Origin: Natronolimnobius sp. AArcel1
GTDB taxonomy: Archaea; Halobacteriota; Halobacteria; Halobacteriales; Natrialbaceae
NCBI RefSeq assembly: GCF_011043775.1
Contig: NZ_JAAKXY010000002.1
Location: 248,001 to 312,000 of the forward strand
Length of the DNA stretch: 64,000 nt
Reading direction: 5' to 3'
Within the stretch, counting starts at the first letter, position 1; each line of letters begins with the position of its first letter. Below the pieces are notes generated by a model that was not told where the DNA came from, did not search any database, and was given only the letters and a program-made list of their open reading frames with translations. The translations under genes were made by a program, and so were the position numbers. Of this stretch, positions 1 through 64,000 are shown piece after piece.

Positions 1-343
1 GGCTGTAAACCGCCCTGTCGGTGGTCCGCTCCCAGGGGCGGGTCTCGAGGCCACCACCAACCACGTCAGTCACGGAGTGAAGCGCAGCGGCGAGTAGGAA
101 GACGGCGAAGGCGACGGTCCACTGGGTTGGAACGGCGAGCGCAACGGCCGTCGCAGGAATCGCGACTATCCAGTAGTAGACCGGAAAGTGCAGCGTCCGT
201 CGGTGCCCCGCAGGCAGGTCGAAGTCGGGAAAGAGTCCGCCGAGAAGACCTGCAATCGCGACGATGGCGGCAAATTCAGGCGCGACGAGGGCGACGCCGA
301 CCGCGAGCGAGAGGCCCACAAACGCGTGTGTCGTCGCCATCAT
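1..343 (-). CDS. Membrane metal-dependent hydrolase-like protein (YdjM/DUF457 type), partial
   Basis: The gene starts with two adjacent ATG codons at 343 and 340 and runs off the left edge, so only about 114 residues are visible. The protein begins MMATTHAFVGLSLAVGVAL, followed by several hydrophobic helices and the segment GGLFPDFDLPAGHRR, then a later LHSVTD. The early His (THA), the FPDFD acidic motif and the HSVTD motif match the membrane-bound 'metal-dependent hydrolase' family typified by YdjM/DUF457. Family membership is inferred from these motifs; the catalytic activity is poorly established even in characterised members. The C-terminus is missing. Confidence 0.65.
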   Translation of the reverse strand, partial: MMATTHAFVGLSLAVGVALVAPEFAAIVAIAGLLGGLFPDFDLPAGHRRTLHFPVYYWIVAIPATAVALAVPTQWTVAFAVFLLAAALHSVTDVVGGGLETRPWERTTDRAVYS

Positions 344-430
344 GGATAGCTGAACACTGTTCGGTTTGGCTATATGTCCGTTGGTTCGTTCGGACGGCTG
401 AACCGTCCGGTGATCTCTCAGTGACTCAAG

Positions 431-608
431 TTAGAGCCACCACTGCAAGCCACTGCACACCTGTCGGACGGACGCGCGACTCGGAACGAATGGGAGCCGC
501 GACAAAGCGAATAACGCGAGATCTGCGATCCCGCGAACCGTGCGAACGGGCACGCCGTGCCCGTGAGCTGTGCGAGCAGAGTGTATTGACTTGCAGTGGC
601 CACTATAG
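431..608. repeat. Long MITE-like palindromic element with ends related to the 86-bp repeat
   Basis: The left end (TTAGAGCCACCACTGCAAG) and the reverse complement of the right end (CTATAGTGGCCACTGCAAG) form imperfect terminal inverted repeats, each followed by a CAC-rich stretch. These ends resemble those of the 86-bp repeats at 944 and 47704 (TATAGTAGCCACTGA). The interior, about 130 bp, is not shared and carries a small GGGCA/TGCCC palindrome near 549. No coding sequence is credible inside. It looks like a non-autonomous element mobilised by an unidentified transposase. Confidence 0.5.
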
Positions 609-671
609 AGACCGCGAATGTCGTACAATGACAATTAAATCAGTCAGTGTAGGCGATAAGCAGGGAACCAA

Positions 672-830
672 TCAAAATCCAATAATCACAAACACTAAAA
701 TATATGATACCAAACCGAAGAGAGCGGTGGCACCCATCCAAGCAACAACTATTAGAACCGCTTGTTTTCCAGTCATATCCTCCCCGTCGAGGAGTGTGTT
801 AAATTGAGATACTATGTCATCGAGACTCAT
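672..830 (-). CDS. Small membrane protein, unknown function
   Basis: This encodes 52 residues starting MSLDDIVSQFNTLLDGED. A short acidic N-terminal segment with a conserved-looking MTGKQ turn precedes one long hydrophobic helix that reaches the C-terminus (residues about 24-51). The ATG at 830 was preferred over an upstream in-frame ATG at 887 because the extra residues are not protein-like and lie in the promoter region. Many haloarchaeal genomes carry such small one-helix proteins; I do not recognise a named family. It lies between two MITE-like repeats. Confidence 0.5.
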   Translation of the reverse strand: MSLDDIVSQFNTLLDGEDMTGKQAVLIVVAWMGATALFGLVSYILVFVIIGF

Positions 831-943
831 GATCTCATATTGACCTATAAACAGGAAAAGGTTGGTGGGTTGTTTCACCGAAGTCAATCGCTCAGTTCGC
901 AGGTCGACCGAACGACTAGTTCACTGGCTTCAACACCCAAATT

Positions 944-1029
944 CTATAGTAACAACTGAAACTGTTTACACACCAATCGTATAGCCGTCATGCGATTGGG
1001 TGTGCACTGACTGTCAGTGGCTACTATAT
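944..1029. repeat. 86-bp palindromic MITE-like repeat, copy 1
   Basis: The element runs from CTATAGTAACAACTGAAAC to TCAGTGGCTACTATAT. Its termini are imperfect inverted repeats (TATAGTA-C-ACTGA core). The centre is a hairpin whose arms are CACACCAATCG and CGATTGGGTGTG. The same sequence recurs in inverted orientation at 47704-47789 with only about four mismatches. It lies 42 bp beyond the stop codon of the HtpX-like gene. No open reading frame is present, so mobilisation in trans is inferred. Confidence 0.8.
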
Positions 1030-1071
1030 TAGCCAGTGAGGATTTCAATAAGCCAGTTGGTACGATAGGGA

Positions 1072-2085
1072 TCAGGCCTCGAGTGACACGTCCTCTCGAG
1101 ACTCGTGTTGGTCGCGCTCGAGCGCAGCCAACGCCTCGAGTCGCTCTGCAGTCGGCGGGTGCGTTCGGAAGAGTCGCGCAGAGAGCCGACCGAGCGGTTT
1201 GCGAATCGACCAGAGAAACGGTTCAATATTGCCGTCAGGACCGAGTTTGACTGGTGTCACGGCCTCGGGACGCAACGGTAGAATCGAGAGCGAACTCACA
1301 CCTTCAGCCGCGCGCAAATCCTGCCGCGGTGCCTCCGCGATGTGCTCGTCGAGCGTCCGTAACGCGCTCGCAAGCGCGGCTGGTGAGCCGGTGACGTCCG
1401 CGGCCGCTCGGTCGGCAACGAGTTCGCGTTGGCGCGAGAGGACGGCGACGATGGTTCTGGCGAGCGCCCAGCCAAGCCCACCGACGAGAAGGAACGGGAA
1501 CATGAACACAATAAACGGGCTTTCGCCGCGAGTGATGGCTAACATTGCTCGCCCTTTGAGTCCGTCAGCGATGACGACAGGCGTCGAAATCGCGGTCATC
1601 ACCATCGCGTCGCGGTTTGCGAGGTGGGCAAGTTCGTGCGCCAGCACAGCCTCGAGTTCGTCGTCCGAAAGCGCCTCGAGCGTTCCCGCCGAGACGATGA
1701 GTCGGGCCGACTCCGGATGGAAGCCGACAAGCATCGCCTCGGGAACCTGGGTGTCCGATACCTCGAGTGTCGGCTGTGGGACATCCAGAATCGTCGCGAG
1801 CCGAGTCGTCGTCGCGTGGAGGTCGGGATAGTCCGCCGGCGAGATTTCGCGTGCGCCGCTCGAGCGCTCGATCGTTCGGCACTGCCAGAGCTCGAGAACG
1901 GCGATTGCGCCCAAGATGACGAGCGTCAGGACGGTTGCGACCGCGCCAGGGTTTCGGTCGCCAAGCAGTGCGAAGAGTGCATAGAACAGCCCCCAGACAG
2001 CGGCGACGAAGGCAACGGTAACCGTCACCAGTAAGACGAGCGAAAGCGCCATTCGACCCTGGAGACCTCGAGAGCGACGCAGCAT
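1072..2085 (-). CDS. htpX: M48 family zinc metalloprotease, HtpX-like
   Basis: This 337-residue membrane protease has two N-terminal transmembrane helices (about 12-40 and 48-68) and the zinc-binding HELAH motif at residues 150-154. The third zinc ligand is probably the Glu in the QRELVADRAA motif further on. A further hydrophobic hairpin lies between them. This is the standard HtpX arrangement, in which the catalytic domain faces the cytoplasm and cleaves damaged membrane proteins. Haloarchaea usually carry several M48 paralogues, so the exact orthologue is uncertain. It is a single gene transcribed away from the aldehyde oxidoreductase gene upstream, with a short 66-bp gap. Confidence 0.88.
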   Translation of the reverse strand: MLRRSRGLQGRMALSLVLLVTVTVAFVAAVWGLFYALFALLGDRNPGAVATVLTLVILGAIAVLELWQCRTIERSSGAREISPADYPDLHATTTRLATILDVPQPTLEVSDTQVPEAMLVGFHPESARLIVSAGTLEALSDDELEAVLAHELAHLANRDAMVMTAISTPVVIADGLKGRAMLAITRGESPFIVFMFPFLLVGGLGWALARTIVAVLSRQRELVADRAAADVTGSPAALASALRTLDEHIAEAPRQDLRAAEGVSSLSILPLRPEAVTPVKLGPDGNIEPFLWSIRKPLGRLSARLFRTHPPTAERLEALAALERDQHESREDVSLEA

Positions 2086-2151
2086 ACGCTACATGATCGG
2101 TGATTAACTGATAAAAATACCGACGTGTTCGAGAGCGAGTAACCGAATCGA

Positions 2152-4077
2152 TCAGTCGTCGCCCGGCGCAGCCGCACCACTACTATCGGCGCTGACGCCC
2201 GTTCCCGGGCCGATTTCGATCTCGAGTTCGTCTAACTTTTCGTCGGGGACGACACCATCGACCCAGCCGCGGTACTCGTAGTATTCGTCTTTCATTGCCT
2301 CGAGTTCGCAGTACTCGCCTTCGCTTGCGCCCTGACCGCGGATACCGTCCTCGAGGAAGCGCGCTGGGAGCGAGTCATCAGCGCCGTCGAACCCGTTGAG
2401 GTTGTTGTAGTAGCGCTCTAAGTTGTAGACGCGCTCGCCGGCTTTCATCAGGTCGTCCTCGCTCACGTCGAGGCCGGTCATGCCGTTGTACTGCAGAACG
2501 TACTCTTCGATGCCTTCCGCGAAGGCGTTGAACTTGCAGATATCGAAGGAGTCACTGATCGCGTGAAGATTCTGGAACTCAGCCGTGAGTTCTCCTTTGC
2601 CCTCCCACTCGTAGGGATCGACCTTTTCGGGAATGCCAAGAATCTCTGCGGCGGGCGTGTACCCGCGCAGGTGACAGGCCCCGCGGTTCGAGGTTGCGTA
2701 GCCAATGCCCATGCCCTTCATGCAGCGCGGATCGTACGCCGCGATGGTCTGGCCCTTGACAGCAAGCGAGTTGTCGTAGGCATCTTTCGCCTCTGAGACG
2801 CGGCGTGGGCCGTCCGCGAGCAGGTCTGCGAGGTCGCCCTCGCGGTGGGCGATGCGTTCGATCATGTCGATCATCGTCTCCGTATCGCCCCACTCGAGTT
2901 CGCCTTCCTCGAGTTTGTCCTCCTCGGTCATCTCCATCGCCATCGCCATCATGTTGCCCGTTTCGATGGTGTCGACGCCCATGTCGTTACAGCGGTCAAG
3001 CATGAGCGCGACGGCGTCGCGGTCGGTGTGACCCGAGTTCGGCCCGAGTGCGTAGGCGGACTCGTACTCGTAGGATTCGGTGCGGACGTTCATCTCCTCG
3101 CCTTTGTGCATCGCCGTCACTTCGACTTCCTTCTTACAGGCGACGGGACAGGAGTGACAGGTGGGTTCGTCAACGAGGATATTCTCGCGGACGTTCTCGC
3201 CGGAGACGTTCTCCGCGTCGATATCGCCACCTTCGGCATCGCGCATCGCCTCAGTCGAGGTGTACTGGCCGTTTTTCGTTGGGAGGCCGTCCATCTCCTC
3301 ACCGATGTTCATCAGGACGTTCGTGCCATACATCGAGAGTCCGCCCTCGTTCGGCGCGGTGACTTCGGACTCCTGAATCGCTTGCATTGCCTGCTGGTGA
3401 CCCTCCATGAACGTCTCTTGGTCGGCGGGTTTGGGCATCTTCGTCGTCGACTTGACGACGACGGCTTTGAGGTTTTTCGAGCCCATGACACAGCCCGTCC
3501 CACCCCGGCCCGAGGCCCGGTCGTCCTCGTTCATAATACAGGCATACATGACCTCGTTCTCGCCACCAGGGCCGATCCCCATAATCGAGAGATTCTTTCC
3601 ATAGGAACCCTCGAGTTCGTCTTCGATGGCGTCGCGGGTGTCGTGGAAACCCTCGCCCCAGAGATGTGACGCATCACGGAGTTCGACCTCACCATCCTCG
3701 ATGTAGGCGTACACCGGGTCGTCGGCCTGTCCCTCAAAGAGCAAGCCATCGAAGCCGGCCCATTTCAGGCGTGCGCCCGACCAGCCGCCGTGATGGCTGT
3801 CGGTGACGGTGCCGGTCAGTGGTGACTTCGTACAGACCGCGATGCGCCCGCTCATGGTTGTCTGGGTACCCGAGAGCGGCCCGTTCATAAATGCGAGCAG
3901 GTTGTCAGGGCCGAGCGGATCGACATCCGGCCCCTGCTCAAAGACGTACTTTACCCCGAGGCCGCGCGCACCGATATACTTCTTCGCGTCCTCGTCGTCG
4001 ATCGACTCGTAGGCGACAGACCCATCAGCTAGGTCGATGCGGGCGACGTGATCTTGGAAACCGCCGAGTGCAGTCAT
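2152..4077 (-). CDS. aor: Tungsten-containing aldehyde ferredoxin oxidoreductase
   Basis: The 641-residue product is full length for the AOR family, which oxidises aldehydes to carboxylic acids with ferredoxin as acceptor and binds tungstobispterin. Visible motifs are YIGARGLGVK near residue 34, the pterin-binding region GRIAVCTKSPLTG (78-90), and GRGGTGCVMGSKNLKA (190-205). The [4Fe-4S] ligands are CHSCPVAC (C307, C310, C314), with a fourth Cys in SFDICKFNAF near residue 510. All four cluster cysteines are present, so it should be active. No maturation or pterin gene is adjacent. Which of the haloarchaeal AOR paralogues it is, and its natural aldehyde, cannot be read from sequence. Confidence 0.93.
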   Translation of the reverse strand: MTALGGFQDHVARIDLADGSVAYESIDDEDAKKYIGARGLGVKYVFEQGPDVDPLGPDNLLAFMNGPLSGTQTTMSGRIAVCTKSPLTGTVTDSHHGGWSGARLKWAGFDGLLFEGQADDPVYAYIEDGEVELRDASHLWGEGFHDTRDAIEDELEGSYGKNLSIMGIGPGGENEVMYACIMNEDDRASGRGGTGCVMGSKNLKAVVVKSTTKMPKPADQETFMEGHQQAMQAIQESEVTAPNEGGLSMYGTNVLMNIGEEMDGLPTKNGQYTSTEAMRDAEGGDIDAENVSGENVRENILVDEPTCHSCPVACKKEVEVTAMHKGEEMNVRTESYEYESAYALGPNSGHTDRDAVALMLDRCNDMGVDTIETGNMMAMAMEMTEEDKLEEGELEWGDTETMIDMIERIAHREGDLADLLADGPRRVSEAKDAYDNSLAVKGQTIAAYDPRCMKGMGIGYATSNRGACHLRGYTPAAEILGIPEKVDPYEWEGKGELTAEFQNLHAISDSFDICKFNAFAEGIEEYVLQYNGMTGLDVSEDDLMKAGERVYNLERYYNNLNGFDGADDSLPARFLEDGIRGQGASEGEYCELEAMKDEYYEYRGWVDGVVPDEKLDELEIEIGPGTGVSADSSGAAAPGDD

Positions 4078-4349
4078 AGTAACCCCTCCCCATTGTATTC
4101 GGCCGCCAGCATGTTAGCTGTTCTCGATCGTCAGTAACCAACAGTGGTTAACAATCGGAACGGGCTGCCGGCTCTCGCACCCAGACCGACTGAAGAAGAC
4201 AGGTCAGATCGTCGCAACCTGCACTGGTGTCGATCACACCCACGAATCCAATTGACGGACCACCAGTACCGACTGACAACCGATCGTCTACGGTGTGATC
4301 GGAATCTACTCGCCCGTGAGCAGTTGGGAAGCCACTCGAGTGCGTGACG

Positions 4350-4541
4350 CTACAGGAGTAACGCCACGATCGCGAGGATGATGAAGATCAACACGAAGAT
4401 ACGTGCGATTTCCATCGTCACGCCGGCAACACCACGGGCCCCGACGGCCGCGGCGATAATCGCGAGCACGAAGAACACGACTGCCCAGTACAGGAAGCCG
4501 CCACCGCCGACTTGTAACGGAGTTGCGAATTCGAGCATCAC
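4350..4541 (-). CDS. DUF1328 family small membrane protein
   Basis: The product has 63 residues. After a short N-terminal segment it has two hydrophobic helices (LYWAVVFFVLAIIAAAVGARG and RIFVLIFIILAIVALLL). The FLYWAVVFFVLAIIAAA-GxRGVAG pattern is the signature of DUF1328 (YtjA family). Function is unknown in all members. It stands alone, with 270 bp of apparently gene-free DNA towards the AOR gene and 170 bp towards the regulator gene. Confidence 0.85.
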   Translation of the reverse strand: MMLEFATPLQVGGGGFLYWAVVFFVLAIIAAAVGARGVAGVTMEIARIFVLIFIILAIVALLL

Positions 4542-4713
4542 CAGTTGCTACCACAAACGTCGTATTAAACGCTGGTGACCCTCGAAGCGCTAATCGGTGG
4601 CTACACACGAGTAGGCGCGGTCATACGGCCTGCAGCTGCCGATGTGACAGCAGTTCAACCCATCTGGAAAGCAGCTACCGAGCCACGCTACTGTCACTCA
4701 TGAGTTAGTTCTG

Positions 4714-6672
4714 CTACTCGCTGTTGTACTCGCCGTCGAAAAACGCACGACAGAGTTTCGCCTCTGCCGTTCGCAGATGTTCGTGGAACGTCGGCCGCGA
4801 AACGTTCATCGACTGAGCCAGGTCCTCGCCCGTCACCGGACGCGGCCACTCGAAGTACCCGCCAAGGTAGGCCCGCTGTAAAACGGTGAGTTGGCGCTCG
4901 GTCAACTCATCCTCGAGTCGCGCGGCGAACTCCTGGCGTGTCTCGCCGCTTCGGTCGCGCTGTTGGAACGAGCGAACGTCGGTTCCGGGATGGCGCTCCT
5001 CGAGTGCGTCGATGATCGTGCGGACGTTCGCCGAGCGTGGAATCTCGAGTGAAAGCCTCGCGCGGCCGTCCTCGCAGTCAATCGACGTAACGCGCACACC
5101 GCGTTCGGAGAGCCAAGAGACGGGGTCGTCCCCACCGGAGAGTTCGACCACGCATTCATCGTCATCTTCGCGGTCGACCACGACACGGCAGTCGATATCC
5201 GACAGGGAATCGGCTGCCTCGGTTAGTGTGTCCGCACTGGCTCCCGAAACGGTAAATAGGGTCGCTGTGTCCCCGTCACTGAGGTCACCTGATCCAGGTT
5301 GGTGGACCGATCGGCGATACTCGAGTCGACAGTCAGCGCTTGCAGAGAGTGCAATGGGTGCAACAGCAGAATCCGTTACCTCGAGGTCGATGGCGACGAC
5401 AGCGTCGGTCGTGAGCACGCGGCTGGTCTCGCGAGCGTTGATCCCGCTTGCGATGGCTCGAGCGAGTGCGGAAAAAATCACGGCCTCACGGTCGCCTATA
5501 TCCTGCCCAGAGACGGCACGAACGCTGAGGACGCCGTACTCGATCTCGTTGTACATCAGCGGATACGCTGCGTGCGTCGGCTCGGCTGTCGACGCATCAG
5601 CATCGGTGGCGACCGTTTTGCGGGCGATCTCGCCCGTTTCGAGCGCCTCGGCTGCCGGATGGGCCGCATCGACTGCGATCGATTCTGGTGTTGAACCGGC
5701 ACCAGCTCGGACGTCGATCGTTCCGGTGGCGGGATTTCGTTCGCCGATCCAGACGTCATCGTAGGCTGCCTCCGCCGCGATCCGATCACAGACCGCTCGC
5801 TCGAGCGTCGACCGATCGGCGGCACCCGCGACGGCCGCGGTGACATCCTGAACGAGACCTTCGACGCGCTCAAGGAGGTACTCGAGTTCCGCAGTGCGAT
5901 CTTCGAGGGCGAGTTCGGCTTCCTTGCGTGCGGAGATATCGTTCTGGAAGCCGACGTAGTGAGTGACCGTTCCGGCAGCATCCCGGACCGGCGCGATGGT
6001 GACTTCGTTCCAGAACTCAGTGCCGTCCTTGCGGTAGTTTTTCAGTTCGACAGTTACCGGCCGTTCCTCGGCGATAGCAACAGCCATTTCGGCGATTGCG
6101 TCGGGATCGGAGTCCTCGCCCTGCAAGAGCCGGCAGTTCCGGCCGATGACGTCGTCATAGCTGTAGCCCGTAATCTCCTGATACGCGTCGTTGACGTACA
6201 CAAGCGGGTTGTCCTCCCGGTCGGGATCCGAAATTGTGATCCCAACTGGCGCTTCCTCGAGTGCACGCTCTTTGACCGCTCGATCCTGTGTCAGGTCGGA
6301 ATGCTGGCCATCACGTGTGGCTGTCGCTGTGTCACTCGCGGAATCGGCCATCACTCGAGACGTAAAGACAACCGTTGCACCGCTTTCTGCGCGGTGAATC
6401 CGTCCATTGTACTGCGTTCCATCGAGTGCGATCTGACGCGACGTCCCAACTGTCGTCTCATTGATTTCCGCTGCGACGGCGTGTGAATCCTCGAGAACGT
6501 CGCCTAACGCGTGCTCTCCAGTCCCTTCGAGGTCGAACGCCTCGCGGGCGGCACCGTTTGCGTAGGTGACGGTCCCATCCGTGACAGTAATGACGGGGTC
6601 GACGAGTCGCTCGAGTGTGGCTGTGGCGGGCGAGTCCTCGACTGTGTCACCCCCAGTATCGGCGTTTGTCAT
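4714..6672 (-). CDS. LOV/PAS-GAF-HTH_10 one-component transcriptional regulator (Bat-like)
   Basis: This encodes 652 residues counted from the ATG at 6672. An in-frame ATG at 6699 would add nine residues. An N-terminal PAS-like domain (about 20-110) is followed by a second PAS (about 135-245) with all LOV hallmarks: GRNCRLLQGED with Cys180, NYRKDGTEFWN and YVGFQNDI. A coiled linker, a GAF domain (about 275-430), a BAT-type linker and a C-terminal HTH_10 (LTERQLTVLQRAYLGGYFEW, then DLAQSMNVSRPTFHEHLRTA) follow. This is the architecture of Bat, the bacterio-opsin activator. It probably senses blue light or redox through flavin and regulates promoters; its targets are unknown. It is monocistronic. 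Confidence 0.85.
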   Translation of the reverse strand: MTNADTGGDTVEDSPATATLERLVDPVITVTDGTVTYANGAAREAFDLEGTGEHALGDVLEDSHAVAAEINETTVGTSRQIALDGTQYNGRIHRAESGATVVFTSRVMADSASDTATATRDGQHSDLTQDRAVKERALEEAPVGITISDPDREDNPLVYVNDAYQEITGYSYDDVIGRNCRLLQGEDSDPDAIAEMAVAIAEERPVTVELKNYRKDGTEFWNEVTIAPVRDAAGTVTHYVGFQNDISARKEAELALEDRTAELEYLLERVEGLVQDVTAAVAGAADRSTLERAVCDRIAAEAAYDDVWIGERNPATGTIDVRAGAGSTPESIAVDAAHPAAEALETGEIARKTVATDADASTAEPTHAAYPLMYNEIEYGVLSVRAVSGQDIGDREAVIFSALARAIASGINARETSRVLTTDAVVAIDLEVTDSAVAPIALSASADCRLEYRRSVHQPGSGDLSDGDTATLFTVSGASADTLTEAADSLSDIDCRVVVDREDDDECVVELSGGDDPVSWLSERGVRVTSIDCEDGRARLSLEIPRSANVRTIIDALEERHPGTDVRSFQQRDRSGETRQEFAARLEDELTERQLTVLQRAYLGGYFEWPRPVTGEDLAQSMNVSRPTFHEHLRTAEAKLCRAFFDGEYNSE

Positions 6673-6779
6673 ACAGTGTGGTACGTGCGGGACCCTCAAG
6701 AACGCAGGGTGTCGTCAGACCAGTTGGATTACGAACCACATCCATGAGAGTTAATATCACACATGGCATTGGCACGTGT

Positions 6780-6971
6780 ATGAGCGTCCACCGATCACCG
6801 TTCGAACGGCTCCGGACCAAATTCGACGAAACCGAGCGACAGTGTCGCCACTGTGGGGCACAGGGCGATGAATCTGCCTGGCGCGTGACCACTACAGGCG
6901 GGCGCGTGCAATACCAGTTCGTCTGTCCGACCTGCGATGCGATCGAGACGAAAGAGATCCGACTGGGGTGA
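6780..6971 (+). CDS. Small zinc-ribbon protein (HVO_0649-like)
   Basis: The product has 63 residues beginning MSVHRSPFERLRTKFDE. Two CxxC knuckles (CRHC and CPTC) separated by about 25 residues form a zinc ribbon, and the chain ends in a short charged tail. The pattern resembles a haloarchaeal family of tiny zinc-finger proteins that I recall as HVO_0649-like; the exact assignment needs a search. The ATG at 6780 was chosen because it gives a compact domain; extension upstream would read into the regulator's promoter. It is 62 bp ahead of the RaSEA gene on the same strand and might be co-transcribed with it. Confidence 0.75.
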   Translation: MSVHRSPFERLRTKFDETERQCRHCGAQGDESAWRVTTTGGRVQYQFVCPTCDAIETKEIRLG

Positions 6972-7033
6972 GCCAACGGGTGTGGCTCGCGGCAACGAAG
7001 GCGCTTTAGGTGCTGGCCCGCTTTCCCCTGCTA

Positions 7034-8134
7034 ATGAGTAAACCCACGCCCGACGTCTACGAGCAGGGCAAGGGCATGGACGCCCACAACCAAGTGATGC
7101 GCGAGATCCGTTCGCGCAAGGAGGCCAGTTACGATCCCCACGAGCCGACCCGCGTCTGGCTCGACGAGGACAACACCCCAACTGGGGTCAAGACGAGTCT
7201 GACGATTATTCTGAACACCGGCGGCTGTCGCTGGGCCCGCGCCGGCGGCTGTACGATGTGTGGCTACGTCGCCGAAAGCGTCGACGGCGGCTCCGTCTCC
7301 CACGAGGCGCTGATGAACCAGATCGACATCTGCCTCGAGCACGAGGCAGAAAACGCGGACGAACCCGCCGAACTCATCAAAATCTACACCTCCGGCTCGT
7401 TCCTCGACGAACGCGAAGTCGACGCCAAGAGCCGGCGCGCAATCGCCGAGACGTTCGCCGAGCGCGAGCGCATCGTCCTCGAGTCCCTCCCCGACTTCGT
7501 CGACCGCGAGAAAATCGGCGACTTCACCCAGTACGGCATCGACACAGACATCGCCATCGGCCTCGAGACGGCGACTGACCGCGTTCGCCACGACTGCGTG
7601 AACAAGTACTTCGACTTCGAAGACTTCGAAGACGCCTGCGCCGAGGCAGCCGTCGCAGACGACGACGCTGGCAGCGAGGCTGACGCGGGCATCAAAGCCT
7701 ACCTCCTGATGAAGCCGCCGTTCCTCACGGAATCGGAGGCCGTTGCAGACATGATCTCCTCAATCGAGCGCTGTGCCGACGTCTCCGGCTGTCACACCGT
7801 CTCGATGAACCCGTGTAACGTCCAGCGCTACACGATGGTCGACGAACTCTACTTCAACGACGGCTACCGGCCACCGTGGCTCTGGTCGGTCGCACACGTC
7901 CTCGAGGAGACCGCAGACATCGACGCCATCGTCGTCTCCGACCCCGTTGGACACGGCTCCGACCGTGGCCCGCACAACTGCCAGGAGTGCGATGATCTCG
8001 TCCAAAAGGCGATCAAGGACTTCGGGCTGCGACAGGACCCCACCGTCTTCGAGCAGGTCTCTTGTGAATGCGAGCGCACCTGGGAGGTCGTCATGGAGCG
8101 CGAACGGAGTTTCAACCAGCCGCTGACTCGATAG
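7034..8134 (+). CDS. raSEA: Archaeosine biosynthesis radical SAM protein RaSEA
   Basis: The product has 366 residues. The radical-SAM cluster motif is CRWARAGGCTMCGY (C65, C73, C76; CX7CX2C), the variant spacing typical of the Elp3/TYW1-like RaSEA group. RaSEA works with ArcS to convert preQ0-lysine at tRNA position 15 to archaeosine. Later conserved segments include GLETATDRVRH, MKPPFLTESEA and CNVQRY. The ATG at 7034 lies about 28 bp behind a TTTAGG element (near 7004), so the mRNA is probably leaderless. ArcS/TgtA is not in this window. Confidence 0.9.
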   Translation: MSKPTPDVYEQGKGMDAHNQVMREIRSRKEASYDPHEPTRVWLDEDNTPTGVKTSLTIILNTGGCRWARAGGCTMCGYVAESVDGGSVSHEALMNQIDICLEHEAENADEPAELIKIYTSGSFLDEREVDAKSRRAIAETFAERERIVLESLPDFVDREKIGDFTQYGIDTDIAIGLETATDRVRHDCVNKYFDFEDFEDACAEAAVADDDAGSEADAGIKAYLLMKPPFLTESEAVADMISSIERCADVSGCHTVSMNPCNVQRYTMVDELYFNDGYRPPWLWSVAHVLEETADIDAIVVSDPVGHGSDRGPHNCQECDDLVQKAIKDFGLRQDPTVFEQVSCECERTWEVVMERERSFNQPLTR

Positions 8135-8168
8135 ACGGCTTCCATCCGGCAACGAGTACCTGACTCGA

Positions 8169-8672
8169 TTACTTTCTGCGCGTCTCCCCATCTGCCGTTG
8201 TCACCACTAACTCGCCAGTCCGCGGCACGAACGTCACCCGCCGCCCCGTCTCGCCACCCACGTCCATCCCGCGAATCCGCACGTCCTGGGCCGCAAGCGC
8301 CGTCCGCGCGGCCGTTACGTTCTGCTCACCGATCGATTCCTCGAGTCGATCAAACGGAATCATCCGCGCCCCACCAGACAGTTTCGCCCACACTCGAGTT
8401 GGCTCGCTGCCGTAGGCGTCGATCGCCGAGAGCAACTTTTGAATGCCAGTATCAGCGAACTTCGCAGGTGGGAACACCTCGTCAGAGTCCGTCGCAGACG
8501 GCAACATAAAGTGTAGCAGGCCACTGACGCCGCTTGCTTCGTCATAAACGGCCACAACGCCACACGAGCCAACGCCGCTGGTCCGAAGCGGTCGCTCGTC
8601 CGTCGAAAGCGCGTACTCTGCGATACCGACTGCAATCGGCTCTGCGTTTGTCTCTGGACCTAGTTCGGACAC
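8169..8672 (-). CDS. cheD: Chemoreceptor glutamine deamidase CheD
   Basis: This 167-residue protein contains the CheD core: GVGSCGVVAVYDE with the catalytic Cys, then GLLHFMLP with the catalytic His, and a late AKLSGGARM segment. CheD deamidates Gln residues of methyl-accepting transducers and interacts with CheC in chemotaxis adaptation. It is not accompanied by other che genes here; the nearest chemotaxis gene is the transducer at 24.9 kb. It converges with the RaSEA gene, whose stop lies 34 bp away. Confidence 0.92.
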   Translation of the reverse strand: MSELGPETNAEPIAVGIAEYALSTDERPLRTSGVGSCGVVAVYDEASGVSGLLHFMLPSATDSDEVFPPAKFADTGIQKLLSAIDAYGSEPTRVWAKLSGGARMIPFDRLEESIGEQNVTAARTALAAQDVRIRGMDVGGETGRRVTFVPRTGELVVTTADGETRRK

Positions 8673-8882
8673 GTGTACACCCTCGAGACGGGTCTCGAGT
8701 TCAAATCACGGGTACCCGATAGTATGGTTTCTGGCCATTTCCCGGTAACTCGAGCGGGCAATAGCGATTGGTATGAGGAACACAGCCTCAGCGCACTTCT
8801 CAGCAACACTCCCAAAAGCAACGTTCTAGTCTTCACAGCCAAGTGTCGGCCAGCAAGCGGGACCCACACCATTACAGACCGA

Positions 8883-11414
8883 TTAGTCGTCGGCAGCGCC
8901 TTCGGTCACGTACTGAATCGCCTGCGTGTCGGCTCGAGGCAAGTGTAACGTGACAGTCGTCCCTCGGGGCTGATTGTCGGTAAACGTGAGCCGTCCGCCG
9001 GATTGGGCGACGGCCCAGTTGACCAGCCAGAGTCCAAGACCGCTGGCGTGGCGCAACTGCGTGATCTCGCGTTCCTCCTGCAGTAACTGGCGTTCCTCGG
9101 TCGGAATCCCAGGACCTGTATCACTGATCGACAGCGTCACAAATCCGTCAGAATCCGGCTTTGGCGACAGTTGGATGTCAACCGCCAGCGAGGTGGTGTC
9201 GCTATGCTCGAGCGTGTTCTCGAGAACCTCCGAAATCGCCGTCTCGAGGTAGTGATTTGCTCGCACAAAACACTGGTCGGGAAGCGATATTGTGAGGTCG
9301 CAGTCGATTTCGCTGTCCGTGTCAACGGCATACGCAAATGCATCTGCCGCTCGCTCAGCAGCCGCAGCCACGTCAACAACGGCCGTCATCGAGCCGTCGC
9401 GCTCGAGCGTGCGTTCAACCGCACGAGTCTTTTCCGCGAGTTCAATGAGTTCGTTCGCTCGTTCCTGAATCACCGACGCGTAGTCGGCGGTTTCACCCTC
9501 GGCAGTGTCAGCAACGACCTCCGCACAGCCGTTGATGATGTTCATCCCGTTTCGGAGGTCGTGACGAAGGACTCGATTGAGAATCTCGAGGCGCTTGCGT
9601 CGGCGCTTGCGGTCCGTAATGTCGGTGTAGAGACCCACTGACCGACCGACCTCGTCGCCAGTTTCGATGGGGACCACCCGCATCATGAAGTCGCGAATGC
9701 CATCAGCGGTGCGGCGTTGAACCTCGGTTTCGACGACCGAGCCCTGGCTGCTTTGCTGGTTGATCGTCGCTGCCTCGGCGTTTTGCTCGGGCGGAACGAT
9801 GAACGTATCGAGCGGTTTTCCGAGCAGTTCGTCCTCGTCGTAGCCAAACAGTTCCTCGAAGGCAGGATTGACAGCTTCGATAATTGGCGTCGACGTCGCA
9901 TCACGTTGGCGCGTGCTGACCGCCGCGTCGGGAACGTTCTCGAACAGCGCAGCGAATCGGTCCCGCTCAGCACGGAGCTCCGCTTCGAAATCGAATCGCT
10001 CGAGCGCGTCGGTGACGTGTGAAAGTAACAGTTCCGCGAGTTCCTCGTCGTTATGATCGAACGCAGCGAGTTCGGATGAGGCCGCCTGAAAGATGCCGTG
10101 ATCGCCGATTGGCACGCTCAGCACAGACTGGTACTCGTCGTCCTCGGTCTGTGCGATCGGATTGGCCGCGAGGTCGTCAACGCGGTGCGTCTTGCCCGTT
10201 CGATAGGTTTTCCCAGCGATTCCTTTGTCGACAGACATCTTCTGTGTGACCTCCACGTCGACGCCAGTCGAAACTGCCTTTTTGACCAGCATCGACTCTT
10301 CGACCATATCGACGACGCAGACATCGAACTGGAGTACTTCTTCGGCGGCCGTCACAGTCAGGTCATAAATTTCCTCGCGCGTCTCGCAGTCGTCGAGCTG
10401 CGAGGCCACCTCGTGCAAACTCGCGATTTTGTCCTCGTGAGCGAGCAACTCGCGTTTCATCTGCTTGCGGTCGCTGATATCCCGGATGATGCCGACTGTT
10501 CCCCGGTCTCCACTCACATCTGCACTCATCTCATCCTCGTCGTTCCCCGTGGTCCCGAGCAACGCCGCATTGATCTCGCAGGGGAGTTGGCGGCCAGTCC
10601 GCGTCTCGAGCGTGACTTCGTACGTTGCGACAGCATCGTCGGGCTGGCCACGTGCGGAAGCAAGTGCCCGAATGCGTTTGTGTCGTCGCTCGACACTCGC
10701 GTCGGAGAGAATCTTCGAGATATGCTCGCCAACCAGTTCGTCTCGAGTGTAGCCGGTGACAGCCATCAGCGTCCCGTTGACGGTAACGAATCGCCCCGCC
10801 TCATCCAACGAGTACACGCTCTCGCCAACGACTTCCACGATCGTCCCTGCCCGCTCTCGATCCGTCGTCTCACCCTGTGTGAACGAGAGTGAAACGTCAG
10901 CATCCGTCGACTCAAGCAGCGACTCGAGCGAGTCGTGTGACTGTGACTCAAGTAAGAAGGTATCGTCCGATATGGGGTCTGCGGACGCCGGTGAGTCGGC
11001 CTCGTTACCTGCGCTGTCGTGACTCTCGCCGTCGACGCCAGGTCCGACGAGTGACCGCTGCTGCTGTGTTGAGACATCTCGAATGCGCTTAAGAAGCGTC
11101 TCAGGCGCCTGTGAGCGCGGGACGTATCCGTCGGCACCGGCCGCGAGCAGTCGGCCAGCAAGTGCTTCGCTTCCGTCAACCGGACAGACGATAACTGGGA
11201 CGGACGCTCCGTCGAACTGACGACACAAATCGATACAAGAGCCATCAGCTAGTGAGTCAGTCGCAACGACGCAGGCGAGGCGAGTTGGTTCGCGCTCGTG
11301 GATCGAGTGACACTCGCTGATCGTCTCGGCAGTAATCGGCTCGAAACCTGCTGCTACGAACGCGGCGATGAGGTCGTCAGACGGGGCGCGATCAGCGTAG
11401 ACGACACAGTTCAT
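8883..11414 (-). CDS. Multi-sensor histidine kinase (receiver-PAS-GAF-PAS-HisKA-HATPase)
   Basis: The 843-residue soluble kinase starts with a receiver-like domain (1-115; candidate Asp53 in VVATDSL, and the usual Lys of the late K-P motif is replaced in YVPRSQ). A PAS domain follows (about 200-320; GRFVTVNGTLMAVTGYTRDE), then GAF (about 345-480) and a second PAS (about 490-610). The C-terminus has a HisKA-type dimerisation helix with phospho-acceptor His in LRHDLRNGMNIINGCAEV and a HATPase with N-box ENTLEHSDT and the G boxes SDTGPGIP and GLGLWLVNWAV. No transmembrane segment is visible, so it is cytoplasmic. No response regulator is adjacent; signal and partner are unknown. Confidence 0.9.
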   Translation of the reverse strand: MNCVVYADRAPSDDLIAAFVAAGFEPITAETISECHSIHEREPTRLACVVATDSLADGSCIDLCRQFDGASVPVIVCPVDGSEALAGRLLAAGADGYVPRSQAPETLLKRIRDVSTQQQRSLVGPGVDGESHDSAGNEADSPASADPISDDTFLLESQSHDSLESLLESTDADVSLSFTQGETTDRERAGTIVEVVGESVYSLDEAGRFVTVNGTLMAVTGYTRDELVGEHISKILSDASVERRHKRIRALASARGQPDDAVATYEVTLETRTGRQLPCEINAALLGTTGNDEDEMSADVSGDRGTVGIIRDISDRKQMKRELLAHEDKIASLHEVASQLDDCETREEIYDLTVTAAEEVLQFDVCVVDMVEESMLVKKAVSTGVDVEVTQKMSVDKGIAGKTYRTGKTHRVDDLAANPIAQTEDDEYQSVLSVPIGDHGIFQAASSELAAFDHNDEELAELLLSHVTDALERFDFEAELRAERDRFAALFENVPDAAVSTRQRDATSTPIIEAVNPAFEELFGYDEDELLGKPLDTFIVPPEQNAEAATINQQSSQGSVVETEVQRRTADGIRDFMMRVVPIETGDEVGRSVGLYTDITDRKRRRKRLEILNRVLRHDLRNGMNIINGCAEVVADTAEGETADYASVIQERANELIELAEKTRAVERTLERDGSMTAVVDVAAAAERAADAFAYAVDTDSEIDCDLTISLPDQCFVRANHYLETAISEVLENTLEHSDTTSLAVDIQLSPKPDSDGFVTLSISDTGPGIPTEERQLLQEEREITQLRHASGLGLWLVNWAVAQSGGRLTFTDNQPRGTTVTLHLPRADTQAIQYVTEGAADD

Positions 11415-11575
11415 AATTGTCAGCAGTCTCCGTCCCGGGAGGGCCGCACGTACCAGTTGCCCACACGAGACTAGCCACTGGAGTTGCGAGCAGTATACCT
11501 ACTGGTCGCTGGAGGACTGGAATAAGTGTACCGGCCGACCCGACATCGGCGGCTGATACAGCGCCGCTCTGCGAG

Positions 11576-12268
11576 TTACTCGAGACTGCCAGCAGTTTCG
11601 AACCCGCGGAGGACGCCCTGACCGTCCGTCGCGCCAACGTCTGGCAACGTCGCGCGCTCGGGGTGAGGCATCAACACGGCAACGTGGTCGTCGTCGCCGA
11701 GGACACCCGCAACATTGTGTTTCGAGCCGTTGGGATTGACCTCGGTGCCGGTCTCGCCCTCGGCGTCACAATAGCGAAACAAAATCCGATTCTCGTCCTC
11801 GAGTTCTGCGAGTCGCTCGTCACGGATCTCGTAGCGCCCTTCACCGTGAGCGATCGGTACCTCGATGACCTCGCCTTCGTCGTAGGCGCCAGTCCAAGGC
11901 GTATCCGCGCGCTCGACGCGCAGGTAGACGTGTTCACACTGGAAGCGTGCGCTCTCGTTGGTCGTGAACGCGCCCTCAGTCAGACCAGACTCACAACCGA
12001 CCTGCGCGCCGTTGCAGACGCCGAGAACAGGGATGCCGTTGTCCGCTGCCTCCCGAACCTCGGCCATAATCGGCGAGCGCGCAGCCATCGCGCCTGCGCG
12101 GAGGTAGTCACCATAGGAGAAGCCACCGGGCAGCATGATGCCTGTCGTCTCCTCGGGCAGGCCATCCTCGTGCCAGACGATTTCGGCGTCGATCTCGAGG
12201 TGTGCGAGTGCGCGGTCAGCATCGCGGTCGCAGTTGGAGCCGCCGAAACGGATGATTGCAACGGTCAT
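11576..12268 (-). CDS. purQ: Phosphoribosylformylglycinamidine synthase subunit PurQ
   Basis: The product has 230 residues. The class-I glutamine amidotransferase triad is visible: the nucleophile Cys in GVCNGAQVG (near residue 87) and His/Glu in MPHPERAT close to the C-terminus. The N-terminal IIRFGGSNCDRD and PGGFSYGDYLR are PurQ signatures. It supplies ammonia to PurL for the FGAR to FGAM step of purine synthesis. The ATG directly follows the purS stop codon without a spacer, so the two subunits are surely co-transcribed and probably translationally coupled. purL is not in the window. Confidence 0.97.
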   Translation of the reverse strand: MTVAIIRFGGSNCDRDADRALAHLEIDAEIVWHEDGLPEETTGIMLPGGFSYGDYLRAGAMAARSPIMAEVREAADNGIPVLGVCNGAQVGCESGLTEGAFTTNESARFQCEHVYLRVERADTPWTGAYDEGEVIEVPIAHGEGRYEIRDERLAELEDENRILFRYCDAEGETGTEVNPNGSKHNVAGVLGDDDHVAVLMPHPERATLPDVGATDGQGVLRGFETAGSLE

Positions 12269-12520
12269 CTACCGTTCGTCGACCTCCACATCGTAGTCGT
12301 GGATGGTCGGGTTCGCCAGCAGGCGTTCGGCCATCTCATCGGCGCGCTCGCGGGCGGCATCTGCCGACTCGGCCTCGAGATCGATTTCGAAGCGATCAGC
12401 CGAGCGAAGCCCCTCGAGTTCGAATCCGAGGCGTCCTAAGGCCTGTTTCGTCGTCTCGGCCTCGGGGTCCAGCACGCCGTGTTTGAGTCGAACCGTCACC
12501 GTCGCGGTGTAGGCGGTCAT
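12269..12520 (-). CDS. purS: Phosphoribosylformylglycinamidine synthase subunit PurS
   Basis: The product has 83 residues, MTAYTATVTVRLKHGVLDPE, continuing with the conserved TKQALGRLGF and the C-terminal NPTIHDYDVEVDE. PurS is the small structural subunit that bridges PurQ and PurL in archaeal and Gram-positive FGAM synthase. The start at 12520 gives the standard length; an ATG at 12547 would add nine atypical residues. Its TAG stop abuts the purQ ATG. Confidence 0.95.
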   Translation of the reverse strand: MTAYTATVTVRLKHGVLDPEAETTKQALGRLGFELEGLRSADRFEIDLEAESADAARERADEMAERLLANPTIHDYDVEVDER

Positions 12521-12610
12521 TGTCTGATATCCCGTAACCATGCTCAAAAACGCTTTCGCCTTTGCTCGGTGTTACACGTTCGTGGATACTTTTCCACCAG
12601 TGAGCAACGC

Positions 12611-12982
12611 TCAGGGAAGCAACCCGCTGAGGGCAGATCGCAGTCGGTAACCGAGCGAGCCGTTTTGGTAGCCGTTCCAACGGCGCTGGCCGCCGGCAAG
12701 CGTCACCGCGTCGTAGCCTTCCTCCTCGAGAACGGCCGTGGCCTTGCGCGCGACGATTCCTGCCTTACAGACCGTGACGACGGTTGCATCGCTCGGAACA
12801 TCCGACAACTCCTCTCGAAGCGCTTCCTCGTCGCCATTTCGAAGGTCGTTGTAGACCGGAATGTTATAACTGCCCTCGATGTGGTCGCGCTGGTACGTCT
12901 CGCGCGGTCGAATATCGAGGACGTAGGGCGAGTCGTCGCTCGAGAGTTGATCCTCGAATTGTTCCGGACCGATTGTGCTCAT
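12611..12982 (-). CDS. Rhodanese-like domain protein
   Basis: The product has 123 residues (MSTIGPEQFEDQL) and is a single rhodanese domain. YVLDIRPRETYQRDHIEGS is the CH2A-like region. The active-site loop reads CKAGIVARKA, with one catalytic Cys, and LAGGQRRWNGY is the C-terminal signature. Such stand-alone domains transfer sulfane sulfur or act in sulfur trafficking; the substrate is not apparent. The ATG at 12982 is preferred over one nine bases upstream. Possible regulation or an operon with purS, 90 bp downstream on the same strand, is not excluded. Confidence 0.9.
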   Translation of the reverse strand: MSTIGPEQFEDQLSSDDSPYVLDIRPRETYQRDHIEGSYNIPVYNDLRNGDEEALREELSDVPSDATVVTVCKAGIVARKATAVLEEEGYDAVTLAGGQRRWNGYQNGSLGYRLRSALSGLLP

Positions 12983-13027
12983 ACACCCCAATACCGAACA
13001 CGCGAATAAAACGATGCGGATCTCGCG

Positions 13028-14281
13028 TTACGCGGCGAGACGGGTTGCGTCGGCGATGGACTCGATGCCCACACTCAGACGGTCAGCGGCCCGGCGTGCG
13101 CCAGCAATGTTGCCCGCAAGCGGGCCAACGGTACCTGCTGCCAGTGCCCCGGAGACGAAGACGTGACTTGGTTCGTCATCCGCCCGTTGCCACGCAAGCG
13201 TCTCATCGGACAGGAGCGGCATCCCGCGATAGCCACACTCGAGGTCGAGTTCGACGGCGACCTGTTCGACGAACGGATGGGAAAAGACGGGCGCGAAACC
13301 GGTGGCAAGAACGACCCGCTCGGCGCTGCAACAGCCGCCGTTCTCGAGTACCAGTCGAACACGACCATCGACCTGACGGGCACTCCGAACGTCGCCGTGG
13401 CGGATGGACAGCGTCTCCGATTCTGCGACGGACTCGAGGCGGTCGAACAGCGTCGGTGGAATCGTCGCGTCGTTGCGCGCCTCGCGGAGTACATCGGCGC
13501 GGGCCTGCGACCCGGGCGGATGGCGGTGCAGGTGGCGCTCGACGTGATTCCAGTTGATCCAGCGCGGATCGGCCTCGATTGCCGCCGTCTCGAGGTCGTG
13601 TCTCGAGAGCAGGGTAACGGCGGCGGCGTCAGCGTCGTCGGCATCGTCCGGCACGCGATCAGCAAGACAGAGTGCGACCTGTGCGGCGGTGATTCCGCCA
13701 CCGACGACGATGGCGTCGCCCGCGGGCGTTTCAGGGTCGAACGAGTCGTCCCAGACGTGTTCGATTTCTCCAATTCCGTCCGCCCAGGACGGGCGCTGAT
13801 ACCGGCCGCCGTGGCCCATTGCCAGGACGCACGTCCGAGTGGTGATCGTCTCGCCTGCGTCGGTCTCGAGGACGAGCGACTGCGTTTCACTGGAGCTGTC
13901 ACAGCGACGAATCGACGTGACCGCGGCCTGTCGATGGAGCGAAGCGAGGTCGTTGCGCTCGATGACGTAGTCGGTGTAGTCGAGAAACAGCGACAGCGAC
14001 GGGCGGCGCGGGTATTTCGGCCGCGAAAGTAACTCGTCTTCGCGCCCGCGCGCCTCTGCAAAGTCCTCGAGTCCGAACGGTTCGGTACCGATGTGGTGAA
14101 CGAACGTCGAGCGCAACGCGTTCATCTCACAGGCGCGGGCTTTCTGGCGAAACGAGGCGAGCAATCGGTCGTTCGGATCGACGACCAGAACGTCTGAGCG
14201 CTCGAGAGGCGTCTCCTCGAGCAGTCGCTGGACGAGATAGGTGCCGTGGATGCCGCCGCCGACGATGACGCACTCGCGCAT
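13028..14281 (-). CDS. FAD/NAD(P)-binding oxidoreductase, monooxygenase-like
   Basis: The product has 417 residues. The N-terminal Rossmann fingerprint CVIVGGGIHGTYLVQRLLE binds FAD. A second nucleotide-binding fingerprint, DAIVVGGGITAAQVAL, lies near residue 190, and the late ATGFAPVFSHPF motif is typical of two-dinucleotide flavoproteins. The PSLSLFLDYTDYV segment recalls the lysine/ornithine N-hydroxylase-like group, but no siderophore gene is nearby, so a specific substrate should not be assigned. It ends 45 bp before the rhodanese gene start on the same strand, and co-transcription is plausible. Confidence 0.8.
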   Translation of the reverse strand: MRECVIVGGGIHGTYLVQRLLEETPLERSDVLVVDPNDRLLASFRQKARACEMNALRSTFVHHIGTEPFGLEDFAEARGREDELLSRPKYPRRPSLSLFLDYTDYVIERNDLASLHRQAAVTSIRRCDSSSETQSLVLETDAGETITTRTCVLAMGHGGRYQRPSWADGIGEIEHVWDDSFDPETPAGDAIVVGGGITAAQVALCLADRVPDDADDADAAAVTLLSRHDLETAAIEADPRWINWNHVERHLHRHPPGSQARADVLREARNDATIPPTLFDRLESVAESETLSIRHGDVRSARQVDGRVRLVLENGGCCSAERVVLATGFAPVFSHPFVEQVAVELDLECGYRGMPLLSDETLAWQRADDEPSHVFVSGALAAGTVGPLAGNIAGARRAADRLSVGIESIADATRLAA

Positions 14282-14441
14282 GACCGCTCAGTATGCTCCG
14301 TTATTACTTTAGATCTTCGTTTTAATAATCAGTAGCAACTCGAGGAAGATCTATCACAGTATACAGAGCGACTGTAAGAGTATAAGTAGCAGAGAGTTGA
14401 TCAATACCAGCCCTTTTTGTGTTCGTTGCCCAATATGACGT

Positions 14442-14876
14442 ATGGGAAGTGACTGGACCACCGCTGGGCTGTCGATGCCGATGGCCATCGTCATCGTCGG
14501 CCTGCTGTTCTCGTTCGTCGCGCTCGCGGCTGTCGACACCGGCGTCGCGGTGATCGTCGCCATCTTCGCGTTCGTCTTCGGCGGGGATATTTTCAGGGAG
14601 ATGATCGCCGCGATACAGCAACCGTCAGCGGACCCAGCCAACGAGGAGACCGCGCCGGACGAAGACCCACAAGACGCCCTCGAGCGCCTACGAACCCGAT
14701 ACGCCGACGGCGATCTCTCCGATTCGGAGTTCGAACGCCGACTCGAGGTCCTGCTCGAGACGGAGACCGTCGACGACGTTGAACGCTATCTCGCAGGCGA
14801 AAGCGAGTCCGTCCAGCCGAGTGGACAGCCCTCGGCAGACTCGCGCGACCGCGAGTTCGAACGGTCGATGGGCTAG
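14442..14876 (+). CDS. SHOCT domain membrane protein
   Basis: The product has 144 residues. Two N-terminal hydrophobic helices (about 10-31 and 34-52) are followed by a hydrophilic stretch and a SHOCT motif, DALERLRTRYADGDLSDSEF, with the usual LE-LKxLYDxGxIT-like pattern around residues 82-105. The tail is acidic. A T-rich promoter element (CCCTTTTT near 14409) sits about 27-30 bp before the ATG, consistent with a leaderless transcript. Function is unknown. Its stop codon is one base from the stop of the convergent feoB gene. Confidence 0.8.
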   Translation: MGSDWTTAGLSMPMAIVIVGLLFSFVALAAVDTGVAVIVAIFAFVFGGDIFREMIAAIQQPSADPANEETAPDEDPQDALERLRTRYADGDLSDSEFERRLEVLLETETVDDVERYLAGESESVQPSGQPSADSRDREFERSMG

Positions 14877-14877
14877 T

Positions 14878-16551
14878 TCAGAACAGGAGGCGGCCACCCC
14901 AGGCGATCACGAGGGCAAAGCCGACCGCTGCGGCGGCCTGTCGAGCCAGCATTGTCGCGACGAACCGGACCGACACTTCTCGAGCGACCGTAATCGCCGT
15001 CACGAGACACGGCAGGAGGACGCCCGCGAGGTAGACCGCGACGAGCACCTCGAGTGGAGAGAGCGCAGCGACGCCAGCTGAATCCGCCGTAAAGAGGGCG
15101 ATGCCGTCCTTGCGGATCGACGCGAGCACGAGCGGCAACGCAGCCTCGGTCGGGAGCGCAAAGACACTCATTGCGGGCTCGAGGACGCCCCCGAGTCTGG
15201 TGAGCGCGCCCACGTACTCGAGCAGAGCGGCGACGACACAGATGAGCGCGAAGACGGGCAGCGCAGTTTTGAGAAAGCTCGCGAGTGACGTGCGCGCTTC
15301 GCGCCAGATCGCTCGCAGGCGCGGGCGCTCGAGAAACGTGCGCCGGTCGACAGCGAGATGTGTCGTGCGCGCTGTGGGTGGTGCGATCAGCCTGACGTAG
15401 ATGAGCGTCGTCGCGACGAGAATCGCGAGGTAGGGGCCGACGAGCCACGGCATGCCGACGGCGGCAAAGACCGCAAGCGTCGCGGGGAACTGATAGGAAC
15501 AGGCCGAGCCGAACGAAATCGCCGAGATGGTCGTACACCGGGTACAGTCCGAGCAACTGCGCGTGCTCGTCACGGCGGGGACGTTACAGCCAAAGCCCAT
15601 CACGACGCGCACGAGATCGCGTCCCGTCAGGCCGACCTGGCGCATGACGGGATGGAGCGCGGTCGTCACACGCGTGACCAGACCACTCGCCTTGTACGCG
15701 CCCATGAACAGCGCGAAGATGAGCATCGTCGGGAGCGCCCAGACGAACAGGAATGGTCCCATCGCGAGCAGGCCGTAGTCCCCGCCCAGCACGGCCGCGA
15801 GCGGCCCCGGAAGTGTCGCGCTCCAGGCGACGGCAGGCTCGAGTGCCGCGCCAACGAGCGGATCGAGTTCGCCCGCGATTGTATTCGCGAACCAGACGGC
15901 GACCGCCGCGGGCGCAAGCAGGATGAGCGCGCTCACAATCGGGCCGAGAACGGGTCGCTCGAGGATCGTTTCGGACGGTTCGATCTTCCAGCCGACCTGT
16001 GTTGAGATGGTGGCTGGCAACTCGCCGCTGTGCTGGAGTGCCTGCCGAATCGCTCTCGCGTCCGCGGGCGCATCGACTTCGTGTGCCGCGTAGCCGCCAT
16101 CGGCCGCGACGGAAGCGAGATTTCGCGCATCGACTGGAACCACCGGGACGCCCAGCTCTGACTCGAGGTCGCCAATCACTCCCCGCGCGTCGATCTCGGC
16201 GCCGATTTTGTCCCAGTAGGTGACGACCACTGCACCAGTCTTCCCGCCGACCAGCGGTAACAGATCCGCGAGGTCCTGGTCCAGATCCGTTGCGGGGACG
16301 ACGAGAACGACGGAATCCGTCTCCGCGAGTGCTGTCATCGCCTCACGGGTCGTCTCAGTGTCCGCCTCGAGCGTGATTCCGGGCGTATCGACCACCTCGA
16401 GGCCGTCGCTTCGGTACACCTCACTCGAGACGGTCGAGCCACCGATGTTCTCGGTGACCGGTGTCGATCCGGTGAGTCCGGCCGCGAGTGCTGACTTGCC
16501 AACGCTTTCCTTGCCGATAAGAACGACGCGGTCTGTGTCACCGCCGCTCAT
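14878..16551 (-). CDS. feoB: Ferrous iron transporter FeoB
   Basis: The product has 557 residues. The cytoplasmic G domain has Walker A GKESVGKS (13-20) and G3 DTPGI (about 56-60). The expected NKxD G4 is degenerate (TYWDKIG). A long membrane part follows, with the FeoB gate motif GFGCNVPAVTSTRSC near residue 300 and a second Gate repeat (FLKTALPVFALICVVAALLEY). It is shorter than bacterial FeoB (about 700-770 residues) because the G-domain/GDI region is compact. FeoB imports Fe2+. No feoA is adjacent. It is divergent from the CobW gene, sharing a 165-bp AT-rich intergenic region with a TTAATAAT/AATAATAA imperfect palindrome near 16655-16683 that could hold a metal-dependent operator. Confidence 0.9.
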   Translation of the reverse strand: MSGGDTDRVVLIGKESVGKSALAAGLTGSTPVTENIGGSTVSSEVYRSDGLEVVDTPGITLEADTETTREAMTALAETDSVVLVVPATDLDQDLADLLPLVGGKTGAVVVTYWDKIGAEIDARGVIGDLESELGVPVVPVDARNLASVAADGGYAAHEVDAPADARAIRQALQHSGELPATISTQVGWKIEPSETILERPVLGPIVSALILLAPAAVAVWFANTIAGELDPLVGAALEPAVAWSATLPGPLAAVLGGDYGLLAMGPFLFVWALPTMLIFALFMGAYKASGLVTRVTTALHPVMRQVGLTGRDLVRVVMGFGCNVPAVTSTRSCSDCTRCTTISAISFGSACSYQFPATLAVFAAVGMPWLVGPYLAILVATTLIYVRLIAPPTARTTHLAVDRRTFLERPRLRAIWREARTSLASFLKTALPVFALICVVAALLEYVGALTRLGGVLEPAMSVFALPTEAALPLVLASIRKDGIALFTADSAGVAALSPLEVLVAVYLAGVLLPCLVTAITVAREVSVRFVATMLARQAAAAVGFALVIAWGGRLLF

Positions 16552-16716
16552 TCATCGCCTCCGGACTGGTCCTCGAGCCGCGGTGAGACTGCAGATCGCA
16601 GCCAAACCCGGGCAGTGTCTCTTGTGTCATGCTGTTCGACACCTCGAGCGGGTTGTTAATAATATCTTCGCTTAGAATAATAACTTCTATCAGTGAGGGC
16701 GTTGTGTTGTTAACTG

Positions 16717-18147
16717 ATGAGCGACGACTCGCTACCAGTCACGGTACTGTCCGGAACGCTCGGAGCCGGGAAAACGACCGTTCTGAACCACCTCCTGCGG
16801 GAGAGCGACCGCGATCTCGCCGTGCTCGTCAACGACATGGGCGAGGTCAACGTCGATGCGGATCGCGTCGCCGAATCCTCGGATATTACTGACGAGGACG
16901 AGGAGCTAATCGAACTCTCGAACGGCTGTATCTGCTGTGAACTCCGAGGCGACCTGCTCGATGCAATCGGCGAACTCACCGCCGCTGACCGCAAATTCGA
17001 CGCTCTCGTCGTCGAGTCAACCGGCGTCGCCGAACCGCTACCGGTCGCCCAGACGCTGACGCTTGGCTTCGATCAGGCCGACCTCGATCCGACGGAGTTC
17101 TACGAGGAGACCGGCATCGAACCGCTGTCGGGCTGTCACCTCGATACAACCGTCACCGTTGTCGACGCCCACCAGTTCAACGCGGCGATGGAATCCGACG
17201 AAATCCTCGACGACGACGGCACCGAGAAACACCTTGGCAACCTGCTCGTCGAACAGGTCGAGTTCTGCGACGTCCTCTTACTCAACAAGTGCGACCTCGT
17301 GGACGAACCGACGCTCGCAGAAATCGAATCCACGCTCGAGGTGCTCCAGCCGCGCGCGGAGATTATCCGTACCAAACACGGACGGGTCGATCCCAACACG
17401 ATCATCGAGACCGATCGATTCGACTTCGAGGAAGCCAGCCACTCCGCAGGCTGGATCAAAGAGCTCCAGGAGCCACACGAATCCGCCGAGGAAGAACACG
17501 GCGTCACCTCGTTCGTCTTCGAGGCCCGGCGACCGTTCCACCCCGAGCGCTTTGCAGACTTGCTCGATGACTTCCCGAGCAACGTCGTCCGCTCGAAGGG
17601 GCATTTCTGGATTGCGAGCTACGAGGACGAACAACGTGAGTCCTCGGAACCGCGAACGGGAGCGACCGGATCCGAGCAAGGCGAGGATCCCGATGCGAGC
17701 AGTGGAACCGCGAGCGAGAAGCGACACGTGAGGCGTATGGACGAAGCGATTACCGTCAACGTTGCCGGCCAGTCCGTTCGAGTCGCTCCCGCCGGTCAGT
17801 GGGTCGACTCGCTGCCGGCCGACGAACGCGAGGAACACCTCGACGAAAATCCCGACCTCAAAGCAGGCTGGCACGTCCGCTGGGGCGACCGCGGCATCCG
17901 CCTCGTCCTGATCGGCACCGACATGGACCACGACTCGCTGCGTGGTGACCTCGAGGACTGTCTGCTCACGGACGACGAACTCGAGGAGGATTGGTCGACC
18001 TACGAGGATCGGTTCCCGTCATTCGAGCCGCCAGAAGTGCCGGAAGAAGCGGCGGACGAGGCAGACGAGGCGGACGCAGCCGAGGAGCCTAGTGCAGACG
18101 AAGATCACGACCACGACGAACAACACGAAATCGGCATCGCCGACTGA
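16717..18147 (+). CDS. CobW/G3E family GTPase, metal-chaperone-like
   Basis: The product has 476 residues. The N-terminal G3E GTPase has Walker A GTLGAGKTT (13-21), Walker B region VVESTGVAEP, the metal-binding GCICC (C71, C73, C74) and the base-recognition motif LNKCDL. The C-terminal CobW_C domain includes FHPERFADLL and a GDRGIRLVLIG segment. An acidic low-complexity linker (about 305-340) interrupts it. The extreme C-terminus has a His/Asp-rich metal-binding tail (DEDHDHDEQHEIG). Family members insert or traffic Zn, Co or Fe. Divergent feoB suggests a role in metal homeostasis, which is inference. Confidence 0.88.
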   Translation: MSDDSLPVTVLSGTLGAGKTTVLNHLLRESDRDLAVLVNDMGEVNVDADRVAESSDITDEDEELIELSNGCICCELRGDLLDAIGELTAADRKFDALVVESTGVAEPLPVAQTLTLGFDQADLDPTEFYEETGIEPLSGCHLDTTVTVVDAHQFNAAMESDEILDDDGTEKHLGNLLVEQVEFCDVLLLNKCDLVDEPTLAEIESTLEVLQPRAEIIRTKHGRVDPNTIIETDRFDFEEASHSAGWIKELQEPHESAEEEHGVTSFVFEARRPFHPERFADLLDDFPSNVVRSKGHFWIASYEDEQRESSEPRTGATGSEQGEDPDASSGTASEKRHVRRMDEAITVNVAGQSVRVAPAGQWVDSLPADEREEHLDENPDLKAGWHVRWGDRGIRLVLIGTDMDHDSLRGDLEDCLLTDDELEEDWSTYEDRFPSFEPPEVPEEAADEADEADAAEEPSADEDHDHDEQHEIGIAD

Positions 18148-18157
18148 GAACCCCGCC

Positions 18158-18388
18158 GTGACCGAACACGATACAGACACCGAACGCGACAGCGACTCAA
18201 GTCCAGCCGAGAGTGACGGCGACCCCCCAACCGCCGATATCTCGCCATGCTATCAGGCCTATCTCGAGCGCCACGATCACCGTCCGGACTCCTGTACGAT
18301 CTACTCAGCAGTCACCGCGGACGCGGCACGCAACCGCTGGATCAAAGCATGGGGCGACGGGTTCGTCTCGCGCGAGGACGCCAGGTAG
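18158..18388 (+). CDS. Small haloarchaeal protein, DUF7511-like
   Basis: The protein is about 76 residues if translation starts at the GTG at 18158, eleven bases after the CobW stop. An acidic disordered N-terminal part is followed by a compact motif, CYQAYLERHDHRPDSCTIY, and RWIKAWGDGFVS. The CTIYS..TADAARNRWIxA pattern resembles small haloarchaeal DUF7511-type proteins as I recall them; the assignment is tentative. Its position suggests an operon with the G3E GTPase. Confidence 0.6.
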   Translation: MTEHDTDTERDSDSSPAESDGDPPTADISPCYQAYLERHDHRPDSCTIYSAVTADAARNRWIKAWGDGFVSREDAR

Positions 18389-18419
18389 TCGCGACCACCA
18401 CACAGCCACTTTCCACACA

Positions 18420-18677
18420 ATGTCCACGCACTTCCAGACCGCAGTGAAATCGGCCGTTTCCGACACGCATCGACGCGACGCGATTGATCGTATGATCGAC
18501 CGCGACGAACGAACCAACCTTGCCATCCTCGTCCAGATGGGTGGCCTCGACGGCGAGTTCCGACGGCGTGCGCTGGCAGGTCTCGGGACCTGTAACGCCA
18601 GCGACGAACTCGCCGACCTCGCCACGGATACAGCAATCGACCCGTCGTTGCGGCGGCGAGCGGATGAACTCAAATAA
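18420..18677 (+). CDS. Small helical protein, unknown function
   Basis: The product has 85 residues starting MSTHFQTAVKSAVSDTHRRD. Predicted all-helical, with repeated LA and RRRA segments (EFRRRALAGLGTCNASDELA, then DLATDTAIDPSLRRRADELK) reminiscent of a short HEAT-like repeat pair. It follows the preceding small gene by 31 bp on the same strand. No catalytic motif is visible. The coding nature is supported by acidic haloarchaeal codon use and a clean ATG/TAA frame. Confidence 0.7.
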   Translation: MSTHFQTAVKSAVSDTHRRDAIDRMIDRDERTNLAILVQMGGLDGEFRRRALAGLGTCNASDELADLATDTAIDPSLRRRADELK

Positions 18678-18778
18678 GTGGTGTGAAACCACACCGCATC
18701 GTTGTTAAAAAGTAAGCGCAGTCGCTGTGAAATTCCTAGGAACGCTTTTGCCGTGTTCGCCCGATAGAGAGTATTAGT

Positions 18779-18931
18779 ATGGGATACAACTGCTCCACCT
18801 GCGACGAGGACTTTCAGTCAGCCGCTGGCGTCACCCAACACGTCGCGTTGCACCACAACACCTGTGCCGTCTGTGACGAAGGGTTCAACGACACGGACTC
18901 GCTGCGGAGTCACATCCACGAGAGTCACTGA
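18779..18931 (+). CDS. Tandem C2H2 zinc-finger small protein
   Basis: The product has only 50 residues. Finger 1 is CSTCDEDFQSAAGVTQHVAL with C5, C8, H21 and H25/H26. Finger 2 is CAVCDEGFNDTDSLRSHIHE with C29, C32, H45 and H50. This is the classic C2H2 spacing (CX2CX12HX3-5H), uncommon in archaea but known among haloarchaeal small proteins. It may bind DNA or protein. It sits directly upstream of the TnpB element, 24 bp before its estimated left end. Confidence 0.8.
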   Translation: MGYNCSTCDEDFQSAAGVTQHVALHHNTCAVCDEGFNDTDSLRSHIHESH

Positions 18932-19100
18932 CCACAGCGTCGCGTCGCACAATTTTTAGCGTTGTGGTGAGGGTTCTAAGCCTCCGTCCTCAAGAAGCAA
19001 CGCAGCGAAGCGAGTAGCGCAGTAGGGCGGTGATACAGAACCCGCTCGCTGCCCGACCACACTTTTAAATAAAATACTGTCGTAATAATGGTTACGTCGC

Positions 19101-20390
19101 ATGAAGTACAGTCCACGCTTCTGCTTGTTCCCGACAACTCAGCAACGCAAGTTGCTCGAGGAGAACGTGGACATCGTGCGACAACTCTACAACGACCGCC
19201 TGAAACGATTCAAAGAAATCCCGGAGAACGCCGGAACACTCACTCAACGTGTCCGCATGGCACGAGATGAATTACCGGAACTGAAGCAATGGTGGGACGA
19301 TCTCAACGACGTGTACTCCACCGTGCTTCAGACGGCAACAATGCGTATCCGTGACAACAAACGAAGTCTGCAGGAACTGCAGAAAAACGGGTACGATGCA
19401 GGTGAGTTACGGTGGAAGCCGCCACGAGAGTTCAGGAGTTTCACGTACAATATTCGGGGCTTCGAGTTGGACAAGAACAACGGCCCTAGTGGACGTGGAG
19501 TTCTCACACTCAAGAGAGTGGCTGGTGAAAACATCGATGTACCAATCCGCCTCCACCGCGACCTTCCAGACGGGGAAGTGAAGCAACTCACCGTCAAGAA
19601 AGAACCAACTGGCGCGTGGTATGCGTCGTTCACCGTCGAAACAGACGACCCGGAGAAACCCAGTATCGAAGACATCACTCCGGATGACTGCATCGGAATC
19701 GACCTCGGCGTGCTGAGTTTCATTCATGACTCAGACGGCAGGTCTGTCAGTTGCCTCGACTTAACCGAAGACCGGGAGCGATTGGAACGTGAACAGCGTT
19801 CACTCTCTCGGAAGCAACGCGGGTCGAATAACTGGGAGAAGCAACGTCGACAGGTAGCGCAAGTCCATGATAGGATGAGCAATAAGAAGCATGATTTCAA
19901 GCATAAGTTGGCACACTTCTACACCACTGAGTACGATGCAGTGTTCCTCGAAGACCTAAACGTGAAAGGGATGCTTGAAGAGGATGGGAACGCCCGAAAC
20001 AAGCACGAAGTCGGGTGGCGTGACATGATTTCAGTGTTCGAGCATCATGGGGAGAAGAATGGGTGCTACGTCGAACTGGTTGACCCGGCGGGAACGACGA
20101 AGGAATGCGCTCACTGTGGATCGGAGACAAGAAAGCCAGTGTGGGTCAGAACGCATGACTGCCCGACGTGCGGGGTTGAGATGGATCGTGACCTGAACGC
20201 GGCGTGCAATGTGTTGGAGCGCGGATTGAAGCAACTAGGAGTGGTTCACTCCGAAGCAACGCCTGTGGAGACTGCAACCGCTGTGTCCACCGACGGATGC
20301 GGTTTTTCCGCGTCCAATCAGGTGGATGCAAGTCGCGTCGTAGAAGCAGGAAGCCCCTGCCTCAAGGAAGCCGCGTCAGCGGCTGAGTAG
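19101..20390 (+). CDS. tnpB: RNA-guided endonuclease TnpB
   Basis: The product has 429 residues and is full length. The RuvC-like catalytic residues appear intact: Asp201 in IGIDLGVLSF, Glu284 in FLEDLNVKGM and the Asp of MDRDLNAAC (362/364). The zinc ribbon CAHC...CPTC (C336, C339, C354, C357) is present. The N-terminal helical/WED part ends with WKPPREFRSFTYNIRGFEL. TnpB proteins are nucleases guided by an RNA made from the element's right end, and they promote element retention. The start at 19101 lies behind an AT-rich box (TTTTAAATAAAATACTG). No Y1 transposase is encoded, so movement would need one in trans. Confidence 0.93.
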   Translation: MKYSPRFCLFPTTQQRKLLEENVDIVRQLYNDRLKRFKEIPENAGTLTQRVRMARDELPELKQWWDDLNDVYSTVLQTATMRIRDNKRSLQELQKNGYDAGELRWKPPREFRSFTYNIRGFELDKNNGPSGRGVLTLKRVAGENIDVPIRLHRDLPDGEVKQLTVKKEPTGAWYASFTVETDDPEKPSIEDITPDDCIGIDLGVLSFIHDSDGRSVSCLDLTEDRERLEREQRSLSRKQRGSNNWEKQRRQVAQVHDRMSNKKHDFKHKLAHFYTTEYDAVFLEDLNVKGMLEEDGNARNKHEVGWRDMISVFEHHGEKNGCYVELVDPAGTTKECAHCGSETRKPVWVRTHDCPTCGVEMDRDLNAACNVLERGLKQLGVVHSEATPVETATAVSTDGCGFSASNQVDASRVVEAGSPCLKEAASAAE

Positions 20391-20398
20391 GCAGGGGT
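20353..20398 (+). ncRNA. Right-end hairpin, candidate TnpB guide-RNA (omega/reRNA) scaffold end
   Basis: The arms CCCCTGCCT (20354-20362) and AGGCAGGGG (20389-20397) enclose a second stem, CCGC/GCGG, and overlap the tnpB stop codon. In IS605-family elements the guide RNA comes from the 3' end of tnpB and the right end, with the guide sequence beginning just past the element boundary. By analogy the guide here would start near 20403, inside the adjacent oxidoreductase gene. The hairpin is seen directly; the RNA role is inferred from the family. Confidence 0.5.
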
Positions 20399-20401
20399 AG
20401 T

Positions 20402-21700
20402 TCACCAGTCGCAGTACTCCGGCTCACAACACTCGAGATCCTCGAGAAACATATTGTTCTCCCGGTACTCCTCGAGCGCGTCAGTGTCGACGCCGAGTCG
20501 CTCGCCGATGGTTTCGGCGACGACAGCGAAGCGCTGGCGATACTTGTAGATGAAACAAAACTCCTGGCCGTTGTGTGCGACCTGCGGGCCGGCGAGAAAC
20601 AGGCCGGGCGTGGCCGTTGACTCGTCGCGGTCGGTGAGTTCGGGCACGCCATCCTCGAGTGTGAACAGTTCCTCGACGAGCGAGACGCTGCCCTCGAAGC
20701 CGGTTGCGAGAACGGGTGGGGCTCGCGAACAGAATCGGGCGCCATCAGTTGTGACGACAGCGTACTCGAGTCCGCCGTCATCGATCTCTGTACTGTCCTC
20801 ATCAGCGAGTCGTTCGATCCGTTCTGCGCGCGCCCCCGCGACGAGCGCAATCGGCTGTTCCTCGTCGAGTGCAGCCTCGAGTCGCTCGTTCGTCCGCGGT
20901 GAGAGCACCTCGCTTGGGTCGGGACTGCGGAACTGCCAGGTTCCGGCATCGTCGAGGACCGTAACCGAACAGTCCGCTTCGGCGAGGGAGAGCGCGGCGT
21001 CGACGCCGCTTTCTGCGCCGCCGATGACGATGACATCGTCCTGTACCGGTGCCATTGTGCCCGCGCCGTCGGCCGCCGCCTGTGGTGTGGCGTCGCCAGT
21101 CCCATCGCCCGCCGCCAGCGTTTCGACTGGCGCAACGTCGGACTCGAGGTCGACATCCGCCTCGAGATCGTGCGCGGTCGCGTACGATTCCCAGGAGTCG
21201 ACGCCCGCGACGTGAACGCCGTGTTGTGCGCCTGCAACGGCTGCCGTCGTGGGGTACTGGTACTCGCCCGCCGCCCAGACGACGAAGCGTGCGGTGATCG
21301 AGTCATCGTCCGTCTCGAGTCGAAAGCCACCGTCAGTGTCACCATCGAGAGACACAGCACTGGTGACGTCGATACCTGTCTCGACGCTAAGTTCGTGGAA
21401 CTCGGCGATGGCCTCGAGATAGTCCGCGTACTGCTCGCCGGTTGGATGCTCACAGTCGAGTGCGAGTGCTGGGGACGTATCGGGCGTGATCGCGTTCAGA
21501 TCGCGCGTCCCGAACGCAGTCGCGGGAAACGAGGGAGTTAGTAGCCGCATCTCTGCGGGCCACTGGCGAAAGGACGCGCCGATACAGTCGCGCTCGAGAA
21601 CGGTGTACTCGAGGTCGAGTCGCTCGAGGGCAACGCCAGTGCCGATGCCAGCGGGACCCGCACCGATGACTGCTACTTCGTGGTCGAACGAACGTGTCAT
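20402..21700 (-). CDS. NAD(P)/FAD-dependent oxidoreductase
   Basis: The product has 432 residues. The FAD fingerprint VAVIGAGPAGIGTGVALERL is at the N-terminus and a second dinucleotide fingerprint, DVIVIGGAESGVDAALSLAE, lies near residue 225. VLERDCIGASFRQWP resembles flavin monooxygenase or YpdA-like thiol reductases. LFLAGPQVAHNGQEFCFIYKYR is a C-terminal signature. The C-terminus is Cys-rich (ECCEPEYCDW). The specific substrate is unknown. Its stop codon (TGA, 20402-20404) lies on the right boundary of the TnpB element, so the last residues may have been altered by that insertion. Confidence 0.8.
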   Translation of the reverse strand: MTRSFDHEVAVIGAGPAGIGTGVALERLDLEYTVLERDCIGASFRQWPAEMRLLTPSFPATAFGTRDLNAITPDTSPALALDCEHPTGEQYADYLEAIAEFHELSVETGIDVTSAVSLDGDTDGGFRLETDDDSITARFVVWAAGEYQYPTTAAVAGAQHGVHVAGVDSWESYATAHDLEADVDLESDVAPVETLAAGDGTGDATPQAAADGAGTMAPVQDDVIVIGGAESGVDAALSLAEADCSVTVLDDAGTWQFRSPDPSEVLSPRTNERLEAALDEEQPIALVAGARAERIERLADEDSTEIDDGGLEYAVVTTDGARFCSRAPPVLATGFEGSVSLVEELFTLEDGVPELTDRDESTATPGLFLAGPQVAHNGQEFCFIYKYRQRFAVVAETIGERLGVDTDALEEYRENNMFLEDLECCEPEYCDW

Positions 21701-21805
21701 GTGGGCTGGTTTGCCCCACTAATTAATAACTCTGGCGCGTTAGTTAGCAATATTTGGTATTCTATACTCTCGGTTTAACGTCTCTGAATCGGAGACGGAA
21801 AGCAG

Positions 21806-21869
21806 GACTTTTAGCCGCACACGGTCTGAGAACGAGGTGATGAACCGACGGACGCTCGAGCGGAGGTGG
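21806..21869 (+). promoter_or_regulatory. purU promoter and Shine-Dalgarno site
   Basis: A TATA-like ACTTTTAG lies at about 21808-21814. Transcription starting about 25 bp later would leave a short leader ending in GGAGGTGG (21862-21869). That motif complements the haloarchaeal 16S rRNA tail and sits about five bases before the ATG at 21875. It decides in favour of this ATG over the in-frame GTG at 21866, which lies inside the Shine-Dalgarno site. Confidence 0.6.
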
Positions 21870-21874
21870 TCTCG

Positions 21875-22822
21875 ATGACGACTGATGTGACCGAAATCAC
21901 GGTGATCGGAGAGGACGACACCGGGCTGATTGCGAACGTGACGAGCCTGCTGTTCGAGCGCGGGATCAACATTGAAGACCTCGATCAGGCGGTTCGCGAC
22001 GGCGTCTTCCGGATGTATCTCGCTGTCGACACCTCGGAAATGGTCACGACCGAGGAGAAACTCCGGGAAGACCTCCACGAACTCGGCGATGACCTCGGAC
22101 TTGACGTGCAGGTCCGGTTCCCCGCCGACCGCGAGAACCAGCAGATCGCCGTTCTCGTCACCAAAGAGAGCCACTGCCTCGAGGCACTGTTCGAGGCCTG
22201 GGCCAACGACGACCTCGGCGCGGACATCAGCGTGGTCATCGGTAACCACGACGACCTCGAGCCGCTTGCAAATCACTACGACGTGCCGTTTCACGATATC
22301 GGCACCGAGAGCGGCCAGCAAAACGAAGACGAACTCCTTGAGGTGCTTGCGGAGTACAACGCCGACCTGATCGTCCTCGCGCGGTATATGCGGATTCTCA
22401 GCCCGAACGTTGTCTTCCGATACGAAGACCGGATTATCAACGTCCACCCCTCGCTGTTGCCGGCGTTCCCCGGCGCAGAGGCCTATCGCCAGGCCATCGA
22501 GGAAGGCGTCCGCGTCGCTGGCGTCACCGCCCACTACGTGACAACCGACCTCGATCAGGGGCCAATCATTACCCAGCGCGCATTCGACGTCCCCGACGAT
22601 GCAGACGCCGACACGATGAAAAACCGGGGCCAGCCACTCGAGGCCGATGCGTTGCTCGAGGCTGTCAAACTCCACCTAAACGGCGACGTCTCAGTTCACC
22701 GTGGACGAACCTCGGTCCGAGAGAACGGTGAGCAGTACCAGCTTGGACTTCCTGCAGAGATCGACGACGTCACCCCAGATCGCCCGGTTGACGGTATTGG
22801 AAACGCAGTCGCTGACGAGTAA
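21875..22822 (+). CDS. purU: Formyltetrahydrofolate deformylase PurU
   Basis: The product has 315 residues. The N-terminal ACT domain (TEITVIGEDDTGLIANVTSL, about 1-85) is followed by a formyltransferase-like hydrolase domain. The catalytic region contains IINVHPSLLPAFPGAEAYRQ and GVTAHYVTTDLDQGPI, supplying the Asn-His-Asp residues of the family. PurU releases formate from 10-formyl-THF for purine synthesis. The C-terminus has about 35 extra residues (VRENGEQYQLGLPAEIDDV) typical of haloarchaeal homologues. It is monocistronic. Confidence 0.93.
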   Translation: MTTDVTEITVIGEDDTGLIANVTSLLFERGINIEDLDQAVRDGVFRMYLAVDTSEMVTTEEKLREDLHELGDDLGLDVQVRFPADRENQQIAVLVTKESHCLEALFEAWANDDLGADISVVIGNHDDLEPLANHYDVPFHDIGTESGQQNEDELLEVLAEYNADLIVLARYMRILSPNVVFRYEDRIINVHPSLLPAFPGAEAYRQAIEEGVRVAGVTAHYVTTDLDQGPIITQRAFDVPDDADADTMKNRGQPLEADALLEAVKLHLNGDVSVHRGRTSVRENGEQYQLGLPAEIDDVTPDRPVDGIGNAVADE

Positions 22823-23050
22823 ATCACTTGGCTGGAAGACAATAAGTCGCTATCAGCATTAATTTTCACCACACACAGGAGAAATAAGTTCTCGATTAGC
22901 GACTCGAACGAGGAATCAGTTCGCAGCCGTCTACCAAAAAGACCATTATAGTCCGACTTGTTCAATCATTTTCGCCGAGACGAGCTACGTTTCACAACTG
23001 ATTGCGCCGATTCCAGAACATTCATAGGCGAGTACGTTACATATCCAAAC

Positions 23051-23224
23051 ATGACGCCCGAGACAGAGTCAGTCGGGGAACCGTCGACAGAGAGCCACGA
23101 GGTGGTTGCAGCAGTCGACGACGCAGACGGACGGCCACGGCTCGTCATTGCCAACATCGCCCGTGACGATGCCTGGCTCTCGGTACCTGAGCAGGCAGCC
23201 GCGTCACTCGAGGAGTGGCAGTAA
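23051..23224 (+). CDS. Small haloarchaeal protein, DUF7556-like
   Basis: The product has 57 residues starting MTPETESVGEPSTESHEVVA. The core AAVDDADGRPRLVIANIARD and the ending AWLSVPEQAAASLEEWQ resemble a tiny haloarchaeal family (DUF7556 as I recall it). The ATG at 23051 was chosen because upstream in-frame residues are basic and unlike haloarchaeal protein. Predicted as a small beta-alpha fold. Function is unknown. No partner gene is within 200 bp. Confidence 0.65.
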   Translation: MTPETESVGEPSTESHEVVAAVDDADGRPRLVIANIARDDAWLSVPEQAAASLEEWQ

Positions 23225-23332
23225 GGCGACGGTGCTGTGTGTCGCCGCGATAGCGACACCGCATGACTGTGTCTCACGACACTATTTTTAAAAAAGACGA
23301 GAGACGACGCGAACGAGACGACAACAGCGCGC

Positions 23333-23545
23333 TTAGTCGTCGCTTGGTTCAGCGCCCGGTTCGGGCGCGTTCGCACTGCTCGAGGCCACACTGGTCGTAC
23401 TCGAGGAAACATGTGACTGGACGGCAAGTCCAACCATCGCAAGGACGATCGCTGCGACAGCGACGCTTGTAGCGATGGTGACTGTCGTGATCAGACCCAC
23501 CGCAACGATACTTACTCCGAGGACACTAGCAATGCCGGCGGTCAT
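23333..23545 (-). CDS. Small membrane protein, unknown function
   Basis: The product has 70 residues. One or two hydrophobic helices (residues about 3-43: MTAGIASVLGVSIVAVGLIT and onward) are followed by a Ser/Thr- and Pro-rich acidic C-terminus (PEPGAEPSDD). The composition is typical of small haloarchaeal membrane proteins. No family is recognised. It lies between two unrelated genes and appears monocistronic. Confidence 0.55.
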   Translation of the reverse strand: MTAGIASVLGVSIVAVGLITTVTIATSVAVAAIVLAMVGLAVQSHVSSSTTSVASSSANAPEPGAEPSDD

Positions 23546-23682
23546 TGGCTGTCATTCGATTCTGGCAACGCTGGCGATATGAGAGTTACTGTGTTGACGC
23601 GCAGTGAACACAGGTATCATACCCCATACAATCGACCCACGAATATCAACAGTGCTCGTTGCCGGCTGCCTCGAGCGCCAGT

Positions 23683-24723
23683 TTATAATCGCTGGACCGC
23701 ACCGATTGCACTCGAGAGCGGCGGAGCCTCGAACACGTCGTGGCCGGTGTAGGCGTTGGTTCCCGCACAGTACAGATTGCGAGCCGTCTCGAGAACGGTG
23801 TCCTCGAGCGGTTCGGGATCGACGGTACAGAGGGATTTCCAGTCAGCGACGTTCTCCTGTTTCGCCTCGGCTTTGGCGGCTTCGACGGCTTGCACCCACT
23901 CGGGTTGGGTTCGTTTATGGTACTGACGAAGGACTTCCTTTGAGAGCTGACTGCCTTCGTAGCTGAAGCGATTCTCGTCGAACGTCCCGACGACATCAGC
24001 GACACGGATTTCGCCGTCGTAGTACAGGCACTCAATTTTGCCGTCCTGGTGGTCGAGACCGGCCGATTCAGCCTGTTCCGTCAGAATCCGATTGACGTCG
24101 CGTGCGAGGTCCTCGAGTGCGGAAAGCGAGGCGCGGCCAGCGATCTGGTCGGCTTCTGTGGCTTCGAGATAGCGATCACCCTCCTCGTACTTGGTCGAGA
24201 ACTCGACGATTGGTGCGTCGAGGTCGACTGGTTCGTCGGGCCAGGAGTCGTACGCGAGGCCGTGATCTTCGGGTTCCGTTCGACTACGCAGACTCGAGCC
24301 GATCGGGACGCGATTTCGGAAGACGATCTCGAGCGGGATGAGGTAGTTCTCGCCGGCGGCCTCGTGGTAGTGGTCGTAATCGTACTCTCGCCCTTCGTTT
24401 GGGAGATCCGGAACCTGCGTCAGTTCGATGGCCATCTCCCAGGGTGGACTCGAGGCATCCTCGAGTGAGACGATCGAGTCGGAGTCGCCGCTATGGTCGA
24501 CGACGCCGCGGTAGTGCGTGGGCACGCCTTCGGCCTCGAGCAGTTCGAAGTTGAACGCGCCCATCGTACAGAGGCTGGCTCCCTTCTCGGGAATCTGATC
24601 GGGCATTTTGCCCCAGTCGAAGACGGAGTAATCGTCCGTAAAGACGAACGAACCCGCCCCGAGGCTGTCAGCCGTCGCCTCGCGCTCGATTCGGAACTCT
24701 TTGACGCTGGTCACGCGCGCCAC
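23683..24723 (-). CDS. purC: Phosphoribosylaminoimidazole-succinocarboxamide synthase
   Basis: The product has 346 residues, long relative to bacterial SAICAR synthase (about 240) but usual for haloarchaea. The conserved N-terminal motif is [41 protein letters not shown] is the SAICAR synthetase signature, and [13 protein letters not shown] follow. It joins aspartate to CAIR in purine synthesis. With purS, purQ and purU in the same 13 kb, this part of the chromosome is enriched in purine genes, although they are not in one operon. Confidence 0.94.
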
Positions 24724-24886
24724 CCCACAGCGTTGCGGTCGCCGTCGTGCATACTCGAATCCGCGTGACGATCACTCAAGAAGGTTTCAGTATCGATCGG
24801 GTCGGCAGATGGTTACTGGCTGGCGTCCGGACAACGCATTGAGATGGCCACAACTGCTTTTATGTAATGGACGAACATTTACGAAA

Positions 24887-27583
24887 ATGTCGCTGAGAGA
24901 CCGGCTTATACCGGATTCTGCCAGGGAGCGGCTCAGTGGGCTGGTGCCAGAGAGGCTCACCACGTACACTACTCGAGCCACAGAAGGTGCATCGACGGCT
25001 CGCTCTCGAGTCACAAATTCGACAGCGGGGATCTGGGGGGTTGTGCTGCCGGATCGGATTCGACGGAGTTACGTGGCAAAGTTCGGACTCGTGATCGCGC
25101 TGGTGTTGGTTGCCACACTCGCCGTTGCAGGCTTTTCCTACATCGATATCTCGAATCAGATTTCGGATAACGCACAGAACGAACTGGAGCTGACGGCGGA
25201 AGTTGAAGCCCAGGAGATCGGCGACTGGATGTATCTTGAGACACAGGAAGCCGAGGTCCTCGCAAATGACGGTGATATTCCATATACCAACGGGACAGAT
25301 CACGAAATTAGGACGGGACTCAACAACAGATATCATGAGATGGGGAGCACCGTTCAGGACATCCACTACGTCGATTTAGAGTCAGATACGATCGATGTGA
25401 GTACGGATAGCGATATGGTCGAGACGGATGTCACCGAGTTCGGTCTCAACCTCCACGTTATCAACGACGAGTACTCGGTCTCGGAGTTCGAGTACGAAAA
25501 CATCTACATTTCACAGGTCGATTCGACGTACTCGGATACCTTCGAGTACAACGGTGAAATGTCGATTGCGCTCTTCAGCCCCGTCGATGGCACGGATCAC
25601 GCGGTCATGATCGTCAACTCGATCGAAGATCGATCTAACTACTTCAGAAACCATGCCGAGGGTGGACAAACTACCGTCGTCGACGGCGGCAGCCATGAGA
25701 TGATGTTCGCCGATGACCGCGATCACCTGCTCTCTGAGTACGAACACGCCGAAAGCGATGCCGTCCTCGAGGGCGGACTCGATGGGTCAACAGTGATCGA
25801 TCTCGACGACACAGACGAAGTCGTCGCTGCGGCACAGATCCCAAACACTGACTGGGCGCTCGTCACGCACGCGCCACAGTCGAGCACGTACGCGCTCGTC
25901 GATGACGTCGTCGAGTCCTTGGGAGCGGTCATCGCCATTGCACTGTTTGGATTCCTCATCATCGGAGCAACGATTGGGCGCTCGACAGCACACGCCCTTG
26001 ACAGCCTCGCTGACGACGCCGATCGACTGTCAAACGGCGACTCCGATATCGAAATCGACGACGACGGCCGCATCGACGAGGTTGGACAAGTCCGGGGCTC
26101 GTTTGCCTCGATTCAGACCTACCTCGAGACCGCGGCGAATCAGGCAGATGCGATTGCTCGCCAGGAGTTCAACGACGACGCACTCGACGAAGACGTACCG
26201 GGCCGACTCGGGAACTCGCTCGATCGGATGCAAACCGACCTCGAGACCTACATCGAGGATATTGAGGCCTCGAAAGCCGAAGCGGAGGCGTCGAAAGACG
26301 AAGCCGCAGCTGCTCGAGAGGAAGCCGAAGCCCTCGCCGAGCGCCTTGAGATGACTGCCGCCGAGTTCGCTGACGTGATGAGCGAGGCTGCAGACGGCGA
26401 CTTCACGCAGCGACTCGACGACGACGTCGACAACGAGGCGCTTGCAGAGATTGCAACCGCCTTTAACGGCATGCTCGAGGATCTCGAGCGCACGATCATC
26501 GACATTCAGGATCTTGCAGACGACGTCGATCAGATCAGCGGCCAGGTCACGGGTCAGGTCGCAGAGATTGAAACGGCGAGTAACGACGTGAGCCGCTCCG
26601 CCGAAGAGATTGCAACAGCAACCGCAGAACAGAGCGACCGCTTCCAGAACGTCTACGGCGAGATGAACGATCTCTCTGCAACCGTCGAAGAGATTGCCTC
26701 TACCGCCGACGACGTGGCAAGTGTCTCCGAGACCGCTGCCGACCGCGCCGATGCGGCTGGCGAGGCAACCGGTGAAATTCGCACTGAAATGGACCATCTC
26801 GAAGAGCGTGCGGAAGCGATCACGACGCAGGTCGAGCAACTCGATTCGGAGATGGGCGAGATTCGCGAAATTGTCGACCTCATCGACGACATTGCGGATC
26901 AGACGAACCTGCTCGCGCTCAATGCCTCTATCGAGGCGGCAAGCGCTGGCGAAGAAGGTGACGGCTTTGCGGTCGTCGCGAGCGAGGTCAAATCGCTGGC
27001 CGAAGAGACGGGCGACGCAACCCAGGAGGTCGATGACCTGATCACCAACGTCGAAGCCGCGGTCGACGAAACCGTCGATGAAATCGAACGCATGCGCGAG
27101 CAGGTCGACGAAGGCGCAGACGTCGTCGACGATGGCATCGAAGCGATCGACGCCATTACCGAACAGGTCGAAGAGGCAAACGCCGGTGTCCAGTCGATCA
27201 ACGAGGCGACCGGCGAGCAGGCCCGCGCAAACGAGCGCGTCGTCACCATGGTCGACGAAGTCACCGAGATAAGCGAGGAAACCAAAAGCGAAACCGAGAC
27301 CGTCGCCGCAGCCGCCGAAGAACAGGCCGCGACCGTCTCCGACGTCGCCGCCGGTGCCAACTCCCTGACCGATATGGCCGACGACTTGAGCACCTCACTC
27401 GAGGCCTTCGATGTCAGCGAGGACAGTGCAGCCACAGATGGTGACCGATCAGGCACAGCCGACAACGACTCGAGTGCCGGGCAGATGCTCGAGTACGACG
27501 ATTCGACGACCGAGGTGGCCGATCCGGACGACGGAGATCTCGTCCTGAAACGCGACGACAGCGGCGACAACGCCGACGACTGA
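24887..27583 (+). CDS. htr: Methyl-accepting chemotaxis (Htr-type) transducer
   Basis: The product has 898 residues from the ATG at 24887. The cytoplasmic N-terminus (1-65) precedes TM1 (66-86) and an extracellular sensor of about 255 residues, probably dCache-like. TM2 is at about 345-363. Two HAMP domains follow (about 363-415 and 490-540), then a long coiled-coil signalling domain. Its hairpin tip contains [20 protein letters not shown] and [18 protein letters not shown], the hallmark of transducers. The tail is acidic. Ligand and partner are unknown. CheD (8.2 kb) is the only other chemotaxis gene here. Confidence 0.93.
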
Positions 27584-27681
27584 GGCGGCGACCGGACCAA
27601 CCGCGTCGTCGCGTCATCGGTACAAGACGTACGCTGCTGCGACCAGCATCCTTTTCTCACTGTATCCGCATCGTTACCTCG

Positions 27682-29058
27682 ATGGAGCGACCGGTGACCG
27701 AGGCCGACCTCACGTTCGAGTACACACCCGACAGCGAGAGCGACCAGTCCTTCGAGAACGCACTCGAGAAGGCACGAAGCGGCGACCGCCTGACCGTTGC
27801 AGACGCAATTGCGCTGCTGACGACGGGAGCCGACGTCGACGGAATCGATCGCCGGCGCAAAGAACAGGTGCTCGAGGCCGCAGATCGCCGGCGCGCTGAG
27901 GTCGTTGGCGAGGAAGTCACCTTCGCTGCGAATCTGAACAACAACGTCACGACCGCGTGCAACGTGGGCTGTCTATTCTGCAATTTCAAAGACGCGGCCC
28001 ACACGTTCGAACGCGACGCCGAGATCGAGACGGCCGGCTTCACCAAGACGCCAGCCGAGTCGCGTGAAATCGTCGCCGACGCCGCCGAACGCGGGATCTA
28101 TGAGGTCTGTTCGGTCTCCGGGCTGCACCCCGCGTTCGTCCTCGACGACGAGCATCGAGAGATTCTCGAGGCCCACCCCGATCCGAAGGCGGTGAACTAC
28201 AAGCCGGTCGAACTGTACGAAACAGACCCCGGCACCTACGTCGAGCAGATGGCGGCGATGAGCGTCGACGGCGTGCACGTCCACTCGATGACGCCCGAAG
28301 AGGGCTACCACGCCAAACGCGGCACGGACTGGTCCTACGAGGAAGTCTACGGCCGGCTGAAGGAAGCTGGGCTCGATACGGTGCCCGGTACCGCCGCTGA
28401 GATCCTCGTCGACGAAGTGCGAGACGTGATCTGCCCCGGCAAGATCGGCACCGACGACTGGCTCGAGGCGATGGAAGCCGCGGCGAACGTCGGCCTTGGC
28501 CTCACGGCGACGATCATGTACGGCCACGTCGAAAACGAAGCCCACCGCGCCATGCACCTGAAACGCGTGCGCAACCTGCAAGAGCGCGTCGACGGCGCAA
28601 TTACGGAGTTCGTCCCGCTTTCGTTTATCCACCAGAACACGCCGCTGTACGAGCACGACGTGGTCTCTGGGGGCGCAAGCACCGACGAGGACGAACTGAT
28701 GATCGCCGTCTCGAGGCTCTTCCTCGACAATATCGACCACATCCAGTCCTCGTGGGTCAAGTACGGCAACGAGCAGGGCCTGAAGATGTTAAACTGCGGC
28801 GCAGACGACTTCATGGGGACGATTCTCTCCGAGGAGATCACCAAGCGCGCGGGCGGGGGCTACGGCGAGTTCCGTTCCTTCGCGGACTACGTCGAACTGA
28901 TCACCTCGATTGGCCGCGTGCCGGTCGAGCGCTCGACGGATTACGAGAAACGCCGCGTCATCGACCCCGACGACCCACCGTTCGGGCCACAGTTAGGGCC
29001 AAAGGCAGACGGCACGCCACTACTGGCTGACGAGGGACCGGTGCCGGCAGACGACTGA
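27682..29058 (+). CDS. cofH: 7,8-didemethyl-8-hydroxy-5-deazariboflavin synthase subunit CofH
   Basis: The product has 458 residues. The radical-SAM motif CNVGCLFC (C93, C97, C100) is preceded by AANLNNNVTTA. CofH makes, together with CofG, the F0 chromophore of coenzyme F420 from tyrosine and a flavin precursor. Other conserved segments are VCSVSGLHP, VHSMTPEEG, LVDEVRDVICPGK and FIHQNTPL. cofG is not in the window. It appears monocistronic; a strong inverted repeat lies 17 bp behind the stop. Confidence 0.94.
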   Translation: MERPVTEADLTFEYTPDSESDQSFENALEKARSGDRLTVADAIALLTTGADVDGIDRRRKEQVLEAADRRRAEVVGEEVTFAANLNNNVTTACNVGCLFCNFKDAAHTFERDAEIETAGFTKTPAESREIVADAAERGIYEVCSVSGLHPAFVLDDEHREILEAHPDPKAVNYKPVELYETDPGTYVEQMAAMSVDGVHVHSMTPEEGYHAKRGTDWSYEEVYGRLKEAGLDTVPGTAAEILVDEVRDVICPGKIGTDDWLEAMEAAANVGLGLTATIMYGHVENEAHRAMHLKRVRNLQERVDGAITEFVPLSFIHQNTPLYEHDVVSGGASTDEDELMIAVSRLFLDNIDHIQSSWVKYGNEQGLKMLNCGADDFMGTILSEEITKRAGGGYGEFRSFADYVELITSIGRVPVERSTDYEKRRVIDPDDPPFGPQLGPKADGTPLLADEGPVPADD

Positions 29059-29074
29059 GACGGTTGCTGTACTG

Positions 29075-29119
29075 ATTTACCGGTGCAACTGCGACATGTA
29101 CTGCGGTTGCACCGGAAAT
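29075..29119. terminator. Inverted repeat after cofH, possible terminator or element end
   Basis: The left arm ATTTACCGGTGCAACTGC (29075-29092) pairs with GCGGTTGCACCGGAAAT (29103-29119), with one mismatch and one bulge around a ten-base loop. It could terminate cofH transcription. It equally marks the point where homology to a subtilase gene ends in the neighbouring remnant, so it may be the scar or end of a mobile element. Confidence 0.5.
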
Positions 29120-29123
29120 GGCT

Positions 29124-29262
29124 TACCGCAATTGACGTGTCATCATCGGTAGCGATAGCGTACGCCTCGAGAGCGCGAGTTCGTCCCACCGCCCACTGCT
29201 CGCCAGTCAGTGAGTCGGTATCGGCAGCAGCCATACTTTCGTCCGCCTCCGAAAATTCCAAG
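29124..29262 (-). pseudogene. Remnant of an S8 (subtilisin-like) protease gene
   Basis: On the minus strand about 46 codons read EADESMAAADTDSLTGEQWA and onward through TRALEAYAIATDDDTSIAV. They align with residues about 108-150 of the intact subtilase encoded at 30611-31966 (EADESVAAADTESLTDEQWA ... RAFEAHDIATGDGTTIAV). The alignment ends exactly before the catalytic IDTG motif. No start codon and no remainder of the gene are present. It is a relic of a duplicated or replaced paralogue. Confidence 0.8.
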
Positions 29263-29324
29263 ATATTTCCACTCAGATAGGGAGAAGAATATAATAAAAT
29301 AAAGTCTAACCTTCCGGAAATAGA

Positions 29325-29510
29325 TTATCCACTAATAATTGGAGTTATAAAGGCATGAAGGCACATAAGTAGACTTACCGCAAACAGTGCTAAACCAAAC
29401 GCATCACCGTCAAGAATAAGTGCGGTTGCTAGAACTGAAAGTGTCAATGCGACAATGGCGGATCGAATCGCACGAAGATCCGTCTTATAGGATAGGTCTG
29501 TTTCATCCAT
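29325..29510 (-). CDS. Small membrane protein in AT-rich island
   Basis: The product has 61 residues: a charged start (MDETDLSYKTDLRAIRSAIV) followed by two hydrophobic helices (about 17-35 and 37-58) separated by DGDAFG. The surrounding DNA is much richer in A and T than the flanking genes. No family is recognised. It may be a foreign gene brought in with the island. Confidence 0.5.
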   Translation of the reverse strand: MDETDLSYKTDLRAIRSAIVALTLSVLATALILDGDAFGLALFAVSLLMCLHAFITPIISG

Positions 29511-29572
29511 AAATATATTTACTTGCTATTTGATTCTTTTCTATAGATTCATATACTTTACTATTTTGCTTA

Positions 29573-30420
29573 TTAATCAAGCGAATATTCTGGTGCAGCA
29601 GATTCACCTATACTCCATGCAGTTTGGGCACGTGTATTAAGTTCCACCCCGATACCACTAGCCCCGCCAGTAATCTTCTCAATTGCTCCGCCAGGAGTCG
29701 TTGAGTATGTATGGGTGTACGATCCCCAAACAGTAGTTGGCTCACCGCCATCTCTTAATCGGAATCGACCGGTTAAAGCCACATAACCTTCCGGAAGATC
29801 TTCTTCTGAAAAACCATCACCTGCTGGAGAGTTTGCTTCTATATTAACAGTGCCTGCAAGAGCATCATCGTCCACGTCGTCGGACGTGTATCTTGGGGAA
29901 TGTCCTCCAGTTGCGTCGAGCTCCGGATGGCCCATTGCGGCCCAGTCGGTTTCACTATTGTAACCAATCGCAATAGCATCAGGGGCCCACCATGAGTTTC
30001 TCGCGGTGTATGTTGGATTTCGAAGGATTGACAGGGCGGTTATGTAGACCTCGTCATCATTGTCTGCACTAGTTGATGTACAGGAGAAGCTAGCGGCAGA
30101 GTCCTCTTCTGGGTCTGCAAATCTCCATTCAGTACTTAGTTCCCCATCGTTTTCGGGCTCCTGAAGGTCAGACTCTTCTAAATGTTTGGTGTTGAAATCG
30201 GGGTCTAATCCGAGATCTTCTAGTGCTTGCTCAGCTCCGGTAATCCCGTTCTCTTCTGCACCTTCAAGGACCTCCTTGTTGATAATCGCTTTTGAGAGTT
30301 CTTCCGTTTGATTACTTGCGCTTACAGTTCCAACGGTATTAATTGCAGCCAGTGCACCTGCGGATGCCAGGAATTTTCTTCTACCTTTCGTCGCAAATAG
30401 AAATTATCTTCATTCCACAT
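29573..30420 (-). pseudogene. Tat-exported haloarchaeal protein, probably frameshifted near its start
   Basis: Reading leftwards from about 30398 there is one open frame of about 275 codons. It begins with a twin-arginine signal (GRRKFLASAGALAAINTVGT), a typical SAS cleavage region, and continues with GAEENGITGAEQALEDLGLD, FSCTSTSADNDDEVYITALS and a C-terminus ending SIGESAAPEYSLD. This frame has no ATG, GTG or TTG upstream of the RR motif; a TAA precedes it. An ATG at 30420 starts a different frame (MWNEDNFYLRRK) that would join the signal after a single-base shift. Either the gene is frameshifted or there is a sequencing error. The function of the secreted domain is unknown. The only usable internal ATG gives 120 residues (29935). 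Confidence 0.6.
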
Positions 30421-30610
30421 AAATGTTTCCAAGAGCAATCGCTATTAATAATTTCCATATGATCCACCTTGTTACGCACATAGCATAGCTTTAATAGCAT
30501 GTTTGAGAGCTTCTTTGGCGGTTTCCGCAGTGATTTTCGTCGAAGTTGGAAAATCTCGGAGATACTGAATGACCTGGTCCTTCGAACGACCTCAACGACT
30601 CGAGTCGAAG

Positions 30611-31966
30611 TTACTGGAAACTGTCGACCGTCTCGAAGGTGTCAATACGTCCTGTCCCGAGTCCAGATGTTCTCTCACCTGTCAAATCGGTCGCTCCCTT
30701 TTCCATTGCCTGTGTAATCGATCGTGGATGAAGGTTCGGATCGAGTTCACGGAGCAAACACGCAAGCCCCGCAACCTGTGGCGCTGCTGTCGACGTACCA
30801 GAGCCGAGATAGTACTGATCCCAGAAGAGTTCGTCTGGAACCGTCGAAAGAATCTGGTCGCCAGGCGCAGCGACGGTCACGGTGCTGTCTCCGAAGTGAG
30901 ATTCCTGAGATCGAACGTCGTCTTCAGTGACTGCTGCGACGCTTATCGTCCCCGAATTACTGGCAGGAAGGATATAGCCAGGGAACTGGTCCATGTTAAT
31001 ACCGTCGTTACCCGTTTCAGCATTACCCATTGCGGCGACGACGGCCGTTCCGCGCTCGAGTGCGTACTCAACGATTCGATTGAATGCGGCGTACACGCGA
31101 CGGCGATCAACGCTTCCAGGATCCGGATCGCCAGCGGTCAGACTGATGTTGATCACGTCGACGCCAATCTCGACGGCGTAATCGATCGCGATCAGAAGAT
31201 CGACAATCGTACTGCTCAAACTAAAGAGCCCGTCTTGCGGATTTTCGAAGAAGAACGGTCGAAGCGAGACGAGCGTCGCGTCGGGAGCGACGCCGACGAT
31301 TCCCGATTCGGTTCCTGAGGCAGCGGCGATGCCAGCAACGTGAGAGCCGTGTCCCTCCACGTCAGTCGCGACGAATCGTTCGACCGGCTCCAGCTCAGTA
31401 GCGACGTTGATCTCCTGCGTTCCGGAGTGAACGGTTCCGTTACGGAACAGCCGACTCCGCTCGCGGTCGAGTTGCGGCTCGAGATCCGGATGTGTATGAT
31501 CGACCCCCGTATCGATCACCGCGATTGTCGTTCCGTCGCCAGTTGCGATGTCATGCGCCTCGAAGGCACGAATTCGTTCCATTGCCCACTGTTCGTCGGT
31601 CAGTGATTCGGTATCGGCAGCAGCCACACTTTCGTCTGCCTCCGGCTCGGTGATTTCGACGGTATAGGTCTGGTTCGAAACCGCACTATTTACGACCGGG
31701 ATCGATTCTAACTGGTTCTCCATTCCTTCTGGCCCCTGAACGATGATAACGGATCCGTCCGCAAGGTCGTGCAAAACTTCGTAACCAGCACTCTCGAGTC
31801 GATCACTATGGCCCGACTCGCCTGCGAGAACGATATACTGTTCATCATTGAGTTCTGCGTCGTCGCTTGCAGTGCTGGTTCCGACCATACCGATTCCGAC
31901 GCTTGTCATGGCTACTGTTCGAAGAATCGCTCGCCTTCGGTAATCTCTAAAATGTTTTTCAACCAT
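30611..31966 (-). CDS. S8 family subtilisin-like serine protease, Tat-exported
   Basis: The product has 451 residues. An N-terminal twin-arginine-like signal (DYRRRAILRTVAMTSVGIG) is followed by an inhibitor-like propeptide (about 40-105; YIVLAGESG) and the catalytic domain. The triad is Asp152 (VIDTGVD), His206 (GHGSHVAG) and Ser392 (GSGTSTAAP), with oxyanion Asn315 (AAMGNAE). All are intact. It lacks the extra C-terminal domain of halolysins. It is presumed to be secreted, degrading extracellular protein. Its 5' flank is AT-rich, and a remnant paralogue lies 1.4 kb downstream. Confidence 0.92.
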   Translation of the reverse strand: MVEKHFRDYRRRAILRTVAMTSVGIGMVGTSTASDDAELNDEQYIVLAGESGHSDRLESAGYEVLHDLADGSVIIVQGPEGMENQLESIPVVNSAVSNQTYTVEITEPEADESVAAADTESLTDEQWAMERIRAFEAHDIATGDGTTIAVIDTGVDHTHPDLEPQLDRERSRLFRNGTVHSGTQEINVATELEPVERFVATDVEGHGSHVAGIAAASGTESGIVGVAPDATLVSLRPFFFENPQDGLFSLSSTIVDLLIAIDYAVEIGVDVINISLTAGDPDPGSVDRRRVYAAFNRIVEYALERGTAVVAAMGNAETGNDGINMDQFPGYILPASNSGTISVAAVTEDDVRSQESHFGDSTVTVAAPGDQILSTVPDELFWDQYYLGSGTSTAAPQVAGLACLLRELDPNLHPRSITQAMEKGATDLTGERTSGLGTGRIDTFETVDSFQ

Positions 31967-32120
31967 GATAATAGATAAGAATAAAATGTAATTAAATTTT
32001 CCATCTGTTGATTATCAGCATAATTGTATCAATGGTCGCGGTGAAGGGTTCACCGACGGACGTTCTCAAGTGACTTGTGCCGACAACGAGGAACCGAAGC
32101 TGGAACCTTGATCGACTAAT

Positions 32121-32142
32121 TTGGAGCCCAGAGTAACTCCAA
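32121..32142 (-). terminator. Hairpin behind the AI-2E family gene
   Basis: TTGGAG (32121-32126) and CTCCAA (32137-32142) can form a six-pair stem right after the stop codon (32147-32149) of the minus-strand transporter gene. It is followed in the transcription direction by a short AT stretch. It is a weak candidate for a terminator. Confidence 0.35.
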
Positions 32143-32146
32143 TTGT

Positions 32147-33169
32147 TTATACAGATTCGGTATCGTCCGACTCGAGTCGCTCGTAGTGTTCATCGTACAC
32201 CTCGAGCGTTGCGACAAGCGCACCCAGCAAGACGGGGCCAAAGAACAGGCCCATGACGCCGAAGGCGTAGACGCCGCCGAGGACGCCGAGAATGATGATG
32301 CCAGGGCTGAGTTCTGCGTAGCGGTCGACGACGATAGGCCGGAGGTAGTCATCGGAGACGCCGACGACGATGGCGCTGTAGAGAAACAGCGCAATCGCCA
32401 GAATCGGCTCGCCAGAGGCGACCAGATAGACGACAGCGGGTCCCCAGACCAGGAACGCGCCGATCAGCGGGATGAGCGCGAGGATAACCATCACGAACGT
32501 CCAGAAGGTAGCGTTTGGAATCCCCGTCGCGAACAGGCCGAGTCCGGCGATCAGGCCCTGGACGACCGCGATCAGGACGTGGCCCGCCAGGACGGCCCAC
32601 ATGACATCGTTGAGTTCACCGTAGAGATCATCCTGTACGTCATCGGGCAGCGGCGTCCGCTCGCGAAGCCACTCTATGAGCACGTCACCGTCTTTGAGCA
32701 GATAGTAGAGCAAGAACAGCGCCAGTCCGAAGCCAAGCAGTGCGTGCGTGAAGACACTAAACCATGCGGTCGTCTGCTCGAGCAGGACCGACCCGATCTG
32801 TTCGGCGGAATCGACGACGGTGCCGGTGATATCGACCGAAAAGCCAGTTTCGGTCTCGATCCAGTCTTCGATAGTGGCTATCTCGAGCGTCTCCGGATCG
32901 GCCGACTCGAGCATTGCGGCGGCGTCGTCGGCGATGACAGCGGCGACGACGACGAACGGGATGATGAAGCCGAGCAGCGCCAGTATGAGCAGGGAAAATG
33001 CAGCCAGTGTCGGCGAGATGTACGCCTCGAGGCGGCGCTGGAGCGGCGTGAGAACGAACGCGAGCAACACCGCTGCAAGGACGTACTGGAAGAATGGCGT
33101 GACCAGTTGCCACGAAAAGTACGCAAAGAGCGCGACGAGGACGAGCAGATAGCCCCTGGATCGATTCAC
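32147..33169 (-). CDS. AI-2E family transporter (PerM/YhhT-like)
   Basis: The product has 340 residues from the GTG at 33169 (MNRSRGYLLVLVALFAYFSW). An ATG at 33247 would add 26 residues that do not resemble the family. About seven to eight transmembrane helices are visible, in pairs at the N-terminus (LLVLVALFAYFSW, FFQYVLAAVLLAFVLTPL) and a cluster after residue 200. The conserved FLVWGPAVVYLV and GGVYAFGVMGLFFGPVLLG segments are AI-2E family signatures. Substrates vary (AI-2 export, Na+/H+ exchange). Divergent from the DUF547 gene, with a shared 114-bp promoter region. Confidence 0.85.
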   Translation of the reverse strand: MNRSRGYLLVLVALFAYFSWQLVTPFFQYVLAAVLLAFVLTPLQRRLEAYISPTLAAFSLLILALLGFIIPFVVVAAVIADDAAAMLESADPETLEIATIEDWIETETGFSVDITGTVVDSAEQIGSVLLEQTTAWFSVFTHALLGFGLALFLLYYLLKDGDVLIEWLRERTPLPDDVQDDLYGELNDVMWAVLAGHVLIAVVQGLIAGLGLFATGIPNATFWTFVMVILALIPLIGAFLVWGPAVVYLVASGEPILAIALFLYSAIVVGVSDDYLRPIVVDRYAELSPGIIILGVLGGVYAFGVMGLFFGPVLLGALVATLEVYDEHYERLESDDTESV

Positions 33170-33283
33170 GGGTGAGCTATCATCACTGTGACCGATAAAA
33201 CCGACCCAGACATGTTTGCTGATGCGACAGTCGCTCCAATCCGCCACACGGCTTCAAGGGAGTGGTTGACAAACCGGCAAACG

Positions 33284-34021
33284 ATGTCGACTCAGCTCGA
33301 TCCCCTCTCGCTGTCAGCCGATCTTCTCTACGCGGTGACGACCGAGGGTGGCGATCCCAGCGGGCTGTGTGACCACCTCGCGACGCTCGAGCGCGCACAG
33401 TTAGCGCGGGCGTTGTCGGATCGCACCGCAAAGCTTGCGTTCTGGCTCAACTGTTACAACGCCTACGTCCAGTTGCGCCTCGAGTCCGAATCGGAGTCAC
33501 CCGCAGGCAGTCACCTCGAGCGCTGGAAGTTTCTCACCCGTGATCGGGTGCCGATCGCTGGCAGTTGGTTGAGCCTCAACGATATCAAACATGGGCTCCT
33601 ACGGCGGTCGAAACACCCGTGGGGCCTTGGCTACCTGCCGCGGCTGGTTCCATCGTCGTTCGAACGGCAGTTTCGGTTGCCGGAATGCGATGCGCGGATT
33701 CATTTTGCGCTCTCACACGGCGCAGAGAGCTGTCCGCCGATTGCGGTCTACTCACCGGCCGACGTCGATGCCGATCTCGATATCGCCGTTGAGTGGTATG
33801 TCGAAGAGAACACCGAGTACGACCCGGATCGAAACCACGTGACGATTCCGCGGCTGTTTCGCCGGTATCAGGGCGATTTCGGCGGTCGCGACGGCATCGT
33901 CTCGTTTCTCGAGAGCTTCAACGCGATTCCAGCCGGCTCGAGTCCAACACTCGAGTATGGGACACCGGAACAGACGACAGCAGTCGATATCGATGGCGAG
34001 GCAGACCCGCTTCGTCCCTGA
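33284..34021 (+). CDS. DUF547 domain-containing protein
   Basis: The product has 245 residues from MSTQLDPLSLSADLL. The core reads KLAFWLNCYNAYVQLRL, followed by INDIKHG-like SLNDIKHGLLR and RIHFALSHGAESCPPIAVY with conserved His and Cys. These are DUF547 features (a papain-like fold has been suggested for the family). An ATG at 33188 would add 32 residues overlapping the divergent promoter. No signal peptide is seen. Function is unknown. Confidence 0.85.
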   Translation: MSTQLDPLSLSADLLYAVTTEGGDPSGLCDHLATLERAQLARALSDRTAKLAFWLNCYNAYVQLRLESESESPAGSHLERWKFLTRDRVPIAGSWLSLNDIKHGLLRRSKHPWGLGYLPRLVPSSFERQFRLPECDARIHFALSHGAESCPPIAVYSPADVDADLDIAVEWYVEENTEYDPDRNHVTIPRLFRRYQGDFGGRDGIVSFLESFNAIPAGSSPTLEYGTPEQTTAVDIDGEADPLRP

Positions 34022-34104
34022 ACGTCGCTGTCGTGTAGGACACGCTGGCAATAGTGACGATGATAGCCGGTGCGTTTTTGTCGCCGCGCTGTCTTCGCTC
34101 GCCC

Positions 34105-34962
34105 GTGACTTCCCGCGACTGGCACGGTGACCAACGTGCTGTGTTCGACCGAGACGGCCACACCTGTCGCCGGTGTGGGGCAACTGACAGCACCGGCGAC
34201 GAGAGCGCGTCGACAGCCGACCTGCACTGTTATCCTATCGGCGACGTACCGCTCGAGGGGACGGTCCACGAGAGTTCGCTCGTGACGGTCTGTGATCGGT
34301 GTTTTGACTCCTTGCAGGGCGCGTCCGTCGCGACCGACACGCAGCCGGATGATGAGACGCTGTTTACGCTCGCGCGCGACCTGACACAGCGCCAGGGTGT
34401 CACCGTCTCCGCTGTTGCCTCGTTCTCCTCGATTGCAACCTCGTTGCCGACAGCACTCGAGGATGCAGGCGAGGACGATGCGGCCCGCACCGACGCTGAA
34501 GCCGAGTATCGTCAGGCACGTCGCGAGGTGTTGCTCGCGATCGAGTCCGTTCCCTCGCGTCTCGATCCCCTCGCTGCGGTCGATGAGACAGCGCTCGATC
34601 CTGCTGTTAGCGACCCACTCGCTGAACTTGTCGAGGCGGCCCGCACGCTCCAGACGGAGCTTCGAGAACTCGTCAGTTACTGTGAGACGGTGCCGGTCGC
34701 AATCGGACGCTGTCGCGGCTGTCTCAAAGCAACTGAAACGAGCGAGACAGACAAGAGAGACGATACCGCGGCGTGTCCAACCTGCGGATTACCAAGCGAG
34801 AGTGCTGGGACGGCCGTCATGGGCACGGACGACTCGATGGAGGCGCGCCTGAGCGCGATCAACGAGACGCTACAGGGCGCCTCAGCGACGACAGAAACGC
34901 TGACGGAGTGTGCTGGACAGGTCGCAACAGCACTCCAGGGCGAACCGACCGATCCACAGTAG
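34105..34962 (+). CDS. HNH-type nuclease-like zinc protein
   Basis: The product has 285 residues if it starts at the GTG at 34105 (MTSRDWHGDQRAVFDRDGHT); ATGs at 34054 and 34060 are alternatives. The N-terminal part has an HNH-like layout: CRRCG, then DLHCYPI, ESSLVTVCDRCFDSLQG. The middle is a coiled, acidic helical region. A second zinc knuckle, CRGC, and a CPTCG follow about residue 215, and the C-terminus is helical. HNH residues are only partly canonical (the His of HCYPI and the second CxxC are present), so nuclease activity is uncertain. I know similar proteins only as haloarchaeal hypotheticals. Confidence 0.65.
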   Translation: MTSRDWHGDQRAVFDRDGHTCRRCGATDSTGDESASTADLHCYPIGDVPLEGTVHESSLVTVCDRCFDSLQGASVATDTQPDDETLFTLARDLTQRQGVTVSAVASFSSIATSLPTALEDAGEDDAARTDAEAEYRQARREVLLAIESVPSRLDPLAAVDETALDPAVSDPLAELVEAARTLQTELRELVSYCETVPVAIGRCRGCLKATETSETDKRDDTAACPTCGLPSESAGTAVMGTDDSMEARLSAINETLQGASATTETLTECAGQVATALQGEPTDPQ

Positions 34963-35111
34963 TGAGTTGAACCGACTGCGGCCGTTGTGGCTTTCATTGT
35001 GGCATCCCTGAAAGTCAAGATTTATACAATTCTGTCGGGTGACTATTCCTGTACGGAGGGAAACAGCACCTGTAGCATCAGTGTCCCGCAAGCACGGATG
35101 CGCAACTCGAA

Positions 35112-35120
35112 CGCATTTAA
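35112..35120 (+). promoter_or_regulatory. TATA box of the trypsin-like protein gene
   Basis: The sequence CGCATTTAACT around 35112-35120 is a good haloarchaeal TATA element. It lies about 28-30 bp before the GTG at 35147, so the transcript would be leaderless. This supports the GTG as the start codon over the ATG at 35039. Confidence 0.55.
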
Positions 35121-35146
35121 CTCCGTACGTCGTAGGAGTCTGTGAC

Positions 35147-36307
35147 GTGTCGAACGACAATCGCTCGGCCGATACGACGGACGAGTCGGGATCTCGCACT
35201 CGAGTCAGTCGCCGTACGGTACTTCGGACTGGAGTCAATACTGGCATCGCCGGTGGCCTCATCTGGGGGCTCGGCGCAGCCAACTACGCCACCAACGCCG
35301 ACCTCGGGACGATCACGTACGCACTGGCCCGTCCCGAACCGGACGCCGAGGAACTCGAAGAGCGGACCAAAGACGTGCCGGTCGCCTGGCACGAAAGTCT
35401 CAGACTGGCGTTCGACGCCCAGACAGCGATTCAAGAAACCGGTCTTGACCCGCTGGTCTCGTCGTTCGTCGTCCCCGGGAGCTACGATAACCCACAGGCA
35501 TCACTCTCAGTACAGACGTCTGATGAGACGGCCAGTGAAACGCTCGAGGAGATCGTCTCAGAGGTGCCACTTGAGATCAGCGTTCTCGATGAGCTCCCAC
35601 CGCGCCCACAAAGCGATGGCGAGTACGAGTCGGCGCACCAACTCGCAGAGTACGACCCATCAAACATACCGGGTGGTGTTCTCTGTGACACCGAGGAAGG
35701 ATCGGGAACCCTGACGCCGGCGCTGTTCGACGCCGAGACTGGCGAGCGCTACTTTGCAACGTCGAATCACGTCTACGATGAGGAAGGCATCCAGGAAGAA
35801 GAACACCGCGGAGAGTCACTGTTTATCGCCCACGATGACAACGAATTCCAGATTGGGGAAGTCGTACAGGGCTATCCGCTCGCAGATCTCGTGCAGGTCG
35901 AACCGGTCAACAGCTACCAGCCAGCAACCAATATCGAGCGCGCAGAGCCATCACAGGTAATCGGCCAGTACACCCGCCTCGGCCTTGCAGACCTCATGGC
36001 TCGTGACGCGACCCTCGAGAAACTGGGGGCGCTCTCGGATCGGACAGTTGGTGAAATTAAAGGCGTGAACGCGATGACGTGTTACTCTGGTGCCGTCTGC
36101 AAACCCGGGCAACTCATCTGGGGCGATGAAGATACGCTCACTGACGGCGACAGCGGCTCCGTGAACTTCCATCCCGACCCCGAGAATCCCGACGACTACA
36201 TCCTCGTCGGCGGTATGAACAACGCCCGCACCTGGTGGCCAAGTTCGGACTTTACCTGGGGCACTGCTGCATACCACCTCCTCGATGAATACGGACTGCA
36301 CTTTTGA
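35147..36307 (+). CDS. Tat-exported trypsin-like (S1 fold) serine protease homologue
   Basis: The product has 386 residues starting at GTG 35147. It has a twin-arginine signal (RVSRRTVLRTGVNTGIAGG). A mature domain follows with NIPGGVLCDT, the His-containing FATSNHVYD (compare the ATxxHV box) and TDGDSGSVNF, in which GDSGS is the catalytic Ser box of chymotrypsin-like proteases. An Asp must lie between them, possibly in the EVVQGYPLADLVQV region. It resembles viral/streptogrisin-like S1 proteins of haloarchaea. Activity is likely but not certain. It may be a substrate of the TatC proteins at 49-53 kb. Confidence 0.75.
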   Translation: MSNDNRSADTTDESGSRTRVSRRTVLRTGVNTGIAGGLIWGLGAANYATNADLGTITYALARPEPDAEELEERTKDVPVAWHESLRLAFDAQTAIQETGLDPLVSSFVVPGSYDNPQASLSVQTSDETASETLEEIVSEVPLEISVLDELPPRPQSDGEYESAHQLAEYDPSNIPGGVLCDTEEGSGTLTPALFDAETGERYFATSNHVYDEEGIQEEEHRGESLFIAHDDNEFQIGEVVQGYPLADLVQVEPVNSYQPATNIERAEPSQVIGQYTRLGLADLMARDATLEKLGALSDRTVGEIKGVNAMTCYSGAVCKPGQLIWGDEDTLTDGDSGSVNFHPDPENPDDYILVGGMNNARTWWPSSDFTWGTAAYHLLDEYGLHF

Positions 36308-36399
36308 GTCGCCACGTCGCTGTATGGTGACAGCCGAGGCAAGCCTGCCTTGACCGCGCCGACACACAACTTTACAACCTCGAGCGTCGAGACTCGAGT

Positions 36400-36612
36400 A
36401 TGGCATCAGACGCCGCTCGAGACAGCCGTGGGTGGCTTGCAGAAAGCGGGGGGCGATTACTGATCGACCTGTGCGTGATTATCGCCTGGGTCGTCGCGGC
36501 AACGATCACCGTTCGAGTCACTGACCTGTCACTGACGGCGTACTACATCATCGTCTTCGCAGGCGTCCTTTTCTATTCGATCGCGTTCGATCCGTGGTCG
36601 TGGCGGTCGTAA
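36400..36612 (+). CDS. Small two-helix membrane protein
   Basis: The product has 70 residues. A basic/acidic N-terminus (MASDAARDSRGWLAESGGR) precedes two hydrophobic helices (about 19-40 and 44-63) and an ending FDPWSWRS. A TATA-like CTTTACAA lies about 30 bp before the ATG, so it is probably leaderless. No family is recognised with confidence. Confidence 0.65.
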   Translation: MASDAARDSRGWLAESGGRLLIDLCVIIAWVVAATITVRVTDLSLTAYYIIVFAGVLFYSIAFDPWSWRS

Positions 36613-36651
36613 GTCGGTACAAGACGAGGCGAACCACCCCACTAGCCCAGA

Positions 36652-37380
36652 TTAGAGGGTCGTCGTCGCCTCGAGGGCGATATCGATTGCGCGGCCGACG
36701 TTGTTCTTTGCCTTTTCGGGCAGTTCGTCGTCTTCAGTGTCCGTCCCTTTCTGCGTGCCTTCGACGAGATTGCCGTCGACGGTACAGATCGCGCCAGAGC
36801 GAAGGCCCTTGCGCCGAGCGAGCGTGAAGACGGCAGCGGCTTCCATCTCGACGGCGAGCAAGCCGGCGTCCTCCCAGTTTGCGACGTACTCGTCAGTTTC
36901 GGCGTAGTAGGCGTCATCAGACGCGATAGGGCCGATCTGAACGTCCTCGTCGTTGGCCTCGGCAGCATCGACCAGTTCCGAGAGGACATGATAGTCGGGA
37001 ACGGCAGGGTACTCGACAGCCTCGTAGCGCTTCGTGGTACCCTCGTTTTTCGCTGCCCCAGTCGCGACGACCATGTCGCCGATTTCGATATCCGACTGGA
37101 GCGCGCCGGTCGTGCCGACGCGGATGAACGTCTCGACACCGACGTTCGCCAGTTCCTCGAGTGCAATCGCAGCGGATGGACAACCGATACCGGTCGAACA
37201 GATCGTCAGTTCGCGACCCTCGTAGGTGGCGTTGACGACCTTGTACTCGCGGTTCTCGGCGACCGTCTCGCTTTCGTCACAGTGGTCTGCGATGCGGTCG
37301 ACACGACCGGGGTCGCCCGGAATGAGTGCGATATCTGCTAAGTCTCCGTCCTCAACGAGCAGGTGTGGTTGCGTTCCCAT
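36652..37380 (-). CDS. udp: Nucleoside phosphorylase (uridine phosphorylase type)
   Basis: The product has 242 residues from MGTQPHLLVEDGDLADIALI. The NP-I family fold is shown by PGDPGRVDRIADHCD (phosphate binding), GIGCPSAAIALEELA, RVGTTGALQ and the nucleoside-binding AVEMEAAAVFTLA. It cleaves a (deoxy)nucleoside with phosphate to base and ribose-1-phosphate. An ATG at 37482 would add 34 residues without family similarity. The neighbouring PfkB kinase and deoC suggest a nucleoside-sugar catabolic route. Confidence 0.9.
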   Translation of the reverse strand: MGTQPHLLVEDGDLADIALIPGDPGRVDRIADHCDESETVAENREYKVVNATYEGRELTICSTGIGCPSAAIALEELANVGVETFIRVGTTGALQSDIEIGDMVVATGAAKNEGTTKRYEAVEYPAVPDYHVLSELVDAAEANDEDVQIGPIASDDAYYAETDEYVANWEDAGLLAVEMEAAAVFTLARRKGLRSGAICTVDGNLVEGTQKGTDTEDDELPEKAKNNVGRAIDIALEATTTL

Positions 37381-37495
37381 ACCTGCGCGTTCCGTTGGTG
37401 ACGAGAAAAAGGATTCGAGACCGAAGATGGAGTGTGCCCACGGTGGACCACCCCCAGTTGGGAGCGATACCCCACTTCCCAACGGGACGTCGCTG

Positions 37496-37795
37496 CTACT
37501 GTGACGTTATTTCGACTCGATCCGGGCTCACCGACACCGTCGCGCCGTCGACATCGAACTCGACGACTCGAACGGAGCGATCAGCGCCGGAACGAGTCTG
37601 TTCGAACAGTGCATCGAGGGCTTCAGGATCGACGTAGTCGTACAGCTGCGTGCTCGCTGCAGTGACGTCTTCGTCGTTGTATCGTGCCAGTGCCGTCGCG
37701 ACAGCGATACTTGGCGACTCCCCCGCTGGCCGGTCGTACGTAATCGGTCGACCATGCTGGCTATCGTAGGGCTCGCAGATCTTTCGTTCCGTCAT
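37496..37795 (-). CDS. HalOD1 output domain protein
   Basis: The product has 99 residues (MTERKICEPYDSQHGRPITY). The HalOD1 fold spans about 29-95: SIAVATALARYNDEDVTAAS, LYDYVDPEALDALF and RVVEFDVDGATVSVSPDRV. HalOD1 is a haloarchaeal domain thought to act as an output or small regulatory module. The ATG at 37795 avoids a long non-conserved extension. It lies between the phosphorylase and kinase genes on the same strand. Confidence 0.85.
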   Translation of the reverse strand: MTERKICEPYDSQHGRPITYDRPAGESPSIAVATALARYNDEDVTAASTQLYDYVDPEALDALFEQTRSGADRSVRVVEFDVDGATVSVSPDRVEITSQ

Positions 37796-37960
37796 ATCTC
37801 TCACACCGTCACGTCTCCGTGACTGTCTAGCTGAGAGGGCAACGTCGTCGCCCATATAAGTACCGTCAGACAACACCCGATGAGAAGATTTCCGGATCGG
37901 CCCGTACCGGTCGCTGTGAGTGTTCTCAAGCAGAATCTGTCGACACTCACTGTCACATCC

Positions 37961-38848
37961 TCACGAGTGCGGACGCAATCCAAGGAATCGGGCAACCGCC
38001 TGCGCCGCCGGTGCCGTTCGTGCTCCGCGCTCGCTCGCAGTCAGCGCTCCGCAGGCGTTTGCATACTCGAGAGCATCCTCGACGCCGGCACTGTCGACCA
38101 GTTTGGCGATGAAGCCGGCAGCGAACGCATCGCCCGAGCCGACCGTGTCGACAGCCTCGATATCGAAGCCCGCGTGCGTGTACGTCTCGGTCGGTGTATG
38201 CACGGCAGCGCCGTCTGCGCCGTGTTTGATGACGACGATCCGGTCATCGAACGGCGAGCCAGCGTACTCGTCCTCGAGCAAGGCTGCGCGTTCGCGGTCG
38301 TTCGCGAAGACGATGTCAGCGGCAGACAGCGCCTCGCTGTAGTCACGATCACTGAGTCGGCGGCCCGGATCGAAGCTGACGGTCGTGCCGGCGTCGCTCG
38401 CCGTCGTCGCAATCGCGCCAGCAGTTGCCGGACGCTGGCTCGTCAGATGAACGTGATCGGCGTCACGAACGCGACGCTCGTCGATGTCGTCCGGGCCGAC
38501 AGCCTCGTTGACGCCGTCGTTTCCGAGAACAGCGACCTCACCGTCGTCGTCGACGAGCAGGTACTTCACCGCCGTATTCGCACCCGCAACGACCCGAAGT
38601 CCGTCAAGCGAGACACCCGCCTCTTCGAGATCGCGGCGGGCAAGCAGGCCGTTTTCGTCGTCGCCGACGCTGCCGATCAGTCCGACATCGACCTCGAGAC
38701 CGGCAAGTGCGGCCGCGACGTTGGCTGCGCTGCCGCCACCCGAGCGATGCTGGTCGTAGATCGCCGCCTCACCGTCCGCTTCGGGGAATCGATCGACACG
38801 AAGCGTCACGTCCCAGTTGACGTGACCGGCTGTAAGCACCGTCTCCAT
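37961..38848 (-). CDS. PfkB family sugar kinase
   Basis: The product has 295 residues. PfkB signatures: the GGGSAANVAAALAGL sugar-binding region (about 37-51) and the C-terminal anion-hole motif DTVGSGDAFAAGFIAKL with the catalytic Asp. ATP-binding region: IVVIKHGADGAAV. Substrates of this family include ribose, adenosine and ribose-1-phosphate. Because a nucleoside phosphorylase lies 580 bp downstream and deoC about 1 kb upstream, ribose-1-phosphate or a nucleoside is a good guess, as in the pentose bisphosphate pathway reported from haloarchaea, but the sequence alone does not decide. Confidence 0.88.
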   Translation of the reverse strand: METVLTAGHVNWDVTLRVDRFPEADGEAAIYDQHRSGGGSAANVAAALAGLEVDVGLIGSVGDDENGLLARRDLEEAGVSLDGLRVVAGANTAVKYLLVDDDGEVAVLGNDGVNEAVGPDDIDERRVRDADHVHLTSQRPATAGAIATTASDAGTTVSFDPGRRLSDRDYSEALSAADIVFANDRERAALLEDEYAGSPFDDRIVVIKHGADGAAVHTPTETYTHAGFDIEAVDTVGSGDAFAAGFIAKLVDSAGVEDALEYANACGALTASERGARTAPAAQAVARFLGLRPHS

Positions 38849-38880
38849 TCATCGAATCGTCGTGGTCTGGAGAGAAAAAT

Positions 38881-39702
38881 CTAGCCGACCATGAACAGCA
38901 AGACGTTGTGGACACCCGGTCCCAGACCGACTGCCGCGATGAGCGCGAGGATCGTCCGGGCCTGTCGCGGTTCCTCCTCGACGTACTCCTTGAACAGGCC
39001 GAGGATCACCATCGCGAGTGCAACCTTGACCAGCACGAACAGCCAGCCGCCGCCGATGTATTCCGCCGTTGGCAACGCCTCACCCGCCTCGAGAATCATC
39101 CGTGAGACGGGGACTTCCTCGTGGGCACCGAGCAGATCGAATCCAATTGCGGTCGAGACGCCATCGAGTGCGTGGCCAAAAACGACGAGCACGCCGGTCA
39201 GACTCGTCGTCGCAGCCACGTCAGTAAACCACAGTCCGAGTGCGAGCCACGCCAGTGCGGTGACGATACCGGCGATCACGACAGAAATAACTGGGAAGAA
39301 CGGCTCGAATGTCCCAGCCTCCCAACTATCGAATAGAATAAGCAGTGTGAACATGGCGAAAAACGCCGTACCAGCGATTCCTACGACTCGCTCACTCGAG
39401 GATTGCAAGCCGCCGGCGTGGAGAAAGAGCCCGACAATCCAGACTAATCCCGCGACGGTCGCCGTCAACAAGTAGACACTCGGCGAGGCGAACAACACCG
39501 CGATACTATCGGGATAGGCCTCGAGACGATGCAAGACGTGTAACGTCGAGCCGAACATCATCCATGGCGCAAACGCAATCACCGTCCGATCAGTCACCGG
39601 CGGCTCGAGTGTCCACAACAGCGCGAGTACCCCCCCGAGTACGACGAGCAGTGGGATGAGGAGATACCATGGCGGTAACACGAACCCCTCTGGAACTACC
39701 AT
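38881..39702 (-). CDS. DUF63 family membrane protein
   Basis: The product has 273 residues starting MVVPEGFVLPPWYLLIPLLV. About eight transmembrane helices run through the whole length, with APWMMFGSTLHVLHRL near residue 50 and a DGVSTAIGFDLLG segment near 180, both typical of archaeal DUF63. Function is unknown. It ends 32 bp before the PfkB gene on the same strand, so the two are probably co-transcribed. Confidence 0.88.
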   Translation of the reverse strand: MVVPEGFVLPPWYLLIPLLVVLGGVLALLWTLEPPVTDRTVIAFAPWMMFGSTLHVLHRLEAYPDSIAVLFASPSVYLLTATVAGLVWIVGLFLHAGGLQSSSERVVGIAGTAFFAMFTLLILFDSWEAGTFEPFFPVISVVIAGIVTALAWLALGLWFTDVAATTSLTGVLVVFGHALDGVSTAIGFDLLGAHEEVPVSRMILEAGEALPTAEYIGGGWLFVLVKVALAMVILGLFKEYVEEEPRQARTILALIAAVGLGPGVHNVLLFMVG

Positions 39703-39834
39703 GTTTCTATTGGTAGCGACCACTGACTAACACTTTCCGATTACTGATACGGATTCCAGCAACTCCTGGCCGACCGTTTGCCACATCGCGTGAAGACCGG
39801 GCGGACTTTTGCCCATCCACCGAGTCGGTCTGCT

Positions 39835-40470
39835 ATGGACCGCACCGACCTCGCGCCGCTGATCGACCACACCGTCCTCGGACCGGAGACAACGCCCGCA
39901 GATATCCACGAGATTCTCGAGGCCGCCGACGAGTACGGGATGAACGCCTGTATTCCACCCTACGCGCTCGAGGAGGCGGCCGAGTACGCGCCGGATGTAA
40001 CCCTCGCGACCGTGATTGGCTTCCCGCATGGCCAAAACGACCACGACGTTAAACGCCGTGAAGGCGTCCTCGCGTGGAAAGCCGGCGCGGACGAACTCGA
40101 TGTGGTCATCAACATTGGCCGACTCAAAGCCGGCGAGGACGACGCCGTCCAGGCCGAACTCGCCGAACTCGTCGCTGCGGTGCCGATTCCGGTGAAAGTC
40201 ATCATCGAAACCGCACTCCTCACTGACGAGGAGAAACACCGCGCTTGCGAGGCCGCGGTCGAAGCGGATGCAACAATGGTCAAAACCTCGACCGGCTTTC
40301 AGGACGGCGGCGCAACACTCGCAGACGTCGAACTCATGAGCGACTACCTGCCCGTCAAAGCAAGCGGCGGGATCGGCAGCTACGACGAGGCGATGGCGAT
40401 GCTCGAGGCCGGAGCCGAGCGAATCGGTGCCTCGAGCGGGGTCGAAATTCTCGAGGGCGCACCGGAGTAA
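39835..40470 (+). CDS. deoC: Deoxyribose-phosphate aldolase
   Basis: The product has 211 residues ([20 protein letters not shown]). The Schiff-base Lys is in [15 protein letters not shown] and a second essential Lys is in [23 protein letters not shown] and [14 protein letters not shown] are family motifs. It splits deoxyribose-5-phosphate into acetaldehyde and glyceraldehyde-3-phosphate. The start ATG is about 28 bp after an ACTTTTG promoter element (leaderless). The stop codons of deoC and the convergent K+ channel gene are adjacent. Confidence 0.93.
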
Positions 40471-41655
40471 TTACTCGGTCTCGCTCAACAGTCGCGACAC
40501 CACGGGCGACTCGTTCGACCCGAGCGCAGAGCGCACGAGCAGGTGCCCGCCCAGCTCCGCGAGACTGATGACGTCATCAGCACCCGCGCGCTCGAGTTTG
40601 CGCGTATTCTGGCGGTCGGTTGCGGCGGTGACGATGCGGATGTCCGGCCGGAGTTGCCGGGCGGTGAGGACGGCGAGCGCGTCTTCGGCGTCGTTGTCGG
40701 TGGCGACGAGAACGGCCCGCGCGTTCTGAATTTTCGCTCGCTTGAGCGGCGCTTCGTTGCTCGGGTCGGCAGTGAGCACCGGAATGTCGCGGTTCGAGAG
40801 TTCATCCGCCGCCGAATCGTCGTCCGTGACGACGACGAATTGGGTGTCCGCCGAGTGGAGTTCGTTGACGATCGGTTCGGTCAGATCCCCATAGCCGAGG
40901 ACCATAACGTGATTGTCGAGGAGTTCGAGTTCTGAGTCGGTCATTTTCCCGAGTGTCTTCGTAATTCGCGCCTGAATTGCAGGGCCGACGAGCGCCCCGA
41001 TAGCGATACCGAAACTCGCCACACCGAGAACCACGACGGACATCGTGAACAAGATTGCCTCCGGACTGGTCGGGCCGATATCGCCGTAGCCCACCGTACT
41101 CGAGGTGATCAGCGTAAAGTAAAATGCGTCGAGGACGGTGTCGATGCCGTCGAAGTCCTCCTGTAAGGCGTACGCCCCGAAGGTCCCGTAGGCCTGAACG
41201 CCGACGAGCGCGCCGCCGGCTGCGAGTTGGGTCGTCGTCAGCGCCAGCTCCTGATCGAAGCGATTTCGGGTGAATAGCAAGAACGGAAGCGAGAGCAGCG
41301 ACAGCGCGATCAACGGGAGCGAGTACCGATTGAGCTGCAAAAGTCCCTGAATCGCCGTCACCGGCAATAGAATGAGCGTCGCCCACCAACCGGCTCGCAG
41401 CCCGTGGCGCAAGGCGAGGGCGCTCCCGACCATCAAGAAGCCAGTCAGCGCGCCGGTAAAGCCGACAGCCTCCTGAACGGAGTCGGGAACGAAAGCGGCG
41501 AGCGGGCCGAAATCGGCGGCCTCCTGACTGATGTTGAGAACGCCCGTGACGACCGACAGCAGCGCAACGAGGAGGGCGAGTGCAATCGCGACGCGGACGG
41601 ATACCAGTCGCTTCCAGTTGTCTGGCAACCGCTCGAAGAGTGCCTCGCCGACCAT
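40471..41655 (-). CDS. Potassium channel with RCK (TrkA-N) regulatory domain
   Basis: The product has 394 residues. Four or more hydrophobic helices precede a pore loop, and the selectivity filter is STVGYGDIG near residue 190. The pore helix is followed by an inner helix (FTMSVVVLGVASFGIAIGAL). The C-terminal half is an RCK domain (VMVLGYGDLTEPIVNEL, GxGxxG-like with a Tyr) that binds NAD or ions, ending in the typical ALAVLTARQL region. The N-terminal extra helices resemble a voltage-sensor-like or accessory membrane region. It is probably a K+ efflux or uptake channel for osmotic balance. Confidence 0.9.
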   Translation of the reverse strand: MVGEALFERLPDNWKRLVSVRVAIALALLVALLSVVTGVLNISQEAADFGPLAAFVPDSVQEAVGFTGALTGFLMVGSALALRHGLRAGWWATLILLPVTAIQGLLQLNRYSLPLIALSLLSLPFLLFTRNRFDQELALTTTQLAAGGALVGVQAYGTFGAYALQEDFDGIDTVLDAFYFTLITSSTVGYGDIGPTSPEAILFTMSVVVLGVASFGIAIGALVGPAIQARITKTLGKMTDSELELLDNHVMVLGYGDLTEPIVNELHSADTQFVVVTDDDSAADELSNRDIPVLTADPSNEAPLKRAKIQNARAVLVATDNDAEDALAVLTARQLRPDIRIVTAATDRQNTRKLERAGADDVISLAELGGHLLVRSALGSNESPVVSRLLSETE

Positions 41656-41772
41656 ACACCTCTTGCAACCGCCAACGAATTAAACGCCTCCGACTTCGGC
41701 GGCGTCATCCTGGTTCGCACGCCAGACGTGGCAAACGGTAGCTACTTGCCCCCAGCACCGATACCGCCACCT

Positions 41773-42075
41773 ATGCCCACTGAGTGGAAACTGTTCGCCG
41801 ATCTCGCCGAACGCGCCGGCGAGAAACACATTCGCGTCGAGGCCAGCGCCGGCGACACCGTCGGCGACGCCCTCGAGGAACTGCTCACTGACCGACCGGC
41901 ACTCGAGGACCGCGTCCTCGACGAGGACGGCGAAGACCTGCGAACCCAGATCAACGTTCTTCGAAACGGAACGAACGTACTGGTCGAAGAAGACGGCCTC
42001 GAGACGGAACTCGAAGCGGGCGACGAGTTGGCGCTGTTTCCGCCGGTCAGCGGCGGGTCGGTTGAGCGCCGCTGA
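41773..42075 (+). CDS. samp1: Ubiquitin-like small archaeal modifier (SAMP1/MoaD type) with C-terminal extension
   Basis: The product has 100 residues. The beta-grasp fold is evident: MPTEWKLFADLAERAG, then TVGDALEELL, INVLRNGTNV and DELALFPPVSGG. In SAMP1 the chain ends at the Gly-Gly, which is activated by UbaA and joined to lysines or used for sulfur transfer. Here five residues (SVERR) follow Gly94-Gly95, so a processing step would be needed. The start ATG is the one nearest to the conserved domain. The stop codon abuts the stop of the convergent acetyltransferase gene. Confidence 0.85.
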   Translation: MPTEWKLFADLAERAGEKHIRVEASAGDTVGDALEELLTDRPALEDRVLDEDGEDLRTQINVLRNGTNVLVEEDGLETELEAGDELALFPPVSGGSVERR

Positions 42076-42984
42076 TTAGCGCTTCATCAGATCGACACCG
42101 AGTGCGAAATCCGGCTCTTCAGATACCGTTGCACCTGCGTAGGCCGCGTCAGTGACGTATTGTGCCGTCTCGGGAATGAGTATGCGCGTTCGATCCACCG
42201 TGAGCGCGGCCGCATCGCGAGCAATCGCCGCAAACAGTGCACGAGCGGAATCGACGTCGTCCCAGGCACCAACGCCGTACTCGGCCCAGCGAACGAGGTC
42301 GCCGTCGTCGTCCTCGCGTTCGAATGTCCGCACGCGATAGCTCGCCCCCGCGAGCCCGTCGTCGCCTTCAACTGCGAAGACGGCCGTCTCATCGGCAAAG
42401 CGCTCGAGGTCCGAGTGAGTGAGTTCGGAGAGCGCCCACGACTCGTCAGAATCGAGCGCCAGTCCCTCGAGTTCCGCGCGCACATCGCTGTGGGTCCAGT
42501 AGCGCCACGCTGGCGCAGGGTCGTGGCTGATCGACCGTGAGTCCGGTATCGTAGCGTCGACATCGGGTTCGACGTGAGCGAATCGAAACTCCGTGAGCGG
42601 GTCGAACCCACTCGAGCGCGAGGCGGCAAAGGAGGCCGTGTTCCACGAGAAAATCATAACGCGCCCGACCGTTGCGCCCTGCTCGCGCGCCCACGCGAAC
42701 AGTTCCTCGTTGAGGCGCTGGCTGACGCCCTGTCGGCGGTAGTCCGACGAGACGCGTAGGCTCTGGAACCAGGCTTCGTCGGGCGAGAGCATGACACCCT
42801 GGACAATCCCCGCGAGGTCGCCGTCAATCTCAGCGAGGAAGGTTTTCTTTCCCTGTCCGGGGTCGTCCTCGAGCCAGTCGTGGTAGATATCGGGCAGGTA
42901 GTCGCCGCCGCGGTCCGCCCAGATGTCGCTCGTCAGTTCACAGACGGCGTCGTAATCGTCGGGTGTCGCTCTGCGGATATGCAT
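42076..42984 (-). CDS. GNAT family N-acetyltransferase
   Basis: The product has 302 residues. The N-terminal GNAT domain (1-140) begins MHIRRATPDDYDAVCELTSD and has the acetyl-CoA binding loop VSSDYRRQGVSQRLNEEL. The C-terminal half carries a second, more divergent acetyltransferase-like region (about 165-295). The double domain is typical of haloarchaeal members. The acceptor substrate is unknown. Confidence 0.85.
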   Translation of the reverse strand: MHIRRATPDDYDAVCELTSDIWADRGGDYLPDIYHDWLEDDPGQGKKTFLAEIDGDLAGIVQGVMLSPDEAWFQSLRVSSDYRRQGVSQRLNEELFAWAREQGATVGRVMIFSWNTASFAASRSSGFDPLTEFRFAHVEPDVDATIPDSRSISHDPAPAWRYWTHSDVRAELEGLALDSDESWALSELTHSDLERFADETAVFAVEGDDGLAGASYRVRTFEREDDDGDLVRWAEYGVGAWDDVDSARALFAAIARDAAALTVDRTRILIPETAQYVTDAAYAGATVSEEPDFALGVDLMKR

Positions 42985-43076
42985 GTGAATGGAGTGGAGT
43001 GAATCAAATTTCGGTTGTCAGGTGTGTGTTGGACGATCAACAGCCGATACACAAGTCGGCGCGATGGCACTGAAGC

Positions 43077-44327
43077 CTATTCCCAGGGAACGGAGCGTTC
43101 CTGCAGTTCGCCCGCCAGCGAGGTTTGCATAGCCTCCTCGACGTTCTCACTATGTTCGAGCGCCCACATGAGTTTGACCTTCGCAGTGCCAGGGAGCGTG
43201 TCGCCGGCCTCGAGAACGCCCGCCTCGAGGAGGTCTCGACCCGTATCGTAGACCCGGTCACAGACCCGGCCCTCGAGACATTGGCTGGTCATGACGACAG
43301 TCGTCCCGTCGTTGATCAACTCCTCGATGCGCGGGATCAGGTCAGTGTGGACGTGCCCGAGGCCGGTGCCTTCGATGATGAGTCCCTCACTTCCCTCGAC
43401 GACGTCGAGGAACGCGGGGTCCATGCCGGGCGTGAACTTGAGCAGTTCGACGTCGCTCTCGAGGCTCTCCTCGAGTGCGAGGTCCGTCTCGCCGCGCTGC
43501 TGGTAGTCCCGCTGGAAGTCGACGGTTTCGGAGTCATAATCGACGGTGCCGAGTGGCTCTGCGCCAACGGTTTCAAATGCGTTGCGTCGGGAGGTGTGGT
43601 TCTTGCGGACGCGGGTGCCCCGGTGGAGTGCACAGCTGTCGTCGCTCTCGGAGGCGTGCATGCAGACGAGCACCTCTGCGCAGTCGCTCTGTGCGGCCTC
43701 GACGGCCGACACTGCGTTCATTACGTTATCCGAGGATGGCCGATCAGCCGAGCGCTGGGAGCCCGTAAAGACGATTGGAACGGGCGTCTCGAGCATAAAG
43801 GAGAGCGCGGCGGCGGAGTACTGCATCGTGTCGGTGCCGTGCATGACGACGACGCCATCAGCGCCGTTTTCGATCTCCTCGTGGACGGCCTGTGCGAGAT
43901 CCTGCCAGAGCGGCGGTTCCATGTTCTCCGAGAGGATGTTTGCGACGACGCGCCCGCGATAGTTTGCGCGACCGGCAAGGTCGGGAACGGCTCGGAGCAC
44001 GTCTTCAGCGTCGAACTGTGCCGTCACCGCGCCCGTGCGGTAGTCGACCGTCGACGCGATGGTGCCGCCGGTCGAGATGAGCGAAATGGTTGGCAGGTCG
44101 TCGTCGAACTCGATCTCGGAGGCTTCGTCGCTGCCTACCGAATCCGCACCGTCGATTTCGTAGACGTCCGACTCGAGCACGTCGATGTCCGCGTCATCGC
44201 GGTCGATACCGACGTTGTATCCGCCCTCGAGTTTGACGACGAGGTGGTCGTCGGTGCTCGAGGGGAGCAAGACGCCTTCGTACGTGCGATCCGCGCGGTC
44301 GACGCGAACGCGATCGCCTGGATTCAT
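43077..44327 (-). CDS. gatD: Glu-tRNA(Gln) amidotransferase subunit GatD
   Basis: The product has 416 residues. An N-terminal Tudor-like domain (about 1-80; GDRVRVDRADRTYEGVLLP) precedes an L-asparaginase domain with catalytic Thr in LISTGGTIAS and the second active-site Thr/Asp in VVMHGTDTMQYSA. SQCLEGRVCDRVYDTGRDLL is near the C-terminus. GatD releases ammonia from glutamine for GatE, which converts Glu-tRNA(Gln) to Gln-tRNA(Gln); gatE is not in this window. It is archaeal-specific and essential. It follows the small membrane protein gene by 52 bp on the same strand. Confidence 0.95.
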   Translation of the reverse strand: MNPGDRVRVDRADRTYEGVLLPSSTDDHLVVKLEGGYNVGIDRDDADIDVLESDVYEIDGADSVGSDEASEIEFDDDLPTISLISTGGTIASTVDYRTGAVTAQFDAEDVLRAVPDLAGRANYRGRVVANILSENMEPPLWQDLAQAVHEEIENGADGVVVMHGTDTMQYSAAALSFMLETPVPIVFTGSQRSADRPSSDNVMNAVSAVEAAQSDCAEVLVCMHASESDDSCALHRGTRVRKNHTSRRNAFETVGAEPLGTVDYDSETVDFQRDYQQRGETDLALEESLESDVELLKFTPGMDPAFLDVVEGSEGLIIEGTGLGHVHTDLIPRIEELINDGTTVVMTSQCLEGRVCDRVYDTGRDLLEAGVLEAGDTLPGTAKVKLMWALEHSENVEEAMQTSLAGELQERSVPWE

Positions 44328-44379
44328 GCGCCAGTGTTGCGCGCGGGCAGACTTGAAGGCACGCTTTCGGCGACGTCGA

Positions 44380-44583
44380 TCAGCCAGCGAAGCCGACGAG
44401 AATGAGTCCGATGCCGGTCAGAACGAGAACGGCGACGATCAGTGCCGTCAGCAGTTCAGCCGTCTCGAGTGCCTCCTCGGCAATCCCCAGTTTCGGGTAG
44501 AGACGGCGTGCGGCCGAGAGAAGCACAATCGCGCCGGCGAGTGCGAGCGCACCGAAGGCGACCAGTTCGACGTTCACTTGCAA
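44380..44583 (-). CDS. Small two-helix membrane protein
   Basis: The product has 67 residues (MQVNVELVAFGALALAGAIV). Helices at about 7-24 and 43-64 flank a segment RRLYPKLGIAEEALETAEL. No family is recognised with certainty. It is upstream of gatD on the same strand and may share its transcript. Confidence 0.6.
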   Translation of the reverse strand: MQVNVELVAFGALALAGAIVLLSAARRLYPKLGIAEEALETAELLTALIVAVLVLTGIGLILVGFAG

Positions 44584-44726
44584 CTCTACCAGCCCGCCCC
44601 TGATAAAGCATCGTCACGAGGCCGGAGTCGGTACGCCGCTGCGTTTGGTCACACAGCTCCGACCGGTAAACGTGATAGTAGTCTAACAGGGAAAGGTCCA
44701 TGGTCCCGGCCACCCTGCGTTGAGGT

Positions 44727-45419
44727 ATGAGCGACCGCACCGACGAGGTGACCGAATCCCGGGACGCCCGTTCGACCGACGACTTGCTCGAGGAGACGGA
44801 GCGCCTGCTCGAAGAGTCAGGGTCCGGGTCGGAGTCGGGAGCGGAGCCAGCGCCGGCAGACGCGAACAGGAACACGGGGACAGGGACAGAGACGGAGGCG
44901 GGTGCTGATACAGCGACGGATATCGGCTCCGACTCGTGGCTCTCCGATTCAGAGCCGGCCACCTCGGACGCCGACGCAACCAGCGAACCGAGTGAGTCGA
45001 GTGGTGGGCTCCGTTCGAAACTGCCGAGTCTTGGGCTCGGGTCCGGCCGCTCGAGATCGGTCTCGCCCGGTGAGTACTTCTCGCCGAAGGGGTTTCTCGC
45101 CGCTGTCTTGCTGCTTGGTGTCGGGATGTTCGCGGGCGGCGCAGTCCCGTTTCTGAGCACCATCGGCCAACTGATTGCGCTGTTCACCGTTGCCTTCCTC
45201 GTCGGACTCGTGACCTCGAAGCGCCGGTATCTCGAGATGACGACGGCAGGCCTGCTGGTCGGTGTCCTTGGCGCGTTCAACGACTACACGATGTTTATTC
45301 TGACGGGGTCGGGAACGACCGTCTTCTTCGTCGGCGCAGCGATTGGCCTCGTCTCGACCGTACTCGGCTACTACTTCGGACGCGACCTGCGCGATGGGCT
45401 GGCCCGCGATATCGAGTGA
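44727..45419 (+). CDS. Membrane protein with acidic disordered N-terminus
   Basis: The product has 230 residues. The first 120 residues are highly acidic, Ser/Gly-rich and disordered (EESGSGSESGAEPAPADANR). The C-terminal half has four hydrophobic helices, starting FLAAVLLLGVGMFAGGAVPF and ending GAAIGLVSTVLGYYFG. The arrangement resembles haloarchaeal hypothetical membrane proteins; a relation to DUF456 is possible but weak. It converges with the ArsR-type gene. Confidence 0.75.
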   Translation: MSDRTDEVTESRDARSTDDLLEETERLLEESGSGSESGAEPAPADANRNTGTGTETEAGADTATDIGSDSWLSDSEPATSDADATSEPSESSGGLRSKLPSLGLGSGRSRSVSPGEYFSPKGFLAAVLLLGVGMFAGGAVPFLSTIGQLIALFTVAFLVGLVTSKRRYLEMTTAGLLVGVLGAFNDYTMFILTGSGTTVFFVGAAIGLVSTVLGYYFGRDLRDGLARDIE

Positions 45420-45428
45420 AAATCGAAA

Positions 45429-46088
45429 TTACGCCGTCGTCGTCAGCTCCCAGCCGCGTTCGGTCCGCTGGACGATCCCCTCGTCGGCCAGTACCTCGAG
45501 CAACTCTGCGACGACCTCACGAGGTGCATCAATGTCTCGACTCAGCTCACCGACGGCGCGTGGCTCTGCTCGAATAGCGGCCAGCAGATCAGCGTAAATT
45601 CGACTTTCGGGGTCCGTTCCGACCGCCTCCGAAATGTCATCGAGCACGTCACAGAGTCGCCCCTGTACCCACCGCTGGGCGAGCGACAGTTCGTTCTCGA
45701 GTTGCTCGAGATCCTCAAGAGTCCGCAAGAGGCCATTGAGTTCGTCGGCGTCATCCCAGGCGATATCCAGCGAAAGATGCCGACAGGACGTAATGTCAAA
45801 ACTGTTGTTAGCCGGATACGCGCTCTTGCTCGCAAAGCCATACGGGGAGACGTTCACCTCGAGACGAACGTTACGGGCGATATGGAAGTACTTTCGGCGC
45901 TGGTCATCGACGCGACTCTCGATCAAGCCGGCCTCCTCGAGTTTTCGCAAGTGTTCGATGACCGCTTTGGGACTCACACCGAGGTAGTCAGAGATTTCCG
46001 TGACGTAACATGGCTTGCGGGCGAGTAACCGAAGGATGCGTCTTCGATTTTCGTTTCCCAACAAATCCAGCAACACGGCGGAGTCCAT
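45429..46088 (-). CDS. ArsR-type winged-helix transcriptional regulator
   Basis: The product has 219 residues from MDSAVLLDLLGNENRRRILR. The N-terminal winged helix (about 5-80) has LLARKPCYVTEISDYLGVSP as recognition part and VIEHLRKLEEAGLIESRVDD; the wing includes RRKYFHI. A second, C-terminal winged-helix-like segment (about 150-215) follows an effector-like middle region. In haloarchaea such proteins often repress or activate metabolic genes; targets are unknown. It lies 84 bp downstream of the secreted PPGQ-repeat protein gene on the same strand. Confidence 0.85.
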   Translation of the reverse strand: MDSAVLLDLLGNENRRRILRLLARKPCYVTEISDYLGVSPKAVIEHLRKLEEAGLIESRVDDQRRKYFHIARNVRLEVNVSPYGFASKSAYPANNSFDITSCRHLSLDIAWDDADELNGLLRTLEDLEQLENELSLAQRWVQGRLCDVLDDISEAVGTDPESRIYADLLAAIRAEPRAVGELSRDIDAPREVVAELLEVLADEGIVQRTERGWELTTTA

Positions 46089-46172
46089 CGAGCGAGGGTA
46101 TGGGGTCGTCGCTGAAAAGGGTGTCTGCTCAGTCCGGCCACTCAGCACAGTCAACCCGACCCAGCGCTGTGC

Positions 46173-47531
46173 TTATCGGCCAGCGTGGCCCGGCTGACCG
46201 CGCTCACCAGCACTCGAGTTCCGATTGTCAGATTCGGCGGTGTCGCTGTCTGCGTCGTCGCTATCGATCGACTCCGTGCTGTCCGAATCGCTGTCACTCG
46301 AGTCAGTTGTGTTCGACCCACCGGACCCACCGGACTCCGAACGCTCCTCGCCCTCATCACTGCCAGCGTCAGCGTTGTCTGTGTCACTCGAGGAGCCCTG
46401 GCCAGACTGGTCGGCCGACGAATTCGATCCCGAACCCTGACCGCGATCCGCTGACTGCGAGTCGGAACTCGAGTTCGAACCAGTGCTTGCGTCCGACTCG
46501 GAAGCAGCGCCTGACTCGTCAGCAGACTCGTTGTCCTGACCAGAGGTTGCGTTCTCGGAGTTACCCTGGTCTGGTGTTGCTTCGTCCTCGGCCGAGCTTC
46601 CAGCGTTGCCGTTTGAGTTGTTCCCGTTGCCGTTCGATGTGCGCTGCTCTGGTGTCTCAGCGGTCTCGTTCGGTGTGTTCGCGTTCTCGTTCGACGCGTT
46701 TGCATTTCCAGCCGACTCGCTGTGTTCTGGCACACCTGCATTGCCGTTGGCTGCATCCGGTGTCGATGCGTTACCGGCGTTGCCCTGACCTGGCGAACTA
46801 TTTGTTGCCTGTCCCGGTGGCGAACTGTTCTCCGCCTGTCCCGGTGGCGAAGCGTTTTCATCTGCTTGTCCTGGCGGTGAGTTGCCCACAGCAGTGCCAC
46901 GGTCAGCCGGCGGCCCCTGCCCCTGACCAGGATGGCGGTCGAACCCAGCGATTCCCTGCGACGTTTGGGCGACTTCCTCGTCCGCAAGCGCTTCGACACT
47001 CGACTCGAGTGACTCAAGTCGTTCATCTTCGACATCGGCTGCAACAGCGCGCTCTTTCGTCTGGCCAATTTCGCGCTCGAGTCCTGAGAGTTCCACCGTG
47101 AGCGCAGTCATCCGAGCCTGGTGCAGTCCCGGGGAATCTGTCGAGTTACCATCCGATTGAAGCTCTTCTCGCTCTGACTCGAGGCGGTCAGCCCGCTGCT
47201 CGAGGTCATCGACGCGCTCAGAGAGGAGCGCTGCTCGCTGTTCTGTGTCCGCATTTTCGTAGGAGGCGGTAAACAGCTCTGAATCAACCGTGTACTCAGC
47301 ATCCGCAGCAGTTGATTGCATAAACGACGTGACGCTCGTGTTTGGCTCAGACTCGTCAGCACTCGGTTCCGACTCTGCCGTCTGTTCATCGTCAACTCCC
47401 GAAGCGGTGTCAGCTCCGGAACCCACGAGCGCACTCGCAACCGGCGCGACGGTGAGCCCGAGAATCGCAACGACGATAACGGCAAAAAGTCCACAAATGC
47501 GAAGACGGGGTCGAACCCGAGAGGCGGTCAT
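46173..47531 (-). CDS. Secreted low-complexity protein with coiled coil and PPGQ repeats
   Basis: The product has 452 residues. A signal peptide or anchor (residues about 11-36: ICGLFAVIVVAILGLTVAPV) is followed by a coiled-coil region (about 85-185) resembling the N-terminal domain of haloarchaeal DUF7096-type proteins (LEQRADRLESEREELQS and VELSGLEREIGQTKERAVAA). The second half is disordered: PPGQ repeats (near 210-245), then Asn/Ser/Gly-rich stretches with many N-x-S/T sequons, and an acidic, Ser-Asp-rich tail ending GERGQPGHAGR. It is probably exported and heavily glycosylated at the cell surface. Its function is unknown. Confidence 0.75.
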   Translation of the reverse strand: MTASRVRPRLRICGLFAVIVVAILGLTVAPVASALVGSGADTASGVDDEQTAESEPSADESEPNTSVTSFMQSTAADAEYTVDSELFTASYENADTEQRAALLSERVDDLEQRADRLESEREELQSDGNSTDSPGLHQARMTALTVELSGLEREIGQTKERAVAADVEDERLESLESSVEALADEEVAQTSQGIAGFDRHPGQGQGPPADRGTAVGNSPPGQADENASPPGQAENSSPPGQATNSSPGQGNAGNASTPDAANGNAGVPEHSESAGNANASNENANTPNETAETPEQRTSNGNGNNSNGNAGSSAEDEATPDQGNSENATSGQDNESADESGAASESDASTGSNSSSDSQSADRGQGSGSNSSADQSGQGSSSDTDNADAGSDEGEERSESGGSGGSNTTDSSDSDSDSTESIDSDDADSDTAESDNRNSSAGERGQPGHAGR

Positions 47532-47703
47532 CAGTTGTACCTGTTAGCGAGTCCACTAAAAAGTCTGAGTTTCGTTCGGACCGTTCACAGACTCATCTCG
47601 AGCAATCAGCGCCGGCCTTAGCGTTTAAGGGCGCCAGATATCGGCTCACTCGAGCAGCATCTGATACGTAGCGATTGCGCAAGCGGAGACAAGCATACGT
47701 CGC

Positions 47704-47789
47704 ATATAGTAGCTACTGAAAGTCAGTGCACACCCAATCGCACGACGGCTATGCGATTGGTGTGTAAACAGTTTCAGTTGTTACTATAG
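47704..47789. repeat. 86-bp palindromic MITE-like repeat, copy 2 (inverted)
   Basis: It runs from ATATAGTAGCTACTGAAAG to TTTCAGTTGTTACTATAG. It is the reverse complement of the copy at 944-1029 with about four differences. It lies in the 418-bp intergenic stretch between two divergent genes; apart from this element that stretch shows no gene. The conserved central palindrome and terminal inverted repeats point to a mobile, non-autonomous element. Confidence 0.8.
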
Positions 47790-47949
47790 TTCCCTGACCG
47801 ATCGGTAGACATTCGACCAGAATATATTCAGTGAGGAATAAAAGTATGTTCCAGATCCGCCCCAAGCAATCTGAAACAACCATGATTGCGCGACCACTTA
47901 AACGTATCCGGAAATAGTTAACTCTATTCAGGCCATGTGTATGGTTGCC

Positions 47950-48321
47950 ATGTTTGAGCTCTTCTCACAGAGCTACTATCTGGGCCGCCTCTATGTGACG
48001 CCCACCGACCACAATCGGGCACTCATGCACCGCGACCAACACGAGCGATTGAACGAGCAGGTGTATGCGACCGGCGACGGCATCGAAGCGCTCGACTCAC
48101 CACTCGTCATGAAACTCGAGTCCCAGCACTTTCCAGTACACGGCGACGAAGGCGTCCCCGCGAATACGCTTGCACTCCCAGAACCGCTGCTCGAGGGAGC
48201 CGACCTGCGGAATCCGCCCTCGCTCCGAGAGATTTTTCTGGCACGGCGCGAACGGGCACAGCAGTTGCTCGCATACGCCGGTGGGCTAACAGCAACCCCG
48301 GATGAGCACACGACTAACTGA
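47950..48321 (+). CDS. DUF5802 family protein
   Basis: The product has 123 residues from MFELFSQSYYLGRLYVTPTD. The SYYLGRLYVTP start, the ERLNEQVYATGDGIEALDSP middle and FPVHGDEGVPANTLALPEPL are DUF5802 features as I know them in haloarchaea. An upstream ATG at 47935 would add five residues. Function unknown. It precedes RlmE by 168 bp on the same strand. Confidence 0.8.
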   Translation: MFELFSQSYYLGRLYVTPTDHNRALMHRDQHERLNEQVYATGDGIEALDSPLVMKLESQHFPVHGDEGVPANTLALPEPLLEGADLRNPPSLREIFLARRERAQQLLAYAGGLTATPDEHTTN

Positions 48322-48394
48322 CCGACACCCACTCACGCGCCTGCTTCTCGAGGTGTCCCGTCTCGTCGGCCGAGTACGTCAACCCTTTCAGCAT
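48314..48394 (-). CDS. Possible 26-residue small protein
   Basis: On the minus strand an ATG at 48394 opens a 26-codon frame, MLKGLTYSADETGHLEKQAR, ending in EWVSVS and a TAG. The composition is protein-like and haloarchaeal, but the gene overlaps the 3' end of the DUF5802 gene and is too short to judge. Conservation would decide. Confidence 0.3.
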   Translation of the reverse strand: MLKGLTYSADETGHLEKQAREWVSVS

Positions 48395-48489
48395 CAGCCT
48401 CGTCTAGACGTGTAGACTGCCGACACGTCTCTCCGTCGCGTCGACCACTCGGCCGACCGGAGGCTGCAACAGCGTCGGCCGAGATTGCT

Positions 48490-49269
48490 ATGACACGAAA
48501 AGACGACTACTACAATCGGGCGAAACAGCAAGGCTACCGCTCTCGAGCGGCGTACAAACTCAAACAACTCGACGAACTCGAGCACGTCATCGACGAGGGC
48601 GATACGGTCGTCGACCTCGGGGCGGCACCCGGCGGCTGGCTCCAGGTTGCCGCACAGAAGGTTGGCCCGCAAGGCAAAGTCATCGGCGTCGACCTCCAGC
48701 GGATCAAAAACTTCGACGACGATATCGACGACCGGATCGAGACGCTTCGCGGCGATATGACCCAAGAGCGAACACGCGAACGCGTCCTCGATGCAGCAGG
48801 CGGCGACGTTGACGTGGTCGTCTCCGACATGGCACCTAACATGTCCGGCGAGTACTCGCTGGATCAAGCCCGCTCACTGTATCTCGCCCGTCAGGCCTAC
48901 GAAACCTCACTCGAGTTACTCGGCCCCGATGGTGATTTGGTTGTGAAGATTTTCGAGGGTCCGGACGTCGACGAGTTCAAAGCCGACGTCGAAGATGACT
49001 TCCAGTACGTGCGCGTCACGAGTCCCAAAGCCTCGCGAAAATCCTCCTCCGAGGTGTACTTCATCGCGAAAGGGCGGCTCACCGCACCCGTCCGCACCGG
49101 CGACGAACTCGAGGTCGAGATCGTCGATGTTGGCGGCGAGGGTGATGGTATCGCCTCCGTTGAGGGCTATCGGCTGTTCGTTCCGGACGCCGAAGAAGGC
49201 GAGACCATCACTGTTCGTGTCGATGACGTCAAACCCAACTTCGGATTCGCACAGCGACTCGAGTCTTAA
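48490..49269 (+). CDS. rlmE: 23S rRNA 2'-O-methyltransferase RlmE (FtsJ) with TRAM domain
   Basis: The product has 259 residues. The Rossmann methyltransferase has motif I VVDLGAAPGGWLQVAAQK, VVSDMAPNMSGEYSLDQARS and LVVKIFEGPD, consistent with the K-D-K-E catalytic tetrad of FtsJ. The C-terminal 60 residues form a TRAM RNA-binding domain (GDELEVEIVDVGGEGDGIAS). The fusion is typical of haloarchaea. It methylates U2552 of 23S rRNA in bacteria. Its stop overlaps the stop of the convergent RHH gene by two bases. Confidence 0.94.
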   Translation: MTRKDDYYNRAKQQGYRSRAAYKLKQLDELEHVIDEGDTVVDLGAAPGGWLQVAAQKVGPQGKVIGVDLQRIKNFDDDIDDRIETLRGDMTQERTRERVLDAAGGDVDVVVSDMAPNMSGEYSLDQARSLYLARQAYETSLELLGPDGDLVVKIFEGPDVDEFKADVEDDFQYVRVTSPKASRKSSSEVYFIAKGRLTAPVRTGDELEVEIVDVGGEGDGIASVEGYRLFVPDAEEGETITVRVDDVKPNFGFAQRLES

Positions 49270-49445
49270 CTCTCGTCGTCCGTCAGTCGGTCGTGGCGCT
49301 CATCGATCTCGTCGAGAATATCGAGATTTTTCCGGATTGACGCGCGGATCGCGTCGCTTCGGTTGACAAACTTCCCGTCATCGCCGACGTGTGAATCGAG
49401 ATCCTCGAGCAGCTCCTGTGGGATTTCCACGCTAATTTTTGGCAT
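49266..49445 (-). CDS. Ribbon-helix-helix (CopG-like) regulator
   Basis: The product has 59 residues: MPKISVEIPQELLEDLDSHV, then FVNRSDAIRASIRKNLDILD and an acidic tail. The N-terminal beta strand, first helix and RSDAIRASIR second helix fit a ribbon-helix-helix DNA-binding dimer. Its size suggests a repressor or an antitoxin-like protein; no toxin gene is adjacent. It is not an artefact of the RlmE gene, since only the stop codons overlap. Confidence 0.85.
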   Translation of the reverse strand: MPKISVEIPQELLEDLDSHVGDDGKFVNRSDAIRASIRKNLDILDEIDERHDRLTDDES

Positions 49446-49537
49446 CAGTCTGTCTGGCAGTTCGGAGTCCCCACTCTTATACGGACCGCTGTCAGGTGTT
49501 GGTCACTCGCTCGAGATAACTGCTGAAAGAGAGGGAG

Positions 49538-52099
49538 TTAGTTCGCCGCCGTTGCGTCCGTCTCCGGCTCCGGCTCGGTTGCGCTCCCACCGCCACCGCC
49601 GCCGAACAGGCGGCCACCCGCGGTGAACAAGTACAGGATGGCGAGTCCGAGCATGTACGTCAGCGCAATCGGAATCGCGACGAGCAACATCGTTAAGATG
49701 CCCTTCGGGCTGGCGATTGCGGCGACGGTGAAGATCCCGACGACGACCGGACGCCAGGCTTTCAGCATCGTCCGGTAGTGGACGATCTTCCCGACGTGGA
49801 ACAGCGCCATCGTGACGATGATATTGAACAGGAAGCCAACGCCGATGGTCGTGTAGATCACGAGCCACGAGAAGCTGTTGATCCGGTAGGTGACTTCCAT
49901 CTGGTTCCGGAGGGCGTCAGTGATGAGATACGAAATGACCGTCGGCGCGATCCAGTAGAAGCCAAGGAACAGCCCCATCCCGAAGCCGGCGAAGATGGTG
50001 CCGCCCCAGACGAGGAACACGCGCGGGTCACCGCGGACGAGGCCGCGCTCTTTGGCTGCGGGCCACGCCCAGTAGAGGATCATTGGCAACACGGAAATGA
50101 TCGCAAGGATCGTACTCACCTTCACCATGAAGATCAGCACTTCGACGGGGTGTAACGCGATGACTAAGCCGAGTTCACCGATTATATCGGTCATCTGCTC
50201 CGATGAATCTGCAGCGGCGATTTCTGCTTCACTCTGATCCGTGACCTCAGCGAGCACACTGGCCGGGATACGGTCGACGAACTGCGCCAGGACGATCCCG
50301 AACCCGCCCTGATACATTGCAAGGAAGGTGCCACCGAGGACAGCCATGAACATGCCGACGATGTAGATCGTCTTCGAGGTCAGGCTGTCCACGATAAAGG
50401 CCAGATCGTACGCGTAGCCCCCAATGTCGTCCTCCGTCGTCTCCTCCTCGGTGAACGGATCAAGCATGCCCGCTGCCGTACTCGAGAAGAGACTCCCCTC
50501 ATCATCGTCATCACCAACGCCATCGTCGCCTGCAGCCGCCCCTGCCTCTTCGCCGCCTGCATCCTCGAGGTCGGCGTCCTCGCGTTCGTCCTCGAGTGCG
50601 TCAAAGCGGTTGAGAATCGCTTCGGCTTTCGTCCGATTCTCGTCGTGCATCGCCTGCCGAGAGTGCTCGAGAGCCTCATCTTCGGTCATCGTGAGGAAGA
50701 CCGAATCCGAAAGCTCGCCAATATCGTCGGCATCGAGGACGTCGAAGTTGACGTCGGCGGGGTTGTCCGCCGTTTTTTGCTGTTCGTGCAGCGTGTCGAA
50801 CCGGTCGATGATGGTCTGGGCTTTCTCCCGGTTGTCGTCGTACATCGCCTGCCGGGCATAGTCCATTGCCTGGTCTTCGGTCATCGCGAGGAAGACCGGC
50901 GCTGGAACCTCCTCGATATCGCCGACTGCGAGCGTGTTGAAGTCGACATCGTCCGGCGTTTCGGCTGCACGAATGTCGCCTTCGCGCGGATACACCGGCG
51001 ACTGCAGGATGTTGACCATGTAGCCGACGAGCAACACGACTCCGAGCCCGAGCGCGATGATGCCCGCGACGGCCGCATCACCGAGCAGGCCGTGTTCAGC
51101 CGGTAGTGTTTCGAGACCGAAACTCAACTCGAGCGAACTGCTCGGTCGGATGCCAGCCGGCAGCAATGGGTAGAGGAGTTCTTCCGTGCGCTCGAGGCCG
51201 TTCTGATTGAGATAGATCGTTACCGCAGTGGTCGTCAGTCCGATGATGCCAGCGAATTGGAGGACGCGCTGTTTCATCAGGGCGGTGCCGCCGTCGAGTT
51301 CGGCTGCGCCGCGTCGGCGGATGTTAGCGACGATTTTCGCGAGACCGAGACTGAACGCATAGAGAGCGACCAGTGGCAGCATCCACATGATCAGCGTGAA
51401 CGGATCCGGTGGGGAGAAAAGAGCCCCGAAAACGGTGATGCCGACAATTGCGTGGCGCCACTTATCGCGGAACGTCTCATAGGAAATGATCTCAGTGTAC
51501 GAAAGGACGCTCATAAACAGCGGCAGTTGTGCTGCCAGTCCGAACGAAAGCGTTAGCAGCGCAATGAACTCGGTAAACTCGGTAATACCCCAGCTTGGGT
51601 TCACGCCGGCATCGAACGCAACCGCACCGAGGAAGTCGAACGCGAATGGGAAGAAGACTGCGTACGCGTAGGCGACGCCGACCCAGAACAGCGTCATTGA
51701 GGTTATAACGAGCGCGGCCAGATACCCGCGTGAGACCGGAACAACAGAGTTGACGCCGCGCTTTCGAAGCGCATCGCGTGAATAGTACAACAACGCCGGA
51801 ATCGCGACGATGACACCGACAAGCATCCCGATTTTCGCCTGTAAGAGGATGACCTCGAACGGCGTGCGCGTAATGATTTGTGTCGCATCGGCGACGTACT
51901 GGTCCATTTCCGCTGTTGCCGTCGCCTCGAGAAAGTCCCAGATAAAGACCCGAAGGGCGTAAAACGAGCCGATAAAGCCGATGACAAAGACGATAAACAC
52001 CTTCTGGAGGTGTGTTTGCGCACTCGAGAGTATCGCACCGAGCGTCTCCCGCCCGGAGTGAACTGCGCGGACGGTATCCTCGTCGACGGCAGAACTCAT
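49538..52099 (-). CDS. tatCt: Tandem TatC protein TatCt
   Basis: The product has 853 residues from MSSAVDEDTVRAVHSGRETL. It contains two complete TatC domains: the first at about 15-265 (HLQKVFIVFVIGFIGSFYAL, AIPALLYYSRDALRKRG) and the second at about 580-825. An extra transmembrane pair and a cytoplasmic acidic linker join them. The linker has two similar about 60-residue units beginning FLAMTEDQAMDYARQAMYDD and FLTMTEDEALEHSRQAMHDE. TatCt is the haloarchaeal fused twin-arginine receptor. The gene is divergent from tatC. Confidence 0.92.
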   Translation of the reverse strand: MSSAVDEDTVRAVHSGRETLGAILSSAQTHLQKVFIVFVIGFIGSFYALRVFIWDFLEATATAEMDQYVADATQIITRTPFEVILLQAKIGMLVGVIVAIPALLYYSRDALRKRGVNSVVPVSRGYLAALVITSMTLFWVGVAYAYAVFFPFAFDFLGAVAFDAGVNPSWGITEFTEFIALLTLSFGLAAQLPLFMSVLSYTEIISYETFRDKWRHAIVGITVFGALFSPPDPFTLIMWMLPLVALYAFSLGLAKIVANIRRRGAAELDGGTALMKQRVLQFAGIIGLTTTAVTIYLNQNGLERTEELLYPLLPAGIRPSSSLELSFGLETLPAEHGLLGDAAVAGIIALGLGVVLLVGYMVNILQSPVYPREGDIRAAETPDDVDFNTLAVGDIEEVPAPVFLAMTEDQAMDYARQAMYDDNREKAQTIIDRFDTLHEQQKTADNPADVNFDVLDADDIGELSDSVFLTMTEDEALEHSRQAMHDENRTKAEAILNRFDALEDEREDADLEDAGGEEAGAAAGDDGVGDDDDEGSLFSSTAAGMLDPFTEEETTEDDIGGYAYDLAFIVDSLTSKTIYIVGMFMAVLGGTFLAMYQGGFGIVLAQFVDRIPASVLAEVTDQSEAEIAAADSSEQMTDIIGELGLVIALHPVEVLIFMVKVSTILAIISVLPMILYWAWPAAKERGLVRGDPRVFLVWGGTIFAGFGMGLFLGFYWIAPTVISYLITDALRNQMEVTYRINSFSWLVIYTTIGVGFLFNIIVTMALFHVGKIVHYRTMLKAWRPVVVGIFTVAAIASPKGILTMLLVAIPIALTYMLGLAILYLFTAGGRLFGGGGGGSATEPEPETDATAAN

Positions 52100-52296
52100 T
52101 TGGTGTCCATGGGTAACTGACATCCCGTTATCAACCTTTCGAGTCCCGTACCCTGGAAATGAGCCATATACGTTTTTGCGTCTGTATCGGTGTGGGTGAG
52201 CCGCCTCGAGGGCGTCGGGTAGGGAGTCATTGTGGGTCGCGTGAGATGGTCGTAAGAAAAAGGCCTATAACCAGTGGCCTATCTATATCCCGATAG

Positions 52297-53307
52297 ATGT
52301 CGGATGAGTTGGCGGCTTCGGGGGATCCCGACCCAGCGAGCGCACGCACCCAGCCACATGAACGGGCTGACGAGCGTGTACTCCCCGACGGCGGGCAACC
52401 CGAATCCGATGATGACGCGGACGAGGATTTCGATGCAGACGGAGGCGCGGACGGCGACGAAACTCCGCCGGTCGAAACCGACGGCGAAGGCGTCGTGAGT
52501 CCGGAGGCAGAAACCGGGGAGCCCCCCTATCCGGACTATCCGGACCCCGACGAAGACGACGACCTCGGCGGTCTCGAGACGCCGCCGGACGACCAGGAGA
52601 TGCCGCTGGCCGACCACATCGAGGAGATGGTGCTTCGGATGGCCTTCGTCCTGTTGTTCGCCTCCGCCGGCACGGCCGTCGGATTGTTGTTTGCCTCGGA
52701 TGCCATCGGCTACATCTGGGCAGATATCTTCCCGGCTGCAGCCGATGAAGCTCCCCCGCCACACATTTATCACCCACTCGAGCTGTGGCTGACCCGAATT
52801 AAGCTCTCGGCGCTGCTTGGCATCATGGTCGGCTTGCCGGCCTTCGTCTACCAGTGCTATAAGTTCATGAAACCGGGGCTGTACCCCCACGAGCGCAAGT
52901 ACTACCTCGCGGCAGTCCCGACGAGTGTCATCCTTGGCGCACTTGGGATGTTGTTCTCGTACGTGCTCGTGTTGCCGCTGCTGTTCGAGTACTTCACGTT
53001 CTACGCGGAAGGAAGCGCAGACATCGCCTACGCGCTCGGTGAGACGTTCGATCTGGTCATTACGCTGACTGGGTTCCTCGCAATCGTCTTCCAGATTCCG
53101 CTGTTCATGATGCTCGCGATCATGATGGGTGTAACGACCCGGCGCTGGCTCGCAGACAAGCGTCTGTACTTCTGGGCTGGCTTCTTCGGGCTCTCCTTTA
53201 TGTTCACCATGGACCCGACCATGATGGCACCCATCTTCGTCGCGATCACCATGATCTTGCTGTTCGAAGGCACCCTGTTGATCCTGAAATGGGTCGGTAA
53301 GGAATAA
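52297..53307 (+). CDS. tatC: Sec-independent protein translocase TatC (TatCo)
   Basis: The product has 336 residues. The first about 100 residues are acidic and disordered; then comes the TatC domain with PLADHIEEMVLRMAFVLLFA, six helices and MKPGLYPHERKYYLAAVPTS. It recognises twin-arginine signals, which suits the many haloarchaeal Tat-exported proteins including those at 30.6 and 35.1 kb. A TATA-like GGCCTATAACCAG lies about 28 bp before the ATG within an AGGCC/GGCCT palindrome. tatA is not in the window. Confidence 0.95.
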   Translation: MSDELAASGDPDPASARTQPHERADERVLPDGGQPESDDDADEDFDADGGADGDETPPVETDGEGVVSPEAETGEPPYPDYPDPDEDDDLGGLETPPDDQEMPLADHIEEMVLRMAFVLLFASAGTAVGLLFASDAIGYIWADIFPAAADEAPPPHIYHPLELWLTRIKLSALLGIMVGLPAFVYQCYKFMKPGLYPHERKYYLAAVPTSVILGALGMLFSYVLVLPLLFEYFTFYAEGSADIAYALGETFDLVITLTGFLAIVFQIPLFMMLAIMMGVTTRRWLADKRLYFWAGFFGLSFMFTMDPTMMAPIFVAITMILLFEGTLLILKWVGKE

Positions 53308-53445
53308 TCGCGCGCGAGCGTCTCGTTCTTCTGGTGCCAACCCACCGAATGCCCAAACACGATAAGAGCCACCCACTCGAGAGAATTCGGTGTGGACACT
53401 CGGTCACTTAGTGAATCCGTTAGCCATGTGTCCGTCCTTATATTG

Positions 53446-53515
53446 TCCTAATGCGTACCACCACTGGACGAACATCATCTAATAGATCGAAATGTAGTGG
53501 AATATAAACGAATAC
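53446..53515 (+). promoter_or_regulatory. nasA upstream boxes shared with the transporter and nitrite reductase genes
   Basis: Box 1 TCCTAATGCGTA (53446-53457), box 2 AATAGATCGAAATGT (53481-53495) and box 3 ATAAACGAATAC (53504-53515). Box 3 recurs almost unchanged upstream of the transporter gene; boxes 1 and 2 recur upstream of both other genes. The 326-bp gap (53308-53634) holds nothing else except a small palindrome, ATACGA/TCGTAT, at 53545-53560. The function as regulator or basal promoter sites is inferred. Confidence 0.55.
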
Positions 53516-53634
53516 GGTTTAGTAGCCACACACTTTCCAACCCTATACGACCAATCGTATGATATTGTACGCTCTCGAGTCCGGGTCCGAGTATTCTCTG
53601 GTGGCCCGTTCGAAGCCGGTCGGAGGTGTCGTTC

Positions 53635-55794
53635 GTGACTGATCTCGTCCCGACGACGTGTATGCGGTGTGCGGTCGGCTGTGGGCACGTTCAACGGCCC
53701 GTCGAGCAGGGCTACGGTCTTGACGTCGTTCGCGGCGATGCGACACATCCGGTAAATAACGGTCTCGCCTGCCAGCGTGGCATTCGCGAGACTGCCGACC
53801 CAGACGGCGAGTGGCTCACCCGCCCGCTCGTTCGCCGTGACGGCGACCTCGTCCCGACGACGCTCGAGAACGCCTTAGAGCGCGCCGCGGAAGGGCTCGA
53901 CGGCGCACTCGAGGGTGGTCCAGAACGCGTTGCGGTGTTGGGAAGCGGCCAGCAGACCAACGAGGCAGCCTACGCGCTGGGGAAACTAGCTCGAGGCGGG
54001 TTCGGGACACCGTACTACGACGCCAACACGACGCTGTGTATGGCCTCGGCGGTTACCGCCTACTACGATGCGTTCGGGAGCGACGCGCCGCCACCGACGT
54101 ACGACGATATTCCCGAGGCGAACACGCACCTTGTCTGGGGCGCGAACCCGGCCGCCGCCCACCCGGTCATGTTCCGCTGGATCAATCAGTCCGCAGACGA
54201 GGACGACTCGGAACTGATCGTCGTTGATCCCATCGCGAGCGAGACGACCGAGGTCGCAGATCACCACGTGCCACTCGAGCCCGGCGGCGATCTCGCGCTC
54301 GCTCGAGCGGTTCTCGCACACGTACTCGAGACCGACCGCGTCGATGAGACGTTCGTTGATGAGGAAACTACGGGCTTTGCGGACCTGCAAGCGTCGTTGC
54401 CAGCCGCCGAAACTGCCGCGGAGCGTGCTGGCGTCTCGATGGCCGATGTCGAACACATCGCGGCTGCACTCGAGGACCCCACACTGCTGTACTGGGGAAT
54501 GGGAATCAACCAGAGCGTCAACGGCACCGCAGCCGCGGGCGCGCTGATCGATCTGTGTCTGGCGACGGGGAATCTCGGCCCCGGCTCCGGCCCGTTCTCG
54601 CTGACTGGGCAGGCGAACTCGATGGGCACGCGCGTCTGTTCCTCGAAAGGAACCTGGCCCGGACACCGACCGTTTGACGACCCGGAGCACCGCCAGGACG
54701 TCGCAGCCGCCTGGGACGTACCCGAATCCCGACTGCCCGAAACGCCGGGTCCCGGCCCCGTGGGCATCGTCGACGCAATCGGTGACGATGTCGAGGCCGT
54801 CTACGCGGTCGCGACGAACCCCGTTGCGGGGATGCCCGATACGACACACGTGCGCGACCAACTCGAGGATGCGTTCCTCGTCGTCCAGGACTCGTTCCGA
54901 AGCGAGACAGTCGAACTCGCAGATGTGGTCCTGCCGGCAGCGACCTGGGGAGAGTCCGAGGGAACGACGACCAATATGGAACGAACCGTTGCCCGCGTTC
55001 GCGCCGCGACGGAGACGCCAGGTGGCATCAAGACGGACCTCGAGCTGATCGGCGCGCTTGCAACCCGAACCGTTCCGGGCCTGTTCGACGACGGGCTCGA
55101 GCCTGAAGCAGTCTTCAACGAACTTGCCGCCCTCACTGCGGGAACGCCGGCGGATTTGTCGGGCATTAGCTACCCGCGACTCGAGGCTGAGTCGGCGGTT
55201 CGCTGGCCAGCACCCGCCCCGGATGTGTCGGCTGGCTACCGATACTACGAGGGGCCGGATTACACGGAGAGCGACTCGGCGACAGAGACCGCGGCCGGAG
55301 GCGACTCGTGGTCGTTCCCAACGCCATCCGGTTGCGCGCGATTCTCGAGTGGGACCGCCCACCCGCTCCCGGAGTCGACCGACGACTCATATCCGTTGAC
55401 GCTGACGACCGGGCGACAACCGGACGCGTACAACACTGGCGTTCGGACGCGCGAATCAGCCCCACCAGTTGCTCGTGTCAGTCCCGCGACGGCAGCTGCT
55501 CTGGTCGACGAACTCGAGCATATCGAGACGACCGGTCTCGAGGCCGGGGACGACGCATCCACGACGTACGGTCGCGTCGTCTCTCGTCGCGCGTCGGTAC
55601 CTGTTCGTGTCGACACTGACGAGGCGATTCCCGATGGCATCGTCTGGCTGCCGATTCACCACCCTGGAATCAACAAACTGACAGTTTCTGATGTCGATCC
55701 TCGCTCGAAAGAACCAAACTACAAGCAGTGTGCCGTTCGCCTCGAGCCACCGCAAGATGCTGACGCGATAGCCATCGCAGAAGCGAGAGCATAG
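53635..55794 (+). CDS. nasA: Assimilatory nitrate reductase (molybdopterin, ferredoxin-type)
   Basis: The product has 719 residues. An N-terminal [4Fe-4S] site (C9, C12, C16 in CMRCAVGCG, and C46 in LACQRG) precedes the molybdo-bis-MGD domains: WGANPAAAHPVMF, GMGINQSVNGTAAAGALIDL, TGQANSMGTR and the C-terminal dinucleotide-binding segment TTGRQPDAYNT. It reduces nitrate to nitrite. No Tat signal, so it is cytoplasmic, as expected for assimilation. The GTG at 53635 is chosen because GGAGGTG (53622-53628) is a Shine-Dalgarno six bases before it. The nitrate transporter and nitrite reductase genes follow. Confidence 0.92.
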   Translation: MTDLVPTTCMRCAVGCGHVQRPVEQGYGLDVVRGDATHPVNNGLACQRGIRETADPDGEWLTRPLVRRDGDLVPTTLENALERAAEGLDGALEGGPERVAVLGSGQQTNEAAYALGKLARGGFGTPYYDANTTLCMASAVTAYYDAFGSDAPPPTYDDIPEANTHLVWGANPAAAHPVMFRWINQSADEDDSELIVVDPIASETTEVADHHVPLEPGGDLALARAVLAHVLETDRVDETFVDEETTGFADLQASLPAAETAAERAGVSMADVEHIAAALEDPTLLYWGMGINQSVNGTAAAGALIDLCLATGNLGPGSGPFSLTGQANSMGTRVCSSKGTWPGHRPFDDPEHRQDVAAAWDVPESRLPETPGPGPVGIVDAIGDDVEAVYAVATNPVAGMPDTTHVRDQLEDAFLVVQDSFRSETVELADVVLPAATWGESEGTTTNMERTVARVRAATETPGGIKTDLELIGALATRTVPGLFDDGLEPEAVFNELAALTAGTPADLSGISYPRLEAESAVRWPAPAPDVSAGYRYYEGPDYTESDSATETAAGGDSWSFPTPSGCARFSSGTAHPLPESTDDSYPLTLTTGRQPDAYNTGVRTRESAPPVARVSPATAAALVDELEHIETTGLEAGDDASTTYGRVVSRRASVPVRVDTDEAIPDGIVWLPIHHPGINKLTVSDVDPRSKEPNYKQCAVRLEPPQDADAIAIAEARA

Positions 55795-55907
55795 TGCGGT
55801 TGTGCACACAACGTGTAGTGGCTCCGAGAGTCGATGACTGTCCCGAGTGCGGCCTCGCTGGTCCGTTGAAGATGCACAATTCCGGCCGCAGTCTCGCCGA
55901 ATAAACG

Positions 55908-55988
55908 TCCTAATATAGTCCTTATTCGATTGAAGACCACGCAGGTTGGATAGAAAATAGCGAAATATTCGAGTTCATAAACGAATAC
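55908..55988 (+). promoter_or_regulatory. Boxes upstream of the nitrate transporter gene
   Basis: Box 1 TCCTAATATAG (55908-55918), box 2 AATAGCGAAATATTC (55956-55970) and box 3 ATAAACGAATAC (55977-55988). Order and spacing of boxes 2 and 3 equal those upstream of nasA after allowing a two-base gap. The intergenic gap of 296 bp therefore has its own promoter, separate from nasA. Confidence 0.55.
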
Positions 55989-56090
55989 TGTTATATGTTG
56001 GACAAGCATGACGATGATTCGTGACGTTCGTTATATTCGAGAAGGGATATGCCGCTTCTCGTGTGAATCGTTTAGCTGAGGTGGTCGGCC

Positions 56091-57422
56091 GTGGCGTCTG
56101 AATCGAGCGGTCCAACGATTCGTGGAACGCCAAAGCAGGCGCTTTCGATCCTGACGTTCGGCTACTTCGTCGGATTCGCCGGTGTGGTCGTCTACGGGCC
56201 CGTCGCAAGCGAGTTCGAGAACGTCCTGGGCCTGTCGGGCGTCTTGCTCGGCCTGCTCGTCGCTGCACCACAGTTGACCGGCTCGCTACTGCGAATTCCC
56301 TTCAGCGCGTGGGCCGACAGTGTCGGCGCCAAAAAGCCATTTAGCATCCTCCTTGGGCTGTCAGTAGTCGGCATGGGCGGCTTGCTGGGTATTCTGATGA
56401 CGACGTACCCCGACGGGCTGACGATGGTCCATTACCCGCTCATCTTCTTCTTCGGCGCGCTCTCAGGCTGTGGGATCGCGGCGTTCTCCGTCGGCATTAC
56501 CGACATCTCCTACTGGTACGAGTCACGTCGCCGCGGGACGATGCTCGCGCTCTTTGCCGGCCTCGGGACGCTCTCACCCGGCCTGTTTACCATCGTCTCG
56601 CCGTTTGCCCTCGAGTCCATCCAGCTGACGGGGACGTACGCGCTGTGGTTTGGTTTCCTCCTCGTTGGGACCGCGATTTTCGTCACGTTCGCCGTCGACT
56701 CACCCTATTTCCAGTTGCGCAAACAGGGCCTCGATGAAGCCGAAGCGAAAGCTCGCGCCGAAGACGTTGGACAAGAACTGTTCCCGAACGGTGATGCACT
56801 CGAGTCGATCAAACAGGCGGCGGCGCTCCCGCGGTCGTGGCTGTTGACGCTGATGTTTTTCGTCTCCTTCGGCGGCTATCTCGCACTGACGACCTGGCTA
56901 CCGTCGTACTGGCACAACTTCCATGGGCTTGATCTCCGGACTGCCGGTGTCGTCACCGCGCTTGCGTTTACGCTCTCATCGCCGCTGTTTCGCGCAAGCG
57001 GAGGTGCGATCAGCGACCGATTCGGCGGCGAGATCACAACAATTGGGAGTTTCGTGCTGGTCGTCTGTTCGACGGTCGTGTTGATATTCGTCTCACATCT
57101 CCACCTCGCAATCGCTGCGACGGTCGTCCTCGGCGCCGGCATGGGAATCGCCAGTGCAGCAATCTATCAGTTGCTGCCTCGATACGTCCCCGAAGCAGTC
57201 GGCGGTGCGTCTGGCCTCGTGGGCGGACTCGGCGGCTTTGGCGGCTTCGTCGTCCCACCGATCCTCGGCCTGTTCGTCGACGTTCAGGGTGTCTCGGGCT
57301 ACGCAACTGGTTTCGTCGTCTACCTCCTACTCGGTCTCCTCGCGCTTATCATCGCGGGCTCGCTGTATCGTTCAAGCGAGACGGCGGCCCCGTCACAGAC
57401 GCCGGCACCTGCTGACGATTGA
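56091..57422 (+). CDS. nasB: Nitrate/nitrite MFS transporter (NarK/NasB type)
   Basis: The product has 443 residues starting at GTG 56091, with the Shine-Dalgarno-like GAGGTGGT (56078-56085). About twelve transmembrane helices. FGALSGCGIAAFSVG and GLVGGLGGFGGFVVPPILG fit the nitrate-porter glycine-rich signatures. A charged central loop carries KQGLDEAEAKARAEDVG. With nasA and the nitrite reductase gene on both sides, nitrate (or nitrite) uptake is the likely role. The C-terminus is disordered. Confidence 0.88.
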   Translation: MASESSGPTIRGTPKQALSILTFGYFVGFAGVVVYGPVASEFENVLGLSGVLLGLLVAAPQLTGSLLRIPFSAWADSVGAKKPFSILLGLSVVGMGGLLGILMTTYPDGLTMVHYPLIFFFGALSGCGIAAFSVGITDISYWYESRRRGTMLALFAGLGTLSPGLFTIVSPFALESIQLTGTYALWFGFLLVGTAIFVTFAVDSPYFQLRKQGLDEAEAKARAEDVGQELFPNGDALESIKQAAALPRSWLLTLMFFVSFGGYLALTTWLPSYWHNFHGLDLRTAGVVTALAFTLSSPLFRASGGAISDRFGGEITTIGSFVLVVCSTVVLIFVSHLHLAIAATVVLGAGMGIASAAIYQLLPRYVPEAVGGASGLVGGLGGFGGFVVPPILGLFVDVQGVSGYATGFVVYLLLGLLALIIAGSLYRSSETAAPSQTPAPADD

Positions 57423-57561
57423 ATCGAGTCACTCGAGTAGGTGCGTTTTCTCGTCCGCGCTTGTTGTCTCCATCGCGCTATCGTCCCGACCGGCCTGGTA
57501 CCTCATCGAGTCAACTCAGTGAAAGACGTCCATTCTCGAGTCAATGTTCTCCACGGACATA

Positions 57562-57692
57562 TCCTAATATGCGTTATATTTGGTTGTACACTTCGGCTCT
57601 GTTCCTAAAACGCTCCCAAATTTAACCATATGTCAACAGTACAAGTTATATGGTTTAGAACCATTGCATGAAAACGTGAATAGCGAAATGTT
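57562..57692 (+). promoter_or_regulatory. Boxes upstream of the nitrite reductase gene
   Basis: Box 1 TCCTAATATGCGTTA (57562-57576) matches the nasA and transporter boxes. Box 2 AATAGCGAAATGTT (57679-57692) matches the transporter version. Box 3 is not obvious. The 329-bp gap between the transporter and nitrite reductase genes holds no gene; it also contains AT-rich TATA-like stretches near 57575 and 57645. Confidence 0.5.
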
Positions 57693-57751
57693 TGGAGTGG
57701 AATTCCGCGTCTTTGCGACGGGTCGTCGGGGCGACCGTGAGGTGAGCGTCG

Positions 57752-59515
57752 ATGGTGCATAAGAAAGAAGAACAAAAAGCAGACTGTTACGGGGACGACG
57801 TCCGCGAGCACATCCTCGAGTTCGCCGAAAACGGGGGCTACGAGGCGATTCCGGAGGACGAACGCGACACCTGGTTCACCCGATTCAAGTTCTGGGGGCT
57901 GTTCCACCAGCGCAGCGGTCAGGAGTCGTACTTCATGATGCGCCTGACGAACGCCAGTGGCATCTTAGAGCCGGGGCAACTGCGTGCAATCGCCGAAGTC
58001 GCTCGCGACTACGCGACGGGGCCCGTCGAAAACCCCGAATTCGGCAACGGCTGGGTCGACTTTACAACTCGCCAATCTGTCCAACTGCACTGGCTCAAAC
58101 TCGAGGACGTGCCGGCAATCTGGGACCACCTCGAGAGTACCGGCGTTTCCTCGCGCTCTGCGGGCGGAGACACGATGCGTAACATTTCGGGGACTGCACT
58201 CCACGGCAAAGTCGAGGAGTACGTCGAGTCCGGACCACTGCTCGAGAAGTTCCAGAACGAACTTCGCGGCGACGACGCGCTCGCGAACATGCCCCGGAAG
58301 TTCAACATCAGTGTGACCGGGGGCAAGTCGGGTTGTGCGCAGGATTCGATCAACGACATCGGGTTCGAACCCGCGCGCAAGGAAATTGACGGCGAAGAAG
58401 TGAAAGGCTTCAACGTCCGCATCGGTGGCGGCCTCGGTGGTCGCCAGCCCCGTGCTGCGACGCCACTCGATGTCTTCGTAACGCCCGAGCAGGCCTACGA
58501 GGTCGGCCGTGGTTTCGTTGAACTCTATCACGACCACGGCGGGCGGACGAACCGCTCGAAGAATCGCGCACGCTTCTTCGCCGAAGACTGGGGCATGGAG
58601 AAGATCCGCAAGACGCTGCAGGCGGGGTACGTCGACTTCGAACTGCACACCGCAGGCGAAGACTTCCGCGAGGAGTACACCTACAACGCGGGCAAGTCGA
58701 CCGACGCGGGCAAACACGACCACGTCGGTGTCTACGACCAGAAACAGGAGGGTCTGAAGTACGTCGGCCTGAACGTCCCCGTCGGGCGCATTCCTGCCGA
58801 GGACGCTATCGAACTCGCCGATCTGGCTGATGAGTACGGCTCCGGCGAGATTCGGCTGACGCGTCGCCAGAACCCCGTCGTCGTCGATGTTCACGAGGAC
58901 GGACTCGAGGACCTGCTGGCTGAGCCACTGCTCGAGGAGTACCAGCCCGAGCCGAGTCCGTTTGAACGCGGTGCGATGGCCTGTACCGGGACGGAGTTTT
59001 GCTCGATTGCACTCACGGAGACGAAAGGGCGCATGGCCCGCATGCTGCGCTGGCTCAACAAAAACGTCGATCTGCCAGACGATGTTGAGAAGATCAAGAT
59101 GCACTACTCGGGCTGTACGGCCGATTGCGGGCAGGCGATGACTGCGGACATCGGTCTGCAGGGCATGCGCGCCCGCAAGGACGACCAGATGGTCGAAGCC
59201 TTCGACATCGGCGTCGGCGGCGGCATCGGCGAGGAGCCATCGTTCGTCGAGTGGGTCCAACAGCGCGTGCCCGCCGACGAGGCACCTGGCGCGATCAAGA
59301 ACCTGCTCGAGGCCTTTGCGGCCCACCGCACCGAAGGCCAGACGTTCCGCCAGTGGGTCGAGGCGACGGGCACCGAACAGTTGATCGAGTTCTGTGAACC
59401 CGAGGAGACGGACTTTGAAGCCCCGTATATGGGCGACGCCAAACAGTCCTGGTACCCGTTCGCAGAAACCGAGTCAGCACCTACTGCTGAGTCGGTTGCT
59501 CCATCGGACGACTGA
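57752..59515 (+). CDS. nasD: Ferredoxin-nitrite reductase (siroheme, [4Fe-4S])
   Basis: The product has 587 residues. The cluster/siroheme ligands are present: C411 and C417 in CTGTEFC and C455 and C459 in GCTADCG. The two ferredoxin-like half domains begin with TFTTRQ-like VDFTTRQSVQLHWLKLEDV and GGKSGCAQDSIND; the second half has GSGEIRLTRRQNPVVVDV. It reduces nitrite to ammonium in six electron steps. A sulfite-reductase role is possible in principle, but the context of nasA and transporter decides for nitrite. GAGGTGAG (about 57738-57745) serves as Shine-Dalgarno. Confidence 0.92.
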   Translation: MVHKKEEQKADCYGDDVREHILEFAENGGYEAIPEDERDTWFTRFKFWGLFHQRSGQESYFMMRLTNASGILEPGQLRAIAEVARDYATGPVENPEFGNGWVDFTTRQSVQLHWLKLEDVPAIWDHLESTGVSSRSAGGDTMRNISGTALHGKVEEYVESGPLLEKFQNELRGDDALANMPRKFNISVTGGKSGCAQDSINDIGFEPARKEIDGEEVKGFNVRIGGGLGGRQPRAATPLDVFVTPEQAYEVGRGFVELYHDHGGRTNRSKNRARFFAEDWGMEKIRKTLQAGYVDFELHTAGEDFREEYTYNAGKSTDAGKHDHVGVYDQKQEGLKYVGLNVPVGRIPAEDAIELADLADEYGSGEIRLTRRQNPVVVDVHEDGLEDLLAEPLLEEYQPEPSPFERGAMACTGTEFCSIALTETKGRMARMLRWLNKNVDLPDDVEKIKMHYSGCTADCGQAMTADIGLQGMRARKDDQMVEAFDIGVGGGIGEEPSFVEWVQQRVPADEAPGAIKNLLEAFAAHRTEGQTFRQWVEATGTEQLIEFCEPEETDFEAPYMGDAKQSWYPFAETESAPTAESVAPSDD

Positions 59516-59604
59516 CGGTCGACGACGGCTCCGTTGTCACCACTCACAGTCGGTTTCAATTCACACTCGTTTTTATCGTTGATTCACTGGTACGCAGCGC
59601 TGCG

Positions 59605-59979
59605 TCAATCGGCGGACTGCTCGTGTCCGGACTGGGCTGACGTCGTTGGTTCGTCCTCGAGAATGCTGGCTGGAAGTCGCTGAGCGCGCTCGAACAGATC
59701 GGCGACGAAGTAGCGCACGTTCTGCGGTCCCGTCTCCGGCCGCGGCGCACGGTAACTCACGATTAGTGCCCACATGATCGCAACGCCGAGCGAGCCGACC
59801 GCAGAGAAGGTCATCCCAAGCGTTCCATACGTGACTGCATACACGGTCCCAATCGTCATCGAGGGGACGCTCGAGCCAAGCGGGATCCTGGCGGTCGAGT
59901 TTCGAATCGTCGGTGCGAGAAAGACGATTGAGAGGGCGCTACCGGCGAGAAAGACGAGGTCTTGCCACATCATCAACAC
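59605..59979 (-). CDS. Three-helix membrane protein, unknown function
   Basis: The product has 124 residues (alternative ATG codons two and three positions later). Hydrophobic helices at about 8-24, 38-54 and 58-75 resemble in layout the half-transporter-like SemiSWEET proteins, but no PQ signature is present. The C-terminal 45 residues are hydrophilic and contain FVADLFERAQRLPASILEDE. No family is recognised. Confidence 0.65.
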   Translation of the reverse strand: MLMMWQDLVFLAGSALSIVFLAPTIRNSTARIPLGSSVPSMTIGTVYAVTYGTLGMTFSAVGSLGVAIMWALIVSYRAPRPETGPQNVRYFVADLFERAQRLPASILEDEPTTSAQSGHEQSAD

Positions 59980-60082
59980 CGCTTACTCGAGAATGAGTAA
60001 AAGTCCATTGGTATCAATAATAGAACAATATGTGAACAGTCAGGGGACGGCGACTCTCCCAGAAAGATGGGGGATCGTCAGC

Positions 60083-60439
60083 TCATCGGTGATCTCTCGT
60101 TCGTTCGTAGGCGTACTCGAGGGCATCCTCGAGCGAGCCGGGACCGTCGTAACTCGCCGAGAACAGATCCATGAAATCGTGTGCGATCCGATTACACCGT
60201 TCGAAGGTGAGAACAGTTCTGACACGAATCGTTTCCGAAAACTCAAGTCCGGGATAACTCGTCGCCGTCAGGGCATAGCCAGGGTGGCTCTCGCCGTCGA
60301 GCGATGCTGGCGCGACTTTGAGCCGGAGATCACCCGATTCGTGACGATACGTCCGGTATTCCATCTCTCGGTTGCTGTTTGCGGGGGTGTACGACCGACA
60401 CGCTTCCGTTTGCCACTCGAGCGGCACGTCGACGTCCAT
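60083..60439 (-). CDS. Hypothetical haloarchaeal protein
   Basis: The product has 118 residues, without membrane segments. MDVDVPLEWQTEACRSYTPA, RLKVAPASLDGESHPGYALT and AHDFMDLFSASYDGPGSLED suggest a small alpha/beta domain. The acidic composition and codon use support a real gene. No family is recognised and no neighbour suggests a function. Confidence 0.65.
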   Translation of the reverse strand: MDVDVPLEWQTEACRSYTPANSNREMEYRTYRHESGDLRLKVAPASLDGESHPGYALTATSYPGLEFSETIRVRTVLTFERCNRIAHDFMDLFSASYDGPGSLEDALEYAYERTRDHR

Positions 60440-60644
60440 CGAGTACAGATACTAACCCAAGTGCTACGTTCGTATCGCAACACGCAATATTACCAAACAT
60501 TGGTTCAGTAAATGTACTAATGGCGGATTTGGTGGCGAAAATGTGGTTATATATTGGAAGATTGTCTTCGGTAACTGGGTTGAGTGCGACGATTCCGAAT
60601 TCGCCACTCGAGTGAGCCGGGAGAAACGGTACGCGGCAGCCGCG

Positions 60645-61502
60645 TCAGTCCCCGGTTTCTGACCCAGCCGAGGCGCTGCCCTCGCTCGACCCATCGCCTG
60701 CTGGACTGACGCTGCCAGTTCGATAGCCATGGAGGTCAAGTGTAACGTGGTCAAAGCCGATCCGAGAGAGTTCCTCGCGGACGGTTTCGGCGAACTCACG
60801 AGTCAGCGCACGCTCGAGTTCCGCAGGTGCGACTTCGATGCGCGCGAGGCCGTCGTGATCGCGTACGCGAAACTGCTCGAAACCCCACTGGCGTAACACG
60901 GCTTCGGCGCGCTCGACTCGCGTCAGGCGCTCTTCGGTGACCTCGAGGCCGGTCGGAATCCGCGAGGACAGACAGGCCATCGAGGGCTTGTCCGCCACGG
61001 AGAGGTCGTAGTGAGCCGCAATTTCGCGCACTTCGTCTTTCGAGATATCGTGAGCGAGCAGCGGCGAGTGCACGTCGAGTTCGTCGACGGCCTGCAGGCC
61101 GGGTCGGTGGCCCGCGCCGGGGTCGTCGGCGTTCGTCCCGTCACAGACCGTCCCGACGCCGAGGTCTCGAGCCGTCTCGAGCATCTCACCCAACCGCATC
61201 GTCCGGCAGTGATAGCACCGATCATCGTCGTTTTCGACGAAGTCATCGCTCTCGAGTTCGGAAAAAGAGACGATCTCGTGGCGGATGCCGATTTCCTCGG
61301 CGACCGCTTTCGCATCCTCGAGTTCGGCCTCGGGGAGCGTCTCGCTTCGTGCGGTACAGGCGATGGCGTCCTCGCCCAGTGCGTCGTAGGCGAGTGCGGC
61401 GACTGCACTCGAGTCGACACCGCCGGAAAAGGCGATCACAACCCCGTCATGGGTGGCCAGGTCCTCGCGGGCGGCCTCGAGTTTCGCCTCGAGCGTGGTC
61501 AT
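60645..61502 (-). CDS. larE: ATP-dependent sacrificial sulfur transferase LarE
   Basis: The product has 285 residues starting at ATG 61502. The PP-loop SGGVDSS (26-32) binds ATP, DRCYHCRT is a Cys pair and KPSMACLSSRIPTG contains Cys177, equivalent to the Cys that donates its sulfur in Lactobacillus LarE. LarE makes the nickel-pincer cofactor of lactate racemase. larA, larB and larC are not in the window, so the target enzyme is not visible. The C-terminus is Ser/Gly-rich. Confidence 0.9.
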   Translation of the reverse strand: MTTLEAKLEAAREDLATHDGVVIAFSGGVDSSAVAALAYDALGEDAIACTARSETLPEAELEDAKAVAEEIGIRHEIVSFSELESDDFVENDDDRCYHCRTMRLGEMLETARDLGVGTVCDGTNADDPGAGHRPGLQAVDELDVHSPLLAHDISKDEVREIAAHYDLSVADKPSMACLSSRIPTGLEVTEERLTRVERAEAVLRQWGFEQFRVRDHDGLARIEVAPAELERALTREFAETVREELSRIGFDHVTLDLHGYRTGSVSPAGDGSSEGSASAGSETGD

Positions 61503-61558
61503 AGCCACCCGTTCGACCCGGATAGGCAAAAGGTCGTTGTCGTCGTCGGCCGTTTCGC

Positions 61559-61720
61559 TTATTCTGGAATCGACGCTGCCAGCGCCTCGGGTGCGGCCGC
61601 TGGAACGTCAGCGGCGTCCATTCGCTCGTCGAGCCAGAGCGGGCGCTCGAGGAGCACCCCATTAGTTGCTGTTTCAGTGACAGATAGTCGTGTCGTAGCC
61701 ACAGGCCCGTGAACACTCAC
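61559..61720 (-). CDS. Small protein coupled to the receiver-PAS histidine kinase gene
   Basis: The product has 53 residues if started at GTG 61720. It would read MSVHGPVATTRLSVTETATN, then LLERPLWLDERMDAADVPA and EALAASIPE. The GTG overlaps the TGA stop of the kinase gene (GTGA), a standard translational-coupling arrangement, and the TAA stop leaves 56 bp to larE. No family is recognised. Similar composition in other genomes at this site would confirm it. Confidence 0.5.
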   Translation of the reverse strand: MSVHGPVATTRLSVTETATNGVLLERPLWLDERMDAADVPAAAPEALAASIPE

Positions 61721-63162
61721 CCGTGTGGCTGTGTTGGGTCGTCGACGCCGGTGATCTCGAATCGCGCACCACCGTCGTCGCTCTCGGTAATAGTCAGTTT
61801 CCAGCCGTGGGCTTCGACAATTTGCATGACAATCGAGAGTCCGAAGCCGGTGCCATCCGTCGCCGTCGAGTAGCCTCGCTCGAGTACCCGTTCGCGCTCG
61901 GCTTCCGGAATGCCGGGACCGTCATCGGCGACATAGAAGTCAGGGCCGCCGTCAATTGCGCCGACCGTCACCGTGACATCGCCGCTGCTGTGTGCCACAG
62001 CGTTACATAGTAGGTTCTCGAGCAACTGTTTGACTCTGTTCCGGTTGGCTCGAAGCATCGTATCCGACTCGAGGCGAAGTTCGGCTTCGTCCGTCTTGAC
62101 AGTCGCCCAGCAGGCGTCAGCAAGAGCCGCCAGTCGAAGCGTCTCAAACTCAGTGACTGCTTCTCCTTCTCGAGCAATGGTCAGCAGATTCTCGATCAGC
62201 GTCTCCATGCGGTCGTGTGACTGTGCAACCGCAGCAAGGTGTTCGCTATCACAGTCGAGTCGGGCCTGCTCGAGATGGCCCTGCGCGACGTTCAATGGAT
62301 TACGAAGGTCGTGTGAGACGATGCCCGTAAACTCCTCGAGTCGGTCGTTCTGTCGCTCGAGTTCTTGCTGGTAGCGTTTCCGGTCCGTGATCCGTTTTGT
62401 CGCGCCGAAAAGTCCCTTTATCTCGCCATTTTCGTCGTACCACGGGACTTTCGAGGTGAGGTTCCACTCGTCGGCGTTTGGACTGTACTCTGCTTTGTTG
62501 ATGATCGGTTCACCGGTCTCGATAACATGCATATCGTCGGCGTAGGACTGGCGCTCGTGTTCGCTGTCACCGATTTCGATGTCGGTCTTGCCAAAGATAT
62601 TCGCTCGTGTGAACGCGGGAACATCGAGGGTGTCCCCTTCGTGTTCGATTTCCTCGGTGAGGTGCCTGCTCACCCGAACGTGGCGTCCCGCTGTATCTTT
62701 GACGAACAGATGAATCGGAATCTGGTCAAAAATTTCGTCCAGCAGATTGCTGTCTTCGCGGCGCTGTCGGTCGTCTCGTGCCTGTTCGACGGCGGCCGCG
62801 ATTCGTTCGGCGAGCGTGGCCTCGTCGGTGGCTGATTTCGGGAGATACTCGCTGACGCCCCGCGAGATTGCTTCGCTCGCAATGGCTTCGGAACCGCTGT
62901 CCGTGTACAAGAGAAACGCCATCGTGGGGTCACACTGTCGAACCCACTCCAGCAGTTCAAGCCCATCGAGGTCAGCCAGTCGATACTCAGAGACGACACA
63001 GTCAATCGGCGAGTCCGATGATTTGAGCCGCTCGAGTGCAGCCTGAGCGGTCGATTCGGTCACTACTTCGAATCGAGTGGGTTCGTGGGGTGCTCGAGTG
63101 TCAGGCAGATCCAGGGTATCCGATTTCGTATTCACGTACAAAACCCGGATCGAATCAGACAT
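61717..63162 (-). CDS. Receiver-PAS histidine kinase
   Basis: The product has 481 residues. The N-terminal receiver (1-130; DCVVSEYRLADLDGLELL) has Glu59 at the usual phospho-acceptor position. A PAS domain (about 140-270) contains IPIHLFVKDTAGRHVRVSR and NLTSKVPWYDENGEIKGLFG. The HisKA helix carries the phospho-His in IVSHDLRNPLNVAQG. The HATPase has NLLCNAVAHSS, ADDGPGIPEAE and GTGFGLSIVMQIVEAH. There is no membrane segment. The partner response regulator is unknown. The small ORF downstream starts inside its stop codon. Confidence 0.9.
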   Translation of the reverse strand: MSDSIRVLYVNTKSDTLDLPDTRAPHEPTRFEVVTESTAQAALERLKSSDSPIDCVVSEYRLADLDGLELLEWVRQCDPTMAFLLYTDSGSEAIASEAISRGVSEYLPKSATDEATLAERIAAAVEQARDDRQRREDSNLLDEIFDQIPIHLFVKDTAGRHVRVSRHLTEEIEHEGDTLDVPAFTRANIFGKTDIEIGDSEHERQSYADDMHVIETGEPIINKAEYSPNADEWNLTSKVPWYDENGEIKGLFGATKRITDRKRYQQELERQNDRLEEFTGIVSHDLRNPLNVAQGHLEQARLDCDSEHLAAVAQSHDRMETLIENLLTIAREGEAVTEFETLRLAALADACWATVKTDEAELRLESDTMLRANRNRVKQLLENLLCNAVAHSSGDVTVTVGAIDGGPDFYVADDGPGIPEAERERVLERGYSTATDGTGFGLSIVMQIVEAHGWKLTITESDDGGARFEITGVDDPTQPHG

Positions 63163-63289
63163 TGGTCAGCCAATATACAGGCACTGTTAAAAATATACCC
63201 ATCAATCGTTCGTGATACAGTGCAGGTACGTGGCAGAAGGGTATCGAAGTTCACGTGGTCTACCCAGTGAACTGCCTCCAGTGGCCGGC

Positions 63290-64000
63290 TTAGCGTTCAA
63301 TCTCGACCGCGCGGTCGCTGTCGGCGCTCTCGTAGATTGCATCGATGACTTCCATGTTCGCAATTGCCTCTGCCCCATCCGTTCGTGGCTGGCTGCCAGT
63401 CTCGACACACTCGACGAAGTGCTCGATCTCGAGACGGTACTGATCGACCGGATCGAACGTCTCGACGGCGTGGCGGCCATCGATTTTGTGCTCGAGTTCG
63501 ACGGAGCCGCTACCGGGGTTGAAACCGTCGTCGGCTTCGATCCAGCCGTTGTTCGCTTCGATGCGATAGCGCTGGATGTGGGTCGTATCGAAACCACAGG
63601 CGATGCGGGCGGAGGCCTCGTCGTACTCGAGGATGGCGGCGAGTTCGGTGTCGACGCCGCTGTCTTTGGTGTCTGTCGTGTAGGCGTAGGCGCTGTCGGG
63701 TTCGCCAAGGACTTGCCGAGCGAACGAAAGCGGATAGCAGCCGACGTCCATCAGGCTGCCGCCGGACAGGTCCGGTGAGAGGCGGATATTGTCCAGGTCG
63801 TCGAACAGGCCGAACTTGAACGAGGCCGTCACCGAGCGAATGTCCTCGAGTTCCTCGTCGGCGAGTTCGAGGGCGCGTTCGGTTCGCGGATGGTACTGGT
63901 ACATGAACGCCTCCATCAGGACCACGTCTCGGTCGGCGCAGTACTCGACGACCTCGCGGGCTTCAGCCGCGTCGACGGTCAGTGGCTTCTCACAGAGGAC
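63290..64000 (-). CDS. gfo6: Gfo/Idh/MocA family dehydrogenase, partial (possible D-xylose 1-dehydrogenase)
   Basis: About 237 codons are visible; the N-terminus with the NAD(P) fold is beyond the right edge. The visible part begins with the EKPLTVDAAEAREVVEYC motif (catalytic Lys of the EKP triad), followed by VVLMEAFMYQYHPRTER, SGGSLMDVGCYPLSFARQVL (catalytic D/H region) and a C-terminal beta-sheet domain. The EAFMYQYHP and DVGCYPL motifs match the group that includes haloarchaeal D-xylose dehydrogenase. The sugar substrate is inferred and remains open. Confidence 0.7.
   Translation of the reverse strand, partial: VLCEKPLTVDAAEAREVVEYCADRDVVLMEAFMYQYHPRTERALELADEELEDIRSVTASFKFGLFDDLDNIRLSPDLSGGSLMDVGCYPLSFARQVLGEPDSAYAYTTDTKDSGVDTELAAILEYDEASARIACGFDTTHIQRYRIEANNGWIEADDGFNPGSGSVELEHKIDGRHAVETFDPVDQYRLEIEHFVECVETGSQPRTDGAEAIANMEVIDAIYESADSDRAVEIER

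Follow-up and report, generated by a model that had tools for sequence, protein, structure and literature searches.

Ubiquitin-like (Ubl) precursors that are trimmed by JAMM proteases are of an already known kind. In eukaryotic pro-ubiquitin and other Ubl precursors, a short tail caps Gly-Gly until a deubiquitinase, of the JAMM or another type, removes it, and in the QbsE/QbsD pair of Pseudomonas, which belongs to a bacterial siderophore pathway, the residues following Gly-Gly of the sulfur carrier are trimmed by a JAMM protease. In the MoaD-related protein of Thermus thermophilus (1v8c; ThiS domain, 168-aa chain), a MoaD-type Ubl is naturally fused to a further domain on its C-terminal side. 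The usual picture of archaeal SAMPs is of proteins that already end at Gly-Gly when made.

The available part of PMC4443979 reports that HvJAMM1 of Haloferax volcanii cuts a linear SAMP1-MoaE fusion exactly after Gly, both in vitro and in vivo, that it does so only when Gly-Gly is present, and that the fusion sustains DMSO respiration only if it is cleaved in this way. H. volcanii has a SAMP1 (NF041918) and a desampylase (NF041370) orthologous to those described below, together with cleavage after Gly-Gly in vivo, but the fusion was artificial and the native SAMP1 ends at Gly-Gly (chains of 3po0 and 4hro). In Caldiarchaeum subterraneum, a distant archaeal lineage, SAMP precursors with residues after Gly-Gly (Csub_C0702 and Csub_C1603) are cleaved in vitro by the cognate protease CsJAMM, and the CsUb precursor, acted on by CsRpn11, likewise has its Gly-Gly covered by a short tail that a deubiquitinase of the JAMM or another type takes off; the part of that paper available to us (PMC6043591) draws no link to the gain and loss of tails. 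CsUb and the eukaryotic precursors differ from the present case in belonging to the ubiquitin family, not to MoaD/SAMP, and the haloarchaeal protease is also a desampylase. In the literature searched, with most subscription papers outside its scope, no statement of tails on haloarchaeal SAMP1 or SAMP3, or of such tails tracking the desampylase, was found.

Results and discussion

The SAMP1 gene and its predicted maturation

The window, i.e. the whole stretch of 64,000 nucleotides analysed, is from Natronolimnobius sp. AArcel1 (genome G000). The ORF at 41773-42075 (+) encodes 100 aa with the C-terminus ...ELALFPPVSGGSVERR, followed by TGA; in translation, its C-terminal stretch reads ELALFPPVSGG-SVERR, with PPVSGG as residues 90-95 and a core of 95 codons. 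As judged by the NCBIfam SAMP1 profile (NF041918; 124.9 bits, cut-off 60), the match to which stops at Gly95, the preliminary description was right to see a SAMP1-like protein that continues for five residues beyond the motif. The nearest solved structures are those of H. volcanii SAMP1 (2l83, 3po0, 4hro), and the AlphaFold2 model (pLDDT 83) is predicted to have a beta-grasp fold, with 3po0 as the best Foldseek match (TM 0.80). Model confidence is lowest at residues 94-98 (pLDDT < 50), and the tail starts inside that stretch. Gly-Gly is present, but with five more residues encoded after it the protein as translated lacks a free C-terminal Gly, and the gene was accordingly classed as coding for a precursor of SAMP1 and not for the ready form. 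The stop codons of this gene and of the convergent ORF abut, and the tail is therefore free of overlap with the coding sequence of the neighbour.

Table 1. Features of the SAMP1 locus and related genes elsewhere in genome G000
Feature	Position	Strand	Basis or remark
SAMP1 core, 95 aa, beta-grasp Ubl/MoaD-type, ends at Gly-Gly	41773..42057	+	translation, profile, structure matches
C-terminal tail SVERR after Gly-Gly, proposed pro-peptide	42058..42072	+	translation; same in genus-mate G001
TGA stop codon, SAMP1 gene	42073..42075	+	sequence
Convergent acetyltransferase-like ORF, GNAT type from reading the sequence	42076..42984	-	outside the mechanism
SAMP3 orthologue	C2:240497		about 7 kb outside the window; 121.7 bits
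Third SAMP-type Ubl (L002, L072)	G000:C1:387519-387782		
More distant MoaD-like protein (L073)	G000:C1:189060		
Desampylase, HvJAMM1 family	G000:C4:283516-283863		NF041370
UbaA-type E1	G000:C1:830796-831518		E 4.2e-83

A JAMM-type protease gene, which the preliminary description had proposed to look for, was found in the same genome: the desampylase scores 153.2 bits against NF041370 (cut-off 130). The JAMM residues HSHP...S..D were read directly in its sequence (HSHP...SETD), and we take them to have their usual catalytic roles. A UbaA-type E1 is also encoded.

Given the cleavage by HvJAMM1 and CsJAMM together with the distribution of tails described below, the most economical explanation is that the desampylase removes SVERR as a pro-peptide, and the gene very probably encodes a pro-SAMP1 that is matured in this way. 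The ribosome would make a precursor of 100 residues, and since SVERR caps Gly94-Gly95, the E1-like UbaA would be unable to adenylate it. The HvJAMM1-type desampylase, a JAMM zinc metalloprotease, would cut the linear peptide bond after Gly95, and the freed C-terminus could then undergo adenylation, thiocarboxylation (as sulfur carrier of molybdopterin synthase) and conjugation to lysines. Tails would arise repeatedly via stop-codon shifts and be tolerated only in genomes that encode the desampylase; a lineage lacking it could not afford a tail. It is the cleavage of SVERR in Natronolimnobius sp. AArcel1 and the route of tail origin that we infer.

Co-occurrence of tails and desampylase

One set of 391 genomes of the class, weighted towards the window's own family, was searched in three ways: for the SAMP1 end motif, for the motif with a stop-like codon, and for the desampylase. 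The Gly-Gly motif was present in 381 genomes and was immediately followed by TRR, a pattern that also admits TGG, in 294; NF041370 was matched in 295. Genomes are called desampylase-negative where no NF041370 match reached E<=1e-10, a definition that would overlook any divergent JAMM protease. Eleven genomes were dropped, ten for an absent motif (G033, G126, G162, G185, G193, G259, G306, G321, G389 and G405; eight are desampylase-negative, and the SAMP1 gene of G033, which was read, has no tail) and the desampylase-negative G349 for a chance motif with no SAMP1 match.

The 380 evaluable genomes comprise 86 with tail and desampylase, 207 with desampylase and no tail, and 87 with neither; a tail without the desampylase was found in none of them (0/87 desampylase-negative genomes). 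The association is therefore one-way. The preliminary description had held that it would be refuted if this gene were the sole exception among close relatives ending at Gly-Gly; with tails in 86/380 genomes of the class, this is not the case. Fisher's test gave p 9.7e-12 with kinship ignored, and the tests that correct for kinship are weaker. With stratification by family, the chance of all tails falling among desampylase-positive genomes is 1.0e-8; within genera p is 0.056, from three informative genera (those with a tail and with both desampylase states), which all agree; when each genus counts as one unit, tails occur in 25/68 desampylase-positive and 0/16 negative genera (p 0.0021). The SAMP1 gene was read in 159 genomes of the class and is tailed in 38 of the 98 with desampylase versus 0/61 without, with no disagreement between read genes and pattern calls. 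By parsimony on the SAMP1 tree, which rests on about 276 bases, all 13 tail gains fall on desampylase-positive branches when every read gene is used (chance 0.001-0.003), as do 4/4 gains when the analysis is restricted to families f2 and f3, which were read almost completely (chance 0.03-0.04). An independent-pairs test yielded two to five supported pairs, too few for significance, and none in the wrong direction.

The lack of tails in desampylase-negative genomes is not due to loss of the E1, since among the 47 genomes tested for it all 26 desampylase-negative ones have the gene; a free Gly-Gly is therefore still needed there. In G115, a tailed genome of 91% completeness, the search for a ThiF-family E1 gave no match.

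Desampylase and E1 genes are direct neighbours, or no more than about 3 kb apart, at G404:C1:474979-476172, G352:C1:3218626-3219815, G152:C2:66862-70114 and G007:C1:985863-989285. At G273:C2:922770-923568, a SAMP3-type gene with an 18-residue tail adjoins the desampylase gene.

SAMP3 tails and fusions

The association repeats in a second gene family. SAMP3 was searched with the motif FPPVAGG in 80 of the 96 desampylase-negative genomes and in 80 positive ones, 54 usable matches being listed for the latter. Matches were sorted by eye into true and chance ones before gene reading, and the genes were then read for 28/28 tailed matches, 4 of the 26 in which Gly-Gly is followed by a stop, and 18 of the 20 from desampylase-negative genomes. 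Those 20 true matches, from the 80 genomes searched, all end at Gly-Gly. Among the matches listed, 28/54 are tailed with desampylase and 0/20 without (Fisher p 1.9e-5), or, by genus, 18/26 versus 0/6 (p 0.0033). Five further exact FPPVAGG matches in desampylase-negative genomes (L170-L174), seemingly tailed SAMP3, were not homologous and were dropped.

Five of the SAMP3 tails, of 90-128 aa, are in-frame fusions with a neighbouring gene (L193, L201, L202, L207 and L210, in G413, G347, G352, G172 and G139, respectively). The partner domain has a RAGG terminus of its own (the sequence of L207 is truncated by the edge of the locus), and in other species SAMP3 and the partner look like separate adjacent genes; this alternation of fused and separate states between species distinguishes the haloarchaeal case from Thermus 1v8c. 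Two domain-only partner sequences were scanned, and one matches DUF1952 (24.1 bits, cut-off 22) while the other does not. 1v8c likewise has DUF1952. Makarova and Koonin (PMC2948915, available part) describe, in Halobacteria, a TBP-fold protein that ends in Gly-Gly and is encoded next to a MoaD-like Ubl; this may be the gene fused to SAMP3 here.

Removal of the tails by another protease, such as a carboxypeptidase or general peptidase, with the desampylase association as a by-product of kinship or of some co-distributed gene, is improbable. The tails are short and disordered, and any carboxypeptidase that stops at Gly could act on them; moreover, the kinship-aware tests are only moderate, and a different gene co-distributed with the desampylase could be the real cause. 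Nevertheless, the association repeats within families, in the three mixed genera and in SAMP3, the 18-aa tail and the in-frame fusions would need an endoprotease, and HvJAMM1 has the required activity, as reported in the available part of PMC4443979.

If maturation by the desampylase holds, a sizeable share of haloarchaeal species (86/380 evaluable genomes in a family-weighted sample) would make a SAMP1 precursor, the desampylase would gain a testable natural role as maturase, and the strict co-occurrence would be explained. One Ubl with many tails, and the protease present or absent, would form a natural series for the origin of ubiquitin-type precursor processing, and annotators and proteomics searches that take the mature C-terminus from the gene would be warned. 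We are evenly divided on a broader reading, namely that the constrained task of the haloarchaeal desampylase lies in maturing the precursors of SAMP1 and SAMP3 and not only in de-conjugation. Each tail gain would then lock in the protease (a constructive-neutral ratchet), so that molybdenum cofactor synthesis and sampylation would come to require it, and SAMP3 precursors would include everything between tails of a single residue and Ubl-partner fusions resembling ubiquitin fusion genes.

SAMP relatives in the window's genome

For the SAMP paralogues of G000, which the preliminary description had proposed to count, searches with the SAMP1 protein and Pfam ThiS gave a single SAMP1 orthologue plus two proteins clearly related to it; the same searches of G000 revealed no second, untailed SAMP1. 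The SAMP3 orthologue, whose best solved match is 2m19 (titled HVO 2177), is also tailed (ADGAGGTDAQDCHSG), and the third protein ends SPPAEGG-CGR. Thus, both clear relatives holding Gly-Gly are tailed, like SAMP1.

The preliminary description had offered two alternatives, and while protease trimming is strongly supported, its proposal of a non-conjugating paralogue, whose Gly-Gly would stay blocked by the tail for good and which would serve a different function, found no support and is very unlikely. The encoded C-terminus agrees with such a role, and other MoaD/Ubl proteins of G000 might carry the sulfur. However, this is the only SAMP1 orthologue in G000, a SAMP1 match is present in 111/111 good-quality genomes of the window's family, the core is conserved, the tailed genes read have kept Gly-Gly, and both relatives are tailed too. 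Furthermore, a permanently blocked protein does not predict the association with the desampylase.

The more distant MoaD-like protein of G000 ends FMFCC instead of Gly-Gly. In several genomes, the SAMP3 gene is faced by a convergent gene with a Cys-Cys end, as read on the reverse strand at SAMP3 matches from desampylase-negative genomes; a CC-ending beta-grasp family is already described in the available part of PMC2948915. The NF041918 cut-off is also passed by the SAMP3-type protein and the third paralogue, and annotation by this profile therefore cannot separate SAMP1 from SAMP3.

SAMP1 tails among relatives

Close relatives share the extension: G001, the only other genome of the genus, carries an identical SVERR tail at 92% protein identity. 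The five tail codons of G000 and G001 differ by two synonymous and no amino-acid changes, and the 95 core codons by 15 synonymous and 8 amino-acid changes. A sequencing or assembly error that removed a stop codon at Gly-Gly, which the preliminary description had mentioned and which might be suspected given that the tail-less Gly-Gly end is the majority form in the window's family, is refuted by G001, since a base-calling slip would not give the same SVERR with synonymous changes in its codons, and tails occur in 86 genomes.

Among the named loci, tailed ones belong to Salinadaptatus, Halalkalicoccus, Natronomonas, Halorubrum, Halorientalis and Salinigranum; most of the others end at Gly-Gly. 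The 133 distinct SAMP1 genes read include 55 tailed ones, which were fetched by preference, with 44 different tails. Unlike those of C. subterraneum, the haloarchaeal tails are short, variable and repeatedly gained. Their median length is 4 residues (<=10 aa in 53/55 genes), whereas the next in-frame stop past 73 tail-less genes lies at a median of 61 (<=10 in 11 of them); the Mann-Whitney test gave 8.5e-15, with kinship ignored and tailed loci preferentially fetched. Because the next in-frame stops are distant, stop loss alone would usually yield longer tails, and simple readthrough of a lost stop was rejected on this ground. The short tails are tentatively taken to reflect selection for shortness, or stop shifts through small changes. 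In residue make-up, the tails have 27% Arg and 8.5% Asp+Glu versus 5% and 24% in the core.

The Halorubrum tails (L038, L043-L046, L051-L053, L055, L061, L062 and L066) are mostly four residues long, variable at the first positions and ending in Arg. Most of them are followed by the conserved sequence ATCGGTCGTTTCAAAC, which may be a promoter element for the gene downstream. At L124 (G170), the SAMP1 frame extends 113 residues beyond Gly-Gly, apparently antisense to a convergent gene, and this is possibly a frameshift or a true long tail.

Follow-up and report, generated by a model that had tools for sequence, protein, structure and literature searches.

In methanogens, archaeal nitrogen assimilation including glnK-amtB and glnA is organized in the NrpR operator regulon. 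Haloarchaea have no conserved NrpR (PMC6801745) and also lack NtrBC/sigma54 (PMC3831643). Upon nitrogen limitation both amt-glnK and nas are upregulated (PMC3831643, PMC6801745, PMC8143581), ammonium repression of amtB does not need GlnK (PMC3831643), and for the nas genes the mode of regulation was described as unknown (PMC8143581). Among the described systems, the nasABC promoter of Haloferax mediterranei concerns the same genes in the same lineage. It was shown to be nitrate-driven and ammonium-repressed and to hold a short essential sequence, and a change of five bases abolished its nitrate-driven activity (PMC8143581). The Lrp/AsnC protein HFX_0246 binds this promoter in vitro and the glnA-linked Lrp was pulled down with the whole nasABC promoter; a composite element, a spacing rule, a genome-wide regulon or a link to amtB were not described in that study (PMC8143581). 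In Halobacterium, the glnA promoter was reported to be an Lrp target (PMC2894021).

Two further archaeal systems show similarities. In Sulfolobus acidocaldarius, Sa-Lrp is a glutamine-responsive regulator of nitrogen genes that recognizes a bipartite AT-rich site and strongly deforms the DNA, as would the regulator proposed below; it differs in lineage, in its targets gltB, gdhA and glnA and in its binding sequence (PMC3584215). In Haloferax volcanii, the AT-rich motif AAAGACTAART was predicted as a nitrogen motif with the Lrp HVO_A0307 as proposed reader and with amt1 and amt2 among the input genes. However, this is another sequence, a single 11-bp motif matching 492 genes and tied to L-alanine use (PMC6801745), whereas the promoter described here combines two elements at a fixed distance and is matched four times in its genome.

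The window analyzed here is a stretch of 64,000 nucleotides from Natronolimnobius sp. AArcel1 (Natrialbaceae), in which nasA, narK and nirA follow each other on the forward strand, which also carries all other window features given below. In the initial annotation three sequence boxes were described as shared by the regions upstream of these genes. All strings are present at their positions, while the assignment to boxes had to be corrected. What is conserved is a composite promoter of approximately 100 bp, consisting of a distal element, GTCCTWATA followed by AT-rich repeats about 11 bp apart, and a proximal element, TTTGTNAACGATTANNGTTATAT, which comprises box 3 together with the TATA box and whose core TNAACGNTWA (AACGNTWA) directly adjoins the latter. 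The distal element lies 66-69 bp upstream of the proximal element in 113 of 120 promoters from the whole class, in a search that tolerated 58-73 bp, and the distances are 67, 67 and 68 bp in the nasA, narK and nirA regions of the window. It is this spacing that is conserved, instead of the 23 and 21 bp between boxes 2 and 3 pointed out initially. Both elements are kept across families, the spacer between them is not.

Upstream of nasA (53626..55794; assimilatory nitrate reductase, NF041323 Nitr_red_NasA_Halo, 1208 bits at a cut-off of 1000) the distal element GTCCTTATATTGTCCTAATGCGTACCACCAC spans 53434..53464 and the proximal element with TATA box, AATATAAACGAATACGGTTTAGT, spans 53501..53523; the fixed spacing is kept in 17 Natrialbaceae nasA promoters. 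Upstream of narK (56091..57422), which encodes a NarK-type nitrate/nitrite MFS transporter (TIGR00886, E=5e-36, below the family cut-off), the corresponding elements are GTCCTAATATAGTCCTTATTCGATTGAAGAC at 55907..55937 and, again with TATA box, TTCATAAACGAATACTGTTATAT at 55974..55996. Two GTCCTWAT copies 11 bp apart are found in the distal elements of nasA (53434/53445) and narK (55907/55918). A strict 11-bp period is plain in these two promoters; class-wide, the column similarity rises at lags of 9-12, not at 11 alone, and such a period was thus rejected as a general rule. For nirA (57752..59515; ferredoxin-type assimilatory nitrite reductase, NF007125, E=3e-127, below the family cut-off) the distal element ATCCTAATATGCGTTATATTTGGTTGTACAC is located at 57561..57591 and a diverged proximal element with TATA box, TATGTCAACAGTACAAGTTATAT, at 57629..57651.

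The string of box 3, ATAAACGAATAC, is included in the proximal elements of nasA and narK and forms the core of the conserved element; the initial annotation had recognized the identical copies at 53504 and 55977 and overlooked the diverged nirA copy. These are its only two occurrences in the 64 kb window, with 0.002 expected on both strands, and any common 12-mer arose in 21 of 5000 shuffles of the nasA and narK intergenic regions. Box 1 is real and conserved as part of the distal element, its nasA copy at 53446 being the second repeat: GTCCTTATATT at 53434 is the one that lines up with the remaining promoters, and 53446 falls within the repeat 11 bp downstream. Box 2 had to be dismissed as a common element. 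Its strings lie out of register, in the spacer between distal and proximal element for nasA (53481..53495) and narK (55956-55969), but in the leader downstream of the TATA box for nirA (57679-57692), and in 23 relatives the match was no better than to shuffled sequence; the narK and nirA strings have a 10-mer in common. Box 2 is an example of what a chance likeness among AT-rich intergenic stretches and generic promoters can produce. As an explanation for the composite promoter, such a likeness has a practically negligible probability. The two-block scores of the window promoters are 34.8-53.8 bits compared to maxima of 9.3 for shuffles and 14.0 for reversed sequence, the genome-wide E-values leave no other match in the genome and there are no comparable matches at unrelated genes.

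These E-values derive from two profiles, R1 and R2, built without window sequences. R1 recovered the three window promoters with E-values from 2e-12 to 4e-7 (nasA 1e-7, narK 2e-12, nirA 4e-7), and the values for R2 were 6e-7, 1e-11 and 6e-8, respectively. Across the whole 4.56-Mb genome, R2 yielded four matches at E<=10: the three reported promoters and the one of amtB, encoding an ammonium transporter, 150 kb from the nitrate genes of the window. In relatives, the composite promoter is found before nasA, narK, nirA and amtB across the Natrialbaceae and in most other families of the Halobacteria. It is present in 102 of 107 Halobacteria genomes with amtB and in none of nine without (116 genomes; p=3e-10); of the 14 genomes without any match, five possess amtB. 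Other inspected targets were mostly nitrogen genes, namely a NarK of a second type (four genomes) and possibly a MobA-like gene, and Halorubrum-type nirA leaders scored poorly. In the genome studied here, glnA and lrp were rejected as members, as the best scores for both elements were negative and no composite site is found at the glnA promoter. The missing site at glnA, the 14 genomes without a match and the poor Halorubrum scores count against the explanation proposed below.

As the promoter and leader of narK seem akin to those of nirA, and the narK leader of another locus (L015) resembles a nirA leader, the sites might be leftovers of a promoter duplication within the nas cluster, without common control. 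This is very improbable: the distant amtB carries the same composite promoter, by which a purely local duplication is rejected, and across families the two elements are conserved and the spacer is not. The best explanation is probably a nitrogen-scavenging regulon of nasA, narK, nirA and amtB with a common composite promoter and one regulator. The earlier proposal of one nitrogen-responsive regulator for the three promoters is thereby supported, having held up for conservation in relatives and for specificity within the genome, although the binding of one protein to these sites is putative. Since the fourth target is amtB, whose promoter also occurs in genomes without a detected nasA, narK or nirA promoter, the regulon points to nitrogen status as signal rather than nitrate alone. 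For Haloferax, nas and amtB-glnK genes are known to respond to nitrogen supply (PMC8143581, PMC3831643), a response that may run through these composite sites.

Mechanistically, the copies of the promoter would turn on the four genes once preferred nitrogen is scarce. The regulator would occupy the distal AT-rich repeats approximately 115-85 bp upstream of the predicted transcription start and also the proximal TNAACGNTWA element, which touches the TFB-recognition/TATA region, and from there might aid TFB and TBP or hinder them in nitrogen excess. The fixed spacing suggests one looped or wrapped complex contacting both sites. The elements are putative protein-binding sites, and the nitrogen signal as well as the choice between activation and repression are likewise inferred. 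In another scenario one of the many TFB paralogues of haloarchaea reads the proximal element as an extended TFB-recognition element, so that a specialized general transcription factor instead of a DNA-binding regulator sets the regulon and the distal element bends the DNA. The direct contact of the proximal element with the TATA box would fit, and Halobacterium Lrp proteins alter tfb gene expression (PMC2894021). We regard this scenario as improbable, as the core AACGNTWA extends further upstream than the usual recognition element of 5-6 bp, the published haloarchaeal element CGAAA (PMC4983044) occurs in the three regions only within box 2, and the strictly kept distance to the other conserved element calls for an extra factor.

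As for the putative regulator of both elements, known archaeal operators were compared. NrpR-like sites, which we take to be GGAA-N5-7-TTCC inverted repeats, occur in none of the three window regions and in one of 109 related promoters; this type of operator is thus rejected for a regulon that, like that of NrpR in methanogens, is an archaeal nitrogen-assimilation regulon with amtB. Similarly, the site of NarO/DmsR (HTH_10), presumably the inverted repeat CGAA-N4-TTCG, is found neither in the three window regions nor in any of the 109 related promoters, by which a NarO-type operator is rejected as well; a single CGAA-N3-TTCG in the narK region, at 55961, lies inside the non-conserved spacer.

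We tentatively propose that the likeliest regulator would be a protein of the Lrp/AsnC family, of the glnA-linked subfamily and sensing an amino acid such as glutamine. An archaeal Lrp with glutamine response and bipartite AT-rich site is known (PMC3584215). The gene order amtB-glnK-lrp is found by gene positions in at least 19 genomes, all of one family, with five loci read, and in one genome (G118) lrp lies beside nirA under its own copy of the composite promoter. The linked Lrp proteins carry the AsnC-type HTH (PF13404/PF13412) and the Lrp ligand domain (PF01037), the latter scoring below the cut-off in the G118 Lrp. The closest relatives of the G118 Lrp in the genome of the window are the glnA-adjacent Lrp and its paralogue, and in a tree the amtB- and nirA-linked Lrps group with the glnA-linked Lrp, with inner forks not resolved and two long-branch sequences inside the group.

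It is possible, if somewhat doubtful, that the same regulon and sites are read by another helix-turn-helix family, such as an HTH_10/Bat-like or an unrecognized winged-helix protein, and that the amtB-adjacent Lrps act elsewhere. No Lrp gene adjoining amtB or nas was found in the Natrialbaceae, the family of the window, and among the other genes of the window, though far from nas, are those for an ArsR-type and a kinase/response-regulator protein. Furthermore, the glnA-linked Lrp occurs in genomes with and without the promoter (its phyletic profile, present in 32 of 32 genomes tested, is uninformative) and its level is unaffected by the nitrogen source (PMC8229911). Against a non-Lrp regulator argue the operons of amtB, glnK and lrp, the lrp gene that sits beside nirA with its own copy of the promoter, the pull-down of Lrp on p.nasABC (PMC8143581) and the missing NarO-type sites. 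The TAGAT mutated in H. mediterranei may correspond to the end of the proximal element (AACGAT-TAGAT-CTTTATGG); Haloferax relatives read AACGATTAGGTCTTTATGG there, and the mutation could not be placed in the proximal element, as no examined Haloferax nasA promoter has TAGAT at this position.

Unexpectedly, the predicted leaders of the regulon, approximately 70-128 nt long, hold short upstream ORFs. In narK, the predicted leaderless ORF VTFVIFEKGYAASRVNRLAEVVGRGV (56021..56101) begins at the transcription start predicted from the TATA distance (~56021) and overlaps the narK start by 11 nt. The same overlap is found for the predicted leaderless ORF of nirA, VNSEMFGVEFRVFATGRRGDREVSVDGA (57676..57762; predicted transcription start ~57676), while the nasA leader of the window is without upstream ORF. 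Counted from predicted transcription starts, an ORF beginning at the 5' end with its stop overlapping the main start codon occurs in 29 of 29 amtB loci (5.8 expected), in 34 of 52 nirA loci (15.0 expected) and in 16 of 30 nasA loci (4.8 expected). Leader length is in frame in 23 of 24 amtB and 20 of 22 Natrialbaceae nirA leaders; the leaders show no excess of third-position change, hence nothing that would indicate selection on the peptide. Short ORFs upstream of ordinary genes were also reported for Haloferax volcanii, from a search restricted to leaders of 150-250 nt and in a main text that does not mention amt or glnK (PMC4983044); unlike those, the ORFs described here sit in shorter leaders, begin where the transcript is predicted to begin and run into the start codon of the main gene.

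Whether the main gene is translated by termination-reinitiation after the leaderless upstream ORF appears evenly balanced. That one module, a two-element promoter plus a leaderless upstream ORF of ~25-34 codons at the 5' end of each transcript with its stop codon lying across the start of the transporter or enzyme gene, places the haloarchaeal nitrogen regulon under two-level control is a speculative and rather unlikely extension. If true, output would depend on translation of the leader, i.e., on a translational nitrogen or amino-acid check, of which we know no archaeal description.

The control of nitrogen acquisition in haloarchaea is an openly stated unknown, and the two-element promoter provides a concrete target for finding the switch. 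With the strict distance between its elements, its four targets in the genome studied here, its conservation across the class and a regulator family that can be named, the promoter makes the question experimentally tractable. Translation may be a further level at which the regulon is coupled, as suggested by the predicted upstream ORFs.

In the window, which is C2:248001-312000 of a Natrialbaceae genome (G000), nasA (53626-55794), the NarK-type transporter gene narK (56091-57422) and nirA (57752-59515) are located on the plus strand, each with a separate upstream region of approximately 300 bp, and a tatC gene on the plus strand is listed ahead of nasA. Two divergent tatC-family genes (861 and 336 aa; 49538-53307) lie 5' of nasA, a neighborhood common to most Natrialbaceae loci. 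Alignment of the upstream regions of 80 fetched loci with related nirA, 23 of these from Natrialbaceae, revealed a single composite promoter. Its distal element begins with CCTWATA, followed by AT-rich blocks spaced at roughly one turn of the helix, while the proximal element, TTTGTAAACGATTACNGTTATAT, contains a TATA box and box 3 of the initial annotation, which had described three sequence boxes as shared among these upstream regions and had placed box 3 in those of nasA and narK. The box strings are all found in the window as reported, and box 3 holds as part of the proximal element; the diverged nirA copy of this element (57629-57651) had been overlooked. Box 2 was rejected as a shared element, as it falls within the spacer of the nasA and narK promoters, whereas in nirA it is part of the leader, and is no better conserved than shuffled sequence.

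The distance from the start of CCTWATA to the proximal element is 65-67 bp in 43 of the 44 Natrialbaceae promoters listed, the window counted. A two-block weight matrix, applied to nasA, narK, nirA and amtB promoters with the spacing left free within 58-73 bp, chose 66-69 bp in 113 of 120 promoters. The window promoters scored 53.8 (narK), 41.6 (nirA) and 34.8 (nasA); shuffled sequence reached at most 9.3 and reversed sequence at most 14.0. Both elements are better conserved than the spacer between them. Most amtB and nirA promoters carry a start-like CGTGA 47 nt past the start of the proximal element and roughly 30 nt past the TATA box.

A first, sequence-only profile was built from 40 Natrialbaceae promoters, leaving out those of the window, and used to search the whole genome to which the window belongs (own genome). 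It recovered the three window promoters at E-values of 2e-12, 1e-7 and 4e-7, the next site having E=1. Such weak matches recur in 61 genomes of the family, and the gene behind those inspected encodes the ammonium transporter AmtB in nearly all cases; its counterpart in the own genome, outside the window (L118:2717-4522, a locus on the same contig, G000:C2), encodes an AmtB-GlnK fusion. In this 601-aa protein, the ammonium transporter (PF00909) and PII (GlnK; PF00543) domains are united. A second profile from 85 class-wide promoters (nirA, nasA, amtB and one narK), again without the window and also without the own amtB, gave four matches at E<=10 in the 4.56 Mb own genome, i.e., narK (1e-11), amtB (1e-9), nirA (6e-8) and nasA (6e-7).

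Within the Halobacteria, 102 of 116 genomes have a match to the second profile at E<=0.05, a count that partly depends on this profile as some genomes supplied its sequences; the own-genome result is independent. All 102 are among the 107 genomes with amtB, and none of the nine without it has a match (Fisher p=3e-10). Matches away from amtB and nasA, where inspected, mostly precede nitrogen genes again, including nirA, a second NarK type (four genomes) and perhaps, in a single genome, a MobA-like gene. The genome-wide matches including amtB, together with the class-wide conservation, uphold the initial proposal of one nitrogen regulon. Two exceptions to the prevalence of nitrogen genes are informative. 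The first is in one genus (loci L230, L231 and L232 of genomes G136, G089 and G113), in which a promoter copy is found 5' of hemL, where the own genome has amtB, with no amtB present there. A possible small ORF starting with MRETN follows this copy, and amtB is located elsewhere in these genomes.

The published record assigns no regulator to the nas and amtB-glnK genes of haloarchaea; GlnK is dispensable for repression (PMC3831643) and NrpR is missing from haloarchaea (PMC6801745). A pull-down that used the nasABC promoter of Haloferax mediterranei as bait recovered the Lrp whose gene lies beside glnA, and nitrate-driven activity was lost when TAGAT in this promoter was replaced with GGCCC (PMC8143581). 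In at least 19 genomes, all from one family, a paralogue of the glnA-linked Lrp is encoded directly 3' of amtB-glnK (five loci inspected). The second exception, in genome G118, is a copy of the promoter in front of an Lrp/AsnC gene adjoining and divergent from nirA-nasA (L246:6229-6810, minus strand); the proteins of the own genome most closely related to its product are the glnA-adjacent Lrp and a paralogue of that Lrp. The amtB-glnK-linked and nirA-linked genes and the pull-down support an Lrp/AsnC protein as regulator but fall short of proof, because the glnA-linked Lrp shows no regulation by nitrogen (PMC8229911) and occurs in genomes both with and without the composite promoter. As a glutamine-responsive archaeal Lrp binding bipartite AT-rich sites is known (PMC3584215), the proposed mechanism has a precedent.

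Based on predicted transcription start sites, on which all leader results rest, an ORF runs from within a few nucleotides of the 5' end to the amtB start codon in 29 of 29 loci (5.8 expected from shuffled leaders), its stop overlapping the start codon as ATGA in 16 and as TGATG in eight. Similar ORFs are predicted for nirA (34 of 52; 15.0 expected), where the overlap is partly owed to the gene's own conserved first codons, and for nasA (16 of 30; 4.8 expected). In the window, predicted leaderless upstream ORFs with stops overlapping the main start precede narK (56021-56101) and nirA (57676-57762), both on the plus strand, and the nasA leader contains none. Length differences are multiples of three for 23 of 24 amtB and 20 of 22 Natrialbaceae nirA leaders, but no surplus of changes is seen at third codon positions; therefore, frame and stop seem more important than the peptide. 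Residues 15-17 of the window ORFs and those of the amtB loci (L138-L167) often read (D/N)-x-(R/C). In Haloferax volcanii, leaderless translation is the main mode (72% of protein-coding transcripts) and the search for upstream ORFs covered leaders of 150-250 nt (PMC4983044); it would have missed the shorter leaders described here. The narK leader of Natronorubrum texcoconense (L015, 5001-5312) resembles a copy of the nirA leader, with an MFGEH... frame followed by MVRK..., which would fit a joint duplication of promoter and leader. An inverted repeat, GTGTGATT-GTA-AATCACAC, present in nasA leaders of six Natrialbaceae loci (L007, L011, L015, L019, L020, L024) and not found in the window, may form an RNA hairpin or act as a second operator.

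No earlier description of the composite promoter was found in the open-licence papers searched, and one may exist elsewhere. With the box assignments corrected, the shared sequence is a rigid promoter of two parts that marks one nitrogen regulon; this regulon extends to the ammonium transporter, and the promoter is conserved across most of the Halobacteria.
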